Shown here: positions 1-64,000 of the stretch, in pieces | Numbering within the stretch: position 1 is the first letter of the stretch | Layout: each line of letters starts with the position of its first letter | Origin: Halobacterium salinarum DSM 3754 | GTDB taxonomy: Archaea > Halobacteriota > Halobacteria > Halobacteriales > Halobacteriaceae | Length of the DNA: 64,000 bases | Direction: 5' to 3' | Assembly (NCBI RefSeq): GCF_008124605.1 | Contig: NZ_VRYN01000002.1 | Location: 1 to 64,000, forward strand | Translations under genes and position numbers: made by a program | Notes under the pieces: generated by a model | Database searches by the model: none | Seen by the model: the letters and a program-made list of their open reading frames with translations, nothing else | Told to the model about the DNA's origin: nothing

Positions 1-2
1 CT

Positions 3-22
3 AGGGTGTCATAGAACGATTC
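3..22. repeat. Left terminal inverted repeat of the element
   Basis: The outer 15 bases match the complement of 360-374 perfectly, followed by two mismatches and three further matches. It marks the left end of the inserted element. Confidence 0.75.
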
Positions 23-92
23 ACAAGGGTTAGTTTCAGGCCATATGTATCGAATCACCCGCTAAGTGGGATTGCGGATTGAGCGAATTCGC

Positions 93-290
93 CTACTCAG
101 TATCCATGAATACACCAATAGTTCCGAGGAATCCGGACGCGAAAACCGTGAGCCCGACAACTGGATTGAAGTAGTGAGCAATAGCGAGACCAAGTAAACT
201 GACCTGTGTACCCAAAATCATCATCTGCGTCCCGAGACGGTTGATATCGGCATCAGACTTCGGCACAGAAAAACAATAAAAAGGAGCCAT
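93..290 (-). CDS. Small two-helix membrane protein inside the element
   Basis: This 65-residue frame lies wholly inside the inserted element. It has two hydrophobic stretches, roughly residues 23-41 and 43-61, joined by a short turn, and ends in an acidic tail (MDTE), so it would be a small integral membrane hairpin. No transposase or known domain is recognisable. Its composition is much less acidic and less GC-biased than the surrounding genes, consistent with arriving with the element. An AT-rich stretch lies just upstream of the start. It may be a passenger gene, a remnant of a longer gene, or a chance frame; expression is unproven. Confidence 0.4.
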   Translation of the reverse strand: MAPFYCFSVPKSDADINRLGTQMMILGTQVSLLGLAIAHYFNPVVGLTVFASGFLGTIGVFMDTE

Positions 291-328
291 GTTAAATATT
301 GATAGAGCGTCAGTCTGTACTTAGCGAT

Positions 329-2239
329 TCAACGAGAGCGTAGCAGCAGTATGGGAACTGTTCTATGACACCCTCTGTCATAGTCAATTCGGTCGTCGTT
401 TGCAACGATCCGTTTGATGGCCTCTGTTTTGTCATGAACGAACTCGTCGCCGTAGCCAAGTCGTTTTGCCAATTGAACGATTATCCAGTAGTCATCTTTC
501 GCTTCCCAGAGTGGCTCATGTACCGGCTGCCGGTAGTTTACGTGTGGATGGTTCGAACCACTGATGATGTCCTCTCTGGTGAACCAGTGGTTGGCTGGGA
601 GAACGATGTCTGCATGTTGAACAGTTGGTGTGTGGTGCATGTCCGCAACCGCGATGAGATCCAGATTATCCGCCGCGTCAAGCCACCGCTTCCGGTTAGG
701 CATCTGGTTGGCCAGGAAATTCGACGCCTGACTATACATCATCTTGATCTGGTAGGGGTCGCCAGACTCCATTGCCGTGATGATGTCCGACTGTTTTAGC
801 GAGGTGGTTCCTGGCGCGCTATCACCAACTTCAAAGAAGTCTCCCGGGTTGTATCCACTTCCACTCGGATGTGAGGCATGGATCGTCCCGTGACGCCCGT
901 AGTCACCCGTAAGGCTGAGCAGCGTAGCGTATGCCTGACCGAACACGTGTCCATACTTGTACCGGTCCGGGCCATATCCGGATGCAATCCCGCCAGGACC
1001 ACGTGTGGCGAGCCATTGGACTGCGGTCCGGATATCCGTCGCTTGGAGCCCCGCACGTTCGGCGACCGCTTCAGCCGGGTACTCGGCGGCTTTCCGTTCC
1101 AGCGCTGTTAAACCAGTGTGCGTATTCACACCGTTAGTCGTGTATCGTCCGAAGAGCGCGTAGTTACCGTATGTTTCCGGGAGTAGCGGGACGGGTTCGT
1201 TGGTTTCTGCATCGATTGCGACTGGTGTCTCGGCGTCGCCGTCAGGGAAGACGTCTGCAGTTTTGACTAAGTCACCCGTGTTTTCGTTGACCAATGCGGG
1301 ACCTAGCGTTCGCTTGCGGAGGAACGACGAATCATACAGTTCCTGGTCAAGAACAGTATGTATCATCGACATCGCCACGTGGGCGTCCTTGCCCGGTCGG
1401 ATCGGCAGCCAAAGATCCGCTTTCGAGGCTGTGCCAGTGTACACTGGATCGACAACAACGAGCTTTGCCCCGCTCTCGATGGCGTCTAGCAGTATCGATG
1501 CGTCCTGCTGGAGGTTGCTGGCGAAGATGTCCGACCCCCAGACGATGACCGTGTTCGCGTTCTGCCAGTCCTCCCCGAAGTTCGTTTCGGCGTTAAAAAG
1601 CCCGGATCCAGTAACTCTTCGAAATCCCAGACCCGTGTTGATATCGATCGACCAGCTCTTCTGAGTCCCACCAAACAGGTCCGAGAGCTGTGACTGCATG
1701 GGGCCACTAAGCCCGCTGTCCCCGGATCCCGTCTCGAAGTAGACGCTTTTGGGGCTATATTGGTCACGGATGGTCGTCATCTTCTGGGCGATCTTTTCCA
1801 GTGCCTCGTCCCAGCTGATTCGCTCGAACTCCGCCTCATTGCCCCGCTTCGTTGGCTGTGGGTCTTTTAGCGACCAGCTGGAACGCTGCATTGGGTATTT
1901 CAGGCGTGTCGAATTGTAAACGCGCTGTGTGTGTGACAGCCCTAGCAGACAACCACGTTTGTACCGCTCATCCGCTGGGATGTTCGGCTGTACTTTCTTT
2001 ATCTGGCCGTCTCGTACGAACGCTCGAAGAGTGCATTTCCCCCGGCAGTTCGGCGAGCAGGCGGTTTTGACGACCTGATCCTCGCCGAGGAAGCTCGTGA
2101 CGGCGTCCCCAGCCGTGTCGGAGTCGTCGGCCTCCTGGAGCGTCGACAGCAGACCGCCGCCGCCGCTCAGCCCGACTGCGGCGACCGCGCCCGACTTGAG
2201 AACGTCCCGCCGGGTGGCGTTGAGGTCGGTGTCACTCAT
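329..2239 (-). pseudogene. dmsA: Interrupted DMSO/TMAO reductase catalytic subunit DmsA
   Basis: The protein is a molybdopterin oxidoreductase of the DMSO reductase family, the extracytoplasmic terminal reductase for DMSO or TMAO respiration. It opens with a Tat signal (TRRDVLK, residues 9-15). The Fe-S cluster cysteines are C61, C65, C69 and C97, followed by the molybdopterin domains. Native sequence runs to about residue 621, where the element at 3-374 interrupts it; about 15 element-encoded residues follow before a stop. The C-terminal part, expected to include the molybdopterin dinucleotide-binding domain, is missing from this frame, so the product is probably inactive. Its start overlaps the end of dmsE by 8 bases. 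The rest of the gene and dmsBCD would lie left of the window. Confidence 0.85.
355..374. repeat. Right terminal inverted repeat of the element
   Basis: This is the complement of the left end. Just outside it, the host sequence TGTCATAG at 376-383 repeats eight bases found inside the repeat itself, which may reflect target preference or chance. Confidence 0.75.
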
Positions 2240-2471
2240 CGAAGTCCTCCGGTTCCGTGGGGCGGTCGTCGCACCCGAACTCCGCGGTCACTCTGTCGTG
2301 GTAGCGCTCGTGGAACGTGGCCTCGGAGAGGTCGCCGTTGGCGACGCGGATCGCGTCCGCGGCCATCTCCTTGCCGAGTTGTGCGTCGTAGCCACAGTCC
2401 GCGAGCATCGAGTCGGCCGTTTCCTCCCAGTCCGGAATCGGCTCGTGTGCGTCCGGCGTGTTGGGGGCCAT
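2232..2471 (-). CDS. dmsE: DmsE-like small protein of the DMSO reductase operon
   Basis: This 79-residue acidic protein lies directly before dmsA and overlaps its start, so the two are translationally coupled. It has only two cysteines (near residues 26 and 69) and no signal peptide, so it is probably cytoplasmic. Proteins in this position of haloarchaeal DMSO reductase operons are called DmsE or named for a ferredoxin N-terminal-like domain. The biochemical role is not known to me; help with assembly of the reductase would be inference from position. The ATG at 2471 is preferred because a TATA-like box lies about 40 bases upstream. Confidence 0.7.
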   Translation of the reverse strand: MAPNTPDAHEPIPDWEETADSMLADCGYDAQLGKEMAADAIRVANGDLSEATFHERYHDRVTAEFGCDDRPTEPEDFDE

Positions 2472-2510
2472 ACAGCTAGCCGTAGCGTTCCGGCGGGCAT
2501 GGTGGTGGTG

Positions 2511-2519
2511 CTAAATAAT
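2511..2519 (-). promoter_or_regulatory. TATA-like box of the dmsEA transcript
   Basis: On the minus strand this reads AATTATTTA, in the 80-bp gap between dmsR and dmsE, 40 bases before the dmsE start. The position suits a haloarchaeal promoter with a short leader. Confidence 0.55.
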
Positions 2520-2551
2520 TGCGGCCTTTATCTGTGGCAGTCGGGGCGGCG

Positions 2552-3226
2552 TCACGGCGCGGAGTCGGCTGACTGTTGGGCTTCGGTGAACGCACTCGTG
2601 GCGAGCTTGGACTCGACGGCGCTCAACCGCTGTGAAACCGCCGACTTGGAGATGCCAAGCGCCGTCGCGAGATCCGACAGGTCGGCACCCCGCGGCGTGG
2701 CGTAGTAGCCTTTGGCGACCGCCGCCGCCGCGGCCTCGCGCTGTTTGTCGGTGAGCTTGAAGAGATCGAGGGTCACGTGCGTGTGTGAGTCGCCCGACTG
2801 GTCGTCGGCGGCGAGCCGCGTCAGGTGGGTCAGCGAGACGGTGTTCGCGACCGCCTTGAGATCCGCCACGAGGTCCGTGAGCGTCGTGCGGTCGGCGAGA
2901 TACGTTTCGACGGTGATGGTGTCGGCGGCGACGGCCGTGATCTGGGGGACGCAACCGTGATCGCTGAACACGCAACACAGGCAGCTCTCGGTGGTCTGGG
3001 TTGCGACGTGCATCACGTCGGATCGGTCGGCGTCCGGGCACGCCGGCGCGACAGTGACGTCGGCGTGGCAGTCGTCGCCGGTGTACTGGTGGCGGACGGC
3101 AGTGACCTCGCCGTCGATCTCTTCGAGGGGGCATGCGGCCGCATCGGAGAGCGCCACGTCGAGCACGACGCGCAGACGGCGCCGTGATCTGTCGGTGTTC
3201 GGCTGGCTGGCTGTGCGCTCTGACAT
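2552..3226 (-). CDS. dmsR: DmsR-type HTH-10 transcription regulator
   Basis: The protein has 224 residues. The C-terminal part (about 158-209) is a Bat/HTH-10 helix-turn-helix domain, with LTDKQREA leading into the recognition region ISKSAVSQRL. The N-terminal half carries seven cysteines (32, 53, 63, 82, 84, 85, 92), suggesting redox or metal sensing. In Halobacterium the homologous regulator activates the dms operon under anaerobic conditions; here it lies just upstream of dmsE on the same strand, with its own promoter region facing mobB. The reading frame stays open far upstream through the mob gene, but the ATG at 3226 gives the natural N terminus. It appears intact although its target dmsA is broken. 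Confidence 0.85.
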   Translation of the reverse strand: MSERTASQPNTDRSRRRLRVVLDVALSDAAACPLEEIDGEVTAVRHQYTGDDCHADVTVAPACPDADRSDVMHVATQTTESCLCCVFSDHGCVPQITAVAADTITVETYLADRTTLTDLVADLKAVANTVSLTHLTRLAADDQSGDSHTHVTLDLFKLTDKQREAAAAAVAKGYYATPRGADLSDLATALGISKSAVSQRLSAVESKLATSAFTEAQQSADSAP

Positions 3227-3371
3227 ACCGCGTGTTTGCGGGTGGCCGGTAAAGTACCGCGCGGCTGTTCCTACAGGGCTGGAACGACGCCGCGGCCGGC
3301 AACTCGGCGCGCACAGACCCACCGGCGCGAACAGCGCAGCGTTCTTGGGCGCTGGGCCGGACCGGTCCCGT

Positions 3372-3818
3372 ATGCAGGTACTCGCCGTCGTGGGACCGTC
3401 GGATTCGGGGAAGACGACCGTTGTGGCGCGCCTGGCCGAGCGACTCGCCGCCCGGGGACCCGTCGCCACGGTCAAACACCTCACCCACGAGCCCGACATC
3501 GACACCGAGGGAAAGGACACGGCGCGCCATCGGGCCGGCGGCGCGTCCCGGACGATCGGGCTCACCGACGACGGCTCGTGGTTCGGAACCGGTGACAGCC
3601 GCGACCTCTCGGCTGTCCTCGGGAGTTTCGCGCCCACACACGACTACGCCCTGGTGGAGGGGTTCAGCGGCAGCGCCCTCCCGAAAGTCGTGCTCGGCGG
3701 CCGGGACGCGGCCGCGCCAGTGGCCGTGACCGCGGCGAGCGCCGACGCGCTGGACCTGGACGCGGCTGTGGCCGCGATCACGGATCCGGCGGCGGCCTAC
3801 GAGCCCCACGAGCAGTAG
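3372..3818 (+). CDS. mobB: Molybdopterin-guanine dinucleotide adapter protein MobB
   Basis: The protein has 148 residues and a P-loop at the N terminus, GPSDSGKTT (residues 8-16). The TVKHLTHEPD segment and late VEGFSG motif are typical of MobB GTPases. MobB assists MobA in attaching GMP to molybdopterin, giving the cofactor form used by DMSO reductase-family enzymes. It lies divergently from dmsR and 79 bases ahead of mobA on the same strand, so the two probably form one transcription unit. The ATG at 3372 is chosen because it places the P-loop at the expected distance from the N terminus. Confidence 0.85.
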   Translation: MQVLAVVGPSDSGKTTVVARLAERLAARGPVATVKHLTHEPDIDTEGKDTARHRAGGASRTIGLTDDGSWFGTGDSRDLSAVLGSFAPTHDYALVEGFSGSALPKVVLGGRDAAAPVAVTAASADALDLDAAVAAITDPAAAYEPHEQ

Positions 3819-3897
3819 CGTCGGCCGGCGGCGGGCGCGCTCCAAGGGCGTGGGATTCGGCGGGACGGTTTTCAGCGACCAGTGTGGACCGACACCC

Positions 3898-4599
3898 ATG
3901 GTGATGGGCAGCGCGGCCGGGGGGCGGGCGGGGATCGTTCTCGCTGGGGGTCGCTCCACCCGTTTCGGGGATCGCGAGAAGGCGTTGGCCACGCTCGGGG
4001 GCCGCCCACTGCTCTGGCACGTCGTTGCGCGCCTCGGGACGGTGGTCGACAGTGTGGTGGTGAACTGCCGGCGCGACCAGCGCGCGGCGTTCCGGGCGGC
4101 GGTCACGACCACGGACACCGACGTGGCCTTCGCGGTCGATCCGGATCCCGGGCAGGGTCCGGCGGCGGGACTTTCGACGGCGCTGAACGCGGTTGGGGAG
4201 CCGGTCGTGGCGGTCACGGCGTGTGACATGCCGTTCATCGACCCCGCGTTTTTCGCGTGGCTGTGTGACCGGCGCGCCGACGCGGGCTGCGCCGGTGCAG
4301 TGCCCGTCGTTGATGGACACCCACAAGTCACGCACAGCGTGCTGGCCGCGGCCCCCACGCGGGTGGCTGTCGACGCCGCGGCGGCGGCCGGGAACCGGAG
4401 CCTGAGTGGCGTGGTCGCTCGGCTGCCGGTCACGCACGTTCCGGCGGCGCAGACACGCCACCGGACGGCACGCCACAGCTTCATGGACGTGGATACGCCG
4501 GCCGAACTGGCTGCGGCCCGGGAGCGCCACCGCGCCCCACGCGCCGTCGATCGCGCGCACGGCCCCGGTGAGACCGGTGTTTCGAACGCGGGTGACTGA
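3898..4599 (+). CDS. mobA: Molybdenum cofactor guanylyltransferase MobA
   Basis: A nucleotidyltransferase of 233 residues if the ATG at 3898 is used; an ATG at 3904 is equally possible. The N-terminal signature LAGGRSTRFGDREKAL (about 15-30) is the MobA GTP-binding motif, and the metal-binding region TACDMPFIDP follows mid-protein. It transfers GMP from GTP to molybdopterin. It follows mobB and lies near the dms genes, where its product is needed. The C-terminal third is unusually basic for this genome but keeps the conserved MDVDTPAEL segment, so the gene looks intact. Confidence 0.85.
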   Translation: MVMGSAAGGRAGIVLAGGRSTRFGDREKALATLGGRPLLWHVVARLGTVVDSVVVNCRRDQRAAFRAAVTTTDTDVAFAVDPDPGQGPAAGLSTALNAVGEPVVAVTACDMPFIDPAFFAWLCDRRADAGCAGAVPVVDGHPQVTHSVLAAAPTRVAVDAAAAAGNRSLSGVVARLPVTHVPAAQTRHRTARHSFMDVDTPAELAAARERHRAPRAVDRAHGPGETGVSNAGD

Positions 4600-4622
4600 G
4601 ATGCGTGCCACAGCGCCGGACA

Positions 4623-4629
4623 GCTTTTT
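4623..4629 (+). promoter_or_regulatory. TATA-like box before the pilus ATPase gene
   Basis: The stretch GCTTTTTA ends 33 bases before the ATG at 4663, a fitting distance for a very short leader. Confidence 0.45.
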
Positions 4630-4662
4630 ATGGTCACACGACTGAACGCTCCAGTAGGAGCG

Positions 4663-6315
4663 ATGGCTGGGGATCTCTTCGCGGGCCTGGATGGCGGGTT
4701 TGATGCGCTACAGCGGCGCGCGAGCCGGATCGTCGAGGTGTTGCGCGGAACCGCCGTCGACGTTCCGCCGTACGACCCACAGGCCCACGGCCCGCTGGTC
4801 GAGTTTGACGGGGTGGCGGACTACGAGGAGGTCGACCGGTACTGGGTCAACGCCCCCTACGCGTTCGTGTTCATCGGGTTCGACGCCGAATCCGACACCC
4901 ACTACTATCACGTCGTGGAGCCACACCTGGATGACTTCGAGCAGACGGTGTTGGACCAGCTCTACGACGACATCCGGGACGCGCTCATCTACGATGCCAC
5001 CACCGATCCCGACGACCGCGAGGCGGTCCTGATCGCGCAGATGCAACGCCTCCTCTCGGAGTACAGCATCGACGTGACGCCGAACGCGTTCCACCGGCTG
5101 TTTTACTACTTACACCGCACCTTCGAGGGGTTCGAGAAGCTCGACCCCGTGATGCAGGACCCCCACATCGAGGACGTGTCGTGCGACGGCTACGGGCTGC
5201 CGCTGTTCGTCTACCACACCGACTACACGGACATCGAGACCAACATCACCTACGAGCAACAGGAGTTGGACAGCTTCGTCGTGCGCCTCGCCCAGCAGTC
5301 CGGCCGCCACATCTCCATCGGCGATCCGGTCACCGAAACCACCCTGCCGGACGGATCGCGCGCCGAGCTCGCGCTCGGCGAGGAGGTCACCCCGAGGGGG
5401 TCGGCGTTCACCATCCGGAAGTACAGCGAGGAGCCGTTCACGCCCGCAACCCTGGTCGACTACGACACGTTCAGCCTCGACCAGATGGCGTACCTCTGGC
5501 TGGCCATCGAATCCAACAAGAGCCTGCTTTTCGCGGGCGGTACCGCCTCGGGGAAGACCACGTCGATGAACGCCGTGTCGATGTTCGTGCCGCCGCGGGC
5601 GAAGATCCTCACCATCGAGGACACCCGCGAGCTTGCGCTGTACCACGACAACTGGCTGTCGTCGGTGACCCGGGGGGCGGACGGCGGCGGCGGAGACACC
5701 ATCACGATGTACGATCTGCTGCGGTCGGCGCTCCGCCACCGCCCCGAGTACATCATCGTCGGCGAGGTGCGCGGCGAGGAAGCGATGACGCTGTTCCAGG
5801 CGATGAACACGGGCCACACGACGTATTCGACGATGCACGCCGACAGCGTGCAGACGGTCATCAACCGCCTCGAAAACGACCCCATCAACGTCCCGCGGGC
5901 GATGATCCAGAGCCTGGATATCCTGTGCGTGCAGACGCTCACGCACGTCGGTGACGAGCGCGTTCGCCGCAGCAGCGTGATCGCGGAGATCGAGGGGATC
6001 GACCAGCGCACCGGCGACCTCGATTACTCCACGGCGTTCGAATGGGACCCCACGCGCGACGACTTCGAGCAGCGCGACTCGAACGTCCTCGACGAGATCC
6101 AGGACGAGCGCGGGTGGTCGCGAAGCGACCTGCTCCGGGAGCTCAGGAACCGCAAGCGCGTCCTCCAGTATCTCGTCGAGCAGGACGTGACCGACTACCG
6201 CCGGTTCACGGCCCTGATCAACGAGTACTACGCGCAGCCCGAGCGCGTGGTCGCCCGCGTCACCGACGCGCTCGATTCGGACGTCGCGGCCGCCGCGCCG
6301 GGGGTCGTGGAGTGA
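4663..6315 (+). CDS. PilB-type secretion/pilus assembly ATPase
   Basis: A 550-residue type II/IV secretion ATPase that would power assembly of type IV-like pili from the cytoplasmic face of the membrane. Walker A is GGTASGKTT (around residue 290), the Asp box is IEDTREL (near 317), Walker B is the YIIVGEVRGEEA region (near 362), and the His box is the TMHADS region (near 387). An acidic N-terminal domain precedes the ATPase core, as in haloarchaeal PilB proteins. An in-frame ATG exists 33 bases upstream, but 4663 fits the TATA box better. The stop overlaps the GTG start of the next gene. No pilin gene follows, so its substrates must be encoded elsewhere. Confidence 0.85.
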   Translation: MAGDLFAGLDGGFDALQRRASRIVEVLRGTAVDVPPYDPQAHGPLVEFDGVADYEEVDRYWVNAPYAFVFIGFDAESDTHYYHVVEPHLDDFEQTVLDQLYDDIRDALIYDATTDPDDREAVLIAQMQRLLSEYSIDVTPNAFHRLFYYLHRTFEGFEKLDPVMQDPHIEDVSCDGYGLPLFVYHTDYTDIETNITYEQQELDSFVVRLAQQSGRHISIGDPVTETTLPDGSRAELALGEEVTPRGSAFTIRKYSEEPFTPATLVDYDTFSLDQMAYLWLAIESNKSLLFAGGTASGKTTSMNAVSMFVPPRAKILTIEDTRELALYHDNWLSSVTRGADGGGGDTITMYDLLRSALRHRPEYIIVGEVRGEEAMTLFQAMNTGHTTYSTMHADSVQTVINRLENDPINVPRAMIQSLDILCVQTLTHVGDERVRRSSVIAEIEGIDQRTGDLDYSTAFEWDPTRDDFEQRDSNVLDEIQDERGWSRSDLLRELRNRKRVLQYLVEQDVTDYRRFTALINEYYAQPERVVARVTDALDSDVAAAAPGVVE

Positions 6316-8447
6316 TCACGGTGGCGGTGTGGCTGCTGCCGCTGGCCGCGGTGCTGGCAGTCGACTGCGTGGTCGGCGCGGCCGCCATCACCGGCGCGAA
6401 CCGCGTCGATCGCGTGCTCTCCCGGGTGGGGCGTGCGGCGTTCGGTGGGCTGGCCCGAGACCGCGAGCGCGCCAACCCCGAGCAGGTCGCGGCGCTCCAG
6501 GGTGCCCACGTCGCCCAGACGTACCGGACGTACGCCGCCCGCACGTACCTGTTCGCGACGCTCGCCGCGCTCACTGCCAGCATCCTGGGCGTGTATCTCG
6601 TTGCCGGCGTGCTCGTGTTCCTGGGCGGAGCGTCCGCCGGGGTCCGCAGCCAGTTCCCGGGGCCCGTGCGCGGCCTGTTCGTCGATAGCGTCGCCGCGTT
6701 CTCGCCGGGCGTGCTGTTCGGTGCGTTCGTCCTGTCGGGCGCAACGGTCGGCGTCGTCGCGGCCTACGGGACGTACACGGCACGCTGGCTGCGGCCGCGG
6801 TATGCGGCCGGCGAGCGCGCGCGCCGGATCGACGCGTCGATGGAGCGCACCGTGGCGTTCATGTACGCGCTGTCGCGCAGCGGCATGCCGCTGTCCGAGG
6901 TGTTGCGGATCCTGGCGCGCAACCAGCCCGTGTACGGGGCGGCGGCCGAGGAGATGGCGGTCGCGGTCACGGACATCGACAACTACGGCGCGGACATCAT
7001 CACGGCCCTCGAACGGGTGGGGACTCGCACGCCGAGCGACGACCTCGCGGAGTTCACCGAGAACCTCGGGAGCATCCTCCAGTCCGGCAGCGACCTGCCG
7101 GCGTTCCTCAAACAGGAGTACGAGTATTACGCCGAGGAGGCCGAAGCCACCCAGTCGCAGTTCCTCGAGTTGCTGGCGACGCTGGCAGAGGCGTACGTGA
7201 CGGTGCTGGTCGCCGGGCCGCTGTTCTTGATCACGATTCTGGTGGTGATCGGGCTCACGCTCGGCGGAACGCTCGGGTTCCTTCGACTGACCGCGTTCGT
7301 GCTGGTGCCCGGCGCGACGGCCGGGTTCGCGGTCTACCTGGACTCGATCACGGACGCGACGGTGGGCGGTCCCGGCGACGAGCAGTCCGTGGGCGGCGAG
7401 CAGTCCCGGTTCCAGTCGATCCCGTCGCCGTCGGCGGCGCTGTGTCCCGACGGCGGCGCTGACGCGGCCGTGGCACCGCTCGGATCGTCGCCGGAGAACC
7501 GCGCTCGGTTCGCGATCTCCGAGCGCCTGCGGCCGGTGTTGTACCGCCTCCGGAACCCCCTCACGGTGGTCCTGGAGACGCCGACGCTGCTGTTCTGGGT
7601 GAGCTGTCCGATCGCGGCCGTGTACCTCGGCAGCCAGTGGTGGGCACCACTGAGTGCGGGCGTGTTCGCGCCGGCCGCGTACGACGACGCGCTCGTGCAT
7701 GCGACCGTGTTCGTCGTCGGGACGTTCGCCGTGGCATACGAGACGGCACGGCGACGGCGGAAAGCGATCGAAGCGGAGGTGCCGGACTTCCTGGATCGGT
7801 TCGCGTCCACGAACGAGGCGGGGATGGCCGCCGTCGAGAGCTTCGGGCGCACCGTTGATGGGGATCTGGGCGCGCTCACGCAGGAACTCGAACGCACGTG
7901 GGCGGACATCCAGTGGGGGGCCCGCATCGAGCACGCGCTCACGCGGTTCCGGGACCGCGTGAACACGCCGGCCGTCTCGCGGGTCGTGGCGCTGACGACG
8001 AACGCGATGGCCGCCAGCGGCAACCTCGGGCCGGTGCTCAGGATCGCCGCCAACGAAGCCACCGCCAGCCGGCGCTTGGAGCGGGACCGCCGCAACGAAC
8101 TGCTCACGTACGTCGTCGTGATCTACGTGTCGTTTTTCGTGTTCATCGCGATCATCGTCGCCCTCGACACCATCTTCATTCCGAACATCCCCACCGGCGC
8201 GGCGACGCAGGCCGGGAGTGGCGCGAGCAGCGCCGTCGATAGCGGTGCGTTCTCGCAGTCGGCCGGCCAGCTCACGGCCGCCAAGAAGGCCGCCTACAGC
8301 ACGGTGTTTTTCCACACCAGCCTGGTGCAGGCGGTCTGCTCGGGGCTCGTGGCCGGCCAGATGGGGGCCGGATCGGTGAAAGCGGGCGCGAAACACGCCA
8401 CCGTGATGCTGGTGGTTGCGTACACGACGTTTCTACTCCTGGGATGA
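6312..8447 (+). CDS. PilC-type pilus assembly membrane platform (two T2SSF domains)
   Basis: The protein has 711 residues and starts at GTG 6312, overlapping the ATPase stop by four bases (GTGA). A hydrophobic N terminus is followed by two copies of the type II secretion F domain, each with transmembrane helices, for example the segment GPLFLITILVVIGLTLGG after the first domain and YVVVIYVSFFVFIAIIV near the end. It would anchor the PilB ATPase at the membrane for pilus subunit assembly. The fused double-domain form is usual for archaeal PilC/FlaJ-like proteins in haloarchaea. The long upstream extension of the frame overlaps the ATPase gene and is not coding. Confidence 0.85.
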   Translation: MITVAVWLLPLAAVLAVDCVVGAAAITGANRVDRVLSRVGRAAFGGLARDRERANPEQVAALQGAHVAQTYRTYAARTYLFATLAALTASILGVYLVAGVLVFLGGASAGVRSQFPGPVRGLFVDSVAAFSPGVLFGAFVLSGATVGVVAAYGTYTARWLRPRYAAGERARRIDASMERTVAFMYALSRSGMPLSEVLRILARNQPVYGAAAEEMAVAVTDIDNYGADIITALERVGTRTPSDDLAEFTENLGSILQSGSDLPAFLKQEYEYYAEEAEATQSQFLELLATLAEAYVTVLVAGPLFLITILVVIGLTLGGTLGFLRLTAFVLVPGATAGFAVYLDSITDATVGGPGDEQSVGGEQSRFQSIPSPSAALCPDGGADAAVAPLGSSPENRARFAISERLRPVLYRLRNPLTVVLETPTLLFWVSCPIAAVYLGSQWWAPLSAGVFAPAAYDDALVHATVFVVGTFAVAYETARRRRKAIEAEVPDFLDRFASTNEAGMAAVESFGRTVDGDLGALTQELERTWADIQWGARIEHALTRFRDRVNTPAVSRVVALTTNAMAASGNLGPVLRIAANEATASRRLERDRRNELLTYVVVIYVSFFVFIAIIVALDTIFIPNIPTGAATQAGSGASSAVDSGAFSQSAGQLTAAKKAAYSTVFFHTSLVQAVCSGLVAGQMGAGSVKAGAKHATVMLVVAYTTFLLLG

Positions 8448-9097
8448 CAGACACACCACACGCCGCCGACCGCGACGTACAGCGGACGTACAACCGGATC
8501 GCCAGCCACTTCGCGAAGACCCGCGAATACCCGTGGCCGGAGGTCGAGTCGTTCCTGGACGAGGAGTGTGCGGCGCCGGCGGTGGCGCTCGACCTCGGCT
8601 GCGGGAACGGACGCCACGCCGAGTTGCTCGCCGCGCAGGCCGCCGACGTGGTCTGCGTGGACGCCAGCACGGGGCTGCTCTCGGAGGCCCGCGACCGCGC
8701 GGCGGCCAACGGCTTCGACGCGACACTGGTCGCCGGCGACGCCGCCTGCGTTCCCGTTGCGTCGGGCACGGTGGACATCGCGGTGTACGTTGCGACGCTG
8801 CACCACCTCCGAGACCGGGACGCTCGCGTGGCCAGCCTCACCGAACTCGCGCGCGTGCTGGCCCCCGAGGGCACCGCGTTGGTGTCCGCCTGGAGCACTG
8901 CCCACGACCGCTTCGACGCCACCACCGGCTTCGACACGACCGTGGACTGGACGCTCCCCGGCGGTGAGACGGTGCCGCGGTTCTACCACGTCTACGACCC
9001 CGACGAGTTCGACGCCGACCTCGCGGCCAGCGACCTCCGTGTGGTGTCCTCAACCGTCTCCAGTGGCAACTGTTACGCGGTCGTTGCGCCGGCGTGA
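8444..9097 (+). CDS. Class I SAM-dependent methyltransferase (Trm9-like)
   Basis: A 217-residue Rossmann-fold methyltransferase. Motif I is LDLGCGNGRH (about 50-59), the acidic motif VCVDAS follows near residue 72, and post-motif segments resemble the Trm9/ALKBH8 family that methylates carboxymethyl groups on wobble uridine in tRNA. The late FYHVY segment also fits that family. The start overlaps the stop of the pilus platform gene (ATGA), so the two are coupled; it is followed 53 bases later by tRNA-Gly(UCC), whose wobble U could in principle be modified. The substrate is inferred from resemblance only, and a role in pilus biology cannot be excluded. Confidence 0.75.
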   Translation: MTDTPHAADRDVQRTYNRIASHFAKTREYPWPEVESFLDEECAAPAVALDLGCGNGRHAELLAAQAADVVCVDASTGLLSEARDRAAANGFDATLVAGDAACVPVASGTVDIAVYVATLHHLRDRDARVASLTELARVLAPEGTALVSAWSTAHDRFDATTGFDTTVDWTLPGGETVPRFYHVYDPDEFDADLAASDLRVVSSTVSSGNCYAVVAPA

Positions 9098-9150
9098 CGC
9101 TGGCGGCGAAGGGAAACACCCATAAACGACGGCTGGAAAGCAGTGGGTGC

Positions 9151-9221
9151 GCGCCGGTAGTCTAGTGGTAGGACCTGAGCCTTCCAAGCTCATGGCCCGG
9201 GTTCAAATCCCGGTCGGCGCA
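9151..9221 (+). tRNA. tRNA-Gly (anticodon UCC)
   Basis: The 71-nt cloverleaf has acceptor GCGCCGG pairing with TCGGCGC (one G-U), anticodon stem TGAGC/GCTCA around loop CTTCCAA giving anticodon UCC, and T arm CCGGG-TTCAAAT-CCCGG. CCA is not encoded. A TATA-like CATAAAC lies about 25 bases upstream. Its 3' end is copied at 9316-9339. Confidence 0.95.
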
Positions 9222-9315
9222 TTTCTGTCGAACGGAGTGCGACGAAACGCGTCGGGGAATCTGTACCCTGCGAGTCGCAGCCCGCGCAGCGCTGCGAGCC
9301 GGAACGCCTCGCATC

Positions 9316-9339
9316 GGTTCAAATCCCGGTCGGCGCATT
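9316..9339 (+). repeat. Duplicated 3' end of tRNA-Gly (att-like)
   Basis: These 24 bases repeat 9200-9223 exactly, covering the T loop, the 3' acceptor strand and two bases beyond the tRNA. Only 92 bases separate the copies and no integrase gene is visible. Such copies are made when elements integrate by tRNA 3'-end recombination, so this looks like a remnant. Confidence 0.7.
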
Positions 9340-9350
9340 CCTCGCGGTCG

Positions 9351-11036
9351 TCAGTTGCCGACGCGGTTGTACAGCTCGATGGCGTCCACAACGTCGTCGT
9401 TGCGGTCCATGTCGGTCTCCAACTCGACGTGGGCGGTGTCCGCGATCATGTCGACGGCGCGCTGGCGTTTCGCTGCCGTGTCGAATTTGTCCGCCAGCGG
9501 TTCACCGACGCTGACCTCAAGCGACCAGTACTGGTTGGGGTAGGCGGTGCGCATGTTGTACGGGGAGTCGTGGTACGCCAGCCGGACGGCGTACGCCGAC
9601 AGCGACGACGCGACGTCCGAGTAGGCGTCGGGCACTCGCTTGTCGGGCAGCGTGATCTCGATGATGTCGCGCTGGGGGTGGCCGTATCCCGGCCGGGGGC
9701 GCTGCTCGTTGTTGTACGCGCCCGCGGACATCGTCTTCCCGAAGTTCGAGGGGCCGAGCCACCAGACGACCGCGCCGTCGAGGTGGTACGGCACGGGGCT
9801 GGTGTTCTTGAACAGCAACACCTGGTACCAGAACCAGCTGTCGCCGTGGATCTCCGTGGACAGCTCCATGGGCGCGGTGGCGGTGAACCCGTCGCCGCCG
9901 AGGGAATCGCCGGTCACCGGGTGGGTGTTGTTCTGGAGCGTGTCGAGGAGCGCGCTGTCGTAGTTGTCGAGATACGTGAAGTCGTCGCTCCACGCCGGAT
10001 CGGTTTTGGCCTGCAGGTAGACGCGGTCGCGTTCTTCGACTTCGGCGTCCGCCTCGCCGCGGGCGTCCGTCGGCCACTGGGTCTGACAGAACACGTCGGG
10101 GTCGTTTGTCGCCGCGACCGGGCCGCCGGTTTCGTCCCAGGCGGCGGCCCGGCCGCTGCCCTGGAAGGTGGGTGGCTCCGTCTCGTCGGGCAACAGCATG
10201 AGCCGCGGCAGCAGTTGTGCGATGGCGTGATCCGGGACCTCGGTGTCCGCGCTGCGGAACGACTGCGCCCAGTCGAGGGCCTGGCTGCCGAGCGCGCCGA
10301 ACGGCAGCGAGCCGTCCCGGACGGTGTTCCGGATGGCGTCCAAGTCCACGTTGAACGCCGCGGCCTTCTCGGCGTCCGTCCAGTTCACCGTGGCGCGCTC
10401 GACGCTGGCGACGCCGCCGCCAGCGCCGTTCTCGCCGGGCATGAAATCCAGGAACACGTCCGGAATGTGGCGCTCCTGGTAGGACGGCAGGAACTCCGCG
10501 AGCGTCGTGTCCGCGGTGAGCGCGGCGTCTTCGCCGTCGGTGACCGTGATCGTGGTGTCGGCGGACGCGGTGTCGCCGTCCGCACCGGTGACCGTGAGCG
10601 ACACCGTCACCGAGCCGGCCGCAGCGAACGTGACCGTCGGCGTGGGGCCGGTGACGTCGTCCTGGTCGGGAAGCGTCCACTCGTAGCCGTCGATGTCGCC
10701 GGTCGACGCCGAGGCGTCGAGCGTGACTGACTCGCCGACCGACGGTGACGACGGACGCACCGTGATGGCGGCCGCGAGGGAGCCGTCACCATCGCCGTCG
10801 TCGACGGGGCGAAGCTGGTTCCACGGCCCCCACTCGTCGCTGCCCGGTTCGTCGCCTTTCGTCCACCACTTGGCCGCCCAGACGTAGCCGTCGAAGGTGA
10901 CCTCGTCGCCCTCGGTGTACGCCGTGTCGGGATCCCACGCGGGTGGGCTGTCCGATGCCGCCGTTGCCGATGCGCTCGCGCCCAGCAGCGCGCCGACCGT
11001 GAGCGCGCCGCGCTGGATGTAGGTGCGTCGGTTCAT
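9351..11036 (-). CDS. Tat-exported chitin-binding/PKD protein with unassigned C-terminal domain
   Basis: A 561-residue secreted protein. It starts with a Tat signal (NRRTYIQRG), followed by a carbohydrate-binding module of the CBM5/12 type (about 32-75, with WDPDTAYTEGD and VWAAKWWTKGD), a PKD domain (about 85-165), and then almost 400 residues I cannot place. That region is rich in Trp, Tyr and His (for example SWFWYQVLLF and AVVWWLGPSNFGK) and lacks the GH18 catalytic motif of its two neighbours. It is the last gene of a three-gene chitin cluster; its start overlaps the stop of the previous chitinase (ATGA). A role on chitin is inferred from the binding module and context. Confidence 0.75.
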   Translation of the reverse strand: MNRRTYIQRGALTVGALLGASASATAASDSPPAWDPDTAYTEGDEVTFDGYVWAAKWWTKGDEPGSDEWGPWNQLRPVDDGDGDGSLAAAITVRPSSPSVGESVTLDASASTGDIDGYEWTLPDQDDVTGPTPTVTFAAAGSVTVSLTVTGADGDTASADTTITVTDGEDAALTADTTLAEFLPSYQERHIPDVFLDFMPGENGAGGGVASVERATVNWTDAEKAAAFNVDLDAIRNTVRDGSLPFGALGSQALDWAQSFRSADTEVPDHAIAQLLPRLMLLPDETEPPTFQGSGRAAAWDETGGPVAATNDPDVFCQTQWPTDARGEADAEVEERDRVYLQAKTDPAWSDDFTYLDNYDSALLDTLQNNTHPVTGDSLGGDGFTATAPMELSTEIHGDSWFWYQVLLFKNTSPVPYHLDGAVVWWLGPSNFGKTMSAGAYNNEQRPRPGYGHPQRDIIEITLPDKRVPDAYSDVASSLSAYAVRLAYHDSPYNMRTAYPNQYWSLEVSVGEPLADKFDTAAKRQRAVDMIADTAHVELETDMDRNDDVVDAIELYNRVGN

Positions 11037-12751
11037 GGTGTGTGTTGATTGATCGTTTCGAGTAGCGTGCCGTCGTAGTCCTGTGAGAGCTCCCAGATCA
11101 TCACGCCGCCGAGGTCTTCGGCGACCGCCAACTCGACTTTCGCAGCGATCGAAGTCGGGTCGTCGTAGCTGATGAACACGCCCTCGCTGTCGTTCCAGAG
11201 GTAGGGGACCCCGCCCTGCTCGTTGCGCTGTTTGGTCCAGGCGTCGGCGCCCTCGTAGTTCGCGGCGAGGTCGCCGTAGTCGAACGCCCCCGTGTTGGCG
11301 TCGTCGGGGCCGCGGAGGTCGTTCCACGTGCCCGGCGGGATCACGTCGTTCTGGTACTTGGGGTCGCCTTGCTGCCACTCCGACAGCGAGAACGTGTCCC
11401 AGATGCCGTTCTCAACGTTGCAGCCGCGGCCGTAGAACGGCATCCCCAACACGAGCGTGCCGGGATCGTCGACGGGGTCACCGTGGTCCTCCCACTCCAT
11501 CCAGTCCACCCAGTAGCCTTGCTCCTTCCAGATCGTGAGTGTCGTTTCCAGGGTGTACTGTTGGGCGTCCCCGGACGGCGGGTAGTCCGGGGGCGTCCCG
11601 TAGATCGGCGCGTTCAGCCCGGCGGTGCCGTGCCAGACGCCCGTGAAGTCGTACGCCATCATGTAGATGTCGTCGACCACGGCGGCGACCTCGCGGTGGT
11701 TGATCAGCGCGGCGTTCCAGTCCGACCCGCCGTTGGCGACCGAGAGGTCGTACGTGCGGCCGTCCTCGACCTCGGCGTCGTTGAGGCGGTCCCGAACGGT
11801 CTCCAGGAGCGCGACGTGGTTCGCGGGTCCCTGGGCGCTGCCGCACTCGCATTTCCCGCGGCGCGGCCCCGGGTGTTCCCAGTCGACGTCGATGCCGTCG
11901 AAGTCGTAGGTGCGCATGAGGTCGACGGCGGTGGTGGCGAAGCGCTCCCTGCTGGCCTGGTCGGCGGCGGCGTCCTCGAAGCCCGGGGACAACCCCCAGC
12001 CGCCGATCGAGAGCTTCAGCCTGGTGTCGGCGGCCCGGTCCTGCTTGAGGCTGGCGAACGACGCCAGCAGCGACTCGTGGTCCACGTCGCTGTCGGGGAG
12101 CACCACGGTGCCGTCGGGCTGCACGTCCAGGAAGGCGTACAGCACGTCGGTGACCTGGTCGAAGGGCACGTCGGCCGGGTAGAAGTCGTAGTCGTCGGTC
12201 CCCTTCCAGCTGGGGTAGTAGCCGACGACTTTGAACTCGTCGTCGCCGGGCGACGTGGTGGCGGTGATCTGCTGTGTCGCCGTGTCTGTGGTGCCGTCGC
12301 CGGTGGTGACGGTGAGCTCGATGGTGTACTCGCCGGCGGCGTCGTAGGTGTGGGAGGCCGTGACGCCGGCTGCAGTGGTGCCGTCGCCGAACGCCCACTC
12401 GTAGCTGTCGACGCTCCCGGTGGTGTCGCTGGCGTCGACGGTCACGGCGGTGCCCGGCTCCACCGTGGTGTCGGTGACCGTGAACGCGGCCGTGGGGCCG
12501 CCCGGCGACCCGTCGACGGGGCGGCGTTGGGTCCACGGCCCCCACTCGTCGGCACCGGGTTTGTCGCCTTTCGTCCACCATTTGGCTTCCCAGACGTAGC
12601 CGTCGAAGGTCGCCTTATCGCCGTCCGTATAGACGGTGTCGGGATCCCACTCGGGCGGGGTGTCGGCGGCCGATGTTGGTGTGCTCGCCGCGAGCAGCGA
12701 TGCGATGACTGCTGATGACGTGCGGAGGTAGCTGCGTCTATCGTGGGGCAT
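11033..12751 (-). CDS. Tat-exported GH18 chitinase (second of the cluster)
   Basis: The protein has 572 residues: Tat signal (DRRSYLR, 4-10), CBM5/12 chitin-binding module (34-75), PKD domain (about 86-165), and a GH18 catalytic domain from about 174. The catalytic signature DGIDVDWE spans 285-292, with E292 as proton donor, and SIGGW (248-252) is the second conserved GH18 motif. It would hydrolyse chitin outside the cell. The first 70 residues are almost identical at DNA level to the upstream chitinase. The start codon ATG at 12751 lies 92 bases after that gene, and the stop overlaps the next gene, indicating one operon. Confidence 0.88.
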   Translation of the reverse strand: MPHDRRSYLRTSSAVIASLLAASTPTSAADTPPEWDPDTVYTDGDKATFDGYVWEAKWWTKGDKPGADEWGPWTQRRPVDGSPGGPTAAFTVTDTTVEPGTAVTVDASDTTGSVDSYEWAFGDGTTAAGVTASHTYDAAGEYTIELTVTTGDGTTDTATQQITATTSPGDDEFKVVGYYPSWKGTDDYDFYPADVPFDQVTDVLYAFLDVQPDGTVVLPDSDVDHESLLASFASLKQDRAADTRLKLSIGGWGLSPGFEDAAADQASRERFATTAVDLMRTYDFDGIDVDWEHPGPRRGKCECGSAQGPANHVALLETVRDRLNDAEVEDGRTYDLSVANGGSDWNAALINHREVAAVVDDIYMMAYDFTGVWHGTAGLNAPIYGTPPDYPPSGDAQQYTLETTLTIWKEQGYWVDWMEWEDHGDPVDDPGTLVLGMPFYGRGCNVENGIWDTFSLSEWQQGDPKYQNDVIPPGTWNDLRGPDDANTGAFDYGDLAANYEGADAWTKQRNEQGGVPYLWNDSEGVFISYDDPTSIAAKVELAVAEDLGGVMIWELSQDYDGTLLETINQHTP

Positions 12752-12753
12752 GC
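12541..12753 (-). repeat. 5' segment shared by the two chitinase genes
   Basis: This segment matches 14274-14486 with only about eight differences; the 90-odd bases nearest the start codons are identical, silent positions included. Farther into the genes the catalytic domains diverge strongly, so the block looks homogenised by gene conversion or recently duplicated. Confidence 0.75.
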
Positions 12754-12843
12754 ATTGGGGGGTGCGCGCGGAGCCGGTGGCGGCCACCACGGCGGTGGGT
12801 CGCCGCCAGCGCGTCCGTGTTCGGGGGGCGATGCATCGTATCG

Positions 12844-14484
12844 CTACTGCCAGGCGTCCCGGACGGTGTCCAGGAGGACTTCGTTTTTGTCGCCGGAGAA
12901 CGTCCAGAACATCATCCCGCCGATGTCGTGCTGGGCGGCGTAGGCGGTTTTGGCCTCGACCGACCGGGGGCTGTCGTAGCTCACGAGCACGTTCTTCGAC
13001 GGCGAGTACAACCACGGCACCTTCGCGGTGTCGTCCCAGAACGTCTCGTAGTCGCTGCTCGGGGCGAGGTTCTGGGTGATGTCCCAGTACTCCTTGATGC
13101 CGTTGTCCTGTCCCCACGTTCCGTCCGGCGTGCCGTCGAAGGGCTGGTAGAGGCCGTTGTTGTCGCTGCTGGCGACGTTCCCGAAGCTGCGCCCGTAGAA
13201 CGGCAGGCCAAGCGACAGCTGGGCGGGGTCGAAGGCCGTATCCAGCCAGAAGGACATCGACGCGTCCACGTAGAACTCGTCGGCGTTCGGCGACGGATCG
13301 GCTTCGGTGCCGTACAGCGGTGCTTGGTGGTTGGTGTAGTCGTTGAACGCGCCGTGGTAGTCGTAGGTCATGACGTTCAGGAAGTCAAGCGCCTCGGCGT
13401 TGGCCGCGTGGTCCAGCCCGGTGTTCTTCTCCGGGTCGGCGGACAGCGCGGTTGTTAGCTGGTAGCGCTTGCCGTCCTCGTCCTCGGCGACGTCGAGCTT
13501 CTCGCGGACGGTCTGGAGGAGTTCCGTGTACCGCTGTTTGTCGCCGTCGCGAACGACGTTGCCGGAGTTCCCGCCGCCGCCGGGGTACTCCCAGTCGATG
13601 TCCAGGCCGTCGAAGTTGTGGGTGCGCATGATCTCGATGGCGGTGTCCGCGAACCGCTCGCGGCTGGCCTGCGACTGGGCGGCGTTCGAGAAGTACGTCG
13701 AATCGTTCCAGCCGCCGATGGAGAACAGGAACGCCGTGTCGGGGTCGTCGACGAGGTCGTCGAAGCCGGTGTGGTCGTGCCAGGATTTCGGTTCGAGCAC
13801 GCGCATCGCGGCGTTCTCCTGGATGTAGTCCACGGCCCCGTCCTCGCGGACGGTGAGGAACGCGTAGTTGACGTGTGTGACCTTATCCAGGGGGATGTCG
13901 CCCGGGAAGTAGTCGCGGTCCCACTGTGCCCACTGCATGTAGTAGCCGACGACGCGCCCGTCAGCGGGCGCACCGCCGTCGGCGACCAGCAGCGTCGCCG
14001 ATGTCGTGTCGATGGTGCCGTCGCCGGTGGTGACAGTGAGCTCGATGGTGTACTCGCCGGCGGCGTCGTAGGTGTGGGAGGCCGTGACGCCGGACGCGGT
14101 GGTGCCGTCGCCGAACGCCCACTCGTAGCTGTCGACATCGCCGACGGTGTTGCTGGCGTCGACGGTCACGGTGGTTTCGGGCTCGATCACTGATTCGCTG
14201 GTGGTGAACGATGCGGTCGGCCCGCCGGGATCGGTGGGGCTGTCGTCGACGGGGCGAAGCTGGTTCCACGGCCCCCACTCGTCGGCACCGGGTTTGTCGC
14301 CTTTCGTCCACCATTTGGCTTCCCAGACGTAGCCGTCGAAGGTCGCCTGGTCGCCGTCAGTGTAGACGGTGTCGGGGTCCCATTCGGGTGGGGTGTCGGC
14401 GGCCGATGTTGGTGTGCTCGCCGCGAGCAGCGATGCGATGACTGCTGATGACGTGCGGAGGTAGCTGCGTCTATCGTGGGGCAT
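12844..14484 (-). CDS. Tat-exported GH18 chitinase (first of the cluster)
   Basis: The 546-residue protein has the same order as its neighbour: Tat signal (DRRSYLR), CBM5/12 module (34-75), PKD domain (about 90-168) and GH18 domain. The catalytic motif DGLDIDWE spans 292-299 with E299 as proton donor, preceded by SIGGW (255-259). It ends normally with the conserved MMFWTFSGD segment. It is the promoter-proximal gene of the cluster, with an AT-rich promoter about 110 bases upstream. The catalytic domain differs clearly from the second chitinase, so the pair may attack chitin in complementary ways; that is inference. Confidence 0.9.
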   Translation of the reverse strand: MPHDRRSYLRTSSAVIASLLAASTPTSAADTPPEWDPDTVYTDGDQATFDGYVWEAKWWTKGDKPGADEWGPWNQLRPVDDSPTDPGGPTASFTTSESVIEPETTVTVDASNTVGDVDSYEWAFGDGTTASGVTASHTYDAAGEYTIELTVTTGDGTIDTTSATLLVADGGAPADGRVVGYYMQWAQWDRDYFPGDIPLDKVTHVNYAFLTVREDGAVDYIQENAAMRVLEPKSWHDHTGFDDLVDDPDTAFLFSIGGWNDSTYFSNAAQSQASRERFADTAIEIMRTHNFDGLDIDWEYPGGGGNSGNVVRDGDKQRYTELLQTVREKLDVAEDEDGKRYQLTTALSADPEKNTGLDHAANAEALDFLNVMTYDYHGAFNDYTNHQAPLYGTEADPSPNADEFYVDASMSFWLDTAFDPAQLSLGLPFYGRSFGNVASSDNNGLYQPFDGTPDGTWGQDNGIKEYWDITQNLAPSSDYETFWDDTAKVPWLYSPSKNVLVSYDSPRSVEAKTAYAAQHDIGGMMFWTFSGDKNEVLLDTVRDAWQ

Positions 14485-14590
14485 GTGTGAGGCGTGTCGG
14501 CCACGCCCGCAGGGGCGGGTCCTGTGCTGCGTGGCCGCGTGTCATCGCTACGCGGGGTCCGCCCTAATCAGTTTTTGCCACACAGTGACT

Positions 14591-14604
14591 TATAATAAAT
14601 AATA
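14591..14604 (-). promoter_or_regulatory. AT-rich promoter of the chitinase operon
   Basis: The sequence TATAATAAATAATA lies 107-120 bases before the first chitinase start. It is the only AT-rich stretch in the gap, implying a leader of about 80 bases if it is the TATA box. It may also serve as the downstream tract of the adjacent terminator. Confidence 0.45.
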
Positions 14605-14608
14605 CGTT

Positions 14609-14630
14609 CGGGCGTTGGGTATAACGCCCG
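14609..14630 (-). terminator. Hairpin after the MDR oxidoreductase gene
   Basis: CGGGCGTT and AACGCCCG form an 8-bp stem around a 6-base loop. On the minus strand the hairpin follows the stop at 14678 and is followed by an AT-rich stretch. Confidence 0.5.
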
Positions 14631-14677
14631 GCTTGACCCAACGAGGGCCGTCGATGCCGACCGGCTGACGGCTGGTG

Positions 14678-15688
14678 TTACTCCGAGACGCCGACGACCT
14701 GCTTGCCGATGTTGTCCCCGGAGAACAGCCCGAGGAACGCGTCCGGCGCGTTTTCGAGCCCGGAGACGACCGTCTCACGGTGCTCGATGTCGCCGGCCGC
14801 GACCCACTGCCCGAGCTGTTCGCTGGCTTCGCCGAACCGGGTGGCGAAGTCCCCAACGAGCAGCCCCTGGACTTTCGCGCGGGGCGCGATGAGCTGGGGG
14901 AGCTTCCGCGGTCCCGTCGGCACGTCCTCGTTGTTGTAGTGTGCGATCTGCCCACAGACGGCGACGCGCGCGTCGACGTTCAGTTTCGTGAACACCGCGT
15001 CGCTGATCGGGCCGCCGACGTTGTCGAAGTAGACGTCGACCCCGTCGGGGGCGGCGTCATCGAGGGCGGCGCTGTAGTCGTCGACCTGCTTGTAGTTGAT
15101 CCCGGCGTCGAAGCCGAGGTCCTCGGTGAGCCAGTCGACTTTCTCCTCGGAGCCGGCGAACCCGACCACGCGGCAGCCGTTGTGCTTCGCGATCTGGCCG
15201 ACCACGGAGCCGACTGCGCCCGCCGCGCCGGAGACGACCACCGTGTCCCCGGGCTTCGGGGCGCCGACCTCAAGCAGGCCGAAGTAGGCGGTGCGGCCGG
15301 GCATCCCGAGCACGCCGAGGTACGCCGGCAGATCCGCGACCGACGGGTCGACCGGCGCGACGTTGGCGGCGTCGAGGAGGCTGTAGTCCGCCCAGGTGCC
15401 GTTGCCGGACACCAGGTCGCCGGCCTCGTAGGCGTCGCTCTCGCTTTCCACGACTTCCCCAACGACGCCGCCGCTGAGGGGTTCGCCGACCGTCCACGGG
15501 TCCGCGTACGAATCGGAGTCCCGCATCCGACCGCGCATGTACGGGTCGACGGAGAGATACCGAACGCGCACCAGCAGTTCGCCGTGGCGGGGCTCGGGAA
15601 CGTCGCGCTCGCGGAGTTCGAAGCTGTCCATGTCGGGTTCGCCTTCGGGTCGCTCGGCGAACACCCACTCGCGGGAAGTGTCTCGCAT
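14678..15688 (-). CDS. Zinc-independent MDR-family NADP-dependent oxidoreductase
   Basis: The 336-residue protein belongs to the medium-chain reductase group that includes leukotriene B4 dehydrogenase and curcumin reductase. The nucleotide-binding motif is SGAAGAVGSVVGQ (mid-protein), and the Tyr/Asn-containing YFDNVGG segment is typical. Zinc ligands of alcohol dehydrogenases are absent. It likely reduces activated double bonds of enones or quinones using NADPH in the cytoplasm. ATG 15688 begins the recognisable N terminus (MRDTSREWVFAERP), so the much longer upstream frame is spurious. It diverges from the SDR gene at 15825, sharing a 136-bp promoter region. Confidence 0.8.
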   Translation of the reverse strand: MRDTSREWVFAERPEGEPDMDSFELRERDVPEPRHGELLVRVRYLSVDPYMRGRMRDSDSYADPWTVGEPLSGGVVGEVVESESDAYEAGDLVSGNGTWADYSLLDAANVAPVDPSVADLPAYLGVLGMPGRTAYFGLLEVGAPKPGDTVVVSGAAGAVGSVVGQIAKHNGCRVVGFAGSEEKVDWLTEDLGFDAGINYKQVDDYSAALDDAAPDGVDVYFDNVGGPISDAVFTKLNVDARVAVCGQIAHYNNEDVPTGPRKLPQLIAPRAKVQGLLVGDFATRFGEASEQLGQWVAAGDIEHRETVVSGLENAPDAFLGLFSGDNIGKQVVGVSE

Positions 15689-15824
15689 ACAATCATCAAC
15701 AACCCCCAGGGGGAGGGTAGTTACGCTTCCAGCAGCGCCTTCCGGTGTGCGCGAGCGCGCACCGAGAACAGGCACGCCTGGCAGGCACCCGTAGGTATTC
15801 ACCGCAGCACGGTCATGCATCCGT

Positions 15825-16457
15825 ATGGACGTACTCGTTGCTGGCGCGCACGGACGTGTCGGCCAACACCTCACGGAACGACTCGCTGACGACGGCCACC
15901 ACGTCCGCGGAATGATTCGGGACCCCGCACAGACCGACACCATCGACGGGCTGGGTGCCACCCCCGTCGTCGCGGATCTGACCGACGACGTGGCGGACGC
16001 GGTCGCGGGCTGCGACGGCGTGGTGTTTGCGGCCGGGTCCCGCGGGGAGGCGCTCGACGCGGTCGACCGGGACGGCGCGATTCGGCTGCTGTCGGCGGCC
16101 GAAGACGCCGCCGTCGACCGCTTCGTGATGCTCAGCTCGATGGGAGCCGACGACCCGTCCCGGGGCCCGGACGACCTCCGATCGTACCTGGCGGCGAAAG
16201 CCGACGCCGACGCCCGCCTCCGGGAGAGCCCCGTAGCGCACACGATCGTGCGCCCGGGCAGCCTGACCACCGACGCGGGCACCGGGCGTGTGACGGTCGC
16301 GGACACACTGGACCCGGCGGCCGGCTCGATCCCCTGTGCCGACGTGGCGCAGACGCTGGCGGCGGCGCTCACCGCGCCGGCGGCCCGCGACACGACGTTC
16401 GAAGTGCTGGCCGGCGACACCCCCGTCGCGGAGGCGGTTGCGTCCGTGGGCGATTGA
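15825..16457 (+). CDS. SDR-family NAD(P)-binding protein (NmrA-like)
   Basis: This 210-residue atypical short-chain dehydrogenase has the cofactor motif GAHGRVGQH at residues 7-15. The segment RFVMLSSMGAD and the downstream YLAAKADAD (YxxxK-like) match the SDR family that includes NmrA and biliverdin reductase-like proteins. Length is usual for this group. Substrate is unknown; it may act as a redox sensor or an oxidoreductase. It is convergent with the potD-like gene, 19 bases from its stop. Confidence 0.75.
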   Translation: MDVLVAGAHGRVGQHLTERLADDGHHVRGMIRDPAQTDTIDGLGATPVVADLTDDVADAVAGCDGVVFAAGSRGEALDAVDRDGAIRLLSAAEDAAVDRFVMLSSMGADDPSRGPDDLRSYLAAKADADARLRESPVAHTIVRPGSLTTDAGTGRVTVADTLDPAAGSIPCADVAQTLAAALTAPAARDTTFEVLAGDTPVAEAVASVGD

Positions 16458-16476
16458 GCACCGCGCCGACGGGCGC

Positions 16477-17727
16477 TCAGCCGGTCGCTTCGGCTTTGGC
16501 GTCCTCCCAGACGGAGACGAGCCGGTCCAAGTCGGGCACGCCGGTGTAGAACCGCGACTTGTCGATGATGTCCTGGAGGTCGTCGATCCGCAACACCGTC
16601 CGCTGTCGCCGGTTGAGCCGGTCGATCGAGGACTGATGGGGCACCACGTTGGTTCCGCCGACCGTCGGCCACATCAGGTTCTTCGCGGTGATGCCGTGTT
16701 GCATGTACGCCAAGTAGTTGGTGGACACGCTGGGGTGGCTGCCTTTCAGCATCGTCGTGGTCTCCACCCAGATCACGCCGCCCTCGTCGGGAACCCTGGC
16801 TTCGTACTCGAAGCGCCCGCCGCGCCGGAGGCTGCCGTTGATCCAGTTCCCGGAGACGAACGCGATGTCGATGTCGCCGGCCGCCAGCGCCGTGTTCAGC
16901 GACCCCACGTCGGCGTAGACGCCGGCCGCGTTCTCGAACAGCGCGACCGTCGCCTCCCGGATCCGCTCGACCTCGGCGTCGGTGTGGGTCGCGTACGGGT
17001 CGATGCCCTCCCGCAGCATCACGATCTGCACCCCCCAGAACGGGAGGTCGTAGACGCCGACGTCGTACTCGTCGGCCCACGCCGCGTCGTAGCTGCGGGC
17101 GTCCGACTCGCTGACGACGTCGGTGTTGAGCGCGAACGACGCCCACCCGAACCGCTGGGGGACGCCGTACAGCTGGCCGTCGGCGTCGAAGTTGTAGTCC
17201 TCATCGAGGAACGCGAACTCGTAGCCGTTCTCGCGCTGGAACAGGTCGGTGTACTTGTCGAACGTGTACGGTTTCCACGCCTCGTAGTCGAGGGGACGAA
17301 TCAGGCCGGCTTCAGCCAGGTCCGGGAGCCACGCCATGTCGAACGTGGCGTGATCGAACTCCCGCCAGGCCCCGTCGTCTAAGCGGTTGAACGCGTCCAG
17401 GTTGGACGTGAACAGGTCGACCCCGGTCTGGCAGTCGAACTTCTTCTCGAAGGGACGCTGGACGTTGGCGGCCTCGTAGCCGCTCCACGTGAGGTGGCGG
17501 ATCGTCTCGCCGGACGACTGGGTGTTGTCGGCGCTGTACAGCCTGTCGTCGGGTGCGGCCGGCACCGCTGCCAGCTCCGCGTCCCGCCACGCGCCGTCGT
17601 CGCCGGTGCTCGCGTCCCCGCCGTCGTCGAGTCCGCCCATGCAGCCGGCAAGCGCCGTCGTGGCGGCCGCACTGAGCGCGGCCGTTTTGACGTACTGGCG
17701 CCGGGAGAGATCAGTGTGGTCTGTCAT
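16477..17727 (-). CDS. potD: PotD-like substrate-binding lipoprotein coupled to a transducer
   Basis: A 416-residue extracytoplasmic solute-binding protein of the spermidine/putrescine type. It has a Tat lipoprotein signal: RRQYVK at 9-14 and lipobox LAGC with C29. The body keeps family features such as LTWSGYE and the WxxALNTD-type hinge. Its start overlaps the stop of the transducer gene by four bases (ATGA), so the two are made together. No ABC permease or ATPase is adjacent, which argues that it presents ligand to the transducer rather than to a transporter, as BasB and CosB do. The actual ligand is not shown by sequence; polyamines are a family-level guess. Confidence 0.8.
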
Positions 17728-20174
17728 GTGTCGTGGTGTGTCGCGTCTCGTGAGTGGTCAGTGCTGGCGGATCGAACGAACGCGCCAGTGGTGTTCTCCG
17801 CGCCGCCGTCGGCCACGGCGTGGTCCTCCCGAACGGTGAAATCCGAGAGCAACTCGTAGAGGTCCGTGGACTGATCGGAGAGGTCTTGGATCCGGTTGGT
17901 GACCTCCGTGAGGGAGGCCGTCTGTTCTTCTGCCGCGGCGGCGGCGTCCTCGGCTCTGGCGGTGGTGTCGTCGCTGATCGAGCCGACCTCGTCGACCATC
18001 GTCACGACCTCCTCGGTGGTCGTTGCCTGTTCGTCGGTCGCGGTGTTGATCGTCTGCACGCCACCGTTGGCCTCCTCGATGCGTTCGACGATCGTGTCGA
18101 TCGTCTCGACGGTGTCCGTGACTGTCGACTTCCCCTCCGAGAGCCGGTCGCCCATCTCCTGCATGTCCGTGACCGCGTCGGTGGTCGAGTCCTGAACGTC
18201 GGCGATCAGCGACTCGATCTCCTGGGTGGCTTCGGTCGTCTCCTTGGACAGGGATTTGATCTCGTCGGCGACGACCGCGAACCCTTCGCCGGCCTCGCCC
18301 GCGCGGGCTGCCTCGATCGACGCGTTGAGCGCGAGCATGCTGGTCTGCTCGGCGATGTCGTCGATGAGCGTGACGATCTCCCCGATCTCGGTCATCTCGT
18401 CGTCTAGGGCTTCCATCTCGGCGATGGTGCGTTTGGCCTGCTCGTCGACGGCGTTCATCTCCTCGATGGCGTCCTGGGACCGGGCCCGACCCGACTGGCC
18501 GACGGAGACGGCGTCGTTGGATTTGGCCGCGACCTCGTCCGAGGAGGACGCGATCTCCTCGATGGTGGCAGAGAGGTCCGTCATTTCGTCGGACACGTCC
18601 TGCACGATGCCGTTCTGCTGGCGGGCGTCCGCGGACATCTCCTGGACGGACTCGCTGACCTGGCCGCTGGCGCGCTTGACCTCCTCGGCGCTCGTGGTGA
18701 TGTGGTCGCTTGACTCGGCGACGTCCTTCGAGAAGCGCTGGATCCGGTGTATCGTGCCTTCCAGCTCCTCCAAGAGGCTGTTGAGGGCAGTCGCGATGGC
18801 CGCCATGGACTCGTGGTCGGTGTCCGTCTCAAGGCGCTGCGTGAGGTCGCCATCGGCGGCGTGTTCGACGGTTTCCCGGATGTCTTGGGCCTGTGATTCG
18901 AGGGCTGCCGCGAGCGCTTCGGCGTCTTCGCGGGACTGTTCGGCTTCCTTGCGGGACTGCTCGGCGGTCTCCTGGGCGTCTTCGAGGTCCGCGATCGCGG
19001 TTTCGAGATCCCAGTGCATCGTCTCCAGGGATTCGCCCAGGCGGCCGGGGACCGATTTGTCGAGCGCGTCCGCGTCGAAGTCCTGCTCGGCGAGGGCGTC
19101 GGCCTGCCCCGCCACGGTCTGGAGGTACTCTTGGATGTCGCGGAACGAGCGCTTGAGATCCCCGACTTCGTCGATGCGAGTCGTCTCTTCGATCGCGGTG
19201 TCGATGTCCCCGGCCGCGATCGCCTCCGCGCAGTCGGACATGTCCGTGAGCGCGGTCAGCGCGTCCCGACCGATCACGAGCACGAGCGCGCCGAGGCCGG
19301 CGACCGCGGTGACGATGAGCACGACGATGTTACGCTGTACGTCGCCTTCGAGCGCGTACGCGTTCGACGTGGGGGCGTGCTTGAGGAGCACCCAGTCGGT
19401 GCCTTCGACTTTCGCGTGGCCCACGAGCAACCCGTCCCGGGTTTCGATGCCGCTGTTCGTGGTGAGTCCCGTTGCGATGACTGGTGCGTCCCGGCCGGCA
19501 CCGTACGCGCTGCTGATCGCCGACTCGTCGGCCGCGATCTGGACCGTTCCCTTGATGTCGACGACCTGCGTGTAGCTGCCGTCGATGTTCCGGCTGAACG
19601 CCTCGCCGCGGGTCTCGACGCTGTGGAAGACGAACACGGCGTTGTCGGAGCCGGGCTGCTTGCTGGCGAACGCCATGACGGGGGTGCCGCGGTAGTTGAA
19701 CACGCTCGATGTGATGACGTCACCGCCCCCGTAGAAGCTGAGGCCTTCGCCGCGCCAGGGGATGGAGTACGACGTGTACGTGTCGCCCTCGACGGCGGCG
19801 TCGGTCGAGGCCCGGATGGTGTCCGTCGAGAGGTTCACGTAGTGGAGCGCTGCGGCGGTCTCTGTGAGCCCCGAGATCCGCGTGGAGAGGACCTCTGATT
19901 TGTCGGCTTGGGGGGCGGACTGGATTGCGTTGTCCTGTGAGAGGTACTGCGTTGCCGATCGCTGGCGACCGATCCATTCTTCGAGTGCTTCGGCTTCCTG
20001 TTCGGTGCTTGTGAGCAGTTCCGTGTCGCGTTGCTCGGTGACTTGTGTGGAGACTGCTTGTGTCGTGAATACGCCGACGCCGACGAGGACGAGCATGATG
20101 GTGACGATGACCACTGCCGCTTTTCGCAGCAGACTCGTCCGTATCGCTGTCGGAACGTACGTGCCCAGCGCCAT
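17724..20174 (-). CDS. htr18: Methyl-accepting chemotaxis transducer (Htr18-like)
   Basis: The 816-residue membrane transducer has TM1 at about 18-38, an extracytoplasmic sensor domain (41-280, dCache-like in size), TM2 at 283-302, a HAMP region after that, and a long coiled coil. The cytoplasmic signalling tip is around [18 protein letters not shown]. Glu/Gln-rich methylation helices flank the tip. It would relay ligand binding to CheA. The binding-protein gene potD follows with a 4-base overlap. The number 18 is assigned from recalled gene order in H. salinarum, not from alignment. Confidence 0.85.
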
Positions 20175-20392
20175 AGTTGTGTTATGTGTTCACACACGTA
20201 AAGACCCTTCTCCGGGATCAGCAGAACCTGTCCGCTACCGCCGACTGAGGCCATAAAAAGCCGTTGCCGTGGTCAGTGCTCGACGTGATCTGGCCCACTG
20301 ACGAACCACTGTGTCGGGGTGCACCTGGCTGGTAGCCCGCCATCCGTGCGCTTTCGGCGAGACACTCACCGGATGGTAACGTGGTTTCGTAC

Positions 20393-20415
20393 GGTATGCC
20401 ATATGTTTACATACC
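20393..20415 (+). promoter_or_regulatory. Dyad in the htr18 / small-protein divergent gap
   Basis: GGTATG and CATACC form a 6-bp inverted repeat separated by 11 AT-rich bases (including ATATGTTTA), 50-70 bases before the ATG at 20465. The position suits an operator over a TATA-like element. The rest of the 290-bp gap (20175-20464) shows a CTTTACG box near 20200 suited to htr18 and nothing else clear. Confidence 0.35.
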
Positions 20416-20464
20416 TCATGCCCCATGTATGTACTGTCGGCACCCCAACTGGAGGTCACGCACA

Positions 20465-20788
20465 ATGTCCACCGAATCCAACGACACATCCGAGACGGCG
20501 TTCGAGTTCAGCCTTCCCGAGCAGTGGGCGCTTCACAGTGCTGTCCGCAGCCACACCAAAGACGCCCTCGACGAGAGCAGCAGACTCCCGTACCCGGCGG
20601 TCGAACTCGCCATCCTCGGGCGCATCGAGGACGGCGAGTTCACGTTCACGGCCTTCGAGTGCAGGCGACTCGCTGCCCTCCTCTCGCAGTACGCCACGCA
20701 CGACCAGACGCCACGGATCGACCACGACCCCGCGCGCGCCATCGCCGGGCAGCTGCGCGACCACTGCCAGCCGCCGCGCCACCGGTGA
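20465..20788 (+). CDS. Conserved-looking haloarchaeal protein of unknown function
   Basis: A soluble protein of 107 residues with no signal or membrane segment. The N terminus is acidic and Ser/Thr-rich, followed by an amphipathic helical core (EFSLPEQWALHSAVRSHT, then PAVELAILGRIEDGEF) and a His/Pro-rich end. I do not recognise a named family. It was taken as coding because of its strong acidic bias and third-position GC. ATG 20465 is preferred to the upstream ATG at 20381 because the extra 28 residues are not haloarchaeal in composition. It is convergent with the next gene, with stops touching. Confidence 0.6.
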   Translation: MSTESNDTSETAFEFSLPEQWALHSAVRSHTKDALDESSRLPYPAVELAILGRIEDGEFTFTAFECRRLAALLSQYATHDQTPRIDHDPARAIAGQLRDHCQPPRHR

Positions 20789-21346
20789 TCACGACTGCGC
20801 GTCGTCGCCGCTGCACGCGAAAATTTCTTCGCGATCAGCCAGAAACGACGACACACCATCGAACGCGTCGATCTCCGAGAGGTGGGCGTACGCCCCGCGG
20901 TGGTCGTGCAGCAACTCGAGCTCCGCCAGCCGGCGCTGCACCGGCGTGATCACGTCGGCGAGACGCTTGTGGCCGGGGTTGTGATCTACCGTGTCGCCGG
21001 CCGGCTCGAACGCAACGCGCTCGGTCGCCGTGATGTAGACCGTGCCGTCGCGGTGGCTGCCCCGCACCGCGTAGGTGAACGGGTTGCTGCCCAACGGGCG
21101 TCGGTACACCGCCCGGAGCCGGTAGTCCGTCGCGCCGTCAACGCTGACGTGGCCGTTGAAGCGGAGCCGCAACACCGCCTCCGTCAGCTCGTACTCGAAT
21201 CGCAGCTTCGCCACGGCGGCGTCCTCCCCGAAATACGTCTTCACGCGGTTCGCGCTGTACAGCTGCTCGCCCCCGCGCTGGTACGGGCGCGACACTGCAG
21301 CCGCCGCCGCGCCGATCCGGTGGCGAGTCAACCCCCCTTGAGTCAC
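20789..21346 (-). CDS. Unknown protein, about 185 residues
   Basis: I do not recognise this protein. The core is mixed alpha/beta (FEYELTEAVLRLRFNGHVSV, YRLRAVYRRPLG, GTVYITATERVAFEP) and ends in a helical region with HDHRGAYAHLSEIDAFDGV. No signal peptide or membrane helix is seen. The start is uncertain: no ATG fits, so GTG at 21346 is proposed, with TTG at 21331 as the alternative; the longer frame upstream runs into the divergent aldehyde dehydrogenase gene and is rejected. The product is probably cytoplasmic. Confidence 0.5.
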   Translation of the reverse strand: MTQGGLTRHRIGAAAAAVSRPYQRGGEQLYSANRVKTYFGEDAAVAKLRFEYELTEAVLRLRFNGHVSVDGATDYRLRAVYRRPLGSNPFTYAVRGSHRDGTVYITATERVAFEPAGDTVDHNPGHKRLADVITPVQRRLAELELLHDHRGAYAHLSEIDAFDGVSSFLADREEIFACSGDDAQS

Positions 21347-21458
21347 GACCCCGGATATGCGTGACGGGGATAAAAGTTTGGCGTCGAAACGGAGGCCGCC
21401 CACCCTGGGTGGTGGCTGGTGCAGAAGGCGCAAACCCGTCGGGAAACAACGCCACCAC

Positions 21459-22820
21459 ATGGACGACATCAACCCCGCAACCGGGGCCCGGATCGACACC
21501 TACGAGACGGACACTGCTGCCGACATCGAGGCCGCGCTCGCCCGCGCCGCGGACGCCGCCGACGACTGGCGGGACCGCCCGATCCGGGAGCGCGAGCGCC
21601 ACGTCGCGGCCGCAGGGGACGTGCTCCGGGAGAACACACAGACGTACGCCGAGTTGATCACCGCGGAGATGGGGAAGCCGATCACGCAGGCCCGCGCGGA
21701 GATCGAGAAGTGTGCGGCGGTCTGTGACCATTACGCGACGCACGCCAGCGCGTACCTCCAGCCCGACGGCCACCCGAGCCCCGCCGGCGCGGACGTGCAG
21801 ACCGTCTACGAGCCCCTCGGGCCGGTGCTGGCGGTGATGCCGTGGAACTTCCCGTTCTGGCAGGTGTTCCGGTTCGCCGCGCCGGCGCTCGCGGCGGGCA
21901 ACGTCGCGCTCCTGAAACACGCCTCGAACGTGCCCGGGTGTGCGGAAGCCATCGCGGACGTCTTCGAGGCGGCGGGGCTGCCGGCGGGCGTGTTCCAGAC
22001 GCTGCTCGTCGGCGCGGACGCCGTCGAGGACGTGATTCGGGACGACCGGGTGCGCGCCGCGACGCTCACCGGGAGCGAGCCCGCAGGCAGCGCGGTCGCC
22101 GCGACCGCCGGCGAGACACTCAAGAAGACCGTGCTCGAACTCGGGGGCAGTGACCCGTTCGTGGTGCTCGACGACGCCGACGTGGCGGCGGCCGCGGCCA
22201 GCGGCGCGTGGGCGCGCACCCTCAACAGCGGGCAGTCCTGCATCGCGGCCAAGCGGTTCATCGTTCACACGGACGTCTACGAGGCGTTCCGCGACGCGTT
22301 CGTCTCCGAGATCGACTCACTCACCGTGGGCGATCCGACGCGCGAGGAGACCGATGTCGGCCCGCAGGCCAGCGCCGCTGGGCTGGACACCATCCACGAG
22401 CAGGTGCGGGCGTCCGTGGACGCGGGCGCGACCGTGGTGACCGGCGGCCAGCCCAGTGACCGCGAGGGCGCGTTCTACGAGCCGACGGTGCTCACCGACG
22501 TGCCGGCGGGCTGTCCCGCCGACACCGAGGAGCTGTTCGGGCCGGTGGCGGCGGTCTTCGAGGTGCCCGACGAGGCGGCGGCGATCGCGAAGGCCAACGC
22601 CACGGCGTTTGGACTCGGGGCCAGCGTGTGGACGGCCGACCGGGATCGCGGCCGCCGGGTCGCCCGCGCCATGGACGCCGGCTGCGCGTACGTGAACCAG
22701 CCGGTGACCTCCGACCCCCGAGTTCCGTTCGGCGGGATCGGACGCTCCGGGTACGGCCGCGAGCTGGCCGGTGCGGGCATCCGGGCGTTCGTCAACCGGA
22801 AGACGCTGTGGGTGGAGTGA
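21459..22820 (+). CDS. NAD(P)-dependent aldehyde dehydrogenase
   Basis: The 453-residue protein is in the succinate-semialdehyde dehydrogenase-like branch of the family. The catalytic cysteine is C261 in NSGQSCIAAKRF and the general-base glutamate is E227 in LELGGSDP. MPWNFPFWQVFR is the cofactor-adjacent signature, and the C-terminal FGGIGRSGYGRE motif is present. It oxidises an aldehyde to the acid; the substrate cannot be read from sequence. It starts at ATG 21459, short at the N terminus relative to many ALDHs but normal for this branch. It is a single gene divergent from the unknown protein at 20789. Confidence 0.85.
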   Translation: MDDINPATGARIDTYETDTAADIEAALARAADAADDWRDRPIRERERHVAAAGDVLRENTQTYAELITAEMGKPITQARAEIEKCAAVCDHYATHASAYLQPDGHPSPAGADVQTVYEPLGPVLAVMPWNFPFWQVFRFAAPALAAGNVALLKHASNVPGCAEAIADVFEAAGLPAGVFQTLLVGADAVEDVIRDDRVRAATLTGSEPAGSAVAATAGETLKKTVLELGGSDPFVVLDDADVAAAAASGAWARTLNSGQSCIAAKRFIVHTDVYEAFRDAFVSEIDSLTVGDPTREETDVGPQASAAGLDTIHEQVRASVDAGATVVTGGQPSDREGAFYEPTVLTDVPAGCPADTEELFGPVAAVFEVPDEAAAIAKANATAFGLGASVWTADRDRGRRVARAMDAGCAYVNQPVTSDPRVPFGGIGRSGYGRELAGAGIRAFVNRKTLWVE

Positions 22821-22942
22821 GTCGCCGGTCCGGGCCCGGCGCGCAAATGGCCACAACAATCATGAAGACGACGTGGCCCCGTGAGTCATGCGCTTATCCG
22901 TGCGCCGTCAGGCGTTTTCAGGCGTGAGACTCCTGGGTGTGG

Positions 22943-22951
22943 TTTTATATA
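22943..22951 (+). promoter_or_regulatory. TATA box of htr4
   Basis: TTTTATATA is centred 29 bases before the htr4 ATG at 22976, which predicts a leaderless or nearly leaderless transcript. Confidence 0.7.
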
Positions 22952-22975
22952 CGAGACGCGTTTGACCGGAGAGTA

Positions 22976-25312
22976 ATGTCGATACGATCGTTTGCGCATC
23001 GAATACTGCGGCGGGCGCTGCCCGGGTTCGTTCGCCGGAGCTATCTCGCGAAGTTCGGTGTCGCGCTTCTCGCGGTGGTCGTCTGTATCAGCGCCGCGGG
23101 CGGCGTGATGTATCTGAACACCTCCGAACACCTCCAACAGAGCTCGCGGACCGAACTCAAGAAGGCCGCCGAGCTCAGCTCGTCGGCGGTGGATAACTGG
23201 CACGACGAACGCACGAACAACGCCAGGATGCTCGCTCAGTACGGCGTCTTTGACAACGACAACGTCACCGAGGTCCAGCAGTTCTTCACCGACGAGCAAC
23301 ACCACCTGCCAAGCGACGTGCGTGACATCCACTACGTGAGCCTGACCGACGCCCGGATCATCACGAGCACCGACTCGGGGCTTCGAAACGCGTCCTTTGG
23401 CTCCGAGGCGGCCCCGTGGAGCCGCCAGCAGCTCACCCCGGGCGACGACGGCGTGTTCGTCTCCCAGCCGTACGTGAACGACGGGATCACGGAGGTCGCG
23501 TACGTCGCACGCGTCTCCAGCACCCCGGGCCGGCGCACCGCGGTCGTGATGACGGCGAGTCTGGCGGCGATCTCGTCGAGCTTCTGGGATCCGACGCCCC
23601 ACAGCTTCACGCAGCTCGTCGACGGCACCGGTTCGGTGATCGCCGACGACAGCAAGCGCGCCACCCGGCAACCGTACGTCGAAAACGCCACGTCGCCGAT
23701 CGTCGGGGCGAGGGCTGTTGGCTTCCAGCCGGCGGCCCAGGCGGTCAAAGAGATGGACCAGGCCCACGAGACCGCGTACGCACCCGTCGACGGCACCCCG
23801 TGGGTGGTGACCCTGCACGTGCCGACCAGCGAAGCCTACGGCCTCGCGTCGAACATGGCGGAGAACGTGTTGCTGATCTTGGGGATCGCGCTTGCTGGCC
23901 TGGTGTTCATCGCGCTCACGCTCGGTCGCGGCACCGTGCGCGCGCTGAACGACCTAGAGGCGAAGGCCGCCGCCCTGGAGCGCGGCGAGTACGACACGGA
24001 CCTGGACGTCGCCCGTGTGGACGAGTTGGGGCGGCTGTTCGAGGCGTTCGCTAGCCTCCGGGACACCGTTCAGGCGCGGATTCGGGACGCCAACGGGCAA
24101 CAGGCGGACGCGGAGGCGGCGCGGTCGGAAGCCGAGGCCGCACAGGCCGACGCGGAAGCCGCGCAAGCCGAGGCGGAGGCCGCACGCGAGGAGTCCGAGG
24201 CGCAGGCGCGCCGCCTGGAGACGACCGCCGAGGCGTTCTCGGAGACGATGCGTGCGTACGCCGCCGGCGACCTGACGGTGCGCCTGGATGCGGACGTCGA
24301 GCAGGCGGCGATGGCGGACATCGCGGCGGCGTTCAACGAGATGGCGGCGGACATGGAGGCGACGATCGCGGACGTGGTGGCGTTCGCCGACGAGGTCGCG
24401 ACCGCCAGCACCGACGCCTCCGACAGCGCGGCAGCCGTCGAGCAGACCGGCCGCGACGTCTCCGACGCCGTCGGTCGGATCCGCGACCGGGCGGCCGACC
24501 AGCGCGACCAACTGGAAGCCGTGGCCAGCGAAACCGACGAGATGTCGGCCACCATCGAGGAGGTCGCGGCGAGCGCCGACCAGGTCGCGGAAACCTCCCA
24601 GCGCGCGGCCGCGCTGGGCGACGACGGCCAGGCGGCGGCACAGGACGCGGTCGCGCAACTCGAAGAGATCGAGGACGAGACGCAGGCGGCGGCGACCGCG
24701 GTCGACGACTTGGAGGCGAAGATGAGCGAGATCGAGACGATCGTAGCGGCGATCACGGACATCGCCGAGCAGACGAACATGCTGGCGCTGAACGCCAACA
24801 TCGAGGCCGCCCGCGCCGACCAGGACGGTGACGGCTTCGCCGTGGTCGCCGACGAGGTCAAGGACCTCGCCGACGAGTCGAAGGCGTCGGCCGCCGAAAT
24901 CGAGGCGCTCGTCGCGGAGGTGCGCGCACAGACCGAGACCAGCGTGGCGGCGATGGACCGCATCCAGGAGCGGGTTTCCGACGGCGTCGAAACCGTCTCG
25001 GAGACCGAACGGTCGCTGTCGGAGATCGCCGGCCGGATCGCGGAGGCGGACACGGGCGTCCAGGAGATCTCGAACGCGATGGACGACCAGGCGGCGTCGG
25101 TGTCGGACGTCACGACCGCAGTGGGTGACGTGGCGGCGCTGGGCGAGGAGACGGCGACGGAGGCCGAATCGACGGCCGACGCGGCGGCCGAGCAGGCAAC
25201 GACGCTCTCTGACGTGGCGGCCCAAACGGAGACGTTGGCCGAGCACGCGGTCGCCCTGCGCGAGCACGCCGCCCAGTTCGAAGTGGCCGCCGACAACGAG
25301 CGCGCGGAGTGA
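22976..25312 (+). CDS. htr4: Methyl-accepting chemotaxis transducer (Htr4-like)
   Basis: This transducer has 778 residues. TM1 spans about 26-46, the extracytoplasmic sensor domain about 48-290, TM2 about 295-317, and HAMP follows. The linker after HAMP is a striking Ala/Glu coiled coil with repeated AEAAQ units. The signalling tip reads [20 protein letters not shown]. No binding-protein gene is adjacent, unlike the other two transducers in the window, so the sensor domain may bind ligand directly. The ATG at 22976 is supported by the TATA box. The htr4 name comes from recalled gene order. Confidence 0.85.
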
Positions 25313-25337
25313 CTCGGCGGGACGCTCAGGCAGCCGC

Positions 25338-26150
25338 CTACAGCTCGATGCGTTCGACGAGCGCGTCGCCCTCGCCCGTCGAGTTCAACGCGACGATGCG
25401 CACGTCGTCTTCGATGCCCGAGCGGTGGAGTTTCTCCTTCAGGAGGTTGTCCACCTGGTAGACGCCGGCGGCGTTCTGCATCTCGATCTCCACGAGCACC
25501 GGCGCGTCGTCGCCCTCCTGGAGGGCGACCCGGCTGATCGCCTGGCTGGACAGCGTGTTGATGCCGCGGCCGCCGCGCTCGTAGGGCAACCGCGACCGGC
25601 CGTGCTCCATGTCGAGGCCGTCGGCAACCCGGATGACACCGGCCTCGGTCGTCAACGGGGTTTCTTCGGTGTGGTGGCAGAGGATCGCGTGCAGCACCTC
25701 GCCTTTCACCCGGACGGCGTCGGCGGGGTCGTAGAACTCCGGCAGGATGCGGTCCAGGACGTCCGCGGCCAGCGGGATCGAGTAGTAGGCGTGGTCGTCG
25801 CGGTGGACGACGTGCCCGATGTCGTGGAGCGTGGCCGCCAGCGCCACGATCACCGGCTCGTCGGCTTCCGACAGCCCCTGGTCGGTGGCCCCGTTGAACG
25901 GGACGCCGCCGCGCTTCAGGAGGGCGTACAGCCGCAGCGCGCGGTTGCGCACGATCTCGATGTGTTTCGCGCCGTGGTCGTTGTACCCCTTCCGGGTGAC
26001 CGGGTTGACGTTCTGGGCGGTGAGGTACGCCGTCACCGCCTCGTCGTCGAGCACGTACTCCAGAACATCGTTCAGGCGACCGTCCGGGAACGCGTGGGAC
26101 TGCGCCGGATCGTACGCTCGCGTCGGATTCGATTGGTCGGGCTGTGTCAT
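25338..26150 (-). CDS. HD-domain metal-dependent phosphohydrolase
   Basis: This 270-residue HD-superfamily protein carries the core motif LHDIGH (H109, D110), an earlier conserved histidine near H63 (DHGAKHIEIV) and later HH and D residues (CHHTEETPL, RVADGLDMEHGR), completing a plausible metal site. The superfamily hydrolyses phosphoester bonds, often in nucleotides or nucleic acids; the substrate here is unknown. It is cytoplasmic. The ATG at 26150 gives a normal acidic N terminus, whereas longer frames upstream overlap the tatA promoter region. Its end is convergent with htr4, 25 bases away. Confidence 0.8.
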   Translation of the reverse strand: MTQPDQSNPTRAYDPAQSHAFPDGRLNDVLEYVLDDEAVTAYLTAQNVNPVTRKGYNDHGAKHIEIVRNRALRLYALLKRGGVPFNGATDQGLSEADEPVIVALAATLHDIGHVVHRDDHAYYSIPLAADVLDRILPEFYDPADAVRVKGEVLHAILCHHTEETPLTTEAGVIRVADGLDMEHGRSRLPYERGGRGINTLSSQAISRVALQEGDDAPVLVEIEMQNAAGVYQVDNLLKEKLHRSGIEDDVRIVALNSTGEGDALVERIEL

Positions 26151-26323
26151 CTCCGGCAACGTTGGATGGCTGCCAGGAAAAAGCCGGCGGGGGAATCGGG
26201 TGCAGACGCCGGGGGCCGGAGCCACCGACATCCCACGCAAGGAGAACACCACCAGCCGGGGTGGGTTGCGCGCATCCGGGGCCGAATCGGCCCGTGACCA
26301 CCCGCCTGGAGCGAGCATAAAGC

Positions 26324-26330
26324 CTATAGT
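26324..26330 (+). promoter_or_regulatory. TATA-like box of tatA
   Basis: CTATAGT lies 27 bases before the ATG at 26357, the spacing of a leaderless haloarchaeal promoter. A second AT-rich stretch, CATAAA, is a few bases upstream. Confidence 0.5.
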
Positions 26331-26356
26331 CAAGAGATGGGTATCCGTAGGTAGAG

Positions 26357-26647
26357 ATGCTCACCAGCACCCCACTGTTCATTGGTGGCTTTCCCGGCGG
26401 GATGGAGTTAGCGGTCGTCCTGCTCATCGCCATTCTGCTGTTCGGGGCGAACAAGATCCCGAAGCTCGCCCGCTCCAGCGGCGAGGCGATCGGCGAGTTC
26501 CAGAAGGGCCGCGAGGAAGTCGAACAGGAGCTCCAGGAGATCAAATCCGAGTCCGCGCCCGACGCGAGCGCGGACGCCACCGCTGACACGACCAGCGACA
26601 CGACCACGGACGCGACCAGCAGCGCCGACGACACGGCGACCAACTAA
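26357..26647 (+). CDS. tatA: Twin-arginine translocase subunit TatA
   Basis: The 96-residue protein has a single N-terminal transmembrane helix (about 16-30, ELAVVLLIAILLFG), the conserved FG hinge followed by the amphipathic helix ANKIPKLARSSGEAIGEF, and an acidic Ser/Thr/Asp-rich tail. This is the classic TatA layout. TatA oligomers form the membrane passage for folded Tat substrates, which here include the chitinases, DmsA, copper proteins and binding lipoproteins. No tatC is nearby. The tail of alternating Asp, Thr and Ala is a haloadaptive feature. Confidence 0.88.
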   Translation: MLTSTPLFIGGFPGGMELAVVLLIAILLFGANKIPKLARSSGEAIGEFQKGREEVEQELQEIKSESAPDASADATADTTSDTTTDATSSADDTATN

Positions 26648-26686
26648 CGCAACTGATTTTCGCCGTGGGACCCACGCCGGACGTGT

Positions 26687-26759
26687 GGGCGTGTGGCCAA
26701 GCGGACACGGCGAGAGGTTCCTAACCTCTAGATCGCGGGTTCGAGTCCCGCCACGCCCG
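26687..26759 (+). tRNA. tRNA-Arg (anticodon CCU)
   Basis: The 73-nt cloverleaf has acceptor GGGCGTG pairing with CACGCCC, anticodon stem AGAGG/CCTCT around loop TTCCTAA giving anticodon CCU, and a T loop TTCGAGT with stem GCGGG/CCCGC. CCA is not encoded. A 15-base copy of its 3' end lies at 26836-26850. Confidence 0.95.
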
Positions 26760-26835
26760 TGCAGCGAGGAGCGAAGCGACGGGCCAACCGGCATGACCGG
26801 ATTCGAAGCACGCGGGACGCGCACCTCGGGGTCAC

Positions 26836-26850
26836 GTCCCGCCACGCCCG
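26836..26850 (+). repeat. Partial copy of the tRNA-Arg 3' end
   Basis: GTCCCGCCACGCCCG repeats 26745-26759 exactly, the T-stem and acceptor 3' strand of tRNA-Arg, 91 bases downstream. It resembles an attachment-site remnant, but 15 GC-rich bases give weaker support than the tRNA-Gly case. Confidence 0.45.
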
Positions 26851-26901
26851 GTTCTTCGAGTACGCGCTGACCGGTGCCGAAGTCGAGTTCCGGAGCCGCG
26901 C

Positions 26902-27498
26902 TTAGGTCGCTCGGAACGCGGTGGCGGGGTCGGTGCGTGCGGCGCGCCATGCCGGATACAGGCCGGCGACCGCACCGAGAAGCGCCCCGGCGGCGACGGC
27001 ACCGCTGCCCCACTCCACGAGCACCACGGTAGGCACCCCGGCGGAGGCGGTGACAGCGGCTGTGGCGAGCGCGCCACCCACAACGCCGCCGACACCCCCG
27101 AGGCCGCCGCAGAGCGCGGCCTCCACGACGAACAGGTGCGCGATGTCAGCGGGCTGCGCGCCCGCGGCCCGCATGACCGCGATCTCGGGGGCGCGCTCGA
27201 CGGCCGCCACGAGCATGACGGCGGTGATCGCGACCGCACCCACGCCGGCCCCGAGGACGGCCACCATGGCTGCGAGCACGCCGCCAGGGACACCCCAGAC
27301 ACGGGCGAGTGGAACGTCGGCGGGCGACCCCGCGCCGAGCCAGTGGACGCCGAGCGTGGTGTCGAAGCCCGCCGCCACCCCTACGAGCGTGAGCGCCGTG
27401 CCCGTGCTGGCTGCGACGCCGAGCGCCGCCAGCCCCGATCGGCGCGGGTGGCCGCGGATCGCGCGCAGCCCCATGCGAACGCTCTCGAACTGGTTCAT
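26902..27498 (-). CDS. FtsX/MacB-like ABC permease, short form
   Basis: The 198-residue membrane protein has four hydrophobic segments in the FtsX/MacB arrangement, ending with the typical LYPAWRAARTDPATAFR motif. The usual MacB/LolC permease is about 400 residues with a large extracytoplasmic domain between TM1 and TM2; here only some 30 residues separate them, so that domain is absent. It overlaps the ATPase gene by four bases (ATGA). The pair would be a lipoprotein- or export-type ABC system. Whether it functions is doubtful, given the degenerate partner. Confidence 0.7.
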   Translation of the reverse strand: MNQFESVRMGLRAIRGHPRRSGLAALGVAASTGTALTLVGVAAGFDTTLGVHWLGAGSPADVPLARVWGVPGGVLAAMVAVLGAGVGAVAITAVMLVAAVERAPEIAVMRAAGAQPADIAHLFVVEAALCGGLGGVGGVVGGALATAAVTASAGVPTVVLVEWGSGAVAAGALLGAVAGLYPAWRAARTDPATAFRAT

Positions 27499-28196
27499 GC
27501 CGTGTCACCGTCGGGATGCCGGATGGCGCCGTCGTGGAGCGCGAGCCGGCGGTCAGCGTGGTCGGCGACGCGCGCGGTGTGCGTCGCGACGAGCACCGTG
27601 GTGTCGGCGTCCTGTTGGTCGGTGATCGCGGCCATGATCTCGCGGCCAGCGTCGGCGTCGAGCGCCGCGGCGGGCTCGTCGACGAGCACCACCGCGGGGT
27701 CGGCGACCAGTGCGCGCGCGAGTGCCACCCGGTGGCGGTGGACGCCCGACAGCGTCGCGGCTGGCCGGGTGGCGTGGCTGGCCGGGAGGCCGGCCCGCTC
27801 TAGGGCAGTGGTGGCGCGTCGCCTGCGCTGTCGGCCCGGCACCCCCTGGAACAACAGCGGGAGGGCGGCGTTTTCGACGGCACTGCGCCGCGGCAACACG
27901 GTGGTGCCCGGGAACACCACGCCGATGGTTTCGGCGCGGAAGTCGGTCCGCGCTGTCGGGTCAAGCTGGGTGACATCGGTGCCGTCGACGACCACGCGGC
28001 CGCTCGTGGGGGCGGCCAGGCAGCCCAGGACCGCCAGCAGTGTGGATGCGCCACAGCCCCGCGGCCCGACGACGGCGGTGTACGAGCCACGCGGGAGGCG
28101 GAGGGACACGTCGCGGAGGGCGTGGACTGGCTGGCCGCCGCGCTGGTAGGTCTTGTGGACGGCGTCGAGTGCGACCGCTGGGGCGACCTCGCTCAT
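27495..28196 (-). CDS. ABC ATPase of the LolD/MacB type with degenerate motifs
   Basis: This 233-residue protein has the overall LolD/MacB ATPase shape, yet key residues are altered. Walker A reads GPRGCGAST (44-52) with alanine replacing the catalytic lysine at position 50. The Q-loop region reads VVFPG, with P96 where glutamine is expected. The signature reads LSGVH (149-153) instead of LSGGQ. Walker B VVLVDEP (169-175) and H206 of the switch are kept. It probably binds or hydrolyses ATP poorly, or works only with another ATPase. It lies between a DyP-like lipoprotein gene and the short permease, all on one strand. Confidence 0.75.
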   Translation of the reverse strand: MSEVAPAVALDAVHKTYQRGGQPVHALRDVSLRLPRGSYTAVVGPRGCGASTLLAVLGCLAAPTSGRVVVDGTDVTQLDPTARTDFRAETIGVVFPGTTVLPRRSAVENAALPLLFQGVPGRQRRRRATTALERAGLPASHATRPAATLSGVHRHRVALARALVADPAVVLVDEPAAALDADAGREIMAAITDQQDADTTVLVATHTARVADHADRRLALHDGAIRHPDGDTA

Positions 28197-28259
28197 CGGC
28201 GGTCACCCGGGCTGCGGTCGGCGCTGGCGTGGGTGCGTCGGGGCACGATCGGGGCGTGA

Positions 28260-29528
28260 TTACGCGTCCGGCTTCGGGAGCGCGCGCTTGGGGCGGGGCG
28301 GCACCAGGAAGTTCCCGCGGTTGGTGACCGAGAGGTACTGTCGGATGCCGTTGTTCGCCGTGCGGCCGACGGCGCTGTCCGCGGTGACATCAGCGCCGTT
28401 CATCGCCTCGCGCGTGCGGACGAAGTCGCTGATCGCTGACTGCAGCGCGAGGAAGTGCACGCCGGCCTGTCCGCCGTCCGTGGAGTCGAAATCGCGGCGG
28501 AGGATGATCGGGCGGCCGTCCTCGCGGACGACCTGGAGCTTCTGGCCGTGGCCAACCATGCCGTCCTCGCGGGCGGACTCCGCCGGCGCCGGTGAGCCGT
28601 CCAGTCCGGGGGCAGCACCGAGGTTCTCGCCCGTGCCTTCGATGCGGTCGTCGGCGGCGTGGGCGGGACAGAACATCTTGGCCTCGCGGTCCTCGCGGTC
28701 GTCCTGGCCGTACCACTGCTGGAGGTTGAGCGTGATGTGGGAGACGTGCTGGGTGGTGCCGCCCGCGAACGGACCGTCGTCGATCGTGACGCGGTCTTCG
28801 GTGGCCTGACTCCCTTCGAAGTCGGATTTGAACCCCATGTAGAGGGGGGCGTCCTCGGAAACGGGGGCGTCCTCGGGAACGCCGCCGGTGTCCTGGTTGT
28901 CCGCGGGGAGTCCGGCACCGACGAACCCGGTCCGGCGGTCGACCACGTCGAACACCGACGTGAGCGTGGCGTCGATCGGCTCGTCGTTCGCGGCGTCGCG
29001 GTCGCCGCGGAGCGCCGCCTCGGCTTCGAGCACCGCGTCGGCACGGTCGCTTGCGAGATGGAGGATCGCGTCGGGCTCGTCGAGCGTGGGGGATTCGAGT
29101 TCCGAAAGCGCGCGCGGGCGGGGCAGATCAACCCCCGTCGGAGTGGCGTCCAGCGCGTCGAAGTACGCCGGCGAGTAGCCGATGGTGAACAACAGCCCTT
29201 CGTTCGACCATTCGTAGGCGCGTTCGAGCGCGGTGAGTGCAGCCGTGACTGCCCTGCGGTCGGCGTCGGTGGTGGCCGCTGGGCCGGCAGGAAGTGACAA
29301 GTGCAGCAGGACGTGGTGGCGGGGTGGCAACACGTTCCCGGCGTCGTCGCGTGCGGCGTGGTCGTTCCACGCGTGCTGTCGCGTGGGGAGCGTGGTCGGG
29401 TCGGCAACGCCCCCGGGGATCGGGTCGTCGGTGCGTCCGAGGCACGCCGACAGCGCGCTCGCGCCGCCGATGGCGACGGCGGCTTTCAGGAACTCGCGCC
29501 GCGGGACGCCACGCTGGTCGGAGTTCAT
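28260..29528 (-). CDS. Tat-exported DyP-peroxidase-like lipoprotein
   Basis: The 422-residue protein has a Tat signal (PRREFLKAAVA, 9-19) and a lipobox with C29. The body resembles dye-decolorizing peroxidases: a GGTTQHVSHITLNLQQWY segment near the middle, and toward the end GHGQKLQVV followed by IILRRDFDS and VHFLALQSAISDF, which matches the DyP pattern of a heme-proximal histidine, then LRRG and a final helix. The GxxDG motif typical of DyP is not clearly present, so peroxidase activity is unsure. It is likely anchored outside the membrane. It precedes the ABC pair by 63 bases. Confidence 0.65.
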   Translation of the reverse strand: MNSDQRGVPRREFLKAAVAIGGASALSACLGRTDDPIPGGVADPTTLPTRQHAWNDHAARDDAGNVLPPRHHVLLHLSLPAGPAATTDADRRAVTAALTALERAYEWSNEGLLFTIGYSPAYFDALDATPTGVDLPRPRALSELESPTLDEPDAILHLASDRADAVLEAEAALRGDRDAANDEPIDATLTSVFDVVDRRTGFVGAGLPADNQDTGGVPEDAPVSEDAPLYMGFKSDFEGSQATEDRVTIDDGPFAGGTTQHVSHITLNLQQWYGQDDREDREAKMFCPAHAADDRIEGTGENLGAAPGLDGSPAPAESAREDGMVGHGQKLQVVREDGRPIILRRDFDSTDGGQAGVHFLALQSAISDFVRTREAMNGADVTADSAVGRTANNGIRQYLSVTNRGNFLVPPRPKRALPKPDA

Positions 29529-29587
29529 ACGTCCCGTAGGGGCTGGCGGAGTTAATGGATTCTGGTCGCCGGGGTGGCACGGCGGCG

Positions 29588-30805
29588 TTAGGCTGTCGGG
29601 GTGGTCGATCGGACCGCCTCGAAGCCGCGGTCGAGATCCGCGATGAGGTCCTCGATGGCTTCGATGCCGACGGACACGCGGATCAGCGAATCCGTGATGC
29701 CCATGGCTTCGCGGTCGGGCTTCGGGATGGGTTCGTGGGTCATGCCCGCGGGGAGTTCCACCAGTGATTCGACGCCGCCGACGCTGACCGCGAGGTTGAA
29801 CTCGTCGAGCGCGTCGAGGAAGCGCTTGGCGTCGGCGAGGTCGCCGTCGAGTTCGAACGAGAGGATGCCACCGTAGCCGGACTGCTGGGCGTCCGCGAGG
29901 TCGTGTTGCGGGTGGGAGTCGAGGCCGGGGTAGTGAACCGCGGTCACGCGGTCGTGGTCGGCGAGGTATTCGGCGATGGCGAGGGCGTTGGCCTCGTGGT
30001 CGCGCATCCGCGGGGCAAGGGTTTTGATGCCGCGCAACACGAGGTAGGCGTCGAACGGCGCGAGCATGTTCCCGAGGCCGACCTGCTGGAGGAACTCGAC
30101 GCTGTCGGCGAGCGCGTCGTTGTTGGTGACGAGTGCGCCGCCGACGGCGTCGCTGTGGCCGTTGAGGTATTTCGTCGTGGAGTGGGCAACGACGTCCGCG
30201 CCGAGCGCCAGGGGCTGTTGGAAGTAGGGGCTGAGGAAGGTGTTGTCGACACCGAACAGGACGCCGGCGTCGTCGGTGATGTCGGCGATGGCGGCGATGT
30301 CACAGAGCTTGATGCGTGGGTTTGTGGGGGTCTCCATCCAGACGAAGGCGGTTTCGGGACGGATCGCGTCGGCGACGGCGTCCGGGTCGGTGGCGTCCAC
30401 GAACGAGACGGCGACACCGAGGTTCCCCTCGAAGAGGGTTTCGAGCATGCGCCGTGTGCCGGCGTAGAGGTCGTCGAAGGCGACGACGTGATCGCCGGGT
30501 TCGACGGCGGCGAAGGCGGCGGTGGCGATGGCGGCGGTGCCGGAGCCAAACGCGAAGCCGTGGTCGCCGCCTTCGAGGGCTGCGAGGCGCCGTTCGAGGG
30601 CGTGTCTGGTCGGATTGTTGAGGCGCGAGTACAGGAACTGCCCGTCGTCGGGGTCGACGCCCTCCAGGCTGAGGTCGGTGTCCAACTCCTGGACGGCGTA
30701 CGTCGAGGCGAGGTGGATGGGCGAGACGACATCGCCGTGGCGCGTCTCGCGCGGTGATTCGCCGTGGCTGACGGCGAGGGTTTCGAACGCAGGTGTGTCG
30801 TCCAT
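29588..30805 (-). CDS. metB: Cystathionine gamma-synthase/lyase family PLP enzyme
   Basis: A PLP-dependent Cys/Met metabolism enzyme of 405 residues. The cofactor lysine is K212 in HSTTKYLNGHSD; YSRLNNPTRHALE near residue 60 and FGSGTAAIATAA near 86 are family signatures. It acts in transsulfuration: cystathionine synthesis from an activated homoserine and cysteine, or cleavage of cystathionine. Synthase and lyase cannot be separated by sequence alone. It is cytoplasmic. It precedes the DyP-like gene by 59 bases on the same strand, but a functional link is not obvious. Confidence 0.85.
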   Translation of the reverse strand: MDDTPAFETLAVSHGESPRETRHGDVVSPIHLASTYAVQELDTDLSLEGVDPDDGQFLYSRLNNPTRHALERRLAALEGGDHGFAFGSGTAAIATAAFAAVEPGDHVVAFDDLYAGTRRMLETLFEGNLGVAVSFVDATDPDAVADAIRPETAFVWMETPTNPRIKLCDIAAIADITDDAGVLFGVDNTFLSPYFQQPLALGADVVAHSTTKYLNGHSDAVGGALVTNNDALADSVEFLQQVGLGNMLAPFDAYLVLRGIKTLAPRMRDHEANALAIAEYLADHDRVTAVHYPGLDSHPQHDLADAQQSGYGGILSFELDGDLADAKRFLDALDEFNLAVSVGGVESLVELPAGMTHEPIPKPDREAMGITDSLIRVSVGIEAIEDLIADLDRGFEAVRSTTPTA

Positions 30806-30939
30806 ACGGGGTGGTTCGGACTACACGGCAAAAACGTTTCGAACAGTTGATAATTATCCGGCGGCGATGTATTACCCCCAAGAATATCAGGTGGGAAGCA
30901 ACCCGCACCGCGGTGCGTCACCCGGCCGAGCGGGCTGGC

Positions 30940-31446
30940 TTACTCCTCGACGACGACGGTTCCGATCATGCCAGATGCGACGTGTGGCATGCAGACGTAG
31001 GTGTACTCGCCGGCCGTCTCGAACGTGTGTTCGAGGGTCTCACCGGCGTCGACAACCGCGAACTGGTTCCCGTCTTTGTCCATGGTTCCGAACCCGGATG
31101 CGCCATCGGGGATCGAGATCTTGTCGTGCATGTCCGGCCACGCGCTCACGTTGTGACTGGACTCCTCGAACTCCCACGTGACCGTGTCCCCGACGGAGAC
31201 GGTGAGCTCCGACGGCTCGAACTTGAACCCGCCATCGGGTGCGACCGCGATCGTGTTCCCACCGCTCTGGCTGGCCTCCTCGCCGCCGCCGGCCTCGTTT
31301 CCGGTGGCCTCCTCGCCGCTCTCGGAGTCGCTCTCATCGTCGCCGGTGTCGCCGCCACCGGAACAGCCAGCGAGAAGGGTCGCAGTCACCGCTGCGCCGG
31401 TAGACTTCAGCATTGTTCGACGGTCAAGTCGGGTGTCACGAGACAT
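30940..31446 (-). CDS. Halocyanin-like blue copper lipoprotein
   Basis: This electron carrier of 168 residues has a Tat signal (RRTMLK, 9-14), lipobox LAGC with C28, an acidic linker (32-62), and one plastocyanin-type domain. Copper ligands are H98, C152, H155 and M160 (CMPHVASGM). It would shuttle electrons at the outer face of the membrane. A TATA-like box 26 bases before the ATG indicates a leaderless message. It is divergent from the BMP lipoprotein operon. Confidence 0.9.
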   Translation of the reverse strand: MSRDTRLDRRTMLKSTGAAVTATLLAGCSGGGDTGDDESDSESGEEATGNEAGGGEEASQSGGNTIAVAPDGGFKFEPSELTVSVGDTVTWEFEESSHNVSAWPDMHDKISIPDGASGFGTMDKDGNQFAVVDAGETLEHTFETAGEYTYVCMPHVASGMIGTVVVEE

Positions 31447-31817
31447 CACTACCGACTCAGGACTGGGCACGTTTAAGAAGCGCCACTTCTGCGTGATCCT
31501 GGGAGTGGGGCACAGATACAAATCCCGTTTATCCGTGCCGCCCGGCGACCGGCGGCCCGCCGCGGGACGGACGCCGATCACGCAACTGCCCGACCGGACA
31601 GCCGGACGACAGAAACCCCACAGAACGTCCCTCGAACCGGCACCTTCATATACCAACTGTGCGTCTCGGTCGCTTCGCGCCCAGTTTTCGACCACACTAA
31701 ATCGTGGTTTTTCGACAGTTCCAGCTGGTTTCCGGCCCTGTGACGACGTTATCACTCGCGAGAAGCTGGCCCCGACGTTTTTACCAGCGGCTTTTGCTTA
31801 CTCTGATAGAGGACACC
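31447..31817. other. 371-bp divergent intergenic region
   Basis: This gap separates the halocyanin gene from the BMP/htr6 operon. Besides the halocyanin TATA box, it holds T-rich stretches at about 31700-31710 and 31777-31800; TTTTTA at 31778-31783 or CTTTTGCTTA at 31791-31800 could serve the operon, whose GTG is at 31818. Frames across the gap have no haloarchaeal character, and no RNA gene was recognised. Confidence 0.5.
31472..31478 (-). promoter_or_regulatory. TATA-like box of the halocyanin gene
   Basis: On the minus strand this reads TCTTAAA, 26-32 bases before the ATG at 31446. Confidence 0.55.
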
Positions 31818-32957
31818 GTGCCCACGCCACACCTCACGAGACGACAACTGCTTGCGGGTGCCAGCACAGCGACCGTCGCCGCGGTCACCGGCTGCCTGGG
31901 ACGGCGCGGCGGTGGTGAATCGACCGGTGGCGGTGGCGCACCCGCCGAGCAAGCGCGGGCCACCGACGACGCCCCAGCCACCGTCGGAATGGTGTACGCG
32001 CTGGGCGGCCTGGACGACCGGTCGTTCAACGACGCGGCGAACCGGGGTGCCCAGCGCGCCCGGCTCGACCACGGGATCGCGTACACGAACCACGAACCCG
32101 ACAGCATCGCCGAACTCGGGGAGACACAGGCGACGCTCGCCGCGTCGTCGAACCCGGCGTACGATCTGGTCTGCTGTGTCGGGTTCCGGCAAGCCGACGG
32201 GCTCGAGAGCGCCGCCGCGGCTGCCCCCGACCAGCAGTTCATGATCGTCGACACCGCCGTCGACGCGTCGAACGTCGCGAGCTACGTCTTCGAAGAGCAG
32301 ATCGGCTCGTTCCAGGCGGGCCGCCTCGCGGCCCTCCTGACGACACGGGACATCGACGCCGGCGGCGGTGCCACGAACCCGGACGCACGCACGGTGGGGT
32401 TCGTCGGCGGGGTCGACGAGCCGCTCACGCACGGGTTCCACGCCGGATTCCAGGCGGGAGTGACACACACCGCCTCCGACATCGACGTGCTCGCGGCGTA
32501 CATCGGCGACTTCGAGGACGTCGAGGCGGCGCGGACCGCCGCCGCAGCCATGTACGACGCCGGCGCTGACATCGTCTACCACGCCGCCGGCGGTGCCGGC
32601 GTGGGCGTGTTGCAGGCCGCCCAGGCCAACGGCCGGTACGCCATCGGCGTCGACTCCGACCAGTCGCGCAGCAATCCACGGTACGCCGACGTCGTCCTCG
32701 CGAGCATGGTCAAACGCATCGACACGGCGGTCTACGACGCCATCGAAGCGACCATCGACGGCGACCTGCCGGCGGGCGACGTGGTGTCGCTCGGCCTGGC
32801 GACCAACGGGGTCAGCGTCCAATACGGCACCCAGTTGGGGCCGGCGATCCCCGACGCCGTCACGGACGCACTCGGGGAGACACGCGAGGCGCTCGTCGCG
32901 GGAGACATCACGGTGCCGACCGAGCGCCCGCAGTCCGCCGGCGGTGGTGGCGTATGA
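31818..32957 (+). CDS. yufN: BMP/PnrA-family substrate-binding lipoprotein
   Basis: The 379-residue protein starts at GTG 31818, immediately before a Tat lipoprotein signal (TRRQLLAG, lipobox VTGC with C26). After a Gly/Ser linker comes a basic membrane protein family domain: [16 protein letters not shown], the VGFRQADG segment, [21 protein letters not shown], and IGVDSDQS. Known members bind purine nucleosides. It overlaps the transducer gene that follows (ATGA), with no transporter genes near, so it probably delivers ligand to that transducer. Ligand identity is inference from family. Confidence 0.85.
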
Positions 32958-35323
32958 GCGACGGCATCACTGGCGCACTCCGGAACGCCGCCAGTGTCGT
33001 CGCGCCTGACGCCATCAGACGCCGGTTCGGCGCGAAGTTCGCCGTCGCGTTCATCGTCGTGTTGGTGGTCATCGCGGGGGCCGGCGTGTTCGCGTTCCAG
33101 TCGACGGAGACGACCGTCGAGCACCAGACCACCCGCCAGCTGGCCGAATCCAATCAGCTGGAGGCCGACGCCATCGGGGCCTGGATGGAGCAACAACGGA
33201 CGCACGCGCGGTCGGTGTCACAGGACGAGGCGCTACGCGACGACCGCCGCGCGGCCCCCTACATCCTGCTCAAAGACCAGTTGCTGCCCGCGGACGTGGT
33301 AAGCATGCATCTCGTCAACGAGACGCGGGGAACGGTGGTCGCGAGCACGGAGCTGGCCATCGAGGGCCGGTCGCTCGCAGAACTCGACGCGCCCTGGACG
33401 ACCGCAGCCGTCCCCGAGGGCCCGGGCAACGACAGTGCGGTGTGGGCGACCGAGCAGTCGTACCGCTCCCCCGTGCTCAACGACGAGCCGGTGATGGCGT
33501 TCGCCAGCTCGGTGCCGAAACGCGAGGGCGCACACCTCGTGGTGGTGACCCGCATCCAGCCCCAGGTCGACCGGCTCTCGGACGCGAACTCGACGCGCCG
33601 CACCACGATCCTGAACACCGACGACGAGCCCGTACTGGATTCCAACAGTCGATTCGATGCCGGCGCGCTGACCGACAGCATCGCGGCCGTTCGGAACGAC
33701 ACCACGGCGGCCACAACGACGGTGTCGAACGGCCGCGTGTACGCGCTTTCGGCGACGCCACACACCGACTGGGTGACCGTGACGAGCGTCGACACCGGGG
33801 AGGCGTTCGCGGTCAGAGACACCGTCGGCCAGACGGTGACCGTGCTGGTGGTGCTTGCAGTCATCTCGCTGGCGATCGTCGGGGTTGCGCTCGGCCGCCA
33901 CACGGTCACGCCGCTGAAGCGGCTCCGGAACCGCGCCCAGGACATCGAATCCGGGACCTTCGACGTCGACCTCTCGACGCGGCGCATCGACGAAGTCGGA
34001 CGCCTCTACGGGAGCTTCGACGACATGCGTGTGTCACTCCAGGACCGCATCCAGGAGGCCGAAGCCGCCGTCGAGGAAGCCAACGCAGCGAAAGCCGAAG
34101 CCGAGGAGCTGCGCACCGACGCCGAGGACGCCCAGGCGGAGGCCGAGCGCGCGAAGGCAACGGCGGAAGCCGCCAGCGAACGCCTCCAGGAGCGGGCGGC
34201 CGACTACAGCGAGGTCATGCAGGCGGTCGCGGACGGCGACCTCACCGAGCGCCTCGACGAGGACGCCGACGAGGAGGCGATGCGGGCGGTCGCCACCGAG
34301 TTCAACGCGATGCTCGACGGCCTGGAGGCCACCATCGCCCAGGTCGCGGGGTTCGCCGACGAGGTCGCCGACGAAACCCTGCAGGTCGCCACCGGCGCCG
34401 AGGAGATCGAGACGACCAGCCAGACCGTCAGCGAACGCATCCAGGAGATCGCCGACGGCGCCATCCAGCAACACGACGACCTCGAACGCGCGGCCGGCGA
34501 GATGGACGAGCTGTCCGCCAGCATCCAGGAGGTCGCGGCGTCCTCCGCGACAGTCGCGGAAACGGCTGCCGACGCCGTCGAGCGCGGCGAAGCCGGCCGC
34601 GACGCCGCGGAGTCAGCCATCGACGACATGGCCGAGATAGAGTCACTGTCCGCCGACGCCGTCGATCAGATCCTCGCGCTCCAGGAGCGCATGTCGGACA
34701 TCGGTGACATCATCGAGTTCATCACGGACATCGCCGAGCAGACGAACATGCTGGCGTTGAACGCCAACATCGAGGCCGCCCGCGCCGACAAGGACGGCGA
34801 CGGCTTCGCCGTGGTTGCCAACGAGGTCAAGGATCTCGCCGAGGAGACCAAGCAAGCCGCCGCCGATATCGAATCCGAGATCCAGGCTGTGCAGGCCGAG
34901 ACCGACGAGACGGTGGCGGACATCCGCGCCACCAGCGAGCACATCGACGACGGCGTGTCGACGGTCGAGCGGGCCGCAGCCGCCATCGAGGACACCGTCG
35001 ACGCGATCGAGGACGCCAACCACGGCATCCAGGAGATCTCGGACGCCACCGAGGACCAGGCCGACGCCACCCAAAGCGTGGTGCGGCGCGTCGACGACGT
35101 GGCCGACATCAGCCAGCACGTCACCGAGGACGCCGAGCAGGTGTCGGCCGCCGCCGAAGAGCAGTCCGCGTCGGTTGCGGAGATCGCGCGCAGCGCCGAC
35201 GACCTCCGCGATCGCGCCGACGCACTGGCCACGACGGTCAACCAGTTCGAGACCCGCGATGACGCCGACGAGCCCGATGCTGACACCACGGTGGACGCGT
35301 CCGCCGACGACACCGGCGACTGA
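32954..35323 (+). CDS. htr6: Methyl-accepting chemotaxis transducer (Htr6-like)
   Basis: This transducer has 789 residues. TM1 spans about 27-48, the sensor domain about 50-290, TM2 about 294-315, and HAMP follows. Then come a long Ala/Glu coiled coil ([20 protein letters not shown]), methylation helices, and the signalling tip [20 protein letters not shown]. The C terminus is a very acidic tail. It is coupled by a 4-base overlap to the BMP lipoprotein gene, the same two-gene logic as htr18/potD but in reverse order. The number 6 is assigned from recalled gene order. Confidence 0.85.
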
Positions 35324-35613
35324 ACCCCCGGGTCGCGGCACGCGGTGGCACGCGTGAGAGGAACACAACGGGCCGTTCGCCGGGTTGTGATCTGGACTGA
35401 GAGAGGGAAGCAACAGTGGGGGGCGCGAGCCGGAGACGGTGATAGCGCGCTGTCCCACCCGCCACCGAAAGGACGGCAAGCAGCTCAGATGGCGCTGACC
35501 CACACGGTCCTGTTGCACTCGCTTCCGTGCGGGCGTTGCCCCAAACGCGACGAACGCGTCTCACGGAACGTACCGTGCGGTGTCGGGAACTGAGGACAGC
35601 GAAGGAACGGGAG

Positions 35614-35685
35614 TGGACTCGTCGGGATTTGAACCCGAGGCCTTCCCCGTGCCAGGGGGATGATCTACCACTGATCTACGAGCCC
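35614..35685 (-). tRNA. tRNA-Ala (anticodon GGC)
   Basis: On the minus strand the acceptor GGGCTCG pairs with CGAGTCC (one G-U), the anticodon stem TCCCC/GGGGA encloses loop CTGGCAC with anticodon GGC, and the T loop is TTCAAAT. A TATA-like GTTTATC lies roughly 30 bases upstream. CCA is not encoded. The 290 bases before it (35324-35613) hold no gene I can support. Confidence 0.95.
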
Positions 35686-35909
35686 GCGAACGCATCCATT
35701 CGTTGCCGGGGGTCGTTGATAAACCCCGCGATTCGAGCGCCTCGGCGGGATGGAAACGTTTTACCAGGCGGACCGTCTCCGACGGTGTAGGGAACGCACG
35801 GCCGTAGATCCGACACGCCCGCCGGTTGGTGGGCTTGGGACTGCGGTAGTGTCGCGGCACCAGCTGGTGCCGGCAGCGTCTCGTGTTGTTCCAATCCAGA
35901 TCGTAAACA

Positions 35910-36377
35910 ATGGCACGAATGCACACACGCCGTCGCGGGTCCAGCGGTTCGGATCGCCCGACGGCAGACGAACCGCCGGAGTGGAGTGACGTAGATGAGG
36001 ACGCCATCGAGGAGCGCGTCGTGGAGCTCGCCGAGCAGGGCCACGACCCCTCCCAGATCGGCTTGAAGCTGCGCGACGAGGGCGTGCAGGGCACGCCGGT
36101 GCCGGACGTGAAGCTGGCGACCGGCAAGAAGGTCACCGAGATCCTCGAAGCTCACGACGCCGAGCCGGAGCTGCCCGAGGACTTCCGGAACCTCCTGGAG
36201 AAGGCGGTCCGGCTCCACGAGCACGTGGAAGCCAACGGCCAGGACCACCAGAACAAGCGCGCGCTGCAGAACACGCAGTCGAAGATCCGCCGCCTCGCTG
36301 ACTACTACCGCGGGGACAAACTCGACGAGGAGTTCGCGTACTCCTACGAGACGGCGCGCGAGATCATCGAGGAGTAA
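35910..36377 (+). CDS. rps15: Small-subunit ribosomal protein S15
   Basis: The 155-residue protein has the archaeal S15 form: an N-terminal extension (MARMHTRRRGSSGSDRP, then EPPEWS) and the S15 core with DPSQIGLKLRDEGVQG and the C-terminal DYYRGDKL segment. It binds 16S rRNA early in 30S assembly. It heads a four-gene set, rps15, RecJ-like, pcc1, rps3ae, with gaps of 4 bases or overlaps, so it is one operon. The N-terminal region keeps the basic MHTRRRG motif found in archaeal and eukaryotic S15/S13. Confidence 0.95.
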   Translation: MARMHTRRRGSSGSDRPTADEPPEWSDVDEDAIEERVVELAEQGHDPSQIGLKLRDEGVQGTPVPDVKLATGKKVTEILEAHDAEPELPEDFRNLLEKAVRLHEHVEANGQDHQNKRALQNTQSKIRRLADYYRGDKLDEEFAYSYETAREIIEE

Positions 36378-36381
36378 CGGC

Positions 36382-37485
36382 ATGGCGACGACGGGACGCA
36401 GCAGCAACGACAGCGACGGCGTGCGGGACGTCGCTGGCGTGGTGTCCGGTGCGGAGTTCGTCCGCGTGACAGCGGCGCCGACCGGCGGATGCGTTGTGGC
36501 CGCGGGACTGCTTGCCGGCGTCTGTGACGAGGTGGGCGTGCCCTCTCAGGTGCGCGTGGTATCCGAGCCACCGTCGCACAGCGGCGCTGCTGACGGTTCG
36601 CAGGCAGCCACGCCGACTGCGTCCCACGTGACCGTGGGCTGTGAGGCGGTGGCTGCCGACGCCTCCGTGACCGGCGTTGCGGACGCGTTCGCGCTCGCTC
36701 GCGAGGTCGGGACCCACCCGGATCCCGTCGTCACCGCTGCGGGCGCGGTCGCGGACGGCGTCGAGCCGCCCGCCGACGTGCGGGCGGCAGCCGAGGCGTG
36801 GACGCGCCGCCCGGGCGTCGGCGTTCCGACGGCCGACCTGGCCGCCGGGCTGGCGCATTCGACGCTCGTACACGCGTCGTTTTCCGGCGACGAGCAGGCA
36901 GCCGGGGCGTTCCTCGCCGAGCTCGGGCTCCCACCGGAGCCCGACGCGGCGGCGCGCCGACGGCTCGCGTCGGCGGTGGCCTTGGACGCCACCGCTGATG
37001 CGCCGCCGTGCGCCGCTGACGCGGTCCACGACGCGCTGCGTCCGCGCGCCACCCCGGACGGGATGATGGCGACCGTCGAGGGGTACGCCGACGTGTTGAA
37101 CGCGGTAGCGTGGGCAGCGCCCGGACACGGGGTCGCCCTGGGGCTCGGCGTTGCCGACCGCACCGCGGTGCTGGCGGCGTGGCAGGCACACGCAGCGCCG
37201 TCGCATGCGGCCGTCCGTGCGGCGTCGCTGGCGCGCCACCGCGGCGTCGTGGTTGCGGACGTCCCCACGGCCAGCCCGACCGTTGCACGGCTGCTCCGCG
37301 ACTATCGGGCCACGGAGCCGGCAGTGCTTGCGGTGGGCACGGAGACCGCTGCGCTCGCGACGACCGATGCCGACGCGCACGCCGTACTGCCGGGCAGTGT
37401 CGGGACCCGTCGGCGCGCCGTCACCACGCTCGGGGACAGCAGCGACGCGGACGCAGTGATCGAGACCGTGCGGGGTGGACTGTGA
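36382..37485 (+). CDS. RecJ/DHH-like protein lacking catalytic motifs
   Basis: This 367-residue protein sits where haloarchaeal genomes carry a RecJ-like gene between rps15 and pcc1. The fold is suggested by FVRVTAAPTGGCVVAAGLLA, which aligns by eye with the DHH motif I region (normally an HxDxDG core), and by GHGVALGLGVADRTAVL and the late VLPGSVGTRRRAV segments. The metal-binding aspartates of motif I are replaced by Ala, Pro, Thr and Gly, and no DHH triad is visible. It is therefore probably not a nuclease; a structural, Cdc45-like role is speculation. The start ATG 36382 is 4 bases after the rps15 stop. Confidence 0.65.
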   Translation: MATTGRSSNDSDGVRDVAGVVSGAEFVRVTAAPTGGCVVAAGLLAGVCDEVGVPSQVRVVSEPPSHSGAADGSQAATPTASHVTVGCEAVAADASVTGVADAFALAREVGTHPDPVVTAAGAVADGVEPPADVRAAAEAWTRRPGVGVPTADLAAGLAHSTLVHASFSGDEQAAGAFLAELGLPPEPDAAARRRLASAVALDATADAPPCAADAVHDALRPRATPDGMMATVEGYADVLNAVAWAAPGHGVALGLGVADRTAVLAAWQAHAAPSHAAVRAASLARHRGVVVADVPTASPTVARLLRDYRATEPAVLAVGTETAALATTDADAHAVLPGSVGTRRRAVTTLGDSSDADAVIETVRGGL

Positions 37486-37727
37486 CGCGCACGGCGACGA
37501 TCCGCACCGCCGTCGACACCCCGGCGTTGGTCGCTGCCTGCGTGCGCCCCGACAACACCGCGGAGATGACCACCACGGTCGACGACACCGGCGACACCGT
37601 CGTGACGCGCATCGAGCGCGCGGACACCGCAGGCATGCAGTCCACCGTCGACGACTACGTCGTGAACCTCACCGTTGCGGCGACGGTTGCACAGACAGCA
37701 AACCAACACACCACACATCAATCATGA
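37482..37727 (+). CDS. pcc1: KEOPS complex subunit Pcc1
   Basis: This 81-residue protein starts at GTG 37482, overlapping the upstream stop (GTGA). It has the Pcc1 pattern: a beta strand (ATIRTA), a helix with ACVRPDNTAEM, and MQSTVDDYVVNLTVAATVAQ toward the end. Pcc1 dimerises KEOPS, which makes the t6A modification of ANN-decoding tRNAs. It overlaps rps3ae by four bases (ATGA), linking tRNA modification to ribosomal protein synthesis. Confidence 0.85.
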   Translation: MTRTATIRTAVDTPALVAACVRPDNTAEMTTTVDDTGDTVVTRIERADTAGMQSTVDDYVVNLTVAATVAQTANQHTTHQS

Positions 37728-38344
37728 GCGAACGTTCAGTTTCCAAGCAGGACCAGGAGAAGCGGTGGTACACCGTGCTCGCGCCCGAGGAGTTCGACCG
37801 CGCGGAGCTCGGTGAGACCCTGGCAGAGGAGCCAGATCAAGTATACGACCGAACCATTCAGGCCGCACTGTCGGACATCCGGGACGGCGGTGACAACAAC
37901 ATCAAGCTGACCTTCCAGATCGACGACGTGGGCAGCGACAGCGCGTCCACGCAGTTCGTGCAGGCCGAGCTGACGCGGGACTACCAGCGCAGCCTCGTGC
38001 GCCGCGGGTCGTCGAAGGTCGCAGTGACGGTCACGGTGTTGACGACCGACGACTACCGCGTGCGCATCCAGCCGGTGGCGTACACCACCAAGCAGGCCGA
38101 CCAGAGCCAGCAGCACGCGATCCGGCGGACGATGATCGACCTCGTGGAGGAGGCCGGCGAGGAGCGCACCTTCGAGGCGCTTTTGAACTCCATCATCGAG
38201 GGACGGCTGTCGTCGGCGATCTACGACGAGGCGAACACGATCTACCCGCTTCGCCGCGTGGAAGTCGAGAAGGCGACCCTGGAAGCCCACCCCGAGGAGG
38301 TCCACGAGGAAGAGGAGACGGCAGTGGACTTCAGCGGCGAGTAA
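37724..38344 (+). CDS. rps3ae: Small-subunit ribosomal protein S3Ae (eS1)
   Basis: The 206-residue protein matches archaeal eS1/S3Ae: N-terminal KQDQEKRWYTVLAPEEFD, the strand LTFQIDDVGSDSASTQF, and the IYPLRRVEVEKATLEAHP segment near the end. It is a 30S platform protein shared with eukaryotes. It closes the rps15 operon and is followed by a T-rich terminator about 30 bases after the stop. Confidence 0.95.
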   Translation: MSERSVSKQDQEKRWYTVLAPEEFDRAELGETLAEEPDQVYDRTIQAALSDIRDGGDNNIKLTFQIDDVGSDSASTQFVQAELTRDYQRSLVRRGSSKVAVTVTVLTTDDYRVRIQPVAYTTKQADQSQQHAIRRTMIDLVEEAGEERTFEALLNSIIEGRLSSAIYDEANTIYPLRRVEVEKATLEAHPEEVHEEEETAVDFSGE

Positions 38345-38372
38345 CTCGCGGTCGCCGATCACACACACCTGG

Positions 38373-38378
38373 TTTTTT
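38373..38378 (+). terminator. T-tract after rps3ae
   Basis: TTTTTT follows the rps3ae stop by 28 bases, in a GC-rich context. Archaeal terminators are often simple T-runs; the tract also lies between convergent genes. Confidence 0.5.
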
Positions 38379-38404
38379 CGCGCGTCGACGCGTCGCCCAA
38401 GCGT

Positions 38405-38854
38405 TCAGTCGTCGACGATGAGTTTCCCGCGCATGCCGGCACCCTCGTGGGGGATGCAGAAGTAGTAGTACTCACCGGGAACAGTGAGCGTGACCTCGTA
38501 GGTGGCGCCGGGTGAGATGTTGCCGCCGCCCTCGACGTTGTCCTGCCAGGCGCGCCTGGCGTCCGGCTCAGTGTCGAAGCCGCCGGACGCGAAGTACGAC
38601 GCCCCCTCGGGCAGTCCGCTCCCATAGGCGGTGACGGTGTGGTTCCGGGAGCCCGTGTTCGCCCACGTGACCGTGTCACCGGCGGTCAGCTGGTGGGTGG
38701 CCATGTCTTCGTCCTCGACGGGCTCCTGTGGGACGAACCCGTTCGACACCATGCCGATGTCGTAGTCGGACTTCGAGACCGATGGGCCGATGCAGCCAGC
38801 CAACACGCCCACTGAAAGGGTGGTTCCGCCGGCGAGAAACGCCCGACGATGCAT
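38405..38854 (-). CDS. Blue copper (plastocyanin-like) lipoprotein
   Basis: This 149-residue copper protein has a short Tat lipoprotein signal (HRRAFLAGG, lipobox LAGC with C21). The domain carries ligands H72, C133, H136 and M141 (CIPHEGAGM). A longer loop with GGFDTEPDARRAW precedes the second half, not seen in the other halocyanin in this window, so the two proteins are paralogues of different subtypes. It likely carries electrons on the outer membrane face. The ATG at 38854 has a TATA box 23 bases upstream; longer upstream frames are ignored. Confidence 0.85.
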   Translation of the reverse strand: MHRRAFLAGGTTLSVGVLAGCIGPSVSKSDYDIGMVSNGFVPQEPVEDEDMATHQLTAGDTVTWANTGSRNHTVTAYGSGLPEGASYFASGGFDTEPDARRAWQDNVEGGGNISPGATYEVTLTVPGEYYYFCIPHEGAGMRGKLIVDD

Positions 38855-38876
38855 GTCACATGGTTGGGCTGTGGCG

Positions 38877-38885
38877 TATTTATTT
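38877..38885 (-). promoter_or_regulatory. TATA-like box of the copper protein gene
   Basis: On the minus strand this reads AAATAAATA, 23-31 bases before the ATG at 38854, indicating a leaderless transcript. Confidence 0.6.
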
Positions 38886-38950
38886 GCCGCGGTCGCGGGT
38901 GGGTCGCGGATGTAAACACGTAAGGACGGGCCACGTGTTTGGCGAGTCGT

Positions 38951-39628
38951 ATGCAACCGCGCTTCGTCGGTCGGTTAGGGGTGGCCGACGCCGTGACCAC
39001 GGCGAACGCGGCGCTGGGGTTTCTCGCGGTCGTCACGGCACCCAGCAACCCCCGGCTCGCCGCCCGGATCGTGCTGGTGGCGGCGATCGCCGACGGCCTC
39101 GATGGGGTTGTGGCGCGCCGCCTCGGCTCGACGCCGGCGGGCAAACACCTCGATTCGCTTGCCGACGTGGCGTCGTTCGGCGTTGCGCCGGCGTGCATCG
39201 TGGTCGCCGCCACGGGGAACACCTGGCAGGCGGGGGCACCGGTGGGGATCGGGGCGCTCGTCGTCGGGGCGGGGTTCGTCGCCAGCGCGGTCGTCCGGCT
39301 GGGCCTGTACACGGCCTACGACACCGGCCACGAGCACACGGAGGGCGTGCAGACAACGCTTGCCGCCACGCTGTTGGCGGCGGGCGTGCTCGCGGGCGTC
39401 GAGCAGCCGACGGTCATCGTTGGGGCTGCGGGGGTGCTGGCTGTGTTGATGGTGTCGACGATCGAGTACCCAGATCTGTTGGTTCGGGACGCGCTCGCGA
39501 TGGGCGTCGTGCAGGCGGGCGCGGTGGTTGCGCCGGCGGCGCTGGCGGGCGCGTTCCCGAAGGCGTTGCTCGGGTGGGCGGGCGCGTACCTGGTGTTCGC
39601 ACCGCGGTTCTACTGGCGAGCGGCGTAG
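38951..39628 (+). CDS. pssA: Archaetidylserine synthase (CDP-alcohol phosphatidyltransferase)
   Basis: The 225-residue integral membrane enzyme has the full family motif between residues 48 and 77: DGLDGVVARR, then GKHLDSLADVASFG, with D48, D51, D68 and D72 binding metals. About six hydrophobic segments follow. It transfers serine onto CDP-archaeol to form archaetidylserine, a step in polar lipid synthesis; subfamily choice rests on length and context, and another polar head group is possible. ATG 38951 is preferred over one 12 bases upstream. Confidence 0.8.
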   Translation: MQPRFVGRLGVADAVTTANAALGFLAVVTAPSNPRLAARIVLVAAIADGLDGVVARRLGSTPAGKHLDSLADVASFGVAPACIVVAATGNTWQAGAPVGIGALVVGAGFVASAVVRLGLYTAYDTGHEHTEGVQTTLAATLLAAGVLAGVEQPTVIVGAAGVLAVLMVSTIEYPDLLVRDALAMGVVQAGAVVAPAALAGAFPKALLGWAGAYLVFAPRFYWRAA

Positions 39629-39680
39629 CCAGCGCCCCCGAAGGGAAACGCTCATAGGCGCGCTGGCGGAACGCACGTGT

Positions 39681-40982
39681 ATGAGCGACGGGGACGAGGA
39701 ACCCGCGGAGACGACCGAGGAGGCCGGTGAGGCGGCGGACACGACTGCCGTTGATCCGGACACGCTTGAGTCCCGGCTGGACGACGCCGAGGCGGCGCTT
39801 GAGGCGGCCAGCACCGAGTCCGACCTCGACGACATCGAGGCCAGCCTCGACGCTGTCGCGGCCGACATCGAGGCCGCCGAGCTCCCCGAACCGGACGACG
39901 ACGACGAGGAGAGCCGCGAAGCGGCACTCACCGATCACCTCGCCGAGGTTCGCGACGGTGTCGACGACCAGCGCGGCCCGTACACCAGCGACGCCGCCGA
40001 GACCGTCGACGCCGCGCAGTCCACGATCGCGGAGACGCGGTGGACCGACCAGGGCGAAGACGACCTCGCGGCCGTCGTCGCCCAGTTCCGTGAGGCGGCC
40101 GGCGACGCCCTGGGGGAGACGTTCGACGAGACCGGTGATCTCGGTGCCGACCTTGCGGCGGTCAGTGAGCGGATCTCGGCGGCGGGGTTGGACGCCGACG
40201 CGGACGCGGACACCATCGAATCCCTGGTCGCGGCCACCGACAGCCTGGACGAGGGCGTCGCGGACGCCCAGGAGTGGGACGACCTCTCAGTCCGCCAGAA
40301 GCTCCGCGCGGAGGGGTATTATGAGGTGATGGGTGACAAGCACAAGGACTTCCCGCCGGAGTGGACCGCCCTCAAGCAGTGGGAGCAACGCGGGAACGTC
40401 GAGATGATCCTGCTGTGCATGGAGCATTTGGACGACTCGGAGTTCATGCAGCGCCACTGTCTGGACGCGCTGTTGCACGTCGCGAAGCCGGCGGCACTCG
40501 ACGCGGTCGGGCAACTGGCTGCCCGCCGGGACCCGAAAGCCATCGAGGTCGTGGGGAAGATCGGCGTCGAAGACGGCCTCGAACACATCGAGGAGTACGT
40601 GGCTGAGGACGGCAGCCCGAACCTCAGGACGACCGCGCTGAAGGCGGTCGGGGAGATCGGCAGTCGTGAGTCCACGCAGGTCGTCGCCGACCAGCTCGTC
40701 GCCGAGCGGGCCGACGTTCGCAGCCAGGCCGCCCGCGCGCTCGGACTGATCGGCGACACGCGCGCGATCGCGCCCCTCGTGGACATCCTGGAGAGCGACG
40801 ACTCCGAGACGGTGCGGGCGTCGGCGGCCTGGGCGCTCGTCCAGATCGGCACCGAGGCCGCGCTGGAGGCGGCCGCCGAGTACGCCGACGACCGGGCGTA
40901 CGTCGTCGAGCAGGAAGCCACGAAGGCCGTGACCGCGCTTGACCATCGTGACGCTGCCGACGCTTCGACGGGGAGCGCGTAA
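39681..40982 (+). CDS. HEAT-repeat protein with acidic N-terminal half
   Basis: The 433-residue soluble protein is in two halves. Residues 1-200 are extremely acidic and probably helical or coiled coil (repeated LDDAEAALEAAS-like stretches). From about residue 250 come HEAT/PBS-lyase-type repeats, for example TTALKAVGEIGSRE, SQAARALGLIGDTRAI and RASAAWALVQIGTEA, each about 30 residues. Such repeats form a scaffold for protein contacts. Between them is KHKDFPPEWTALKQWE. The partner is unknown. It lies 52 bases after pssA and 32 bases before the phospholipase D-fold gene, all on one strand. Confidence 0.8.
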   Translation: MSDGDEEPAETTEEAGEAADTTAVDPDTLESRLDDAEAALEAASTESDLDDIEASLDAVAADIEAAELPEPDDDDEESREAALTDHLAEVRDGVDDQRGPYTSDAAETVDAAQSTIAETRWTDQGEDDLAAVVAQFREAAGDALGETFDETGDLGADLAAVSERISAAGLDADADADTIESLVAATDSLDEGVADAQEWDDLSVRQKLRAEGYYEVMGDKHKDFPPEWTALKQWEQRGNVEMILLCMEHLDDSEFMQRHCLDALLHVAKPAALDAVGQLAARRDPKAIEVVGKIGVEDGLEHIEEYVAEDGSPNLRTTALKAVGEIGSRESTQVVADQLVAERADVRSQAARALGLIGDTRAIAPLVDILESDDSETVRASAAWALVQIGTEAALEAAAEYADDRAYVVEQEATKAVTALDHRDAADASTGSA

Positions 40983-41014
40983 GTTCAAGTAGGGACGCGC
41001 GGCCAGCAGGGCGT

Positions 41015-42559
41015 GTGTTCGCTCGATTGGCCGTGGCCGCGCTGCTCGCATCGACGACCATTGTGGGAGTGGCACCGAACCCGGCCAGCGACGGCGACGC
41101 CGGCGAGTTCGTGGTCGTCTCCTTCGGGACGCCCACGAACACGACCGGGTGGACGATCACCGACAGCCACCACCGCGCCGCGTTCCCGAACCGGACGCTC
41201 TCCGGAACCGTGGCGGTCTCAACCGCGCCGGCCACGACGAGGTCCCGGACGCCCCATCCGGTCGTCGAGGTGACCGGGTCGTTGTCGCTGTCGAACGCCG
41301 GCGACCGGGTCACGATCCGCACGCGACACAACCGGACCGTCGACGCGCTGTCGTACGGGCGTGCGCCCACGGCGGAGCGCTGGGACGGCGACACGTGGAC
41401 GCCGCTGGGGGCGACGGATTTCCCGCCGGTCACCGCGACGAACGTCTCGCTGTCGGCGTTCGTGCTCCCCGACGACCCCGGGCAGCCGGTGGCCGCGATC
41501 GCCGACGCCGACCGGCGGCTCTACCTGGCCGGCTACACGATCACGTCGACGCGCGTCACGGACGCGCTGGTGGCCGCCGCGAACGCCGGCGTGGACGTGC
41601 GGGTGCTCGTCGGCGGCAGCGTCGCCGGTGGCGTGCCCCGCGCCGAGATCACCCAGGCAGACCGGCTCAGTGCGGCGGGGGTAGACGTGCGCGTGCTTGG
41701 GGGTGAGCGCGCCCGCTATCGGTTCCACCACGCCAAGTACGTGGTCGCCGACGACCGCGCGGTCGTGCTCTCGGAGAACTGGAAGCCGTCCGGGAGCGGC
41801 GGCCACGCCAACCGCGGGTGGGGCGTGTCGGTGGCCGACGCTCGGCTGGCCGCCCACCTCGCGGCCGTGTTCCGCGCCGACACCGGGTGGCCGGACGCAC
41901 GGCCGTGGGCGGCGGCTCGGGACACCCTCACCGCCCGGAACCGGTCCGTGGCCTCCGGCGAGTTCGCCACCCGGTTCCCGCCGGTCACGACCCAGGCTGA
42001 CCGCGCGGTGGTGCACGTTGCACCGGACAACGCCCGCCAGGGCGTGCACGCGCTGCTCGACAACGCCACCGAGTCGGTGGTCGTCGAGCAGCCGCGCCTC
42101 GATCCACACGGCGAGTTCACGACCGCGCTCGTTGACGCGGCCAAGCGTGGGGTCCGGGTGCGCGTGCTGCTGTCGGGGCGGTGGTACAACGAAGCCCAGA
42201 ACCGCAACACGACCCGGCGACTGAACGCTGTTGCTGACGCCCACGAGCTGGATCTGGCGGCGGCGATCGTCGAGCCGCGGTCGCGCTTCGAGAAGGTGCA
42301 CGTGAAGGGCGCGGTCGTCGACGGCGAGCGCGCGGTCGTCGGCAGCCTGAACTGGAACACGCAGGCCGCCACGAAGAACCGGGAGGTGGTCGTGGTGATC
42401 GACGATCCCGCCGTCGCAACGTACTACGGGCGGGCGTTTCGCGCCGACTGGCGGGGCGGCGCGTGGCGGCTCCCGGTCGGCGTCGCGGTGGCGTGTTGTG
42501 TCGCCGTCACTGCCGGCCTGCTCGCGGCGGCCGCCCGCATCGAATTCGAGGCGGGTTAG
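41015..42559 (+). CDS. Secreted or membrane-anchored phospholipase D-fold protein with lamin-tail-like domain
   Basis: The protein has 514 residues and a GTG start. A hydrophobic signal segment (3-20) leads to an N-terminal domain resembling the lamin-tail beta fold (EFVVVSFG, GWTITDSHH, LSLSNAGDRVTI). Two phospholipase D-type HKD motifs follow: FHHAKYVVADDRAV and EKVHVKGAVVDGERAVVGSLNWN-like, each with the H and K of the catalytic pair. A C-terminal transmembrane helix is present. It could act on phosphodiester bonds outside the cell, such as extracellular DNA or lipids; substrate unknown. It ends with a 4-base convergent overlap with the S1-DHH nuclease gene. Confidence 0.8.
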   Translation: MFARLAVAALLASTTIVGVAPNPASDGDAGEFVVVSFGTPTNTTGWTITDSHHRAAFPNRTLSGTVAVSTAPATTRSRTPHPVVEVTGSLSLSNAGDRVTIRTRHNRTVDALSYGRAPTAERWDGDTWTPLGATDFPPVTATNVSLSAFVLPDDPGQPVAAIADADRRLYLAGYTITSTRVTDALVAAANAGVDVRVLVGGSVAGGVPRAEITQADRLSAAGVDVRVLGGERARYRFHHAKYVVADDRAVVLSENWKPSGSGGHANRGWGVSVADARLAAHLAAVFRADTGWPDARPWAAARDTLTARNRSVASGEFATRFPPVTTQADRAVVHVAPDNARQGVHALLDNATESVVVEQPRLDPHGEFTTALVDAAKRGVRVRVLLSGRWYNEAQNRNTTRRLNAVADAHELDLAAAIVEPRSRFEKVHVKGAVVDGERAVVGSLNWNTQAATKNREVVVVIDDPAVATYYGRAFRADWRGGAWRLPVGVAVACCVAVTAGLLAAAARIEFEAG

Positions 42560-44448
42560 CGCTGTGGGGCGCTCCGGAGGTCGGCGTCGAGTTCGGCGTC
42601 GGCCATCTTCTCGATGAGCGCGTCCAGCACCGCATCACGCATCCCGGGGACGAACCGGATCGAGCCGACGACCAGGTGGCCGCCGCCGGAGACGCCGGCC
42701 CCGGGGAGTTCGGCGTTGAGTTCTTCGACCATCGTGGGGATGTCCAGGCGCACCCCGTCCGACCGGAGCACCGCGAAGTCCGGGCCGTAGCCGATGGTGA
42801 TCACCGGCTCCCCGGTTTCCTCGACCTTGCGGTCGTGGATCTCGCCGGTTGTTTTCCCCGGCGCGGGGTACGTAAAGCGGTGGGCGTGGTTCTCCACGTC
42901 GATCCGGTAGAGGTTCGCGCCGCTGGCGACGCGCTCGTGTTCGACGTGGCTCCGCGTGGCGTCCAGTTGCTCGGCGACGGCTTCGCTGGCGAGCCGGTCG
43001 AGGAACGGCACGAGTTCGCGGTGGCGCTGCGCGTCGCCGTCCACGTTCAGGATGTCCGCGATGACCTGGGTGCCGTGGTCGTACCGGAGCATGTACGCCT
43101 CGTAATCGAGGGCCTCGCTCATCTGCTGGAGGAACGACTCGTCGTAGCCGGCGTCCCGGGCGAGGTCCAAGTAGTCGGTCATGGCGTCGGCCTTCGAGCG
43201 GTCCGAGAGGCCGGCAACCGCGGGCACGTGTTCGAGGTCGCTCGTGATCCCGGGGTAGATCATGCGCGCGAGCTCCACACACAGCATCCCGGTGGTGATG
43301 CGGTAGTCCTCGCCGTGCAGGTAGGGGTTGACGTGTTCGTCGACCAGCGGGTCGACGGCCCCCGGATCGGGGTGGTGGTGGTCGACGACGACGATCGGGA
43401 TGTCGTAGTTGTCCAGGGTCTTGTATGCGGGTGTGTCCTCTTCGGTGCTGCCGTTGTCAAGCATCAACAACAGCGGGAGCTTCTGGCCGTGGCGGGCGCG
43501 ATCCTCCAGCGCGAAGTTGAGGTCGCGGGTGGCGTCCTCCATCTCGTAGTAGGGGGCCTTGCTGGGGAGGCGCTTGAGGAGGTGGCGGGCGGCGTCCTCG
43601 TCCTGGTGGGTGTCCTCGATGAACTGCCGGAGGGCGTACTGCACCGGGAGGCTGGCGCACATGCCGTCGCCGTCTGCGTGGTGGCGCATCCGGATGGGAC
43701 GGCCCTCCAAGACCGCGCGGCGGAGTGTCCGCGCGACCGACCGGAGGTCCGGCAGGAGCTGTTCGAGCGCCGGCCAGTCGACGAGCGCGTCGACATCGAC
43801 GGGGTCTGCTTGTTCGGCCAGCGCCGCGTCGAGGCGGCGCGCGACGTCGGCGCTGTCGCCGCCCGACAGCACCTCGAAAGCGTCCACTTCGAGTTGGGTG
43901 GTTCCCTCGCGGTCGTCGGCGTCGCCGCTGACGTGGACGATGTCGCCGACCTCGACGCCGGGGTGGGCGCGCACGCCGGCGTCCTCGAAGGCGGTGCAGG
44001 GGATGGCGCTGGTTTCGTCGCGCACCCGGAACACCGTGGGGCCGGCGGTCTGCTTGATCTGGACGACCTCGCCCTCGATGTGGACGGTGTCTCCGATCCG
44101 GGACCCGACGGCGTCGGCGGTGGTGCGCTCGTAGGCGTGGCTGCGCTGTTCGGTCCGGTACTCCTCGGGGTCGACGAACTCGAAGCTCAGGTCGCCGTTG
44201 TCGCGGACGGCCGACAGGTGCACGATCACGTCGTCGTCGACCGCCAGGTCGGGATCGCCGGAGTACGTCGATTCGTGGATCAGTCCGGAGACGTGCTCGG
44301 AGAGGTCGACGAACGCGCCGTACTCCACGACACCGTTGACGGTGGCGTGGTAGTATTCGCCGGCTTCGACCTCCTGGGTGGTGCAGGAGGCGTCGAGACG
44401 GACGACGGTTGGCGCAGCGGCCTCATCGCCCACAGTGGCGTCAGTCAT
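42556..44448 (-). CDS. S1-domain DHH-family phosphoesterase (RecJ-like nuclease)
   Basis: A 630-residue protein: S1 RNA-binding domain (about 28-92), OB-fold nucleic-acid domain (about 112-195), DHH domain with motif I RHHADGDGM (H257, D259, D261) and a later VVVDHHHPDPG triad, and a C-terminal DHHA1-type domain with SGGGHLVVGSIRF. The catalytic motifs are complete, so it is likely an active exonuclease on single-stranded DNA or RNA. This contrasts with the motif-less RecJ-like protein at 36382. It is expressed from its own minus-strand promoter, 107 bases from the divergent JAMM gene. Confidence 0.88.
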   Translation of the reverse strand: MTDATVGDEAAAPTVVRLDASCTTQEVEAGEYYHATVNGVVEYGAFVDLSEHVSGLIHESTYSGDPDLAVDDDVIVHLSAVRDNGDLSFEFVDPEEYRTEQRSHAYERTTADAVGSRIGDTVHIEGEVVQIKQTAGPTVFRVRDETSAIPCTAFEDAGVRAHPGVEVGDIVHVSGDADDREGTTQLEVDAFEVLSGGDSADVARRLDAALAEQADPVDVDALVDWPALEQLLPDLRSVARTLRRAVLEGRPIRMRHHADGDGMCASLPVQYALRQFIEDTHQDEDAARHLLKRLPSKAPYYEMEDATRDLNFALEDRARHGQKLPLLLMLDNGSTEEDTPAYKTLDNYDIPIVVVDHHHPDPGAVDPLVDEHVNPYLHGEDYRITTGMLCVELARMIYPGITSDLEHVPAVAGLSDRSKADAMTDYLDLARDAGYDESFLQQMSEALDYEAYMLRYDHGTQVIADILNVDGDAQRHRELVPFLDRLASEAVAEQLDATRSHVEHERVASGANLYRIDVENHAHRFTYPAPGKTTGEIHDRKVEETGEPVITIGYGPDFAVLRSDGVRLDIPTMVEELNAELPGAGVSGGGHLVVGSIRFVPGMRDAVLDALIEKMADAELDADLRSAPQR

Positions 44449-44555
44449 CTTGTCTAGGGATTGGCGGCGGCAGTTTTAACTCCTGCGAGGTTCGGCCTCG
44501 GCTGTGCCGGCAGCGAGTCGGAACCCTCAACTTCAGCGGGCGCGGACACCACGGT

Positions 44556-45041
44556 ATGTTGTTCGGTGGCCGGCCGTCCGTACTCGGCATCGCCGAGGAC
44601 GCCCTGGAGTTCGCCCGGGAGGCGGCCCAGGACTCTCACCCCGACGAGTACCTCGGGCTGTTGCGGGCGACGCCCGCGTCGGCGTTCGATCTGGACGCCG
44701 ACGACGGATACGTCGTGACCGACGTGCTCGTGATCCCGGGCACCGAAACCAACCCCGTGAGCGCCACGTTCGGGTCGACACAGGTGCCCAACGACATGCG
44801 CAACGTCGGCAGCATCCACTCCCACCCCAACGGCGTGCTCGCGCCGTCGGACGCCGACCGGTCGATGTTCGGGAAGGGGCAACTCCACATCATCCTCGGC
44901 CACCCCTACGGGCCGGACTGCTGGCGGGCGTTCGACAGCGAGGGCGAACCCCGCACGACGACGGTGCTCGACGTCGACTTGCCGGACCCCGAGTCGTTTT
45001 TCGACTTCACACAGGCCGACATCGACGAGGAGTTAGAATGA
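44556..45041 (+). CDS. JAMM/MPN-domain metalloprotease (desampylase-like)
   Basis: This 161-residue protein is a complete JAMM metalloprotease. Zinc ligands H88, H90 and D101 lie in [16 protein letters not shown] and the catalytic glutamate is E31 in DEYLGLLR. Haloarchaeal JAMM enzymes remove ubiquitin-like SAMP proteins from targets, so desampylase activity is a reasonable inference. The start ATG 44556 fits the domain boundary. It overlaps ribL by four bases (ATGA), an operon joining a protease and a flavin enzyme. Confidence 0.85.
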
Positions 45042-45478
45042 CACGCGTCGTCGCGCAGGGAACGTTCGACCTGATTCACCCCGGCCACGTTCATTACCTG
45101 GAGGACGCGGCCGCGATGGGCGACGAACTGCACGTCATCCTCGCGCGCCGCGAGAACGTCACGCACAAGGACCCGCCGGTGTTGCCGAACCGCCAGCGCC
45201 GCGACGTGGTGGCCGCGCTCGACCCCGTCGACCACGCCCGGATCGGCCACCCCGAGGACATCTTCGCGCCGATCGAAGCCATCGACCCGGACGTGATCGC
45301 GCTGGGGTTCGACCAGCACCACGACGCGGCCGCCATCGAAGCCGAACTCGCCGACCGCGGCCTCGACTGCGCGGTCGAACGCGCGTCCCCCCGCGAGGCG
45401 CGCTACGACGACGAGGTGCTGTCCTCGGGCGACATCGTCGATCGGGTGCTCGCCCAGCGCGGCGACTCGGATCCGTGA
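45038..45478 (+). CDS. ribL: FAD synthase RibL
   Basis: The 146-residue cytidylyltransferase-like protein has the nucleotide-binding motif HPGH (H14, H17) in [14 protein letters not shown] and the later LSSGDIVDR region corresponding to the ISST(S)-type motif. Archaeal RibL adenylates FMN to FAD. It is coupled to the JAMM gene by an ATGA overlap. Its stop is 19 bases from the convergent acyl-CoA dehydrogenase. Confidence 0.85.
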
Positions 45479-45497
45479 ACGGCCGGGCAGCGTGCGC

Positions 45498-46637
45498 TCA
45501 CAGCCCGAGCTCGCGGCCGATGACGAGGTGCTGGATCTCGCTGGTGCCCTCGCCGATCTCCATCAGCTTGGCGTCCCGGAAGAACCGCTGGGGGGCGAAG
45601 TCCGTGGTGTAGCCGTAGCCGCCCAGCGTCTGGACGGCGTCCTCGGCGACCTCGCGGGCGGCCTCGCTGGCGTCGAGCTTGGCGAGCGCGGACTCACGGG
45701 TGACCGACTCGCCGGCGTCGTATTTGCTGGCGGCGCGGCGTGTCAGGAGCCGGGCCCGCTCGATCTTGCGGTGCATGTCGACCAGCGTGTTGCGGACGGC
45801 GTCGAACCGGGAGATCGGCTGGCCGAACTGCTCGCGGTCGGTGGCGTACTCGCTGGCAGCGGTGTACGCGCCCTGTGCGAGCCCGGTCGAGAGGGCGGCG
45901 ATCGAGATGCGGCCGCCGTCGAGTGTTTTCTTGGTCTGCGTCCAGCCGTCGCCTTCCTCGCCGAGCAGCCGGTTGGCGGGGATGCGGCAGTTGTCGAAGG
46001 AGATCTCACAGGTGGGTGAGGCGTTCAGCCCCATCTTGTCCCATTCGGCCGTGACCTCGAAGCCGTCGTCGGCGGGGTCGACGATGAACGTGGAGATGCC
46101 GTCGTAGCCGGCGTCCGGGTCGGTGACGGCTTTGACGACGACGCTGCCGGCGACGGAGGCGTTCGTGATGAACTGCTTGGTGCCGTTGAGCACGTAGTCG
46201 TCGCCGTCGCGCGTGGCCGTGGTGGACATGTCGCTGGCGTCGCTGCCGCTGGTTGGTTCCGTGAGCGCCCACGCCCCCAGGTAGTCGCCTTCGGCCAGCG
46301 GGCGCAGCCACTCGCGTTTCTGTTCGGCGGTGCCGAACAGTTCGATGGGTTTCGCGCCCAGGGAGACGTGGGCGGCGTACGAGAGCCCGATCGAGCCCGA
46401 GACGCGGCCGAGCTCCTCGGTGACCGTGGCGTACATGAGCTGGTCGCCCCCGAGGCCGCCGTACTCGTCGCTGATCGGCACCCCGAGCATGTCGAGGTCC
46501 GCGAGCGCGTCGAAGATCTCCGTGGGGAAGCGATGCTCGGCTTCGATGTCGCCGGCGATCGGCTCGATTTCCGCCGCGCAGAACTCGCGGACGGTCTCCT
46601 GGATGAGTGCGTGCTCGTCGGGCAGCTCGTGGTTCAT
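45498..46637 (-). CDS. acd: Acyl-CoA dehydrogenase
   Basis: The 379-residue flavoenzyme shows standard family motifs: GAWALTEPTSGSDASDM in the beta domain and GGYGYTTDFAPQRFFRDAK near the C terminus, with the base-containing EGTSEIQ stretch. It would introduce a double bond into acyl-CoA and pass electrons to ETF. The exact chain-length or branched-chain specificity is unclear. It stands alone, divergent from the RIO-type kinase gene at 46797, and its FAD could come from RibL next door, though that is just proximity. Confidence 0.88.
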   Translation of the reverse strand: MNHELPDEHALIQETVREFCAAEIEPIAGDIEAEHRFPTEIFDALADLDMLGVPISDEYGGLGGDQLMYATVTEELGRVSGSIGLSYAAHVSLGAKPIELFGTAEQKREWLRPLAEGDYLGAWALTEPTSGSDASDMSTTATRDGDDYVLNGTKQFITNASVAGSVVVKAVTDPDAGYDGISTFIVDPADDGFEVTAEWDKMGLNASPTCEISFDNCRIPANRLLGEEGDGWTQTKKTLDGGRISIAALSTGLAQGAYTAASEYATDREQFGQPISRFDAVRNTLVDMHRKIERARLLTRRAASKYDAGESVTRESALAKLDASEAAREVAEDAVQTLGGYGYTTDFAPQRFFRDAKLMEIGEGTSEIQHLVIGRELGL

Positions 46638-46796
46638 GCGTCAACGTTTGGCACAACCATGATAAACGCACCGAAAACATGTACTTGTTACAATGGCTGT
46701 GTGGGCGGTCCCAGTCGACCGGCCGGACACCCCCGGCGCCGTGCCGACAAACCGCGATGGCGTTGGACATTTGACTCGGGCCGCCGAACCCCCAGT

Positions 46797-47645
46797 GTGC
46801 GCATCCGCCAGCTCGTTCGCGGCACCGTCCCATGGGAGTCACTGGAAGCTGTCGCCCGCGAGCTCGGCGCACGCTACGACCAAGACACCGTGCGGGTCGT
46901 GTTCCTCGACGCCGACAACTGGTTGTCGACGCCGTGTGTCGTCAACGACCGCTGGTTCGTGAAAGTCATCTCCGAGCAGAACGCGCTCGTGCACGCGGTG
47001 TTCACCGGTGCGCGGAACCTGGGGATGTTCTCCAGCGGCACCGAGGGGTTCTTCGAGCGCTTCGACGGCCCGGTTGCGATGGCCGAACACGAACGCGACG
47101 CCACCCGCGATCTCCGGGCGCTCGGCGTGAACGCGCCGCGGCCGATCGAGGCCTTCGAGGTCGACGGCTTCGGCGTGCTCGTGTTGGATTACCTGCCGGC
47201 GTTCACGCCCCTGGACGAAGTGCCCGCGGCGGACGTGGCCGCCCACGCGCCGGCGGTCTTCGAGGCGCTGTCCACGATGCACGCCAACGGGGTCGCACAC
47301 GGCGACCTGCGCGCCGAGAACGTGCTCGTGTCCGACGGCGACCTCTACTTCATCGACGCCACCAACGTCGACACGGACGCCATCGCCGACGCCCGCGCGT
47401 ACGACCTCGCGTGCGCGCTCGCCGCCCTGGAGCCGCTCATCGACGCCCAGACCGTGGTGCGGATCGCCCGCGAGTCGTACACCGTCGACGAGGCCGCGGC
47501 GGACGTCTCCACCACGATGGACGCGCTCTTGCGCGCCCAGGACTTCCTGGGGTTCGTCCAGCTTCGCCCCGACCACGACTTCGACACCGCGGCGCTGACC
47601 GGCCACATCGGGATGGCCGCAACGAACGCCCAGCGCGGCCTGTGA
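46797..47645 (+). CDS. RIO-type protein kinase/ATPase
   Basis: A 282-residue kinase starting at GTG 46797. K56 (WFVKVIS) is the ATP-binding lysine, the catalytic loop is HGDLRAENVLV (H168, D170, N175) and D187 in FIDATN takes the place of the usual DFG aspartate, a pattern of RIO and Bud32 kinases. It begins with an extended N-terminal region (RIRQLVRGTVPWESLEAV). RIO proteins act in 40S/30S ribosome maturation, but this divergent member may do something else. Frames upstream of the GTG run into the acyl-CoA dehydrogenase gene. Confidence 0.78.
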   Translation: MRIRQLVRGTVPWESLEAVARELGARYDQDTVRVVFLDADNWLSTPCVVNDRWFVKVISEQNALVHAVFTGARNLGMFSSGTEGFFERFDGPVAMAEHERDATRDLRALGVNAPRPIEAFEVDGFGVLVLDYLPAFTPLDEVPAADVAAHAPAVFEALSTMHANGVAHGDLRAENVLVSDGDLYFIDATNVDTDAIADARAYDLACALAALEPLIDAQTVVRIARESYTVDEAAADVSTTMDALLRAQDFLGFVQLRPDHDFDTAALTGHIGMAATNAQRGL

Positions 47646-47720
47646 CACCATGTGACAGTGTACGCGCTATCGTCCATAGAAGACCCATCTTTTTCACGCA
47701 GTACAACGCAGACTCTCCCG

Positions 47721-49232
47721 ATGACGTACCAACATTACATCAACGGCGAATGGGTCGACGGCGACGGCACCGAGACCTTCGACAGCAGGAACCCCGCGAA
47801 CGGCGAGACGCTGGGCACGTTCCAGCGTGGCACGACGACCGACGTCGAGGCGGCGATCGCGGCCGCCGACGACGCCGAGGACGAGTGGCAGTCGCTGTCC
47901 CGCATCGACCGCGCGGAGTACCTCTGGGACATCTACCACGAGCTCAAAGACCGCCACCAGGAGCTCGGTGAGGTCGTCACCAAGGAGTGTGGCAAGGAGA
48001 TCAGCGAGGGGAAAGCCGACGTAACCGAAGCCTGGCAGATGGTCGAGTGGGCGGCCGGCGACGCCCGCCACCCGAAAGGCGACGTGGTCCCCTCCGAGAT
48101 CCCCGAGAAGGACGCCTACATGCGACGCCAGCCGCGCGGCGTCGTCGGCTGCATCACGCCGTGGAACTTCCCGGTCGCCATCCCGTTCTGGCACATGGCC
48201 GTCGCGCTGGTCGAGGGCAACACCGTCGTCTGGAAGCCCGCCGAGCAGACGCCGTGGTGTGGCCAGATCATCGCCGAGATGTTCGCGGACGCCGGCATCC
48301 CCGACGGCGTGTTCAACATGGTGCAGGGCTTCGGCGACGCCGGCGCCCGCATCGTCGACCACGACGACATCGACACCGTGCTGTTCACCGGCTCCGCCGA
48401 GGTCGGCGAGGAGGTCGCACGGACGGTCGCCGACGACCCCGGCAAGCTCGCAGCCTGCGAGATGGGCGGCAAGAACGGCATCGTCGTCACCGAGAAGGCG
48501 GACCTCGACATCGCCGTTCACGCCGCGGTCATGAGCTCGTTCAAGACGACCGGCCAGCGCTGTGTGTCCAGCGAGCGCCTCATCGTCCACGAGGACCTCT
48601 ACGACGAGTTCAAACAGCGGTTCGTCGAGATCGCGGAGTCGGTTGCAGTCGACGACCCCCTCGACGAGGAGACGTTCATGGGGCCGGCCATCGAGCCCGC
48701 CCACGTCGAGAAGATCCAGACGTACAACGACATCGCCCGCGAGGAAGCCGAGAACGTGCTCGTCGACCGCACCGAGCTCGGCGACGACGAGATCCCCGAC
48801 GGCCACGAGGACGGCAACTGGGTGGGGCCGTTCGTCTACGAGGTGGACTACGATCCGGACCTGCGCTCGATCACCGAGGAGGTCTTCGGCCCGCACGTCG
48901 CGCTCATCGAGTACTCCGGTGACATCGAGCGCGCCGTCGAGATCCACAACGACACGCCCTACGGGCTCGCTGGCGCGGTCATCAGCGAGGACTACCGCCA
49001 GATCAACTACTACCGCGACAACGCCGAAGTCGGGCTGGCGTACGGCAACCTGCCGTGCATCGGCGCGGAAGTCCAGTTGCCGTTCGGCGGCATGAAGAAA
49101 TCCGGGAACGGCTACCCCAGCGCGCGCGAGGTCATCGAAGCGGTCACTGAGCGCACCGCGTGGACGCTGAACAACTCCAAGGACATCGAGATGGCGCAGG
49201 GGCTCTCAGCGGACATCAACACCGACGAGTAA
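47721..49232 (+). CDS. NAD(P)-dependent aldehyde dehydrogenase
   Basis: A 503-residue member of the family, longer than the ALDH at 21459. Catalytic C281 lies in TTGQRCVSSERL and E247 in CEMGGKNG; ITPWNFPVAIPFW and FGGMKKSGNGYPS are the flanking signatures. The C-terminal half carries an insertion around LGDDEIPDGHEDGNW. The overall pattern resembles 2-oxoglutarate-semialdehyde and alpha-aminoadipic-semialdehyde-type dehydrogenases, but the substrate is not determined. A T-run follows the stop by 25 bases. Confidence 0.85.
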   Translation: MTYQHYINGEWVDGDGTETFDSRNPANGETLGTFQRGTTTDVEAAIAAADDAEDEWQSLSRIDRAEYLWDIYHELKDRHQELGEVVTKECGKEISEGKADVTEAWQMVEWAAGDARHPKGDVVPSEIPEKDAYMRRQPRGVVGCITPWNFPVAIPFWHMAVALVEGNTVVWKPAEQTPWCGQIIAEMFADAGIPDGVFNMVQGFGDAGARIVDHDDIDTVLFTGSAEVGEEVARTVADDPGKLAACEMGGKNGIVVTEKADLDIAVHAAVMSSFKTTGQRCVSSERLIVHEDLYDEFKQRFVEIAESVAVDDPLDEETFMGPAIEPAHVEKIQTYNDIAREEAENVLVDRTELGDDEIPDGHEDGNWVGPFVYEVDYDPDLRSITEEVFGPHVALIEYSGDIERAVEIHNDTPYGLAGAVISEDYRQINYYRDNAEVGLAYGNLPCIGAEVQLPFGGMKKSGNGYPSAREVIEAVTERTAWTLNNSKDIEMAQGLSADINTDE

Positions 49233-49256
49233 GCCGTCGTCGCGTCGGAACACACG

Positions 49257-49262
49257 TTTTTT
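49257..49262 (+). terminator. T-tract after the aldehyde dehydrogenase gene
   Basis: TTTTTT starts 25 bases after the stop at 49232. The 252-bp gap to 49484 otherwise holds only a TATA-like CTTAAAC at about 49424 with no gene placed to use it. Confidence 0.45.
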
Positions 49263-49484
49263 ACGAAGAGGCGGATGGTGGCGAGTGGCCACGAGTCCCG
49301 GAATCGTGGCCACGCGCCGATAGCAGCGGTGGTGGGGTGGGTGCGGACGCGGAGCGATGTTGTGATGCCGTCACGACGAGAAAAGCGTCGTTTCCGGCAG
49401 TGCACAGTACTGGCTCCGACTACTTAAACTCACGTGTCGGTGGGTGCGTGTGCCGGGTCTCGACCTGCCCGCCCGCCACACCGG

Positions 49485-49895
49485 CTATGCGTCGGCAAGC
49501 TTGCGCTGCAAGCGGTCCAGTTCGTCGTCGAGGTTGCGCTTGAAGAACTGCTCGACGCCGGGCACGGAGCCATCGACGACGAACCGGTTCGTGAGCGTCG
49601 ATCCGTCGTCGGCCGGCTCGATCTCGTGTTCGCCGGTCACGTCGAACATGCCCGACTTGCCGATGAACTTCACGAACGTCGGCGGTCGTACGTCCACGTC
49701 GCGTGTCTCCACGTCGATGGTGCGCCGGACGACGGGGATCGGCAACTCGACGTGCCACGTCGTCGTGTCACCGGTGGTCGTGTAGCTATCGACGACGCTG
49801 ATGGCGTCGGCGCGCTTCTCCGGGTCGGAGATAAACGCCCAGACGTCCTCAGGGGGCACCGCCAATTCGAACGTGCGCTCGACCCGAACGGTCAT
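49485..49895 (-). CDS. SRPBCC/CoxG-like ligand-binding protein
   Basis: The 136-residue protein has the SRPBCC pattern: an N-terminal strand followed by PPEDVWAFISDPEKRADA, then paired strands (TTTWHVELP, FVKFIGKSGMF) and a long C-terminal helix (VEQFFKRNLDDELDRLQRKL). The fold has a deep hydrophobic pocket for lipids or cofactors. CoxG-like members assist carbon monoxide dehydrogenase, but no such genes are nearby, so function is open. It precedes nothing it overlaps and stands alone on the minus strand. Confidence 0.78.
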   Translation of the reverse strand: MTVRVERTFELAVPPEDVWAFISDPEKRADAISVVDSYTTTGDTTTWHVELPIPVVRRTIDVETRDVDVRPPTFVKFIGKSGMFDVTGEHEIEPADDGSTLTNRFVVDGSVPGVEQFFKRNLDDELDRLQRKLADA

Positions 49896-49940
49896 ACGCG
49901 GAGTTTCGGTGCCGTCAGGAAAAAGCCGCCGATTACCGGA

Positions 49941-50165
49941 CTACGCGGGCTCGACCCGCCACGTCGTCGATTTCGACCGGCTCCACTTCTCGATGTCGAC
50001 TTCCTCCGATTTCTCCGCCAGCTCCGGGAGCCGAACACCGACCTGCTTCGAGGAGAGCCCGAGATGGTCCGCGATGTTCTTCGACCGGAAATACCGTTCA
50101 CCCCGGTCGACGCTCTCCCGAAGGTAGTCGAGGATGCGGCGTTCCTCGTCGGTGTAGTCGCTCAT
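49941..50165 (-). CDS. Small winged-helix protein (haloarchaeal DUF7123-like)
   Basis: This 74-residue protein has the arrangement of a winged helix: EERRILDYLRESV, then KNIADHLGLSSKQVGVRLPEL, a standard helix-turn-helix, and a WSRSKSTTWRVEP wing. Proteins of this form are common and highly conserved in haloarchaea. It likely binds DNA or RNA as a regulator. ATG 50165 fits the fold; longer upstream frames are rejected. Confidence 0.7.
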   Translation of the reverse strand: MSDYTDEERRILDYLRESVDRGERYFRSKNIADHLGLSSKQVGVRLPELAEKSEEVDIEKWSRSKSTTWRVEPA

Positions 50166-50205
50166 CACTTGCTGTTGTGGCTTCGTCGGCTTAATGGTTT
50201 TCCGG

Positions 50206-50385
50206 CTACCCCCAGAGCTGGATCGCGCCGACGGACAACGCCGCAAGCACCATCGCCGCGCCGAACCCGATCGCTGTCTGGAACTGCCCGGACGATACGA
50301 AGGCGTACGCGGCGGCCGCAGCCGTCAGCAAGCCGAACACGATGCCCACGCCAACACCCTTGTCGGTTTCGTCGGCGGACTGCAT
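50206..50385 (-). CDS. Small two-helix membrane protein
   Basis: This 59-residue protein has a short acidic N terminus, one hydrophobic helix (about 12-30, VGIVFGLLTAAAAAYAFV) and a second (about 37-57, FGAAMVLAALSVGAIQLW). Function is unknown. It lies between two small minus-strand genes. ATG 50385 is preferred to a GTG two codons upstream. Confidence 0.6.
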   Translation of the reverse strand: MQSADETDKGVGVGIVFGLLTAAAAAYAFVSSGQFQTAIGFGAAMVLAALSVGAIQLWG

Positions 50386-50451
50386 AGTCACACGCCAGGG
50401 TTGCCGGTGGCGGCCCTTAACTGATTCTACTCGGCGGCCCGGGGGCGTCGG

Positions 50452-51480
50452 TCACGTGAGTGTGGTGTGTGCGGACTGCTCGTTCAACGCGAGGTTCGCG
50501 GCAATCTCGGCGTTGCGCATCGAGTACTGTGCGGACTGCTGGAGGCTCACCAGCACCTCCCGGGCTTCGAGCAGGTCGGCGTTGTTCATCTCCGGGAGGT
50601 CAGCCAGGATGTCGGCCTCGCGGTCCTCGATCGCGCTGAACTGCTCGCGCACCGCCACTGTGGCGTCGTAGTCGCGGTTGACCGCCGCCGAAACGGCGCT
50701 GGCGGCGACGTCGTCGACGGCGTCGGTGAACTCGCGGATGCGGCGCATCGTCGCCTGATCGACGTCCAAGGTGTGGCCGTCCGTCGCCATGACGATCTCC
50801 GCGATGTCTTCGGCGTTGTCCGCAACGAGTTCGAGGTTCTTCGCGACGCTCCGGTAGCCGACGAGCGGGAACCCCTCGTCGAGCCCGACCGTGCGCGCCA
50901 GCCCGGGGTCGTGGTAGGCGGTGAAGATGAGCCGCAACAACAGCACGAAGATCTTGTTGGCCTGTCGCTCCCGGTTGAGCGCGCGCTGTGCGAGATCCGG
51001 GTTGCCGTGGGCGAGCGCCTTCACGGCCTCCCCGCGCATCGTCGACCCGGTGTTTTCGAGGCGCTCCAGGAGGTTGTTGAGGTCGAAGTCAGCCGGATCG
51101 ACCGAACACCGGATGGTGATCCTGGCGGGGGTTTCTTCGACCACCCCCAACCCCATGAGCTGGGTTTCGGCGCTGTAGACCGCGTTGATGTGCGCCGAGT
51201 CGAGGGCGGCTTCGCTCTCGACGTGGATGATGCGCCGCCCGAGCACGTACTGGCCGACGATGGCGCGCTCGACGGCGTCGGCGTCGAAGTCCGTGGCGTG
51301 GATCGTGGCTTCCGTCTCCCCCTGGCGGGCCGACGCCGGGGTGACAGTCAGCGAGCCACGTCCCCCCTCGCGGACGGTCACCTCGTCGCCTTTCACGACG
51401 TCCTGGCTGCGCGCCCATTCGGCGGGCAGCGTCATCGCGAGCGTCGACGGGCCGAGTTGCTGAACTTTCCGTGTCCCCAT
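50452..51480 (-). CDS. AbrB-PhoU two-domain regulator
   Basis: The 342-residue protein opens with an AbrB/SpoVT-type DNA-binding domain (about 1-50, GTRKVQQLGPSTLAMTLPAEW), then two PhoU-like helical domains with repeated helices around VADNAEDIAEIVM and DAVDDVAASAVSAAV. Proteins of this kind are common near phosphate genes in haloarchaea and are thought to regulate phosphate or stress responses. No pst genes are adjacent here. ATG 51480 places the AbrB domain at the very start. Confidence 0.85.
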   Translation of the reverse strand: MGTRKVQQLGPSTLAMTLPAEWARSQDVVKGDEVTVREGGRGSLTVTPASARQGETEATIHATDFDADAVERAIVGQYVLGRRIIHVESEAALDSAHINAVYSAETQLMGLGVVEETPARITIRCSVDPADFDLNNLLERLENTGSTMRGEAVKALAHGNPDLAQRALNRERQANKIFVLLLRLIFTAYHDPGLARTVGLDEGFPLVGYRSVAKNLELVADNAEDIAEIVMATDGHTLDVDQATMRRIREFTDAVDDVAASAVSAAVNRDYDATVAVREQFSAIEDREADILADLPEMNNADLLEAREVLVSLQQSAQYSMRNAEIAANLALNEQSAHTTLT

Positions 51481-51588
51481 GCCGTACGCAAGTTCGTGCG
51501 CGCCCTTAGTTTCGACCCACGGCCGGCTGCATCCCCACAGACACTGTGATCCGGCGTGCTTTTCCGTGACCCAGTCGTATAGATGCAC

Positions 51589-51759
51589 ATGGGTTTTGGT
51601 AGCTACGATGAGTCCGAGCAGAAAGATCAGAGCGTAGATACGGACGAAGACAAGGGCGTCAGCGTCCACGAGAACGACCACGATGGGGAGGTGTCGTTCG
51701 ACTCCGAGGCCGACAGCGAGGAACTCATCGACCAGCTCAAATCGATCAAAGACGAGTAA
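51589..51759 (+). CDS. DUF5786-like small haloarchaeal protein
   Basis: A protein of 56 residues: MGFGSYDESEQKDQSV at the start, a very acidic middle, and ELIDQLKSIKDE at the end. The GFGSYDESEQ motif is a hallmark I associate with the haloarchaeal DUF5786 family; its role is unknown. An in-frame ATG six bases upstream is possible. It is convergent with the NAD kinase-like gene, 9 bases away. Confidence 0.75.
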   Translation: MGFGSYDESEQKDQSVDTDEDKGVSVHENDHDGEVSFDSEADSEELIDQLKSIKDE

Positions 51760-51768
51760 CCGCCGTCC

Positions 51769-52845
51769 TCACACCACGTTCACGAGGCGCTTCTCGAAGC
51801 GGCCGGTTCTGACCCGCTGCCAGCCTCGCAGCGACGCGTCTGTGTCCTCGCTGCCGGTATCGACGCGCAACACGCCGGTCTGATCGAGTTTCTGCGGTGA
51901 AGCGACGACGCGGACCTCGCTGCGGTCGATGATCGCCGGGGAGATCTGATCGTTGCCGCGCCCGAACACGAACCCCTGGCCGCCGATCGGGGAGACGTAC
52001 ACGACGTTGTCGGTGCCAAGCGCCGCGGTGATCTCGCTGGCGCTGCCGTCGCGCACAACGAGCGCGCCGTCACGGTACACGTCCACACCGAGCGGCGATC
52101 CGGAGACGCCGAGCGCGTCGGCGATCTCGGCGAGCGTGCCGCCGGGCCCCAGGACGTACGTCACCCCGTCGCGGACGCTGTCGGCGACGCCAGCGGCCAG
52201 CGCGCCGGTGGTGCCGGCGTAGGCTTGCTTGGCGGGCTGGAGGGCGTCGGCCCCCTCCGTGACAGGGGTTGCAACGACGCCACGGAGCGTCGTCTGCACC
52301 TCGCCGTCGCGGTACGCGCCCTCGTCGATGTCGCTGACCTCCCTGGTGGTGGTGTCTTCGAAGGTCGCCGCAACCCGGCCGGCAGCGGCCGGCTGGACCG
52401 CGAACACGGCGGAGTACACCTTCACGCCGGCCGGCACGCCGAGGACGGGCACCGACGCGTCGTGGGCTGTGACCGCGGTCGCGACGTCGGTTGCCGTCCC
52501 GTCGCCGCCCACGAACAGGATCACGTCCACACCGTGGTCGATGAACGCCTCGACGGCCGCCCGCGTGTCGGCCGCCGTCGACGCCGGCGTGGTCGGGTGA
52601 CCCACCACGGTGGGCGTGAACCCGGCGGCCGCGGCGACGCCCCCGCCCATCGGCTCGTCGTAAGTCACAACCGACACGTCGCCGGCGGCGTCACGCAGCG
52701 CGTCAAGCGCCGTGCGCGCTCGCTGGGGGGCTCGTTGGTCCGCGCCGCGCTCGCGGGCCTCCGCGACGTTCCCATCGGTGCCTTTGAGGCCGACTCGGCC
52801 GCCCATCCCGGCGATCGGGTTCACGACGACGCCGACAGTGCGCAT
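51769..52845 (-). CDS. ATP-NAD kinase family protein
   Basis: A 358-residue protein of the NAD/diacylglycerol kinase fold. The signature FVGGDGTATDV (the GGDGT motif) is central, preceded by VVNPIAGMGGRVGLKGTDG at the N terminus and followed by a glycine-rich PSIGGQGF-like motif (YVSPIGGQGFVFGRGN). The extended form, longer than standard NAD kinases, is common in archaea and of uncertain substrate. It starts at ATG 52845. Confidence 0.82.
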   Translation of the reverse strand: MRTVGVVVNPIAGMGGRVGLKGTDGNVAEARERGADQRAPQRARTALDALRDAAGDVSVVTYDEPMGGGVAAAAGFTPTVVGHPTTPASTAADTRAAVEAFIDHGVDVILFVGGDGTATDVATAVTAHDASVPVLGVPAGVKVYSAVFAVQPAAAGRVAATFEDTTTREVSDIDEGAYRDGEVQTTLRGVVATPVTEGADALQPAKQAYAGTTGALAAGVADSVRDGVTYVLGPGGTLAEIADALGVSGSPLGVDVYRDGALVVRDGSASEITAALGTDNVVYVSPIGGQGFVFGRGNDQISPAIIDRSEVRVVASPQKLDQTGVLRVDTGSEDTDASLRGWQRVRTGRFEKRLVNVV

Positions 52846-52935
52846 GCGTGACACTGCGACAGCGACCACAAAAAGCCACGCGGTCGCGGCGGCTGGCGTG
52901 CGCGAGCGCCCCGCGACGCTCCGCCGCCCGCAGGC

Positions 52936-53562
52936 TCACCGACCCCCGAAGACAACGCCCAGCAGCCGTGCCTCAACCCGAATGCAGCGGTCCGCGAACG
53001 CCGTGACCAGCGGCTGGGCCGCGTAGACGGCCCCGAACCCGAGCACGGACGCAGCGATGCCGCCGGCGATGTCGACGGGGTAGTGGACGCCGACGTAGAC
53101 GCGGCTGTAGCCTACGAGCGCCGCGACCGCCACGCCGACAACCACGGCCCGCCACCGGTCTTGGAGAGACGCCAGCGGCCACGCGAACGCGAACATGACC
53201 GTCGTGTGTTGGCTCGGGAAGGAGTTCTCCGGCGGGCCGGCTAGCAGCGTCTCGTAGCCGGCGGCGTACGGTGCGGGGTGACTGTGGAGTGTGCCCATGC
53301 CGTACGAGATCGCGAGCGCGACGACGATTGTGGCGAACACGAACACCGATTTTTGCTTCCCGTCGTGGGTCGTGATCCCGAGCCCCGCGAGGGCGGCTTC
53401 GAGCACGGGGATCGGGCGATCGACACCGGGAGCAACCCAGAGAACCACGAGCACGAGCGGCACGAGGAAGACGGCGCGCTCGGCGAGGAACACCATAGCC
53501 TCGTTGAGAACCGGCGTGCCCGCGTGGGGCGTGATGAGAGACGCGGCGGGTGGCGGGGTCAT
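52936..53562 (-). CDS. PAP2-family membrane phosphatase
   Basis: This 208-residue integral membrane protein has about five hydrophobic segments. Motif 2 is SFPSQHTTVMF (glutamine where glycine is usual) and motif 3 is SRVYVGVHYPVD, with the catalytic histidines. Motif 1 (KxxxxxxRP) is not obvious, so the enzyme belongs to a divergent branch. Likely substrates are isoprenoid or lipid phosphates. A TATA-like box lies 25-33 bases before the ATG at 53562. Confidence 0.8.
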   Translation of the reverse strand: MTPPPAASLITPHAGTPVLNEAMVFLAERAVFLVPLVLVVLWVAPGVDRPIPVLEAALAGLGITTHDGKQKSVFVFATIVVALAISYGMGTLHSHPAPYAAGYETLLAGPPENSFPSQHTTVMFAFAWPLASLQDRWRAVVVGVAVAALVGYSRVYVGVHYPVDIAGGIAASVLGFGAVYAAQPLVTAFADRCIRVEARLLGVVFGGR

Positions 53563-53586
53563 GTGGGCGTGTGGTCGCACGCACGC

Positions 53587-53595
53587 GATTAAAAG
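53587..53595 (-). promoter_or_regulatory. TATA-like box of the PAP2 gene
   Basis: On the minus strand GCTTTTAAT is 25-33 bases upstream of the ATG at 53562. Confidence 0.5.
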
Positions 53596-53636
53596 CGTCG
53601 TGGTCCGGTGGACCGTCGCCGTGCTCGGACCCAAGG

Positions 53637-53643
53637 GTTAAAC
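53637..53643 (+). promoter_or_regulatory. TATA-like box of the 37-residue protein gene
   Basis: GTTAAAC ends 24 bases before the ATG at 53668, implying a leaderless transcript. Confidence 0.45.
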
Positions 53644-53667
53644 ACGGTCACGACGGAACCACAAGAC

Positions 53668-53781
53668 ATGTTCACACCGCTTGAAGCTGGCGCGTCACTC
53701 CCACCGAATCTCACTGGCTGGGCGGTCACCGTGCTCGGCCTCGCGTTGGTTGTCGGGTGGCTTGCAGCCTTCTACCGGTGA
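53668..53781 (+). CDS. 37-residue single-helix membrane protein
   Basis: The frame encodes MFTPLEAGASLPPNLTGW followed by a hydrophobic helix (VTVLGLALVVGWLAAF, residues 20-35) and YR at the end. It has a fitting promoter and clear third-position GC, which supports it as a real small gene. The layout, a short polar start, one helix and a basic end, fits a membrane-embedded small protein. Function is unknown. It is convergent with the CinA-like gene, 9 bases away. Confidence 0.6.
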   Translation: MFTPLEAGASLPPNLTGWAVTVLGLALVVGWLAAFYR

Positions 53782-53790
53782 CCCGGCGTT

Positions 53791-54486
53791 TCACTCCCGA
53801 GACACTGCGGTGACGCGGTCCCGGAACCAGTCGGCGGCGGCGCGGACGGTGTCCGCATCAGAATGCTGTATTTTCACGCGGACCCGGTCGCCGGGGTAAC
53901 TGCCGACGGTCACGTCGTATGCCTCCTGGAGCGCCGCGATCGTGTCGATGAGCGCGCTCTCGGGGGCGTCCACCGACACCTCTTCGGTGTACACCTGTTC
54001 GCCGGTGAACTCGTCGGCGACGGTCTCGAACATGCCTTTCATCTCGTCGGGCACGCCCGGCAGCACGTAGACGTTGTTCACGGCCGCACCCGGCGCGACG
54101 CCCCGGGGGTTTTCCAGCAGTCGGGCGCCCGCGGGGAGGTGGGTCGTGCCGGTGGTGAGGTTAGCCGCCGAGTAGGTGTCGTGGCGCTGGAAGTACGCCA
54201 CGGCGTCGGCGTGCTCTGTGAGCTCGCGGTCGAACGCGGACGCGACGGCGTCCATGGTCACGTCGTCGTGAGTCGGCCCGACGCCACCGGTCACGATCAC
54301 GGCGTCGTACCGCTCGGACAGCGCCGCAACGTCGGCCTGGATCGTCGCCACCTCGTCAGGGATGACGATCGTCCGTGCGACTGTCGCGCCGCGCTCGTGA
54401 AGCTGCTGGCCGAGCCACGCGGCGTTCGTGTTCACCGTGTCGCCGGCGAGCAATTCATCTCCGACGGTCACCAACGCCACCTGCAT
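53791..54486 (-). CDS. CinA/MoaB-like molybdopterin-binding-fold protein
   Basis: This 231-residue protein has the MoaB/MogA fold: VALVTVGDELLAGDTVNTNAAWL at the start (well-known CinA N-terminal signature), VIVTGGVGPTHDDVT, then VLPGVPDEMKGMF. This is the CinA N-terminal domain without the nicotinamide-nucleotide deamidase C-terminal domain. In other archaea such proteins are called competence-damage-inducible or molybdopterin-binding; role uncertain. Nothing nearby indicates a molybdenum pathway. Confidence 0.8.
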   Translation of the reverse strand: MQVALVTVGDELLAGDTVNTNAAWLGQQLHERGATVARTIVIPDEVATIQADVAALSERYDAVIVTGGVGPTHDDVTMDAVASAFDRELTEHADAVAYFQRHDTYSAANLTTGTTHLPAGARLLENPRGVAPGAAVNNVYVLPGVPDEMKGMFETVADEFTGEQVYTEEVSVDAPESALIDTIAALQEAYDVTVGSYPGDRVRVKIQHSDADTVRAAADWFRDRVTAVSRE

Positions 54487-54520
54487 GCAGTCGGGTAGGG
54501 GCCGCGTGGAGAAAAGCCCC

Positions 54521-55246
54521 CTACTTTTCGAGGTCGACCTCCGACGCCACGCGCTCGGACTCGAGCTGCCGGATCTGGAGCCGATAGTAGATGACGCCGC
54601 CGGCCCCGACGAGGCCCAACAGGACGGCGAGCCCGGCGAACAGCATGGCGTTGCGCTGGCTGTAGTAGCTGATCCGGATCCGGTCGGCGGGCACCGAATC
54701 CCACGCCAGGCGCACCCGATCGTCGTCGATCCGGCGGTCGTATCCGCCGGGCTGGACGGAGCTGATGATCGGGAGCGAGGCGCGCATTCCACGGGGTAGT
54801 GTCACCGAATGCGATCCGTTGACGACCACCGGGATCACGGTCTGTGATCCGTCCGCGGGGGCCGTGTACGCGAACGTACCGTTGGTCGCGGGGAACGTCG
54901 CGACCAGCGCGGAGTCCGTGGTCGAGACGTTGATCGCGTCGCTGCCGACGACTGTGCCGTTGGGGTGTCGGAACGCGACCGCCGAGATGTCCGTCGGCGC
55001 GGCGTCACCACGCCCGGCGGGCCGACCGATGGTCACGTTCTGTCGGTCCGTGACCGACGCCACGACGGTGTACGTGTCACGGGACATGTTCACCGCGACC
55101 GGGGCGGTGTGTGACCACTCGTAGGTGGCGTTCTGGGCGAGCTGCTCGTCGGACGGGGTGGCAGCCGACTGGGGGCCGCCGAAACCAGCACAGCCGGCGG
55201 TGACGGCGAGCGCGGCGACCGCGAGCGCGACCCAGAGCGCCCTCAT
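54521..55246 (-). CDS. Lipoprotein with C-terminal membrane anchor (DUF5803-like)
   Basis: The 241-residue protein has a signal with lipobox VTAGC at the N terminus, an extracytoplasmic beta-rich domain (about 30-185, many Asn/Thr/Ser), and one transmembrane helix near the end (MLFAGLAVLLGLVGAGGVIYY) followed by a short charged tail. Function is unknown. Its start overlaps the stop of the DUF2110-like gene by four bases (ATGA), so it is third in the tfe operon. The unusual topology, lipid anchor plus a C-terminal helix, is seen directly. Confidence 0.72.
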   Translation of the reverse strand: MRALWVALAVAALAVTAGCAGFGGPQSAATPSDEQLAQNATYEWSHTAPVAVNMSRDTYTVVASVTDRQNVTIGRPAGRGDAAPTDISAVAFRHPNGTVVGSDAINVSTTDSALVATFPATNGTFAYTAPADGSQTVIPVVVNGSHSVTLPRGMRASLPIISSVQPGGYDRRIDDDRVRLAWDSVPADRIRISYYSQRNAMLFAGLAVLLGLVGAGGVIYYRLQIRQLESERVASEVDLEK

Positions 55247-55914
55247 GGCACGACGGCAAGGAGCTCCGACGGGAGGTGTTGGCCGATCGCGGCCAGCAGT
55301 CCCGGCGGATCAGTGGAGTCCTTGCAGATGACGCTCTGTTCGAGCAGCCCGATTCGCTCGACGGTGACGATGTCGCGGGCGTGGCCCGCGCGGTTGACTG
55401 TCGCCCGCACCTCGCCGCGGGTGGCGCTGTTCACGTTCAGCCGCCCCGACCCACGGGTCCACTCGTAGAGACGGTCGCGCTCGGCGTCCGCGAGCGCCGC
55501 CGGCCCGTCGTCGTCGTGGACGAACCGCAGCGGCATGTGCTGGACGAGCCCGAACCGCTCCCGGATCTGGCTGGGAGTGCCCGGCCCGAGGTCGAGCTCC
55601 GCGGCGGGGACGCGCACGTCCTCGCCGGCGTCGAGCACGATGCCGTCGTCGTCCCAGGACGCAAGCGTCCCGACGTACGTCTCTCCGGGCTCGAACTCGG
55701 GTGTGATTTCGCCCCAGGACTCCACCAGCGCGTTGCGGGCGGCGACCTCGTCCGGGCCCTCCAGGGTGACCGTCGGGAAGTCGTCGTGTCGAACGCCGAC
55801 ATCGACGGTGACCGCGAGGGAGCCGATGTCGTTGCCGACGAGCGACCGGAGCCCGTCGAGGGCCCGCTCACGGGCGTCGCCGCTGACGTAGACTTTGGTT
55901 GCGAGTACGACCAT
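55243..55914 (-). CDS. DUF2110-family protein
   Basis: A 223-residue soluble protein. It begins VVLATKVYVSGDARERALDG and has an internal S1/OB-like strand region (YVGTLASWDDDGIVLDAGED). The C-terminal part carries RLNVNSATRGEVRATVNRAGH. DUF2110 members are archaeal and often adjoin tfe, as here, where the ATG shares its last base with the TFE stop (TAATG). A nucleic-acid-related role is suggested by context only. Confidence 0.75.
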   Translation of the reverse strand: MVVLATKVYVSGDARERALDGLRSLVGNDIGSLAVTVDVGVRHDDFPTVTLEGPDEVAARNALVESWGEITPEFEPGETYVGTLASWDDDGIVLDAGEDVRVPAAELDLGPGTPSQIRERFGLVQHMPLRFVHDDDGPAALADAERDRLYEWTRGSGRLNVNSATRGEVRATVNRAGHARDIVTVERIGLLEQSVICKDSTDPPGLLAAIGQHLPSELLAVVP

Positions 55915-56432
55915 TAGGCCTCCACGGCGAGTTCCGAGCGCAGTCGCTCGATGCGGTCGTCCATCGCGTCAACGAGGTCGGTGTTCTCCATGGCTTCGAC
56001 GGCGGAGCCACACTCCGGACACTCGAACCCGAGGTCCATCGCCTCGCCGAACTCGAAGCGGATCGAACAGACCTCACAGAGGTAGAACTCGTTTTCGAGT
56101 TCGTACTCGCGGCGGTCGACGAGCGCCTCCAGCAGTCGGTCCATCTCCTCGCGGAGGTTCCCCGGCACGTTCTCGTACTGGAACGTCCAGAGATACGTGA
56201 GCCACCCCGAGTCCTCGTCGCGGACCCGGCGGTAGGTCGCGAGGTCGTTCTCGTAGAGGATGAACAGCGCGCGCCGCACGTCGTTGAGCTCCAGCCCGAG
56301 TCGCTCGGCGAGTTCCTCGTCGGTCACCTCGCCGTCCGGCGGCGCGGCCGCGACGGGCATCCCCTTCGGTCCGACCAGCTCGTGGAGGTACTTCTGTACC
56401 ACGGGGTCGTCAAGTAAGTCCTCAAAAGCCAT
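55914..56432 (-). CDS. tfe: Transcription initiation factor E alpha subunit (TFE)
   Basis: This 172-residue archaeal TFE has an N-terminal winged helix (about 1-90, EELAERLGLELNDVRRALFIL) and a zinc ribbon with CEVC and CPEC (about 127-150), then a helical tail. TFE stabilises the open complex with TBP, TFB and RNA polymerase. The start ATG 56432 is taken over a longer frame because MAFEDLLDDP is the expected N terminus. It heads the operon with the DUF2110-like and lipoprotein genes. Confidence 0.93.
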   Translation of the reverse strand: MAFEDLLDDPVVQKYLHELVGPKGMPVAAAPPDGEVTDEELAERLGLELNDVRRALFILYENDLATYRRVRDEDSGWLTYLWTFQYENVPGNLREEMDRLLEALVDRREYELENEFYLCEVCSIRFEFGEAMDLGFECPECGSAVEAMENTDLVDAMDDRIERLRSELAVEA

Positions 56433-56640
56433 TGTTGAAACCGGCGGTCGGAGCGCCATTAAGTCTTGTTACTCCGGGGGCGTTCGTGGGCGCTGCGAGG
56501 CCGCGAACGGCTTTCGTGGCCGGTGCTCGTCAGTGAATACTGTGACTGGAGTGCTCGCTGCCGCGCGCCGAGGCGGTCCTGTTCCGTGTCGCGCTCGGTG
56601 AGCCCTGGCCGACGACTGTCGCCGCGACCGCCGCCGGCGG

Positions 56641-57219
56641 CTAGTCGCCGTCGCCGGCGGCCGCACCCTCGGGGTGGTCGCCGTCCTCGACGTCGACGAC
56701 GTGCTTGCCGAGTTCCTCGGGGATCACGCGGCGCTCGGCGTTCTCGTAGCCCTGTTCGAGTTCGCGGCCGTCGAACAGCCGGTCGAGGAAGACCGCGAGC
56801 CCGGCGACCTCGCTGTGGGGCTGGTTCGTCACGCCGACGTTCCAGTCGGCGGCCTCGTACACATCCCCGGGCACTTTCTCGCCGCCGACGACGACCAACA
56901 CCGGCTCCTCGCGGTGGATGGTGCGGATCTCGTCGTCGACGGACTGGAGCTGTTCGCCGTACATCGTGAGGTGGACCACCACGCCCGGCCAGTCCTCGAT
57001 GGTGGCGTTCAGTTCCGTCGTCCGTTCGACATCGAACGGGCCGCCGAACCGGCCGGTGATGTCGCGGACTGTCTCGGCGGCCTGGGTCGCGTTGTCGGGG
57101 AACAGCACGCGGTCCGCGCCGAGCGCGCGCGCCGTCAGCCCGACGTGTGTCGTCATGCGGTCGTCCCGGCCCGGCCGATGGCCGTACCGGAGGACCGCGA
57201 CTTCGGGATGGGACTGCAT
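56641..57219 (-). CDS. trm56: tRNA (cytidine(56)-2'-O)-methyltransferase (aTrm56)
   Basis: The 192-residue SPOUT-fold enzyme has VAVLRYGHRPGRDDRMTTHV at the start, VVVHLTMYGEQL mid-protein, and VVVGGEKVPGDVYEAADWNVGV, the knotted SAM-binding region, characteristic of archaeal Trm56. It methylates the 2'-hydroxyl of C56 in the T loop of tRNA. The gene runs toward tfe with 208 bases between their ends and starts; that gap shows no other gene. Confidence 0.9.
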   Translation of the reverse strand: MQSHPEVAVLRYGHRPGRDDRMTTHVGLTARALGADRVLFPDNATQAAETVRDITGRFGGPFDVERTTELNATIEDWPGVVVHLTMYGEQLQSVDDEIRTIHREEPVLVVVGGEKVPGDVYEAADWNVGVTNQPHSEVAGLAVFLDRLFDGRELEQGYENAERRVIPEELGKHVVDVEDGDHPEGAAAGDGD

Positions 57220-57412
57220 GCGTCCCGGAAGGTGTGCCGTCGGGGTACGCGTTTCGGAACGGCCCATGCGGTGTGCCGTGTGGACGATGGTCCACACCCG
57301 GATCGGAATGTCTATGCCCGCCGGCGTTGTACCAGTAGGGGAGCTGATCTTTGCACATGTCTTTCCAGTTTTGGCCGTGTCTGTCACCCCTCGCGGGGCT
57401 GGCGGTGGTAGC

Positions 57413-58069
57413 GTGAATCCGAGCCGCGTCGACAGCCTCACCGACCTCGCGTACGGCGTGTTGATCTTTGCTGCGGTCGGACTGATCCTGCGCGTCGGAA
57501 CGAAAACCGGCGTTGCGTTCGGGTTCGGCGTGCTGGCGGCCTACGTGTTGCACATCGCATGGAAGATGGCGCGCTTCGATCCCGAGTGGATGACGCGGAC
57601 CGTCGACGAAACCGTCACGGAGACTGTCGAGGAGTCCATGGACGAAGCCGTCGAGCAAACCATGGGCGAAACCGTCGAGCGAACCGTCGACGAGACTGTC
57701 GGTGAGACCGTCGAACAGACTGTTGATGAGACGGTCAGCGAAACCGTCGAGGAGACGGTCAAGGAGTCCGTCGAATCCACGGTCGACGAAACCGTGGGTG
57801 AGACCGTCGAGCAAACCGTCGACGAGACTGTCAGCGAAACCGTCGAGGAGACTGTCAAAGAGTCCGTCGAGGAGACCGTGGATGAGACGGTCAGCGAGAC
57901 TGTCGAGGAGTCGGTCAAACAGCAAGTCGAGGAGTCGGTCAACGAGACGGTCGAAGAGACCGTCGAACAAACCGTCAAAGAGACCGTCGACGAGCGGCTC
58001 GCCGCAGCGGACGTGCAGCCGGGCGACGACGACGAACCCGGCGACGACGAGGACGGGGCCGAGCCGTGA
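57413..58069 (+). CDS. Membrane-anchored protein with 33 tetrapeptide repeats
   Basis: The protein has 218 residues from GTG 57413. Two hydrophobic segments (about 14-26 and 33-48) are followed by residues 63-194, an unbroken run of 33 four-residue units of the form T-V-x-E, with valine (twice methionine) at every fourth residue. Units 91-121 and 123-153 are identical, a recent internal duplication. The end is an Asp/Glu-rich tail. I recognise no family. It lies 33 bases before the PiT transporter and probably shares its transcript. GTG 57413 is the first start that leaves a soluble N terminus; an ATG at 57314 is in frame. Confidence 0.7.
   Translation: MNPSRVDSLTDLAYGVLIFAAVGLILRVGTKTGVAFGFGVLAAYVLHIAWKMARFDPEWMTRTVDETVTETVEESMDEAVEQTMGETVERTVDETVGETVEQTVDETVSETVEETVKESVESTVDETVGETVEQTVDETVSETVEETVKESVEETVDETVSETVEESVKQQVEESVNETVEETVEQTVKETVDERLAAADVQPGDDDEPGDDEDGAEP
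57599..57994 (+). repeat. 12-bp coding repeat array (33 units)
   Basis: These are the DNA repeats behind the T-V-x-E units. A 96-bp block spanning 11 or more codons recurs at a 96-bp offset in the region 57683-57871. The codons vary, so the array is old apart from that later duplication. Confidence 0.8.
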
Positions 58070-58102
58070 TCGGTGCGCGGACGCGACACACTGGGGGCGG
58101 CC

Positions 58103-59281
58103 ATGATTAGCGCGCTGCTCGGGGTGGGGTTGGTTGTTGCGGCGTTCGTCGGTTTCAACGTGGGCGGATCGACGACCGGGCCGGCGTTCGGCCCGGCCGT
58201 GGGTGCGGACGCGCTGTCGAAGCCGACGGCAGCCGGTCTGATGACCGTGTTCTTCTTCATCGGGGCGTGGACGCTCGGCCGCCGCGTCGTGGACACGCTG
58301 GGCACGGAGCTGCTGCGCCAGCCCGGCATCTTCACCCTGGAGGCCAGCATCGGCGTGCTGTTTTTCATCGGACTGGCGTTGTTCGTCGGGAACTACGCCG
58401 GTGTGCCGGCATCGACGTCGATGACCGCCGTCGGTGCGATCGCGGGCCTCGGATTGGCGCGTGACGCCCTCGACGTCGCGGTCATGGGTGAGATCGTGAT
58501 CTGGTGGGTGGTCGCGCCCGTCATCGGCTTCTGGGTGTCGCTGATCATCGGCCGATACTTCTACGCGCGGCTCCACCGCCGAGTGGCCATGAACCGCACG
58601 GAGGGCGCGCTCCTCCGGGTCGACCGGACGGGCGCGATCCCGACGGTGCGGCCGGCGGAGAACACGAACCGCCGGGAGTTGTTCGGCGTGGTCACGGTCA
58701 TCACGATCGGGTGTTTGATGGCGTTTTCCTCCGGCACGTCGAACATCGCGAACGCCATCGCACCGCTGGTCGGCAGCGGCGTGGTGGGGATGAACCCCGC
58801 CATCCTCCTGGGGTGTGCCGCGGTCGGCGTCGGCTCGTTCACGATCGCGCGCCGGACCCTCGAAACGATGGGCAGCGATATCACCGAGCTGCCGCTGACG
58901 GCCGCCATCGTGGTGGCGTCGGTGAGCGCGACGCTGGTGATCTTCCTGTCGGCGATCGGGATTCCGGCGAGCTTCGTGGTCATCGCGACGGTGAGCATCG
59001 TCGGGCTCGGGTGGGGGCGTGCGACCCGCCCGGTGAGCGTGCAAAGCGCGGTCAGCGGGGACTCCGACGTGGCGGTGTCTGTCGGCGGGTTGGCCGCCGA
59101 CGACCCCGACGAGGCGGTGCCGGCCATCGGCGAGGAACAGCCCGAGGACATCCCGAGTGCGGGCGACCTCTTCGACCCGGGGACGACCGTGCGGGTGATC
59201 GCGATGCAGAACCTGGTGCCGATTGTGGGCACCGTCAGCGCGTACCTGGCGTTTCGGTTCCTCCCGATCTGGGGGTTTTAG
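58103..59281 (+). CDS. PiT-family inorganic phosphate (or sulfate) transporter
   Basis: This 392-residue transporter has two repeated halves, each with the family signature: GFNVGGSTTGPAFGPAVGA near the start and SSGTSNIANAIAPLVGSG near the middle. About ten transmembrane helices are seen, with an acidic cytoplasmic loop late in the protein. PiT carriers take up phosphate by cation symport; the first signature (NVGGSTTG, not the usual NDAANA) is divergent, so another anion is possible. It follows the repeat protein by 33 bases. Confidence 0.82.
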   Translation: MISALLGVGLVVAAFVGFNVGGSTTGPAFGPAVGADALSKPTAAGLMTVFFFIGAWTLGRRVVDTLGTELLRQPGIFTLEASIGVLFFIGLALFVGNYAGVPASTSMTAVGAIAGLGLARDALDVAVMGEIVIWWVVAPVIGFWVSLIIGRYFYARLHRRVAMNRTEGALLRVDRTGAIPTVRPAENTNRRELFGVVTVITIGCLMAFSSGTSNIANAIAPLVGSGVVGMNPAILLGCAAVGVGSFTIARRTLETMGSDITELPLTAAIVVASVSATLVIFLSAIGIPASFVVIATVSIVGLGWGRATRPVSVQSAVSGDSDVAVSVGGLAADDPDEAVPAIGEEQPEDIPSAGDLFDPGTTVRVIAMQNLVPIVGTVSAYLAFRFLPIWGF

Positions 59282-59362
59282 CGGCCGGGACAGCGCGCCT
59301 GGCCGTGGCGGGTGCGGCCGGGCAATCAGAACGCACTTGTCGTGGGGGCCAGAGCGTCCGGT

Positions 59363-60307
59363 ATGGAACTCACTGGGAAGCGGATCGTCGTGACGGGCGG
59401 TGCAGGACTCGTGGGCAGCCACGCAGCGGGCGCGCTGGCCGACGACAACGACGTGCTCGTGGCCGACGACCTCTCGAAGGGCAGCCGGGCGGCGGTTCCG
59501 GACGGCGTCGAGTTCCGACGCCGGGACATGTGTGACCCCGACGACGTGGCGGACGTCATCACGCCGGACGTGGACATCGTGTTCCACTTCGCGGCGTACA
59601 CGGACACGAACTACGAGCAGCCCCGACAGCTGTTCGAGGAGAACGGGGCGATGACGTACAACGTGCTCGAACGGATGGCGGCGGTCGGCGTCGACCGGTT
59701 CGCGTTCACGTCGTCGTCGACGGTGTACGGCGAAGCGCCGATGCCCACGCCCGAGGATTACGCGCCCCTGGAGCCGATCTCGGTCTATGGCGCGTCGAAG
59801 CTGGCCGACGAGGGACTGATCTCGACGTACGCCCACGCTCACGGGATCACGTCGTGGGTGTATCGGTTCGCGAACATCGTGGGACCGCGCCAGCGCGGCA
59901 CCGTCGTCCCGGATTTCATTCAGAAGCTGCGGGCGGACCCGGAGACGCTGACGATCCTGGGGGACGGCCGCCAGGAGAAGTCATACCTGCACGTCGAGGA
60001 CTGCGTGGACGCCATGACACACGTGATCGAGCACGCCCCGTCGCGGCCGCTGAACGTGTTCAACCTGGGGACGCGGACCACCACGTCGGTCACCGCGATC
60101 GCGGACCTCGTCAGCGACGAGCTCGGCGTCGATCCGGCCTACGAGTACACGGGCGGCGACCGCGGCTGGACCGGCGACGTGCCGCGGATGCGGCTGTCAA
60201 TCGAGAAGCTAGCCGCGCTGGGGTGGGAGCCGACACGAGCGAGCGACGAGGCAGTGCGGACGGCGGCCGCGGAGCTGGCGGCGGAACTCAGTGGGGACGA
60301 AGCGTAG
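59363..60307 (+). CDS. NAD-dependent nucleotide-sugar epimerase/dehydratase
   Basis: A 314-residue extended SDR. The NAD motif is VTGGAGLVGSHAAG (about 10-20), the catalytic Ser/Thr is in FTSSSTVYGEAP and the YxxxK pair is YGASK. It ends with the sugar-binding segment LGDGRQEKSYLHVEDCVDA. Similar haloarchaeal proteins act on UDP-glucose/galactose or related sugars for glycan synthesis. ATG 59363 fits the expected N terminus. It is a single gene downstream of the transporter by 81 bases. Confidence 0.82.
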   Translation: MELTGKRIVVTGGAGLVGSHAAGALADDNDVLVADDLSKGSRAAVPDGVEFRRRDMCDPDDVADVITPDVDIVFHFAAYTDTNYEQPRQLFEENGAMTYNVLERMAAVGVDRFAFTSSSTVYGEAPMPTPEDYAPLEPISVYGASKLADEGLISTYAHAHGITSWVYRFANIVGPRQRGTVVPDFIQKLRADPETLTILGDGRQEKSYLHVEDCVDAMTHVIEHAPSRPLNVFNLGTRTTTSVTAIADLVSDELGVDPAYEYTGGDRGWTGDVPRMRLSIEKLAALGWEPTRASDEAVRTAAAELAAELSGDEA

Positions 60308-60346
60308 CGTGGAGGTGGCCGGCTGGCAGCGGGGTTTGCGGGGGTG

Positions 60347-60661
60347 TTAGTTCCGGGCTGTGGGGTGGCCGTCACTGTCGTCGGCAGGGGTGGGCACGTA
60401 CTGGTCTTCCCACTCGCGGCGGGATTGGAGCTCGCGTTTCCCGCGGTCGGTGAGCAGGTAGTGGTTGGTTCGTTCGTCGGCTTTCGTTTTTTCCAGGAGG
60501 CCCTTGTCGACGAGCGTGTCGAGGTTGGGGTAGAGGCGCCCGTGGTTGATGTTGCCTGTGTAATACGTTTCGAGATCGGATTTGATGTCGAGGCCGTTCG
60601 GGGTGTCGAGCCCGGCGGCGACCACGAGCAAATCCCGCTGGAATCCAGTGAGGTCGTCCAT
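60347..60661 (-). CDS. PadR-family transcriptional regulator
   Basis: The 104-residue winged-helix protein matches PadR: FQRDLLVVAAGLDTPNGLDI, YYTGNINHGRLYPNLDTLVDKGLL (the DNA-recognition region), and a C-terminal RELQSRREWEDQY helix. It would repress or activate nearby genes; the nearest candidates are itself and the GAF gene upstream on the same strand (75 bases). The ATG at 60661 has an AT-rich stretch TATTAAGTA upstream. Confidence 0.85.
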   Translation of the reverse strand: MDDLTGFQRDLLVVAAGLDTPNGLDIKSDLETYYTGNINHGRLYPNLDTLVDKGLLEKTKADERTNHYLLTDRGKRELQSRREWEDQYVPTPADDSDGHPTARN

Positions 60662-60735
60662 CTCTCCAGGTGAAGTAGAACACCCCCACTGTATTAAGTA
60701 CTCTGGCAGAAGTGTCAAATACAAGTCTTTTCGAG

Positions 60736-61455
60736 TTACTGTTCGACCCGGGGCGGAGTGAGAAGCTCCGAGTCCGCGAGACCGGCACACGCCCCCACGA
60801 TCGTGAGCACACGCTCTGGCGTGAAGAACTCGGGGGTGTGGGATTCGGCGTCGACGATGCCGACGACGTCGTCGCCAGCGAGGACGGGACAGCAGCATTC
60901 GCTGGCGACGGCGCTGTCGCGCTCGTTGCCGGGACCGTCGTGGGCTGCGGTGTCGTCGACAACCACAGCCTCCCCACTGCGTCCCACAGCGGCGTTGGTC
61001 GAGCGGGCAGCAACCGAGTCTGTGAGCGGGACGACGGCGCGTGACGGCGCACCCGTGCAGGCTTCCTTGACGAGGATCGGGTGGCCGTCGCTGTCGGCTG
61101 CACGCCGGTAGATCCCCAGCCAGTCGACGGGGAGTTCCTCGGCGAGCGCGTCGACAGTCCCGGCGAGCGCAGCGAGGCGGGCGGTGTTGGGGTGGTCGCG
61201 GAGCTGTTCGGGGTCGTATTCGAGCCCACAGATCGGCGCGAGGTTGTACTGGTCGTCCGCGGGGCCGACGTCACGCGCCGTGCCGGGAGTCGACTCGGAC
61301 GGCACGGGGTACGTGTAGTGGTCTTCGACGGCCGCCGTGGTGATCGTCGTGTGGGGCGGCCGTGCAACCAGCGCCGCGCCGCGGTGGGCGGCGTCCGAGG
61401 CCGCATCCGCGTACTCCGGGAGGCCGATGGCCCGGAGATACGAGTCGTGGTCCAT
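60736..61455 (-). CDS. GAF-domain protein
   Basis: The 239-residue soluble protein has a C-terminal GAF domain (about 95-225): LPVDWLGIYRRA, ILVKEACTGAP, VVVDDTAAHDG, the cysteine-rich ECCCPVLAGDDVVGIVDAES, a pattern typical of GAF domains in free methionine sulfoxide reductase-like proteins. The N-terminal part is a Tyr/Pro-rich segment of unknown role. It may sense a small molecule or redox state through its CCC cluster. A TATA box 23-30 bases before the ATG indicates a leaderless message. Confidence 0.75.
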   Translation of the reverse strand: MDHDSYLRAIGLPEYADAASDAAHRGAALVARPPHTTITTAAVEDHYTYPVPSESTPGTARDVGPADDQYNLAPICGLEYDPEQLRDHPNTARLAALAGTVDALAEELPVDWLGIYRRAADSDGHPILVKEACTGAPSRAVVPLTDSVAARSTNAAVGRSGEAVVVDDTAAHDGPGNERDSAVASECCCPVLAGDDVVGIVDAESHTPEFFTPERVLTIVGACAGLADSELLTPPRVEQ

Positions 61456-61477
61456 GCTACCACCTTTGTACCGCCGG

Positions 61478-61485
61478 TATTTATG
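61478..61485 (-). promoter_or_regulatory. TATA box of the GAF gene
   Basis: On the minus strand CATAAATA lies 23-30 bases before the ATG at 61455. Confidence 0.6.
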
Positions 61486-61693
61486 TGCACTCACTGGTGG
61501 GATATGCCGGGGTCGGTCGGGCGCGGAACGTGACACAGTCCGAACTATTCTGCGGTCTGTGACGGGGGCGGTCGTTGTGTCGAGGTTCCACCCGGAAATA
61601 TCCGGATGGGGACGCGGTCGTGTGCCGGGCGTCCCTGAATCCGGACGTATGACGTGTGCCAACGGGCAACGCACTTATGTGTTACCAATCCCC

Positions 61694-61703
61694 ATAATTA
61701 TAT
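61694..61703 (+). promoter_or_regulatory. TATA-like box of the prkA operon
   Basis: ATAATTATAT lies about 100 bases before the ATG at 61799. It is the strongest AT-rich stretch in the gap, so a leader of about 70 bases is predicted. Confidence 0.45.
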
Positions 61704-61798
61704 GAGTGCCGGTGTCCCGCCCAGCGACCGCCCCCACACCCCACATCTGACCCACCTCGGTCGCACACCCGGGCGAGCCATCGAGACACACACCCACC

Positions 61799-63856
61799 AT
61801 GACTGAAACCCTCGACCGACTCAGCGAGCAATACGCGGAGTCAGTGCCAGCGGACCTCCGAGACACCCAGAGCTTCCAGTGGTACCTGGACACCCTCTAC
61901 GACGACCCCACGGTCGCCCGCAACGCCCACCAGCGGCTCGCGGACATGTTCGACTACTACGGCAAGACGACTGACGACGACGGGGTCGTCGAGTACCGGC
62001 TTGCATCCGAGGACCCACTGGGCGAGGGTGCGAACACGTTCTTCGGTCGGGAGGTCCACGAATCCATCCACGAGTTCGTCAACAAGGTCAAAAGCGGCGC
62101 TCGGGGGCTCGGCCCTGAAAAGCGCATCATCCTCCTGCTCGGGCCCGTTGGCTCGGGGAAATCAGACGTCGACCGCCAGGTCCGCCGCTATTTCGAGGAC
62201 TACACCGCACAGCGCGAGGGGCGGCTGTACACGTTCCGCTGGACCGATCTCTGCTCGGTCATCGACGACCAGGACCCCAACGACGACACGATCACCTCCC
62301 CGATGCACCAGGATCCGCTCGTGTTGCTCCCGGAGGCCCAACGCCAACAGGTCATCGACGACCTCAACGAGGACCTCGACGCGCCGTACTCGCTGCGCAA
62401 CAGCCAGAGCCTCGACCCCGAAAGCGAGTTCTACATGGACGAGCTGCTCGCGCACTACGACGACGACCTCCAGGCCGTCCTGGAATCCCACGTCGAAGTG
62501 GTGCGGCTCGTCGCCAGCGAGAACCGCCGCGACTGCATCGAGACGTTCGAGCCCAAGGACAAGAAAAACCAGGACGAAACCGAGCTCACGGGCGACGTTA
62601 ACTACTCGAAGCTCGCGGTCTACGGCGAGAGCGACCCACGGGCGTTCGACTACGCCGGCGCGTTCTGCAACGCCAACCGCGGCATCTTCTCCGGCGAGGA
62701 GCTGCTGAAACTCCAGCGGGAGTTCCTCTATGATTTCCTGCACGCCACCCAGGAACAGACCATCAAGCCGAAGAACAACCCCCGGATCGACATCGACCAG
62801 GTGATCGTCGGGCGCACGAACATGCCCGAATACCAGGACAAGCGCGCCGACGAGAAGATGGAGGCGTTCAACGACCGCACCAAGCGTGTGGACTTCCCGT
62901 ACGTCCTGGAGTACGATCGGGAGGCCAAGATCTACGAGAAGCTGCTCGGGAACGCCGACGTGCCGGACATCCACGTGGAGCCACACACGCTCACGATGGC
63001 CGGGCTGTTCGGCGTGCTCACGCGCATCCGTGAGCCCGACACCGACGCCATCGGGCTCTTGGAGAAGGCCAAAGCGTACAACGGGGAGCTCGATGACATC
63101 GACGACGTCGACCCGGAGAAGCTCCGCGAGGAGGCCGAGGTCACCGGTGATCGGGAGGGCATGGACGGCGTCAGCCCGCGGTTCGTCGGCGACGAGATCG
63201 CCGCCGCGATCATGGAGTCGATGGACCGCGACCGCGGGTTCCTGTCGCCGCTGACGGTGTTCAACCGGGTCGAGGACAACCTCCCCCAGCACGGATCGAT
63301 CCCAGAGGACCACGTCGCGGACTACCAGCGCGTCCTCGAACAGGTCCGCGAGGAGTACAAGGAGCGCGCCATCGAGGACGTCAGGCACGCCCTCGCCTAC
63401 GATCTCGACGAGATCCAGCGCCAGGGCGAGAAATACATGGACCACGTGATGGCGTACATCGACGACGACACCGTCGCCGACGAGCTCACGGGCCGCGAGC
63501 AGGAGCCCGATGAGACGTTCCTGCGCGCCGTCGAGGAGCAACTCGGCGTGCCCGGCGACCGCAAAGACGACTTCCGCCAGGAGGTGTCGAACTGGGTGAG
63601 CCGGCGCGCCCGCGAGGGCGAGCCGTTCGACCCCCAGGACAACGACCGACTGCGCCGCGCCTTGGAGCGGAAGCTCTGGGAGGACAAGAAGCACAACATC
63701 AACTTCTCGGCGCTGGTGTCGAACGCCGACGTCGACGAGGAACAGGACAACGAGTGGGTGGCGGCGCTCGTCGACCGCGGGTACAGCGAGGACGGTGCCC
63801 GTGAGGTCTTGGAGTTCGCCGGCGCCGAGGTCGCGAAAGCGGAACTGGAATCGTGA
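61799..63856 (+). CDS. prkA: PrkA-family serine protein kinase
   Basis: The 685-residue AAA-type PrkA protein has an N-terminal PrkA AAA domain with Walker A LLGPVGSGKS (113-122), conserved FRWTDLCSV, and the family-typical NPRIDIDQVIVGRTNMPEY region. The C-terminal half continues as in bacterial PrkA (YeaG-like), ending in a haloarchaeal extension with a UBA-like DRGYSEDGAREVLEFAGAE helix. PrkA proteins phosphorylate or chaperone targets in stress responses and usually come with YeaH and SpoVR. The next gene overlaps its stop by four bases (GTGA). Confidence 0.88.
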   Translation: MTETLDRLSEQYAESVPADLRDTQSFQWYLDTLYDDPTVARNAHQRLADMFDYYGKTTDDDGVVEYRLASEDPLGEGANTFFGREVHESIHEFVNKVKSGARGLGPEKRIILLLGPVGSGKSDVDRQVRRYFEDYTAQREGRLYTFRWTDLCSVIDDQDPNDDTITSPMHQDPLVLLPEAQRQQVIDDLNEDLDAPYSLRNSQSLDPESEFYMDELLAHYDDDLQAVLESHVEVVRLVASENRRDCIETFEPKDKKNQDETELTGDVNYSKLAVYGESDPRAFDYAGAFCNANRGIFSGEELLKLQREFLYDFLHATQEQTIKPKNNPRIDIDQVIVGRTNMPEYQDKRADEKMEAFNDRTKRVDFPYVLEYDREAKIYEKLLGNADVPDIHVEPHTLTMAGLFGVLTRIREPDTDAIGLLEKAKAYNGELDDIDDVDPEKLREEAEVTGDREGMDGVSPRFVGDEIAAAIMESMDRDRGFLSPLTVFNRVEDNLPQHGSIPEDHVADYQRVLEQVREEYKERAIEDVRHALAYDLDEIQRQGEKYMDHVMAYIDDDTVADELTGREQEPDETFLRAVEEQLGVPGDRKDDFRQEVSNWVSRRAREGEPFDPQDNDRLRRALERKLWEDKKHNINFSALVSNADVDEEQDNEWVAALVDRGYSEDGAREVLEFAGAEVAKAELES

Positions 63857-64000
63857 CAGACTACATTGGGCGGGCGAACCGCGCGCTGCGGGACGCCTAC
63901 GACGAGCCGATGAGCCTCGCCGAGTACGTCGACCGGGCGTTCGAACAGCCGTTAGCCGCCGCCCACGCCAGCCGGTACCTGCTGGCGGCGATCGAGAGCG
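63853..64000 (+). CDS. Second PrkA-like protein, N-terminal part only
   Basis: The frame opens at GTG 63853, overlapping the PrkA stop (GTGA), and stays open to the window edge. The visible 49 residues begin with TDYIGRANRALRDAYDEP and run on as a helix-rich acidic segment (MSLAEYVDRAFEQPLAAAHA) resembling the start of a PrkA N-terminal region. In haloarchaea two prkA genes usually sit in tandem, so this is most likely the second. The rest lies outside the window, so identity is not confirmed. Confidence 0.6.
   Translation, partial: MTDYIGRANRALRDAYDEPMSLAEYVDRAFEQPLAAAHASRYLLAAIES

Follow-up and report, generated by a model that had tools for sequence, protein, structure and literature searches.

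A haloarchaeal membrane-protein family with a four-residue-periodic tail, a probable partner of CysP-like PiT-family transporters

Introduction

Accessory regulators of the PhoU type are helical bundles. The PhoU/PitR/NptA-type proteins exemplify small proteins tied to one transporter family, the PiT type included, and are bacterial regulators of phosphate importers (PMC13170248). PiT transporters of the phosphate type carry Asp in both of their GANDVANA signatures; in Bacillus subtilis CysP these sites are occupied by Gly and Asn (PMC5840216). No comparable partner of CysP was found described in the literature that we searched.

In yeast, a four-residue stripe on an α-helix of Sac3 is gripped by Sus1 (PMC2726291). 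For coiled coils, the upper limit of periodicity has been placed at ~3.9 residues, with 3.8 as the known extreme and 4.0 outside the accessible range (PMC4786415).

Here, we describe a protein encoded in a 64,000-nucleotide stretch of Halobacterium salinarum DSM 3754 (NZ_VRYN01000002.1, positions 1 to 64,000; the window) that shares some features with each of these systems. Like the PhoU/PitR/NptA-type regulators, it is small and linked to a single family of transporters, but it is an integral protein with two transmembrane (TM) segments and a tetrad rod, with no Pfam match to them. The transporter encoded next to it has CysP (NF053884) as its best NCBIfam match and shares with it the Asn that replaces the second signature Asp, but it reaches 154 bits against a cut-off of 400 and its subfamily has Thr or Ser instead of Gly at the first site. 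The repeat resembles the Sac3 CID helix in its spacing of about four residues and in the right-handed hydrophobic stripe predicted on a single α-helix; Sac3, however, is soluble and eukaryotic, with ~25 residues per site and bulky hydrophobic residues, whereas the tetrad rods consist of long strict runs (9-84 units) of almost only valine, and the two are not homologous. Periods above 3.63 and a right-handed hydrophobic stripe also characterise the right-handed coiled coils of 11/3, 15/4 and 19/5 periodicity, such as YadA (PMC4786415), but their extreme of 3.8 is local, while the tetrad protein has 4.0 over whole rods.

Results

The gene and its repeat

The features of the locus are as follows.

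57413..58069, + strand: gene of a 218-aa two-TM tetrad-repeat protein (open frame, GTG start)
57413..57598, + strand: residues 1-62, membrane hairpin (TM ~10-27 and ~33-50) and hinge (alignments, hydropathy, charge bias, AF2)
57599..57994, + strand: residues 63-194, 33 tetrads, predicted cytoplasmic α-helix (V or M every fourth residue, AF2)
57638-57719: residues 75-102, match to PF24252 CdrL_M (Pfam) in the acidic tetrad repeat
57683..57775, + strand: residues 91-121, first copy of a 31-residue block (internal duplication)
57779..57871, + strand: residues 123-153, second copy, with 13 synonymous third-position differences
57995..58066, + strand: residues 195-218, acidic tail, predicted to be mostly unstructured (sequence, AF2)
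58103..59281, + strand: PiT-family (PF01384) CysP-like putative anion transporter, 392 aa (Pfam PHO4, NCBIfam, PDB 6l85)
58154..58207, + strand: N-half signature FNVGGSTTGPAFGPAVGA, in which T replaces the Asp of GANDVANA (6l85 alignment)
58727..58774, + strand: C-half signature SSGTSNIANAIAPLVG, in which N replaces Asp, as in CysP (6l85 alignment)

The open reading frames and the translation confirmed the coordinates and frame that the original prediction had assigned to the gene at 57413, and orthologues begin at the same MNP..RVD start in alignments. The hinge W-K-M-A-R-F-D-P-x-W-M-T, which follows the membrane hairpin, is invariant in the aligned homologues. Divergence from the homologue L063 is biased toward third positions (4/1/25 over the first 62 codons). 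The original prediction had also reported an exact 32-residue duplication; the protein has 31 identical residues repeated at an offset of 32, and the DNA copies are not exact, as 13 of 93 bases differ. Since all 13 differences fall at third codon positions, the frame encodes a real protein and, as judged from these substitutions, is under purifying selection. An untranslated frame, which had been named beforehand as a refutation, and an antisense gene were rejected because the differences occupy third positions of the + frame; we regard the antisense ORFs of 275 and 1127 aa as shadow frames that arise from high-GC coding.

The repeat had been described as 33 consecutive T-V-x-E units in residues 63-194. 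The spacing and the number of units hold, whereas the literal motif does not: position 2 is V in 31 and M in 2 of the 33 tetrads, T is first in 26 and E last in 26, and as 21 units fit exactly, T-V-x-E is a consensus. In 87 homologues, the hydrophobic spacing is exactly 4 in 3065 of 3217 steps (95.3%) and falls to 10.2% after shuffling of each repeat region, and 34 of the homologues have no exception at all. The chains comprise 9-84 hydrophobic steps (median 39), and in most members the anchor point of the run is residue 59-60. In some relatives, 3-residue steps (e.g. VEKVEKTV) interrupt it and bring the mean period to 3.7-3.9; a diverged branch has a spacing of 4 in 85% of steps, and the f10 relatives in 60-70%. 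When units of one gene are paired, 43% of the pairs differ at the third position of the valine codon and 1.6% at the second, a comparison partly conditioned by the choice of units with a hydrophobic residue at that site. Thus, by sequence comparison, unit number varies widely and phase hardly varies. Random variation of unit number was another refutation proposed in advance; the number does vary widely (9-84), but this does not refute the reading, since phase and valines are kept and the frame is under purifying selection.

Distribution and family assignment

The protein was matched in 252 of 392 Halobacteriales genomes, from 71 of 95 genera (247 genomes without five weak matches). Among 197 genomes drawn across the phylum, all 25 matches were from Halobacteriales, and none was found outside this order. 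The nearest named orthologue is from Halobacterium sp. TGN-42-S1 (90% identity over the N-terminus). Within Halobacterium, 11 of 12 other genomes match at E 0.01, ten of them strongly; the match in the eleventh, G009, belongs to the diverged branch. In G001 and G009, which have no window-type match, the close transporter lies 392 and 462 bases, respectively, from a contig end (G001:C90, G009:C150), and therefore the repeat gene probably broke these assemblies. Further absences may be short-read assembly artefacts of a like kind. The diverged branch itself was matched by a single query in 24 of 146 genomes, a few of these being cross-matches to the window type, and its N-terminal domain is homologous to that of the window type (hhalign probability 97%, E 3.5e-11).

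Pfam and NCBIfam, annotation and literature searches agreed with the original prediction in returning no described family. The N-terminal two-TM domain has no Pfam match at E 0.01, and annotated plasmid copies carry the name "hypothetical protein". No PhoU/DUF47 domain occurs among the best 25 families of the protein at E up to 1, or in the N-terminal domain. Rfam returned nothing. A virus origin was rejected, as phage records gave no match. In the literature searched (subscription journals being outside its scope), neither a haloarchaeal family with such a repeat nor a haloarchaeal PiT accessory protein was described. We conclude that the protein represents a new haloarchaeal family.

Several apparent matches of the repeat were rejected. 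CdrL (PF24252 CdrL_M) reaches 28.9 bits for the whole protein against a cut-off of 27, but no single stretch passes, the best being 28 residues of repeat. As this model passes its curated cut-off on acidic tetrads, automatic annotation may mislabel members of the family as CdrL-like. DUF445 (PF04286) scores 19.7 bits against a cut-off of 33.8, and the reversed repeat alone scores 17.3 bits. The T3SS translocon, GvpQ and other Pfam and NCBIfam repeat matches reflect composition only, according to the reversed-repeat control, and PDB sequence matches of the repeat (a designed pore, an L17 tail) are weak and of low complexity.

The neighbouring transporter

The gene ends 33 bases before the ATG of the transporter at 58103, as originally noted. 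A longer GTG start exists at 58073, but the start at MISALL, which corresponds to the ATG, is the one that homologues share. The longer ORF belongs to the PiT/PHO4 family (Pfam PHO4, E 7e-43, 147 bits against a cut-off of 33.7, residues 31-323) and matches PDB 6l85 with an E of 2e-12. Its best NCBIfam match is the CysP sulfate permease NF053884 (E 3e-45, 154.5 bits), below the 400-bit equivalog cut-off, so we call it CysP-like and do not assign it to CysP. In the register taken from the 6l85 alignment, all 80 linked transporters carry T or S at the first signature site and N at the second, and none has the Asp pair of phosphate-transporting PiT proteins. Because both residues required for phosphate are replaced throughout, sulfate or another anion would be a likelier substrate than phosphate. 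The PiT-like transporter of the original prediction is therefore described here as CysP-like, not as a phosphate-type PiT, on the replaced signature Asp and the best NCBIfam match.

Of 80 named loci, 54 have the transporter immediately next to the repeat gene. It is downstream in 34 of these, from 18 named genera, and 24 of the 34 pairs overlap, by 1, 4 or 8 nt; in the other 20, from 8 named genera, the two genes are divergent. At the remaining 26 loci, no transporter is directly adjacent. About half of the loci seen in the diverged branch have the transporter immediately upstream, whereas it lies downstream in three f10 relatives. Of the 247 genomes with a window-type protein, 228 also carry a close transporter (E <= 1e-135), vs 17 of the 140 genomes without one, counts that are uncorrected for shared ancestry. 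Linkage of the two genes is thus well supported by genome comparison, and the proposal that the protein is a transporter partner gains support from the three gene orders in which the two are adjacent, from overlapping start and stop codons and from phyletic co-occurrence.

No other neighbour is conserved across the family, and the loci without a transporter have no conserved neighbour beyond close relatives of one genus. The upstream genes for aTrm56 and TFE were rejected as partners, as their linkage is confined to Halobacterium. The genome has other intact PHO4 genes, and no such repeat gene was seen in those of their flanks that were read. Another PHO4 paralogue (L173/L178, G000 contig 14) adjoins, by eye, YeeE/YedE-type and TauE-type sulfur-permease-like genes, hinting at sulfur substrates for the wider PHO4 group. 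The genome of the window also holds a second pair of transporter and two-TM repeat protein, at L031 (G000 contig 8: 37000-47084), which has decayed: the transporter frame is broken, and an in-frame TAG interrupts that of the repeat protein. At L003/L030 (G000 contig 7: about 20171-20530), the diverged branch is represented by a short gene that stands alone, with no transporter found within ~5 kb.

Topology and predicted structure

Lys and Arg average 2.0 after TM2 vs 0.08 in the hairpin loop, which by the positive-inside rule would place the tetrad tail in the cytoplasm. The net charge of the repeat is -0.31 per residue. For the window protein, AF2 predicted helices at 3-28, 30-54, 57-92 and 100-199 with a mean pLDDT of 65 (46-60, i.e. 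low, in mid-repeat); a diverged member was predicted as two helices, 2-36 and 39-174, with a pLDDT of 72.8. These models, which are monomer predictions, weakly favour a helical tail. With 3.60-3.63 residues per turn of α-helix, each step of a stripe spaced at four residues shifts it by 37-40 degrees, giving a right-handed path with a pitch of 54-59 Å. The right-handed stripe proposed in the original prediction is consistent with the predicted helices, this geometry and the Sac3 precedent (PMC2726291). By sequence, the period of 4.0 exceeds the ~3.9 range of right-handed coiled coils.

Discussion

The protein combines a conserved two-helix hairpin with a strictly four-residue-periodic acidic tail and is co-encoded with a transporter. 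We consider it probable, from sequence comparison, that it is a membrane-anchored accessory subunit of the neighbouring CysP-like PiT transporter. It would be a new kind of transporter partner, since it is usually encoded beside the transporter gene, often with overlap. In this role, the hairpin may sit against the transporter and the tail, which the charge bias puts in the cytoplasm, could extend as a long α-helix of ~200 Å here and up to ~490 Å in a relative, on prediction and geometry. Along it, the valines would wind as a right-handed stripe (pitch ~54-59 Å) that self-associates or is gripped by a partner, and the rod might cluster, space or regulate the transporter; its length would drift freely by slippage in four-residue units, with selection keeping the phase. 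Gene linkage, tetrad phase, K/R bias, the AF2 helices and the gripped stripe of Sac3 argue for an accessory subunit. The 26 of 80 loci without an adjacent transporter, the low AF2 confidence in the repeat and the T/V/G-rich tetrads, which are not ideal helix formers, argue against it. Of the earlier interpretation, the partner role, the absence of a family and the right-handed stripe were retained, and the transporter was redefined as CysP-like.

It is conceivable, though rather doubtful, that the hairpin alone matters and that the repeat is a disordered, slippage-prone, low-complexity acidic tail, at most a charged bristle. The spread of unit number, the net charge and the uncertainty of AF2 about the repeat are compatible with this, and 12-base slippage alone preserves phase. 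However, the units appear old, their valine codons differing far more at third than at second positions (with units chosen as hydrophobic), the duplicated block has accumulated 13 synonymous and zero replacement changes, and distant branches with little tail identity still show a spacing of 4 in 60-85% of steps. We find it unlikely that the protein serves haloarchaea as a general structural rod tethered to the membrane and adjoins the transporter through inherited gene order only; the loci without a directly adjacent transporter and copies that stand alone, such as that on G000 contig 7, would fit such a rod, but not the three gene orders, divergent included, with the same transporter subfamily, the overlapping stop and start codons or the joint absence of protein and transporter.

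The conformation of the repeat is a separate matter. Our tentative proposal, which may well prove wrong, is that the cytoplasmic rod is a continuous α-helical assembly with a sustained period of exactly four, wound as a right-handed superhelix and more tightly than every coiled coil known so far. Such proteins would form a class of archaeal transporter subunit in which length is free and phase is fixed. A sustained period of 4.0, beyond the coiled-coil range (PMC4786415), together with T, V and G, which do not favour helices, might instead indicate another regular fold, e.g. a solenoid in which the four-residue unit is the step. Such a fold is very improbable given the helix predicted by AF2 in two diverged members and the E/K pairs of many units, and a flat β strand, in which V would share a face with the third residue of each unit, would not be amphipathic. 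The tetrad tail lends itself to testing, in a natural protein, the upper limit stated for coiled-coil periodicity; members with 9 to 84 steps make synthesis feasible for short rods and imaging for long ones. The family is conserved yet undescribed, occurs in about two thirds of the sampled haloarchaeal genomes and is tied to a putative anion transporter.

Two further sequence elements were observed. A conserved element of about VDAVQERIETVDQRIDRRPREDEIEELLE, with heptad-like spacing, follows or separates the tetrads in L066, L078, L089, L110, L113, L131 and L138 and is perhaps a cap or an oligomerisation switch. A second tandem repeat, AEAEA-like with periods of 21, 42 and 27, lies in an apparent coding region at 24100-24220 of the window.
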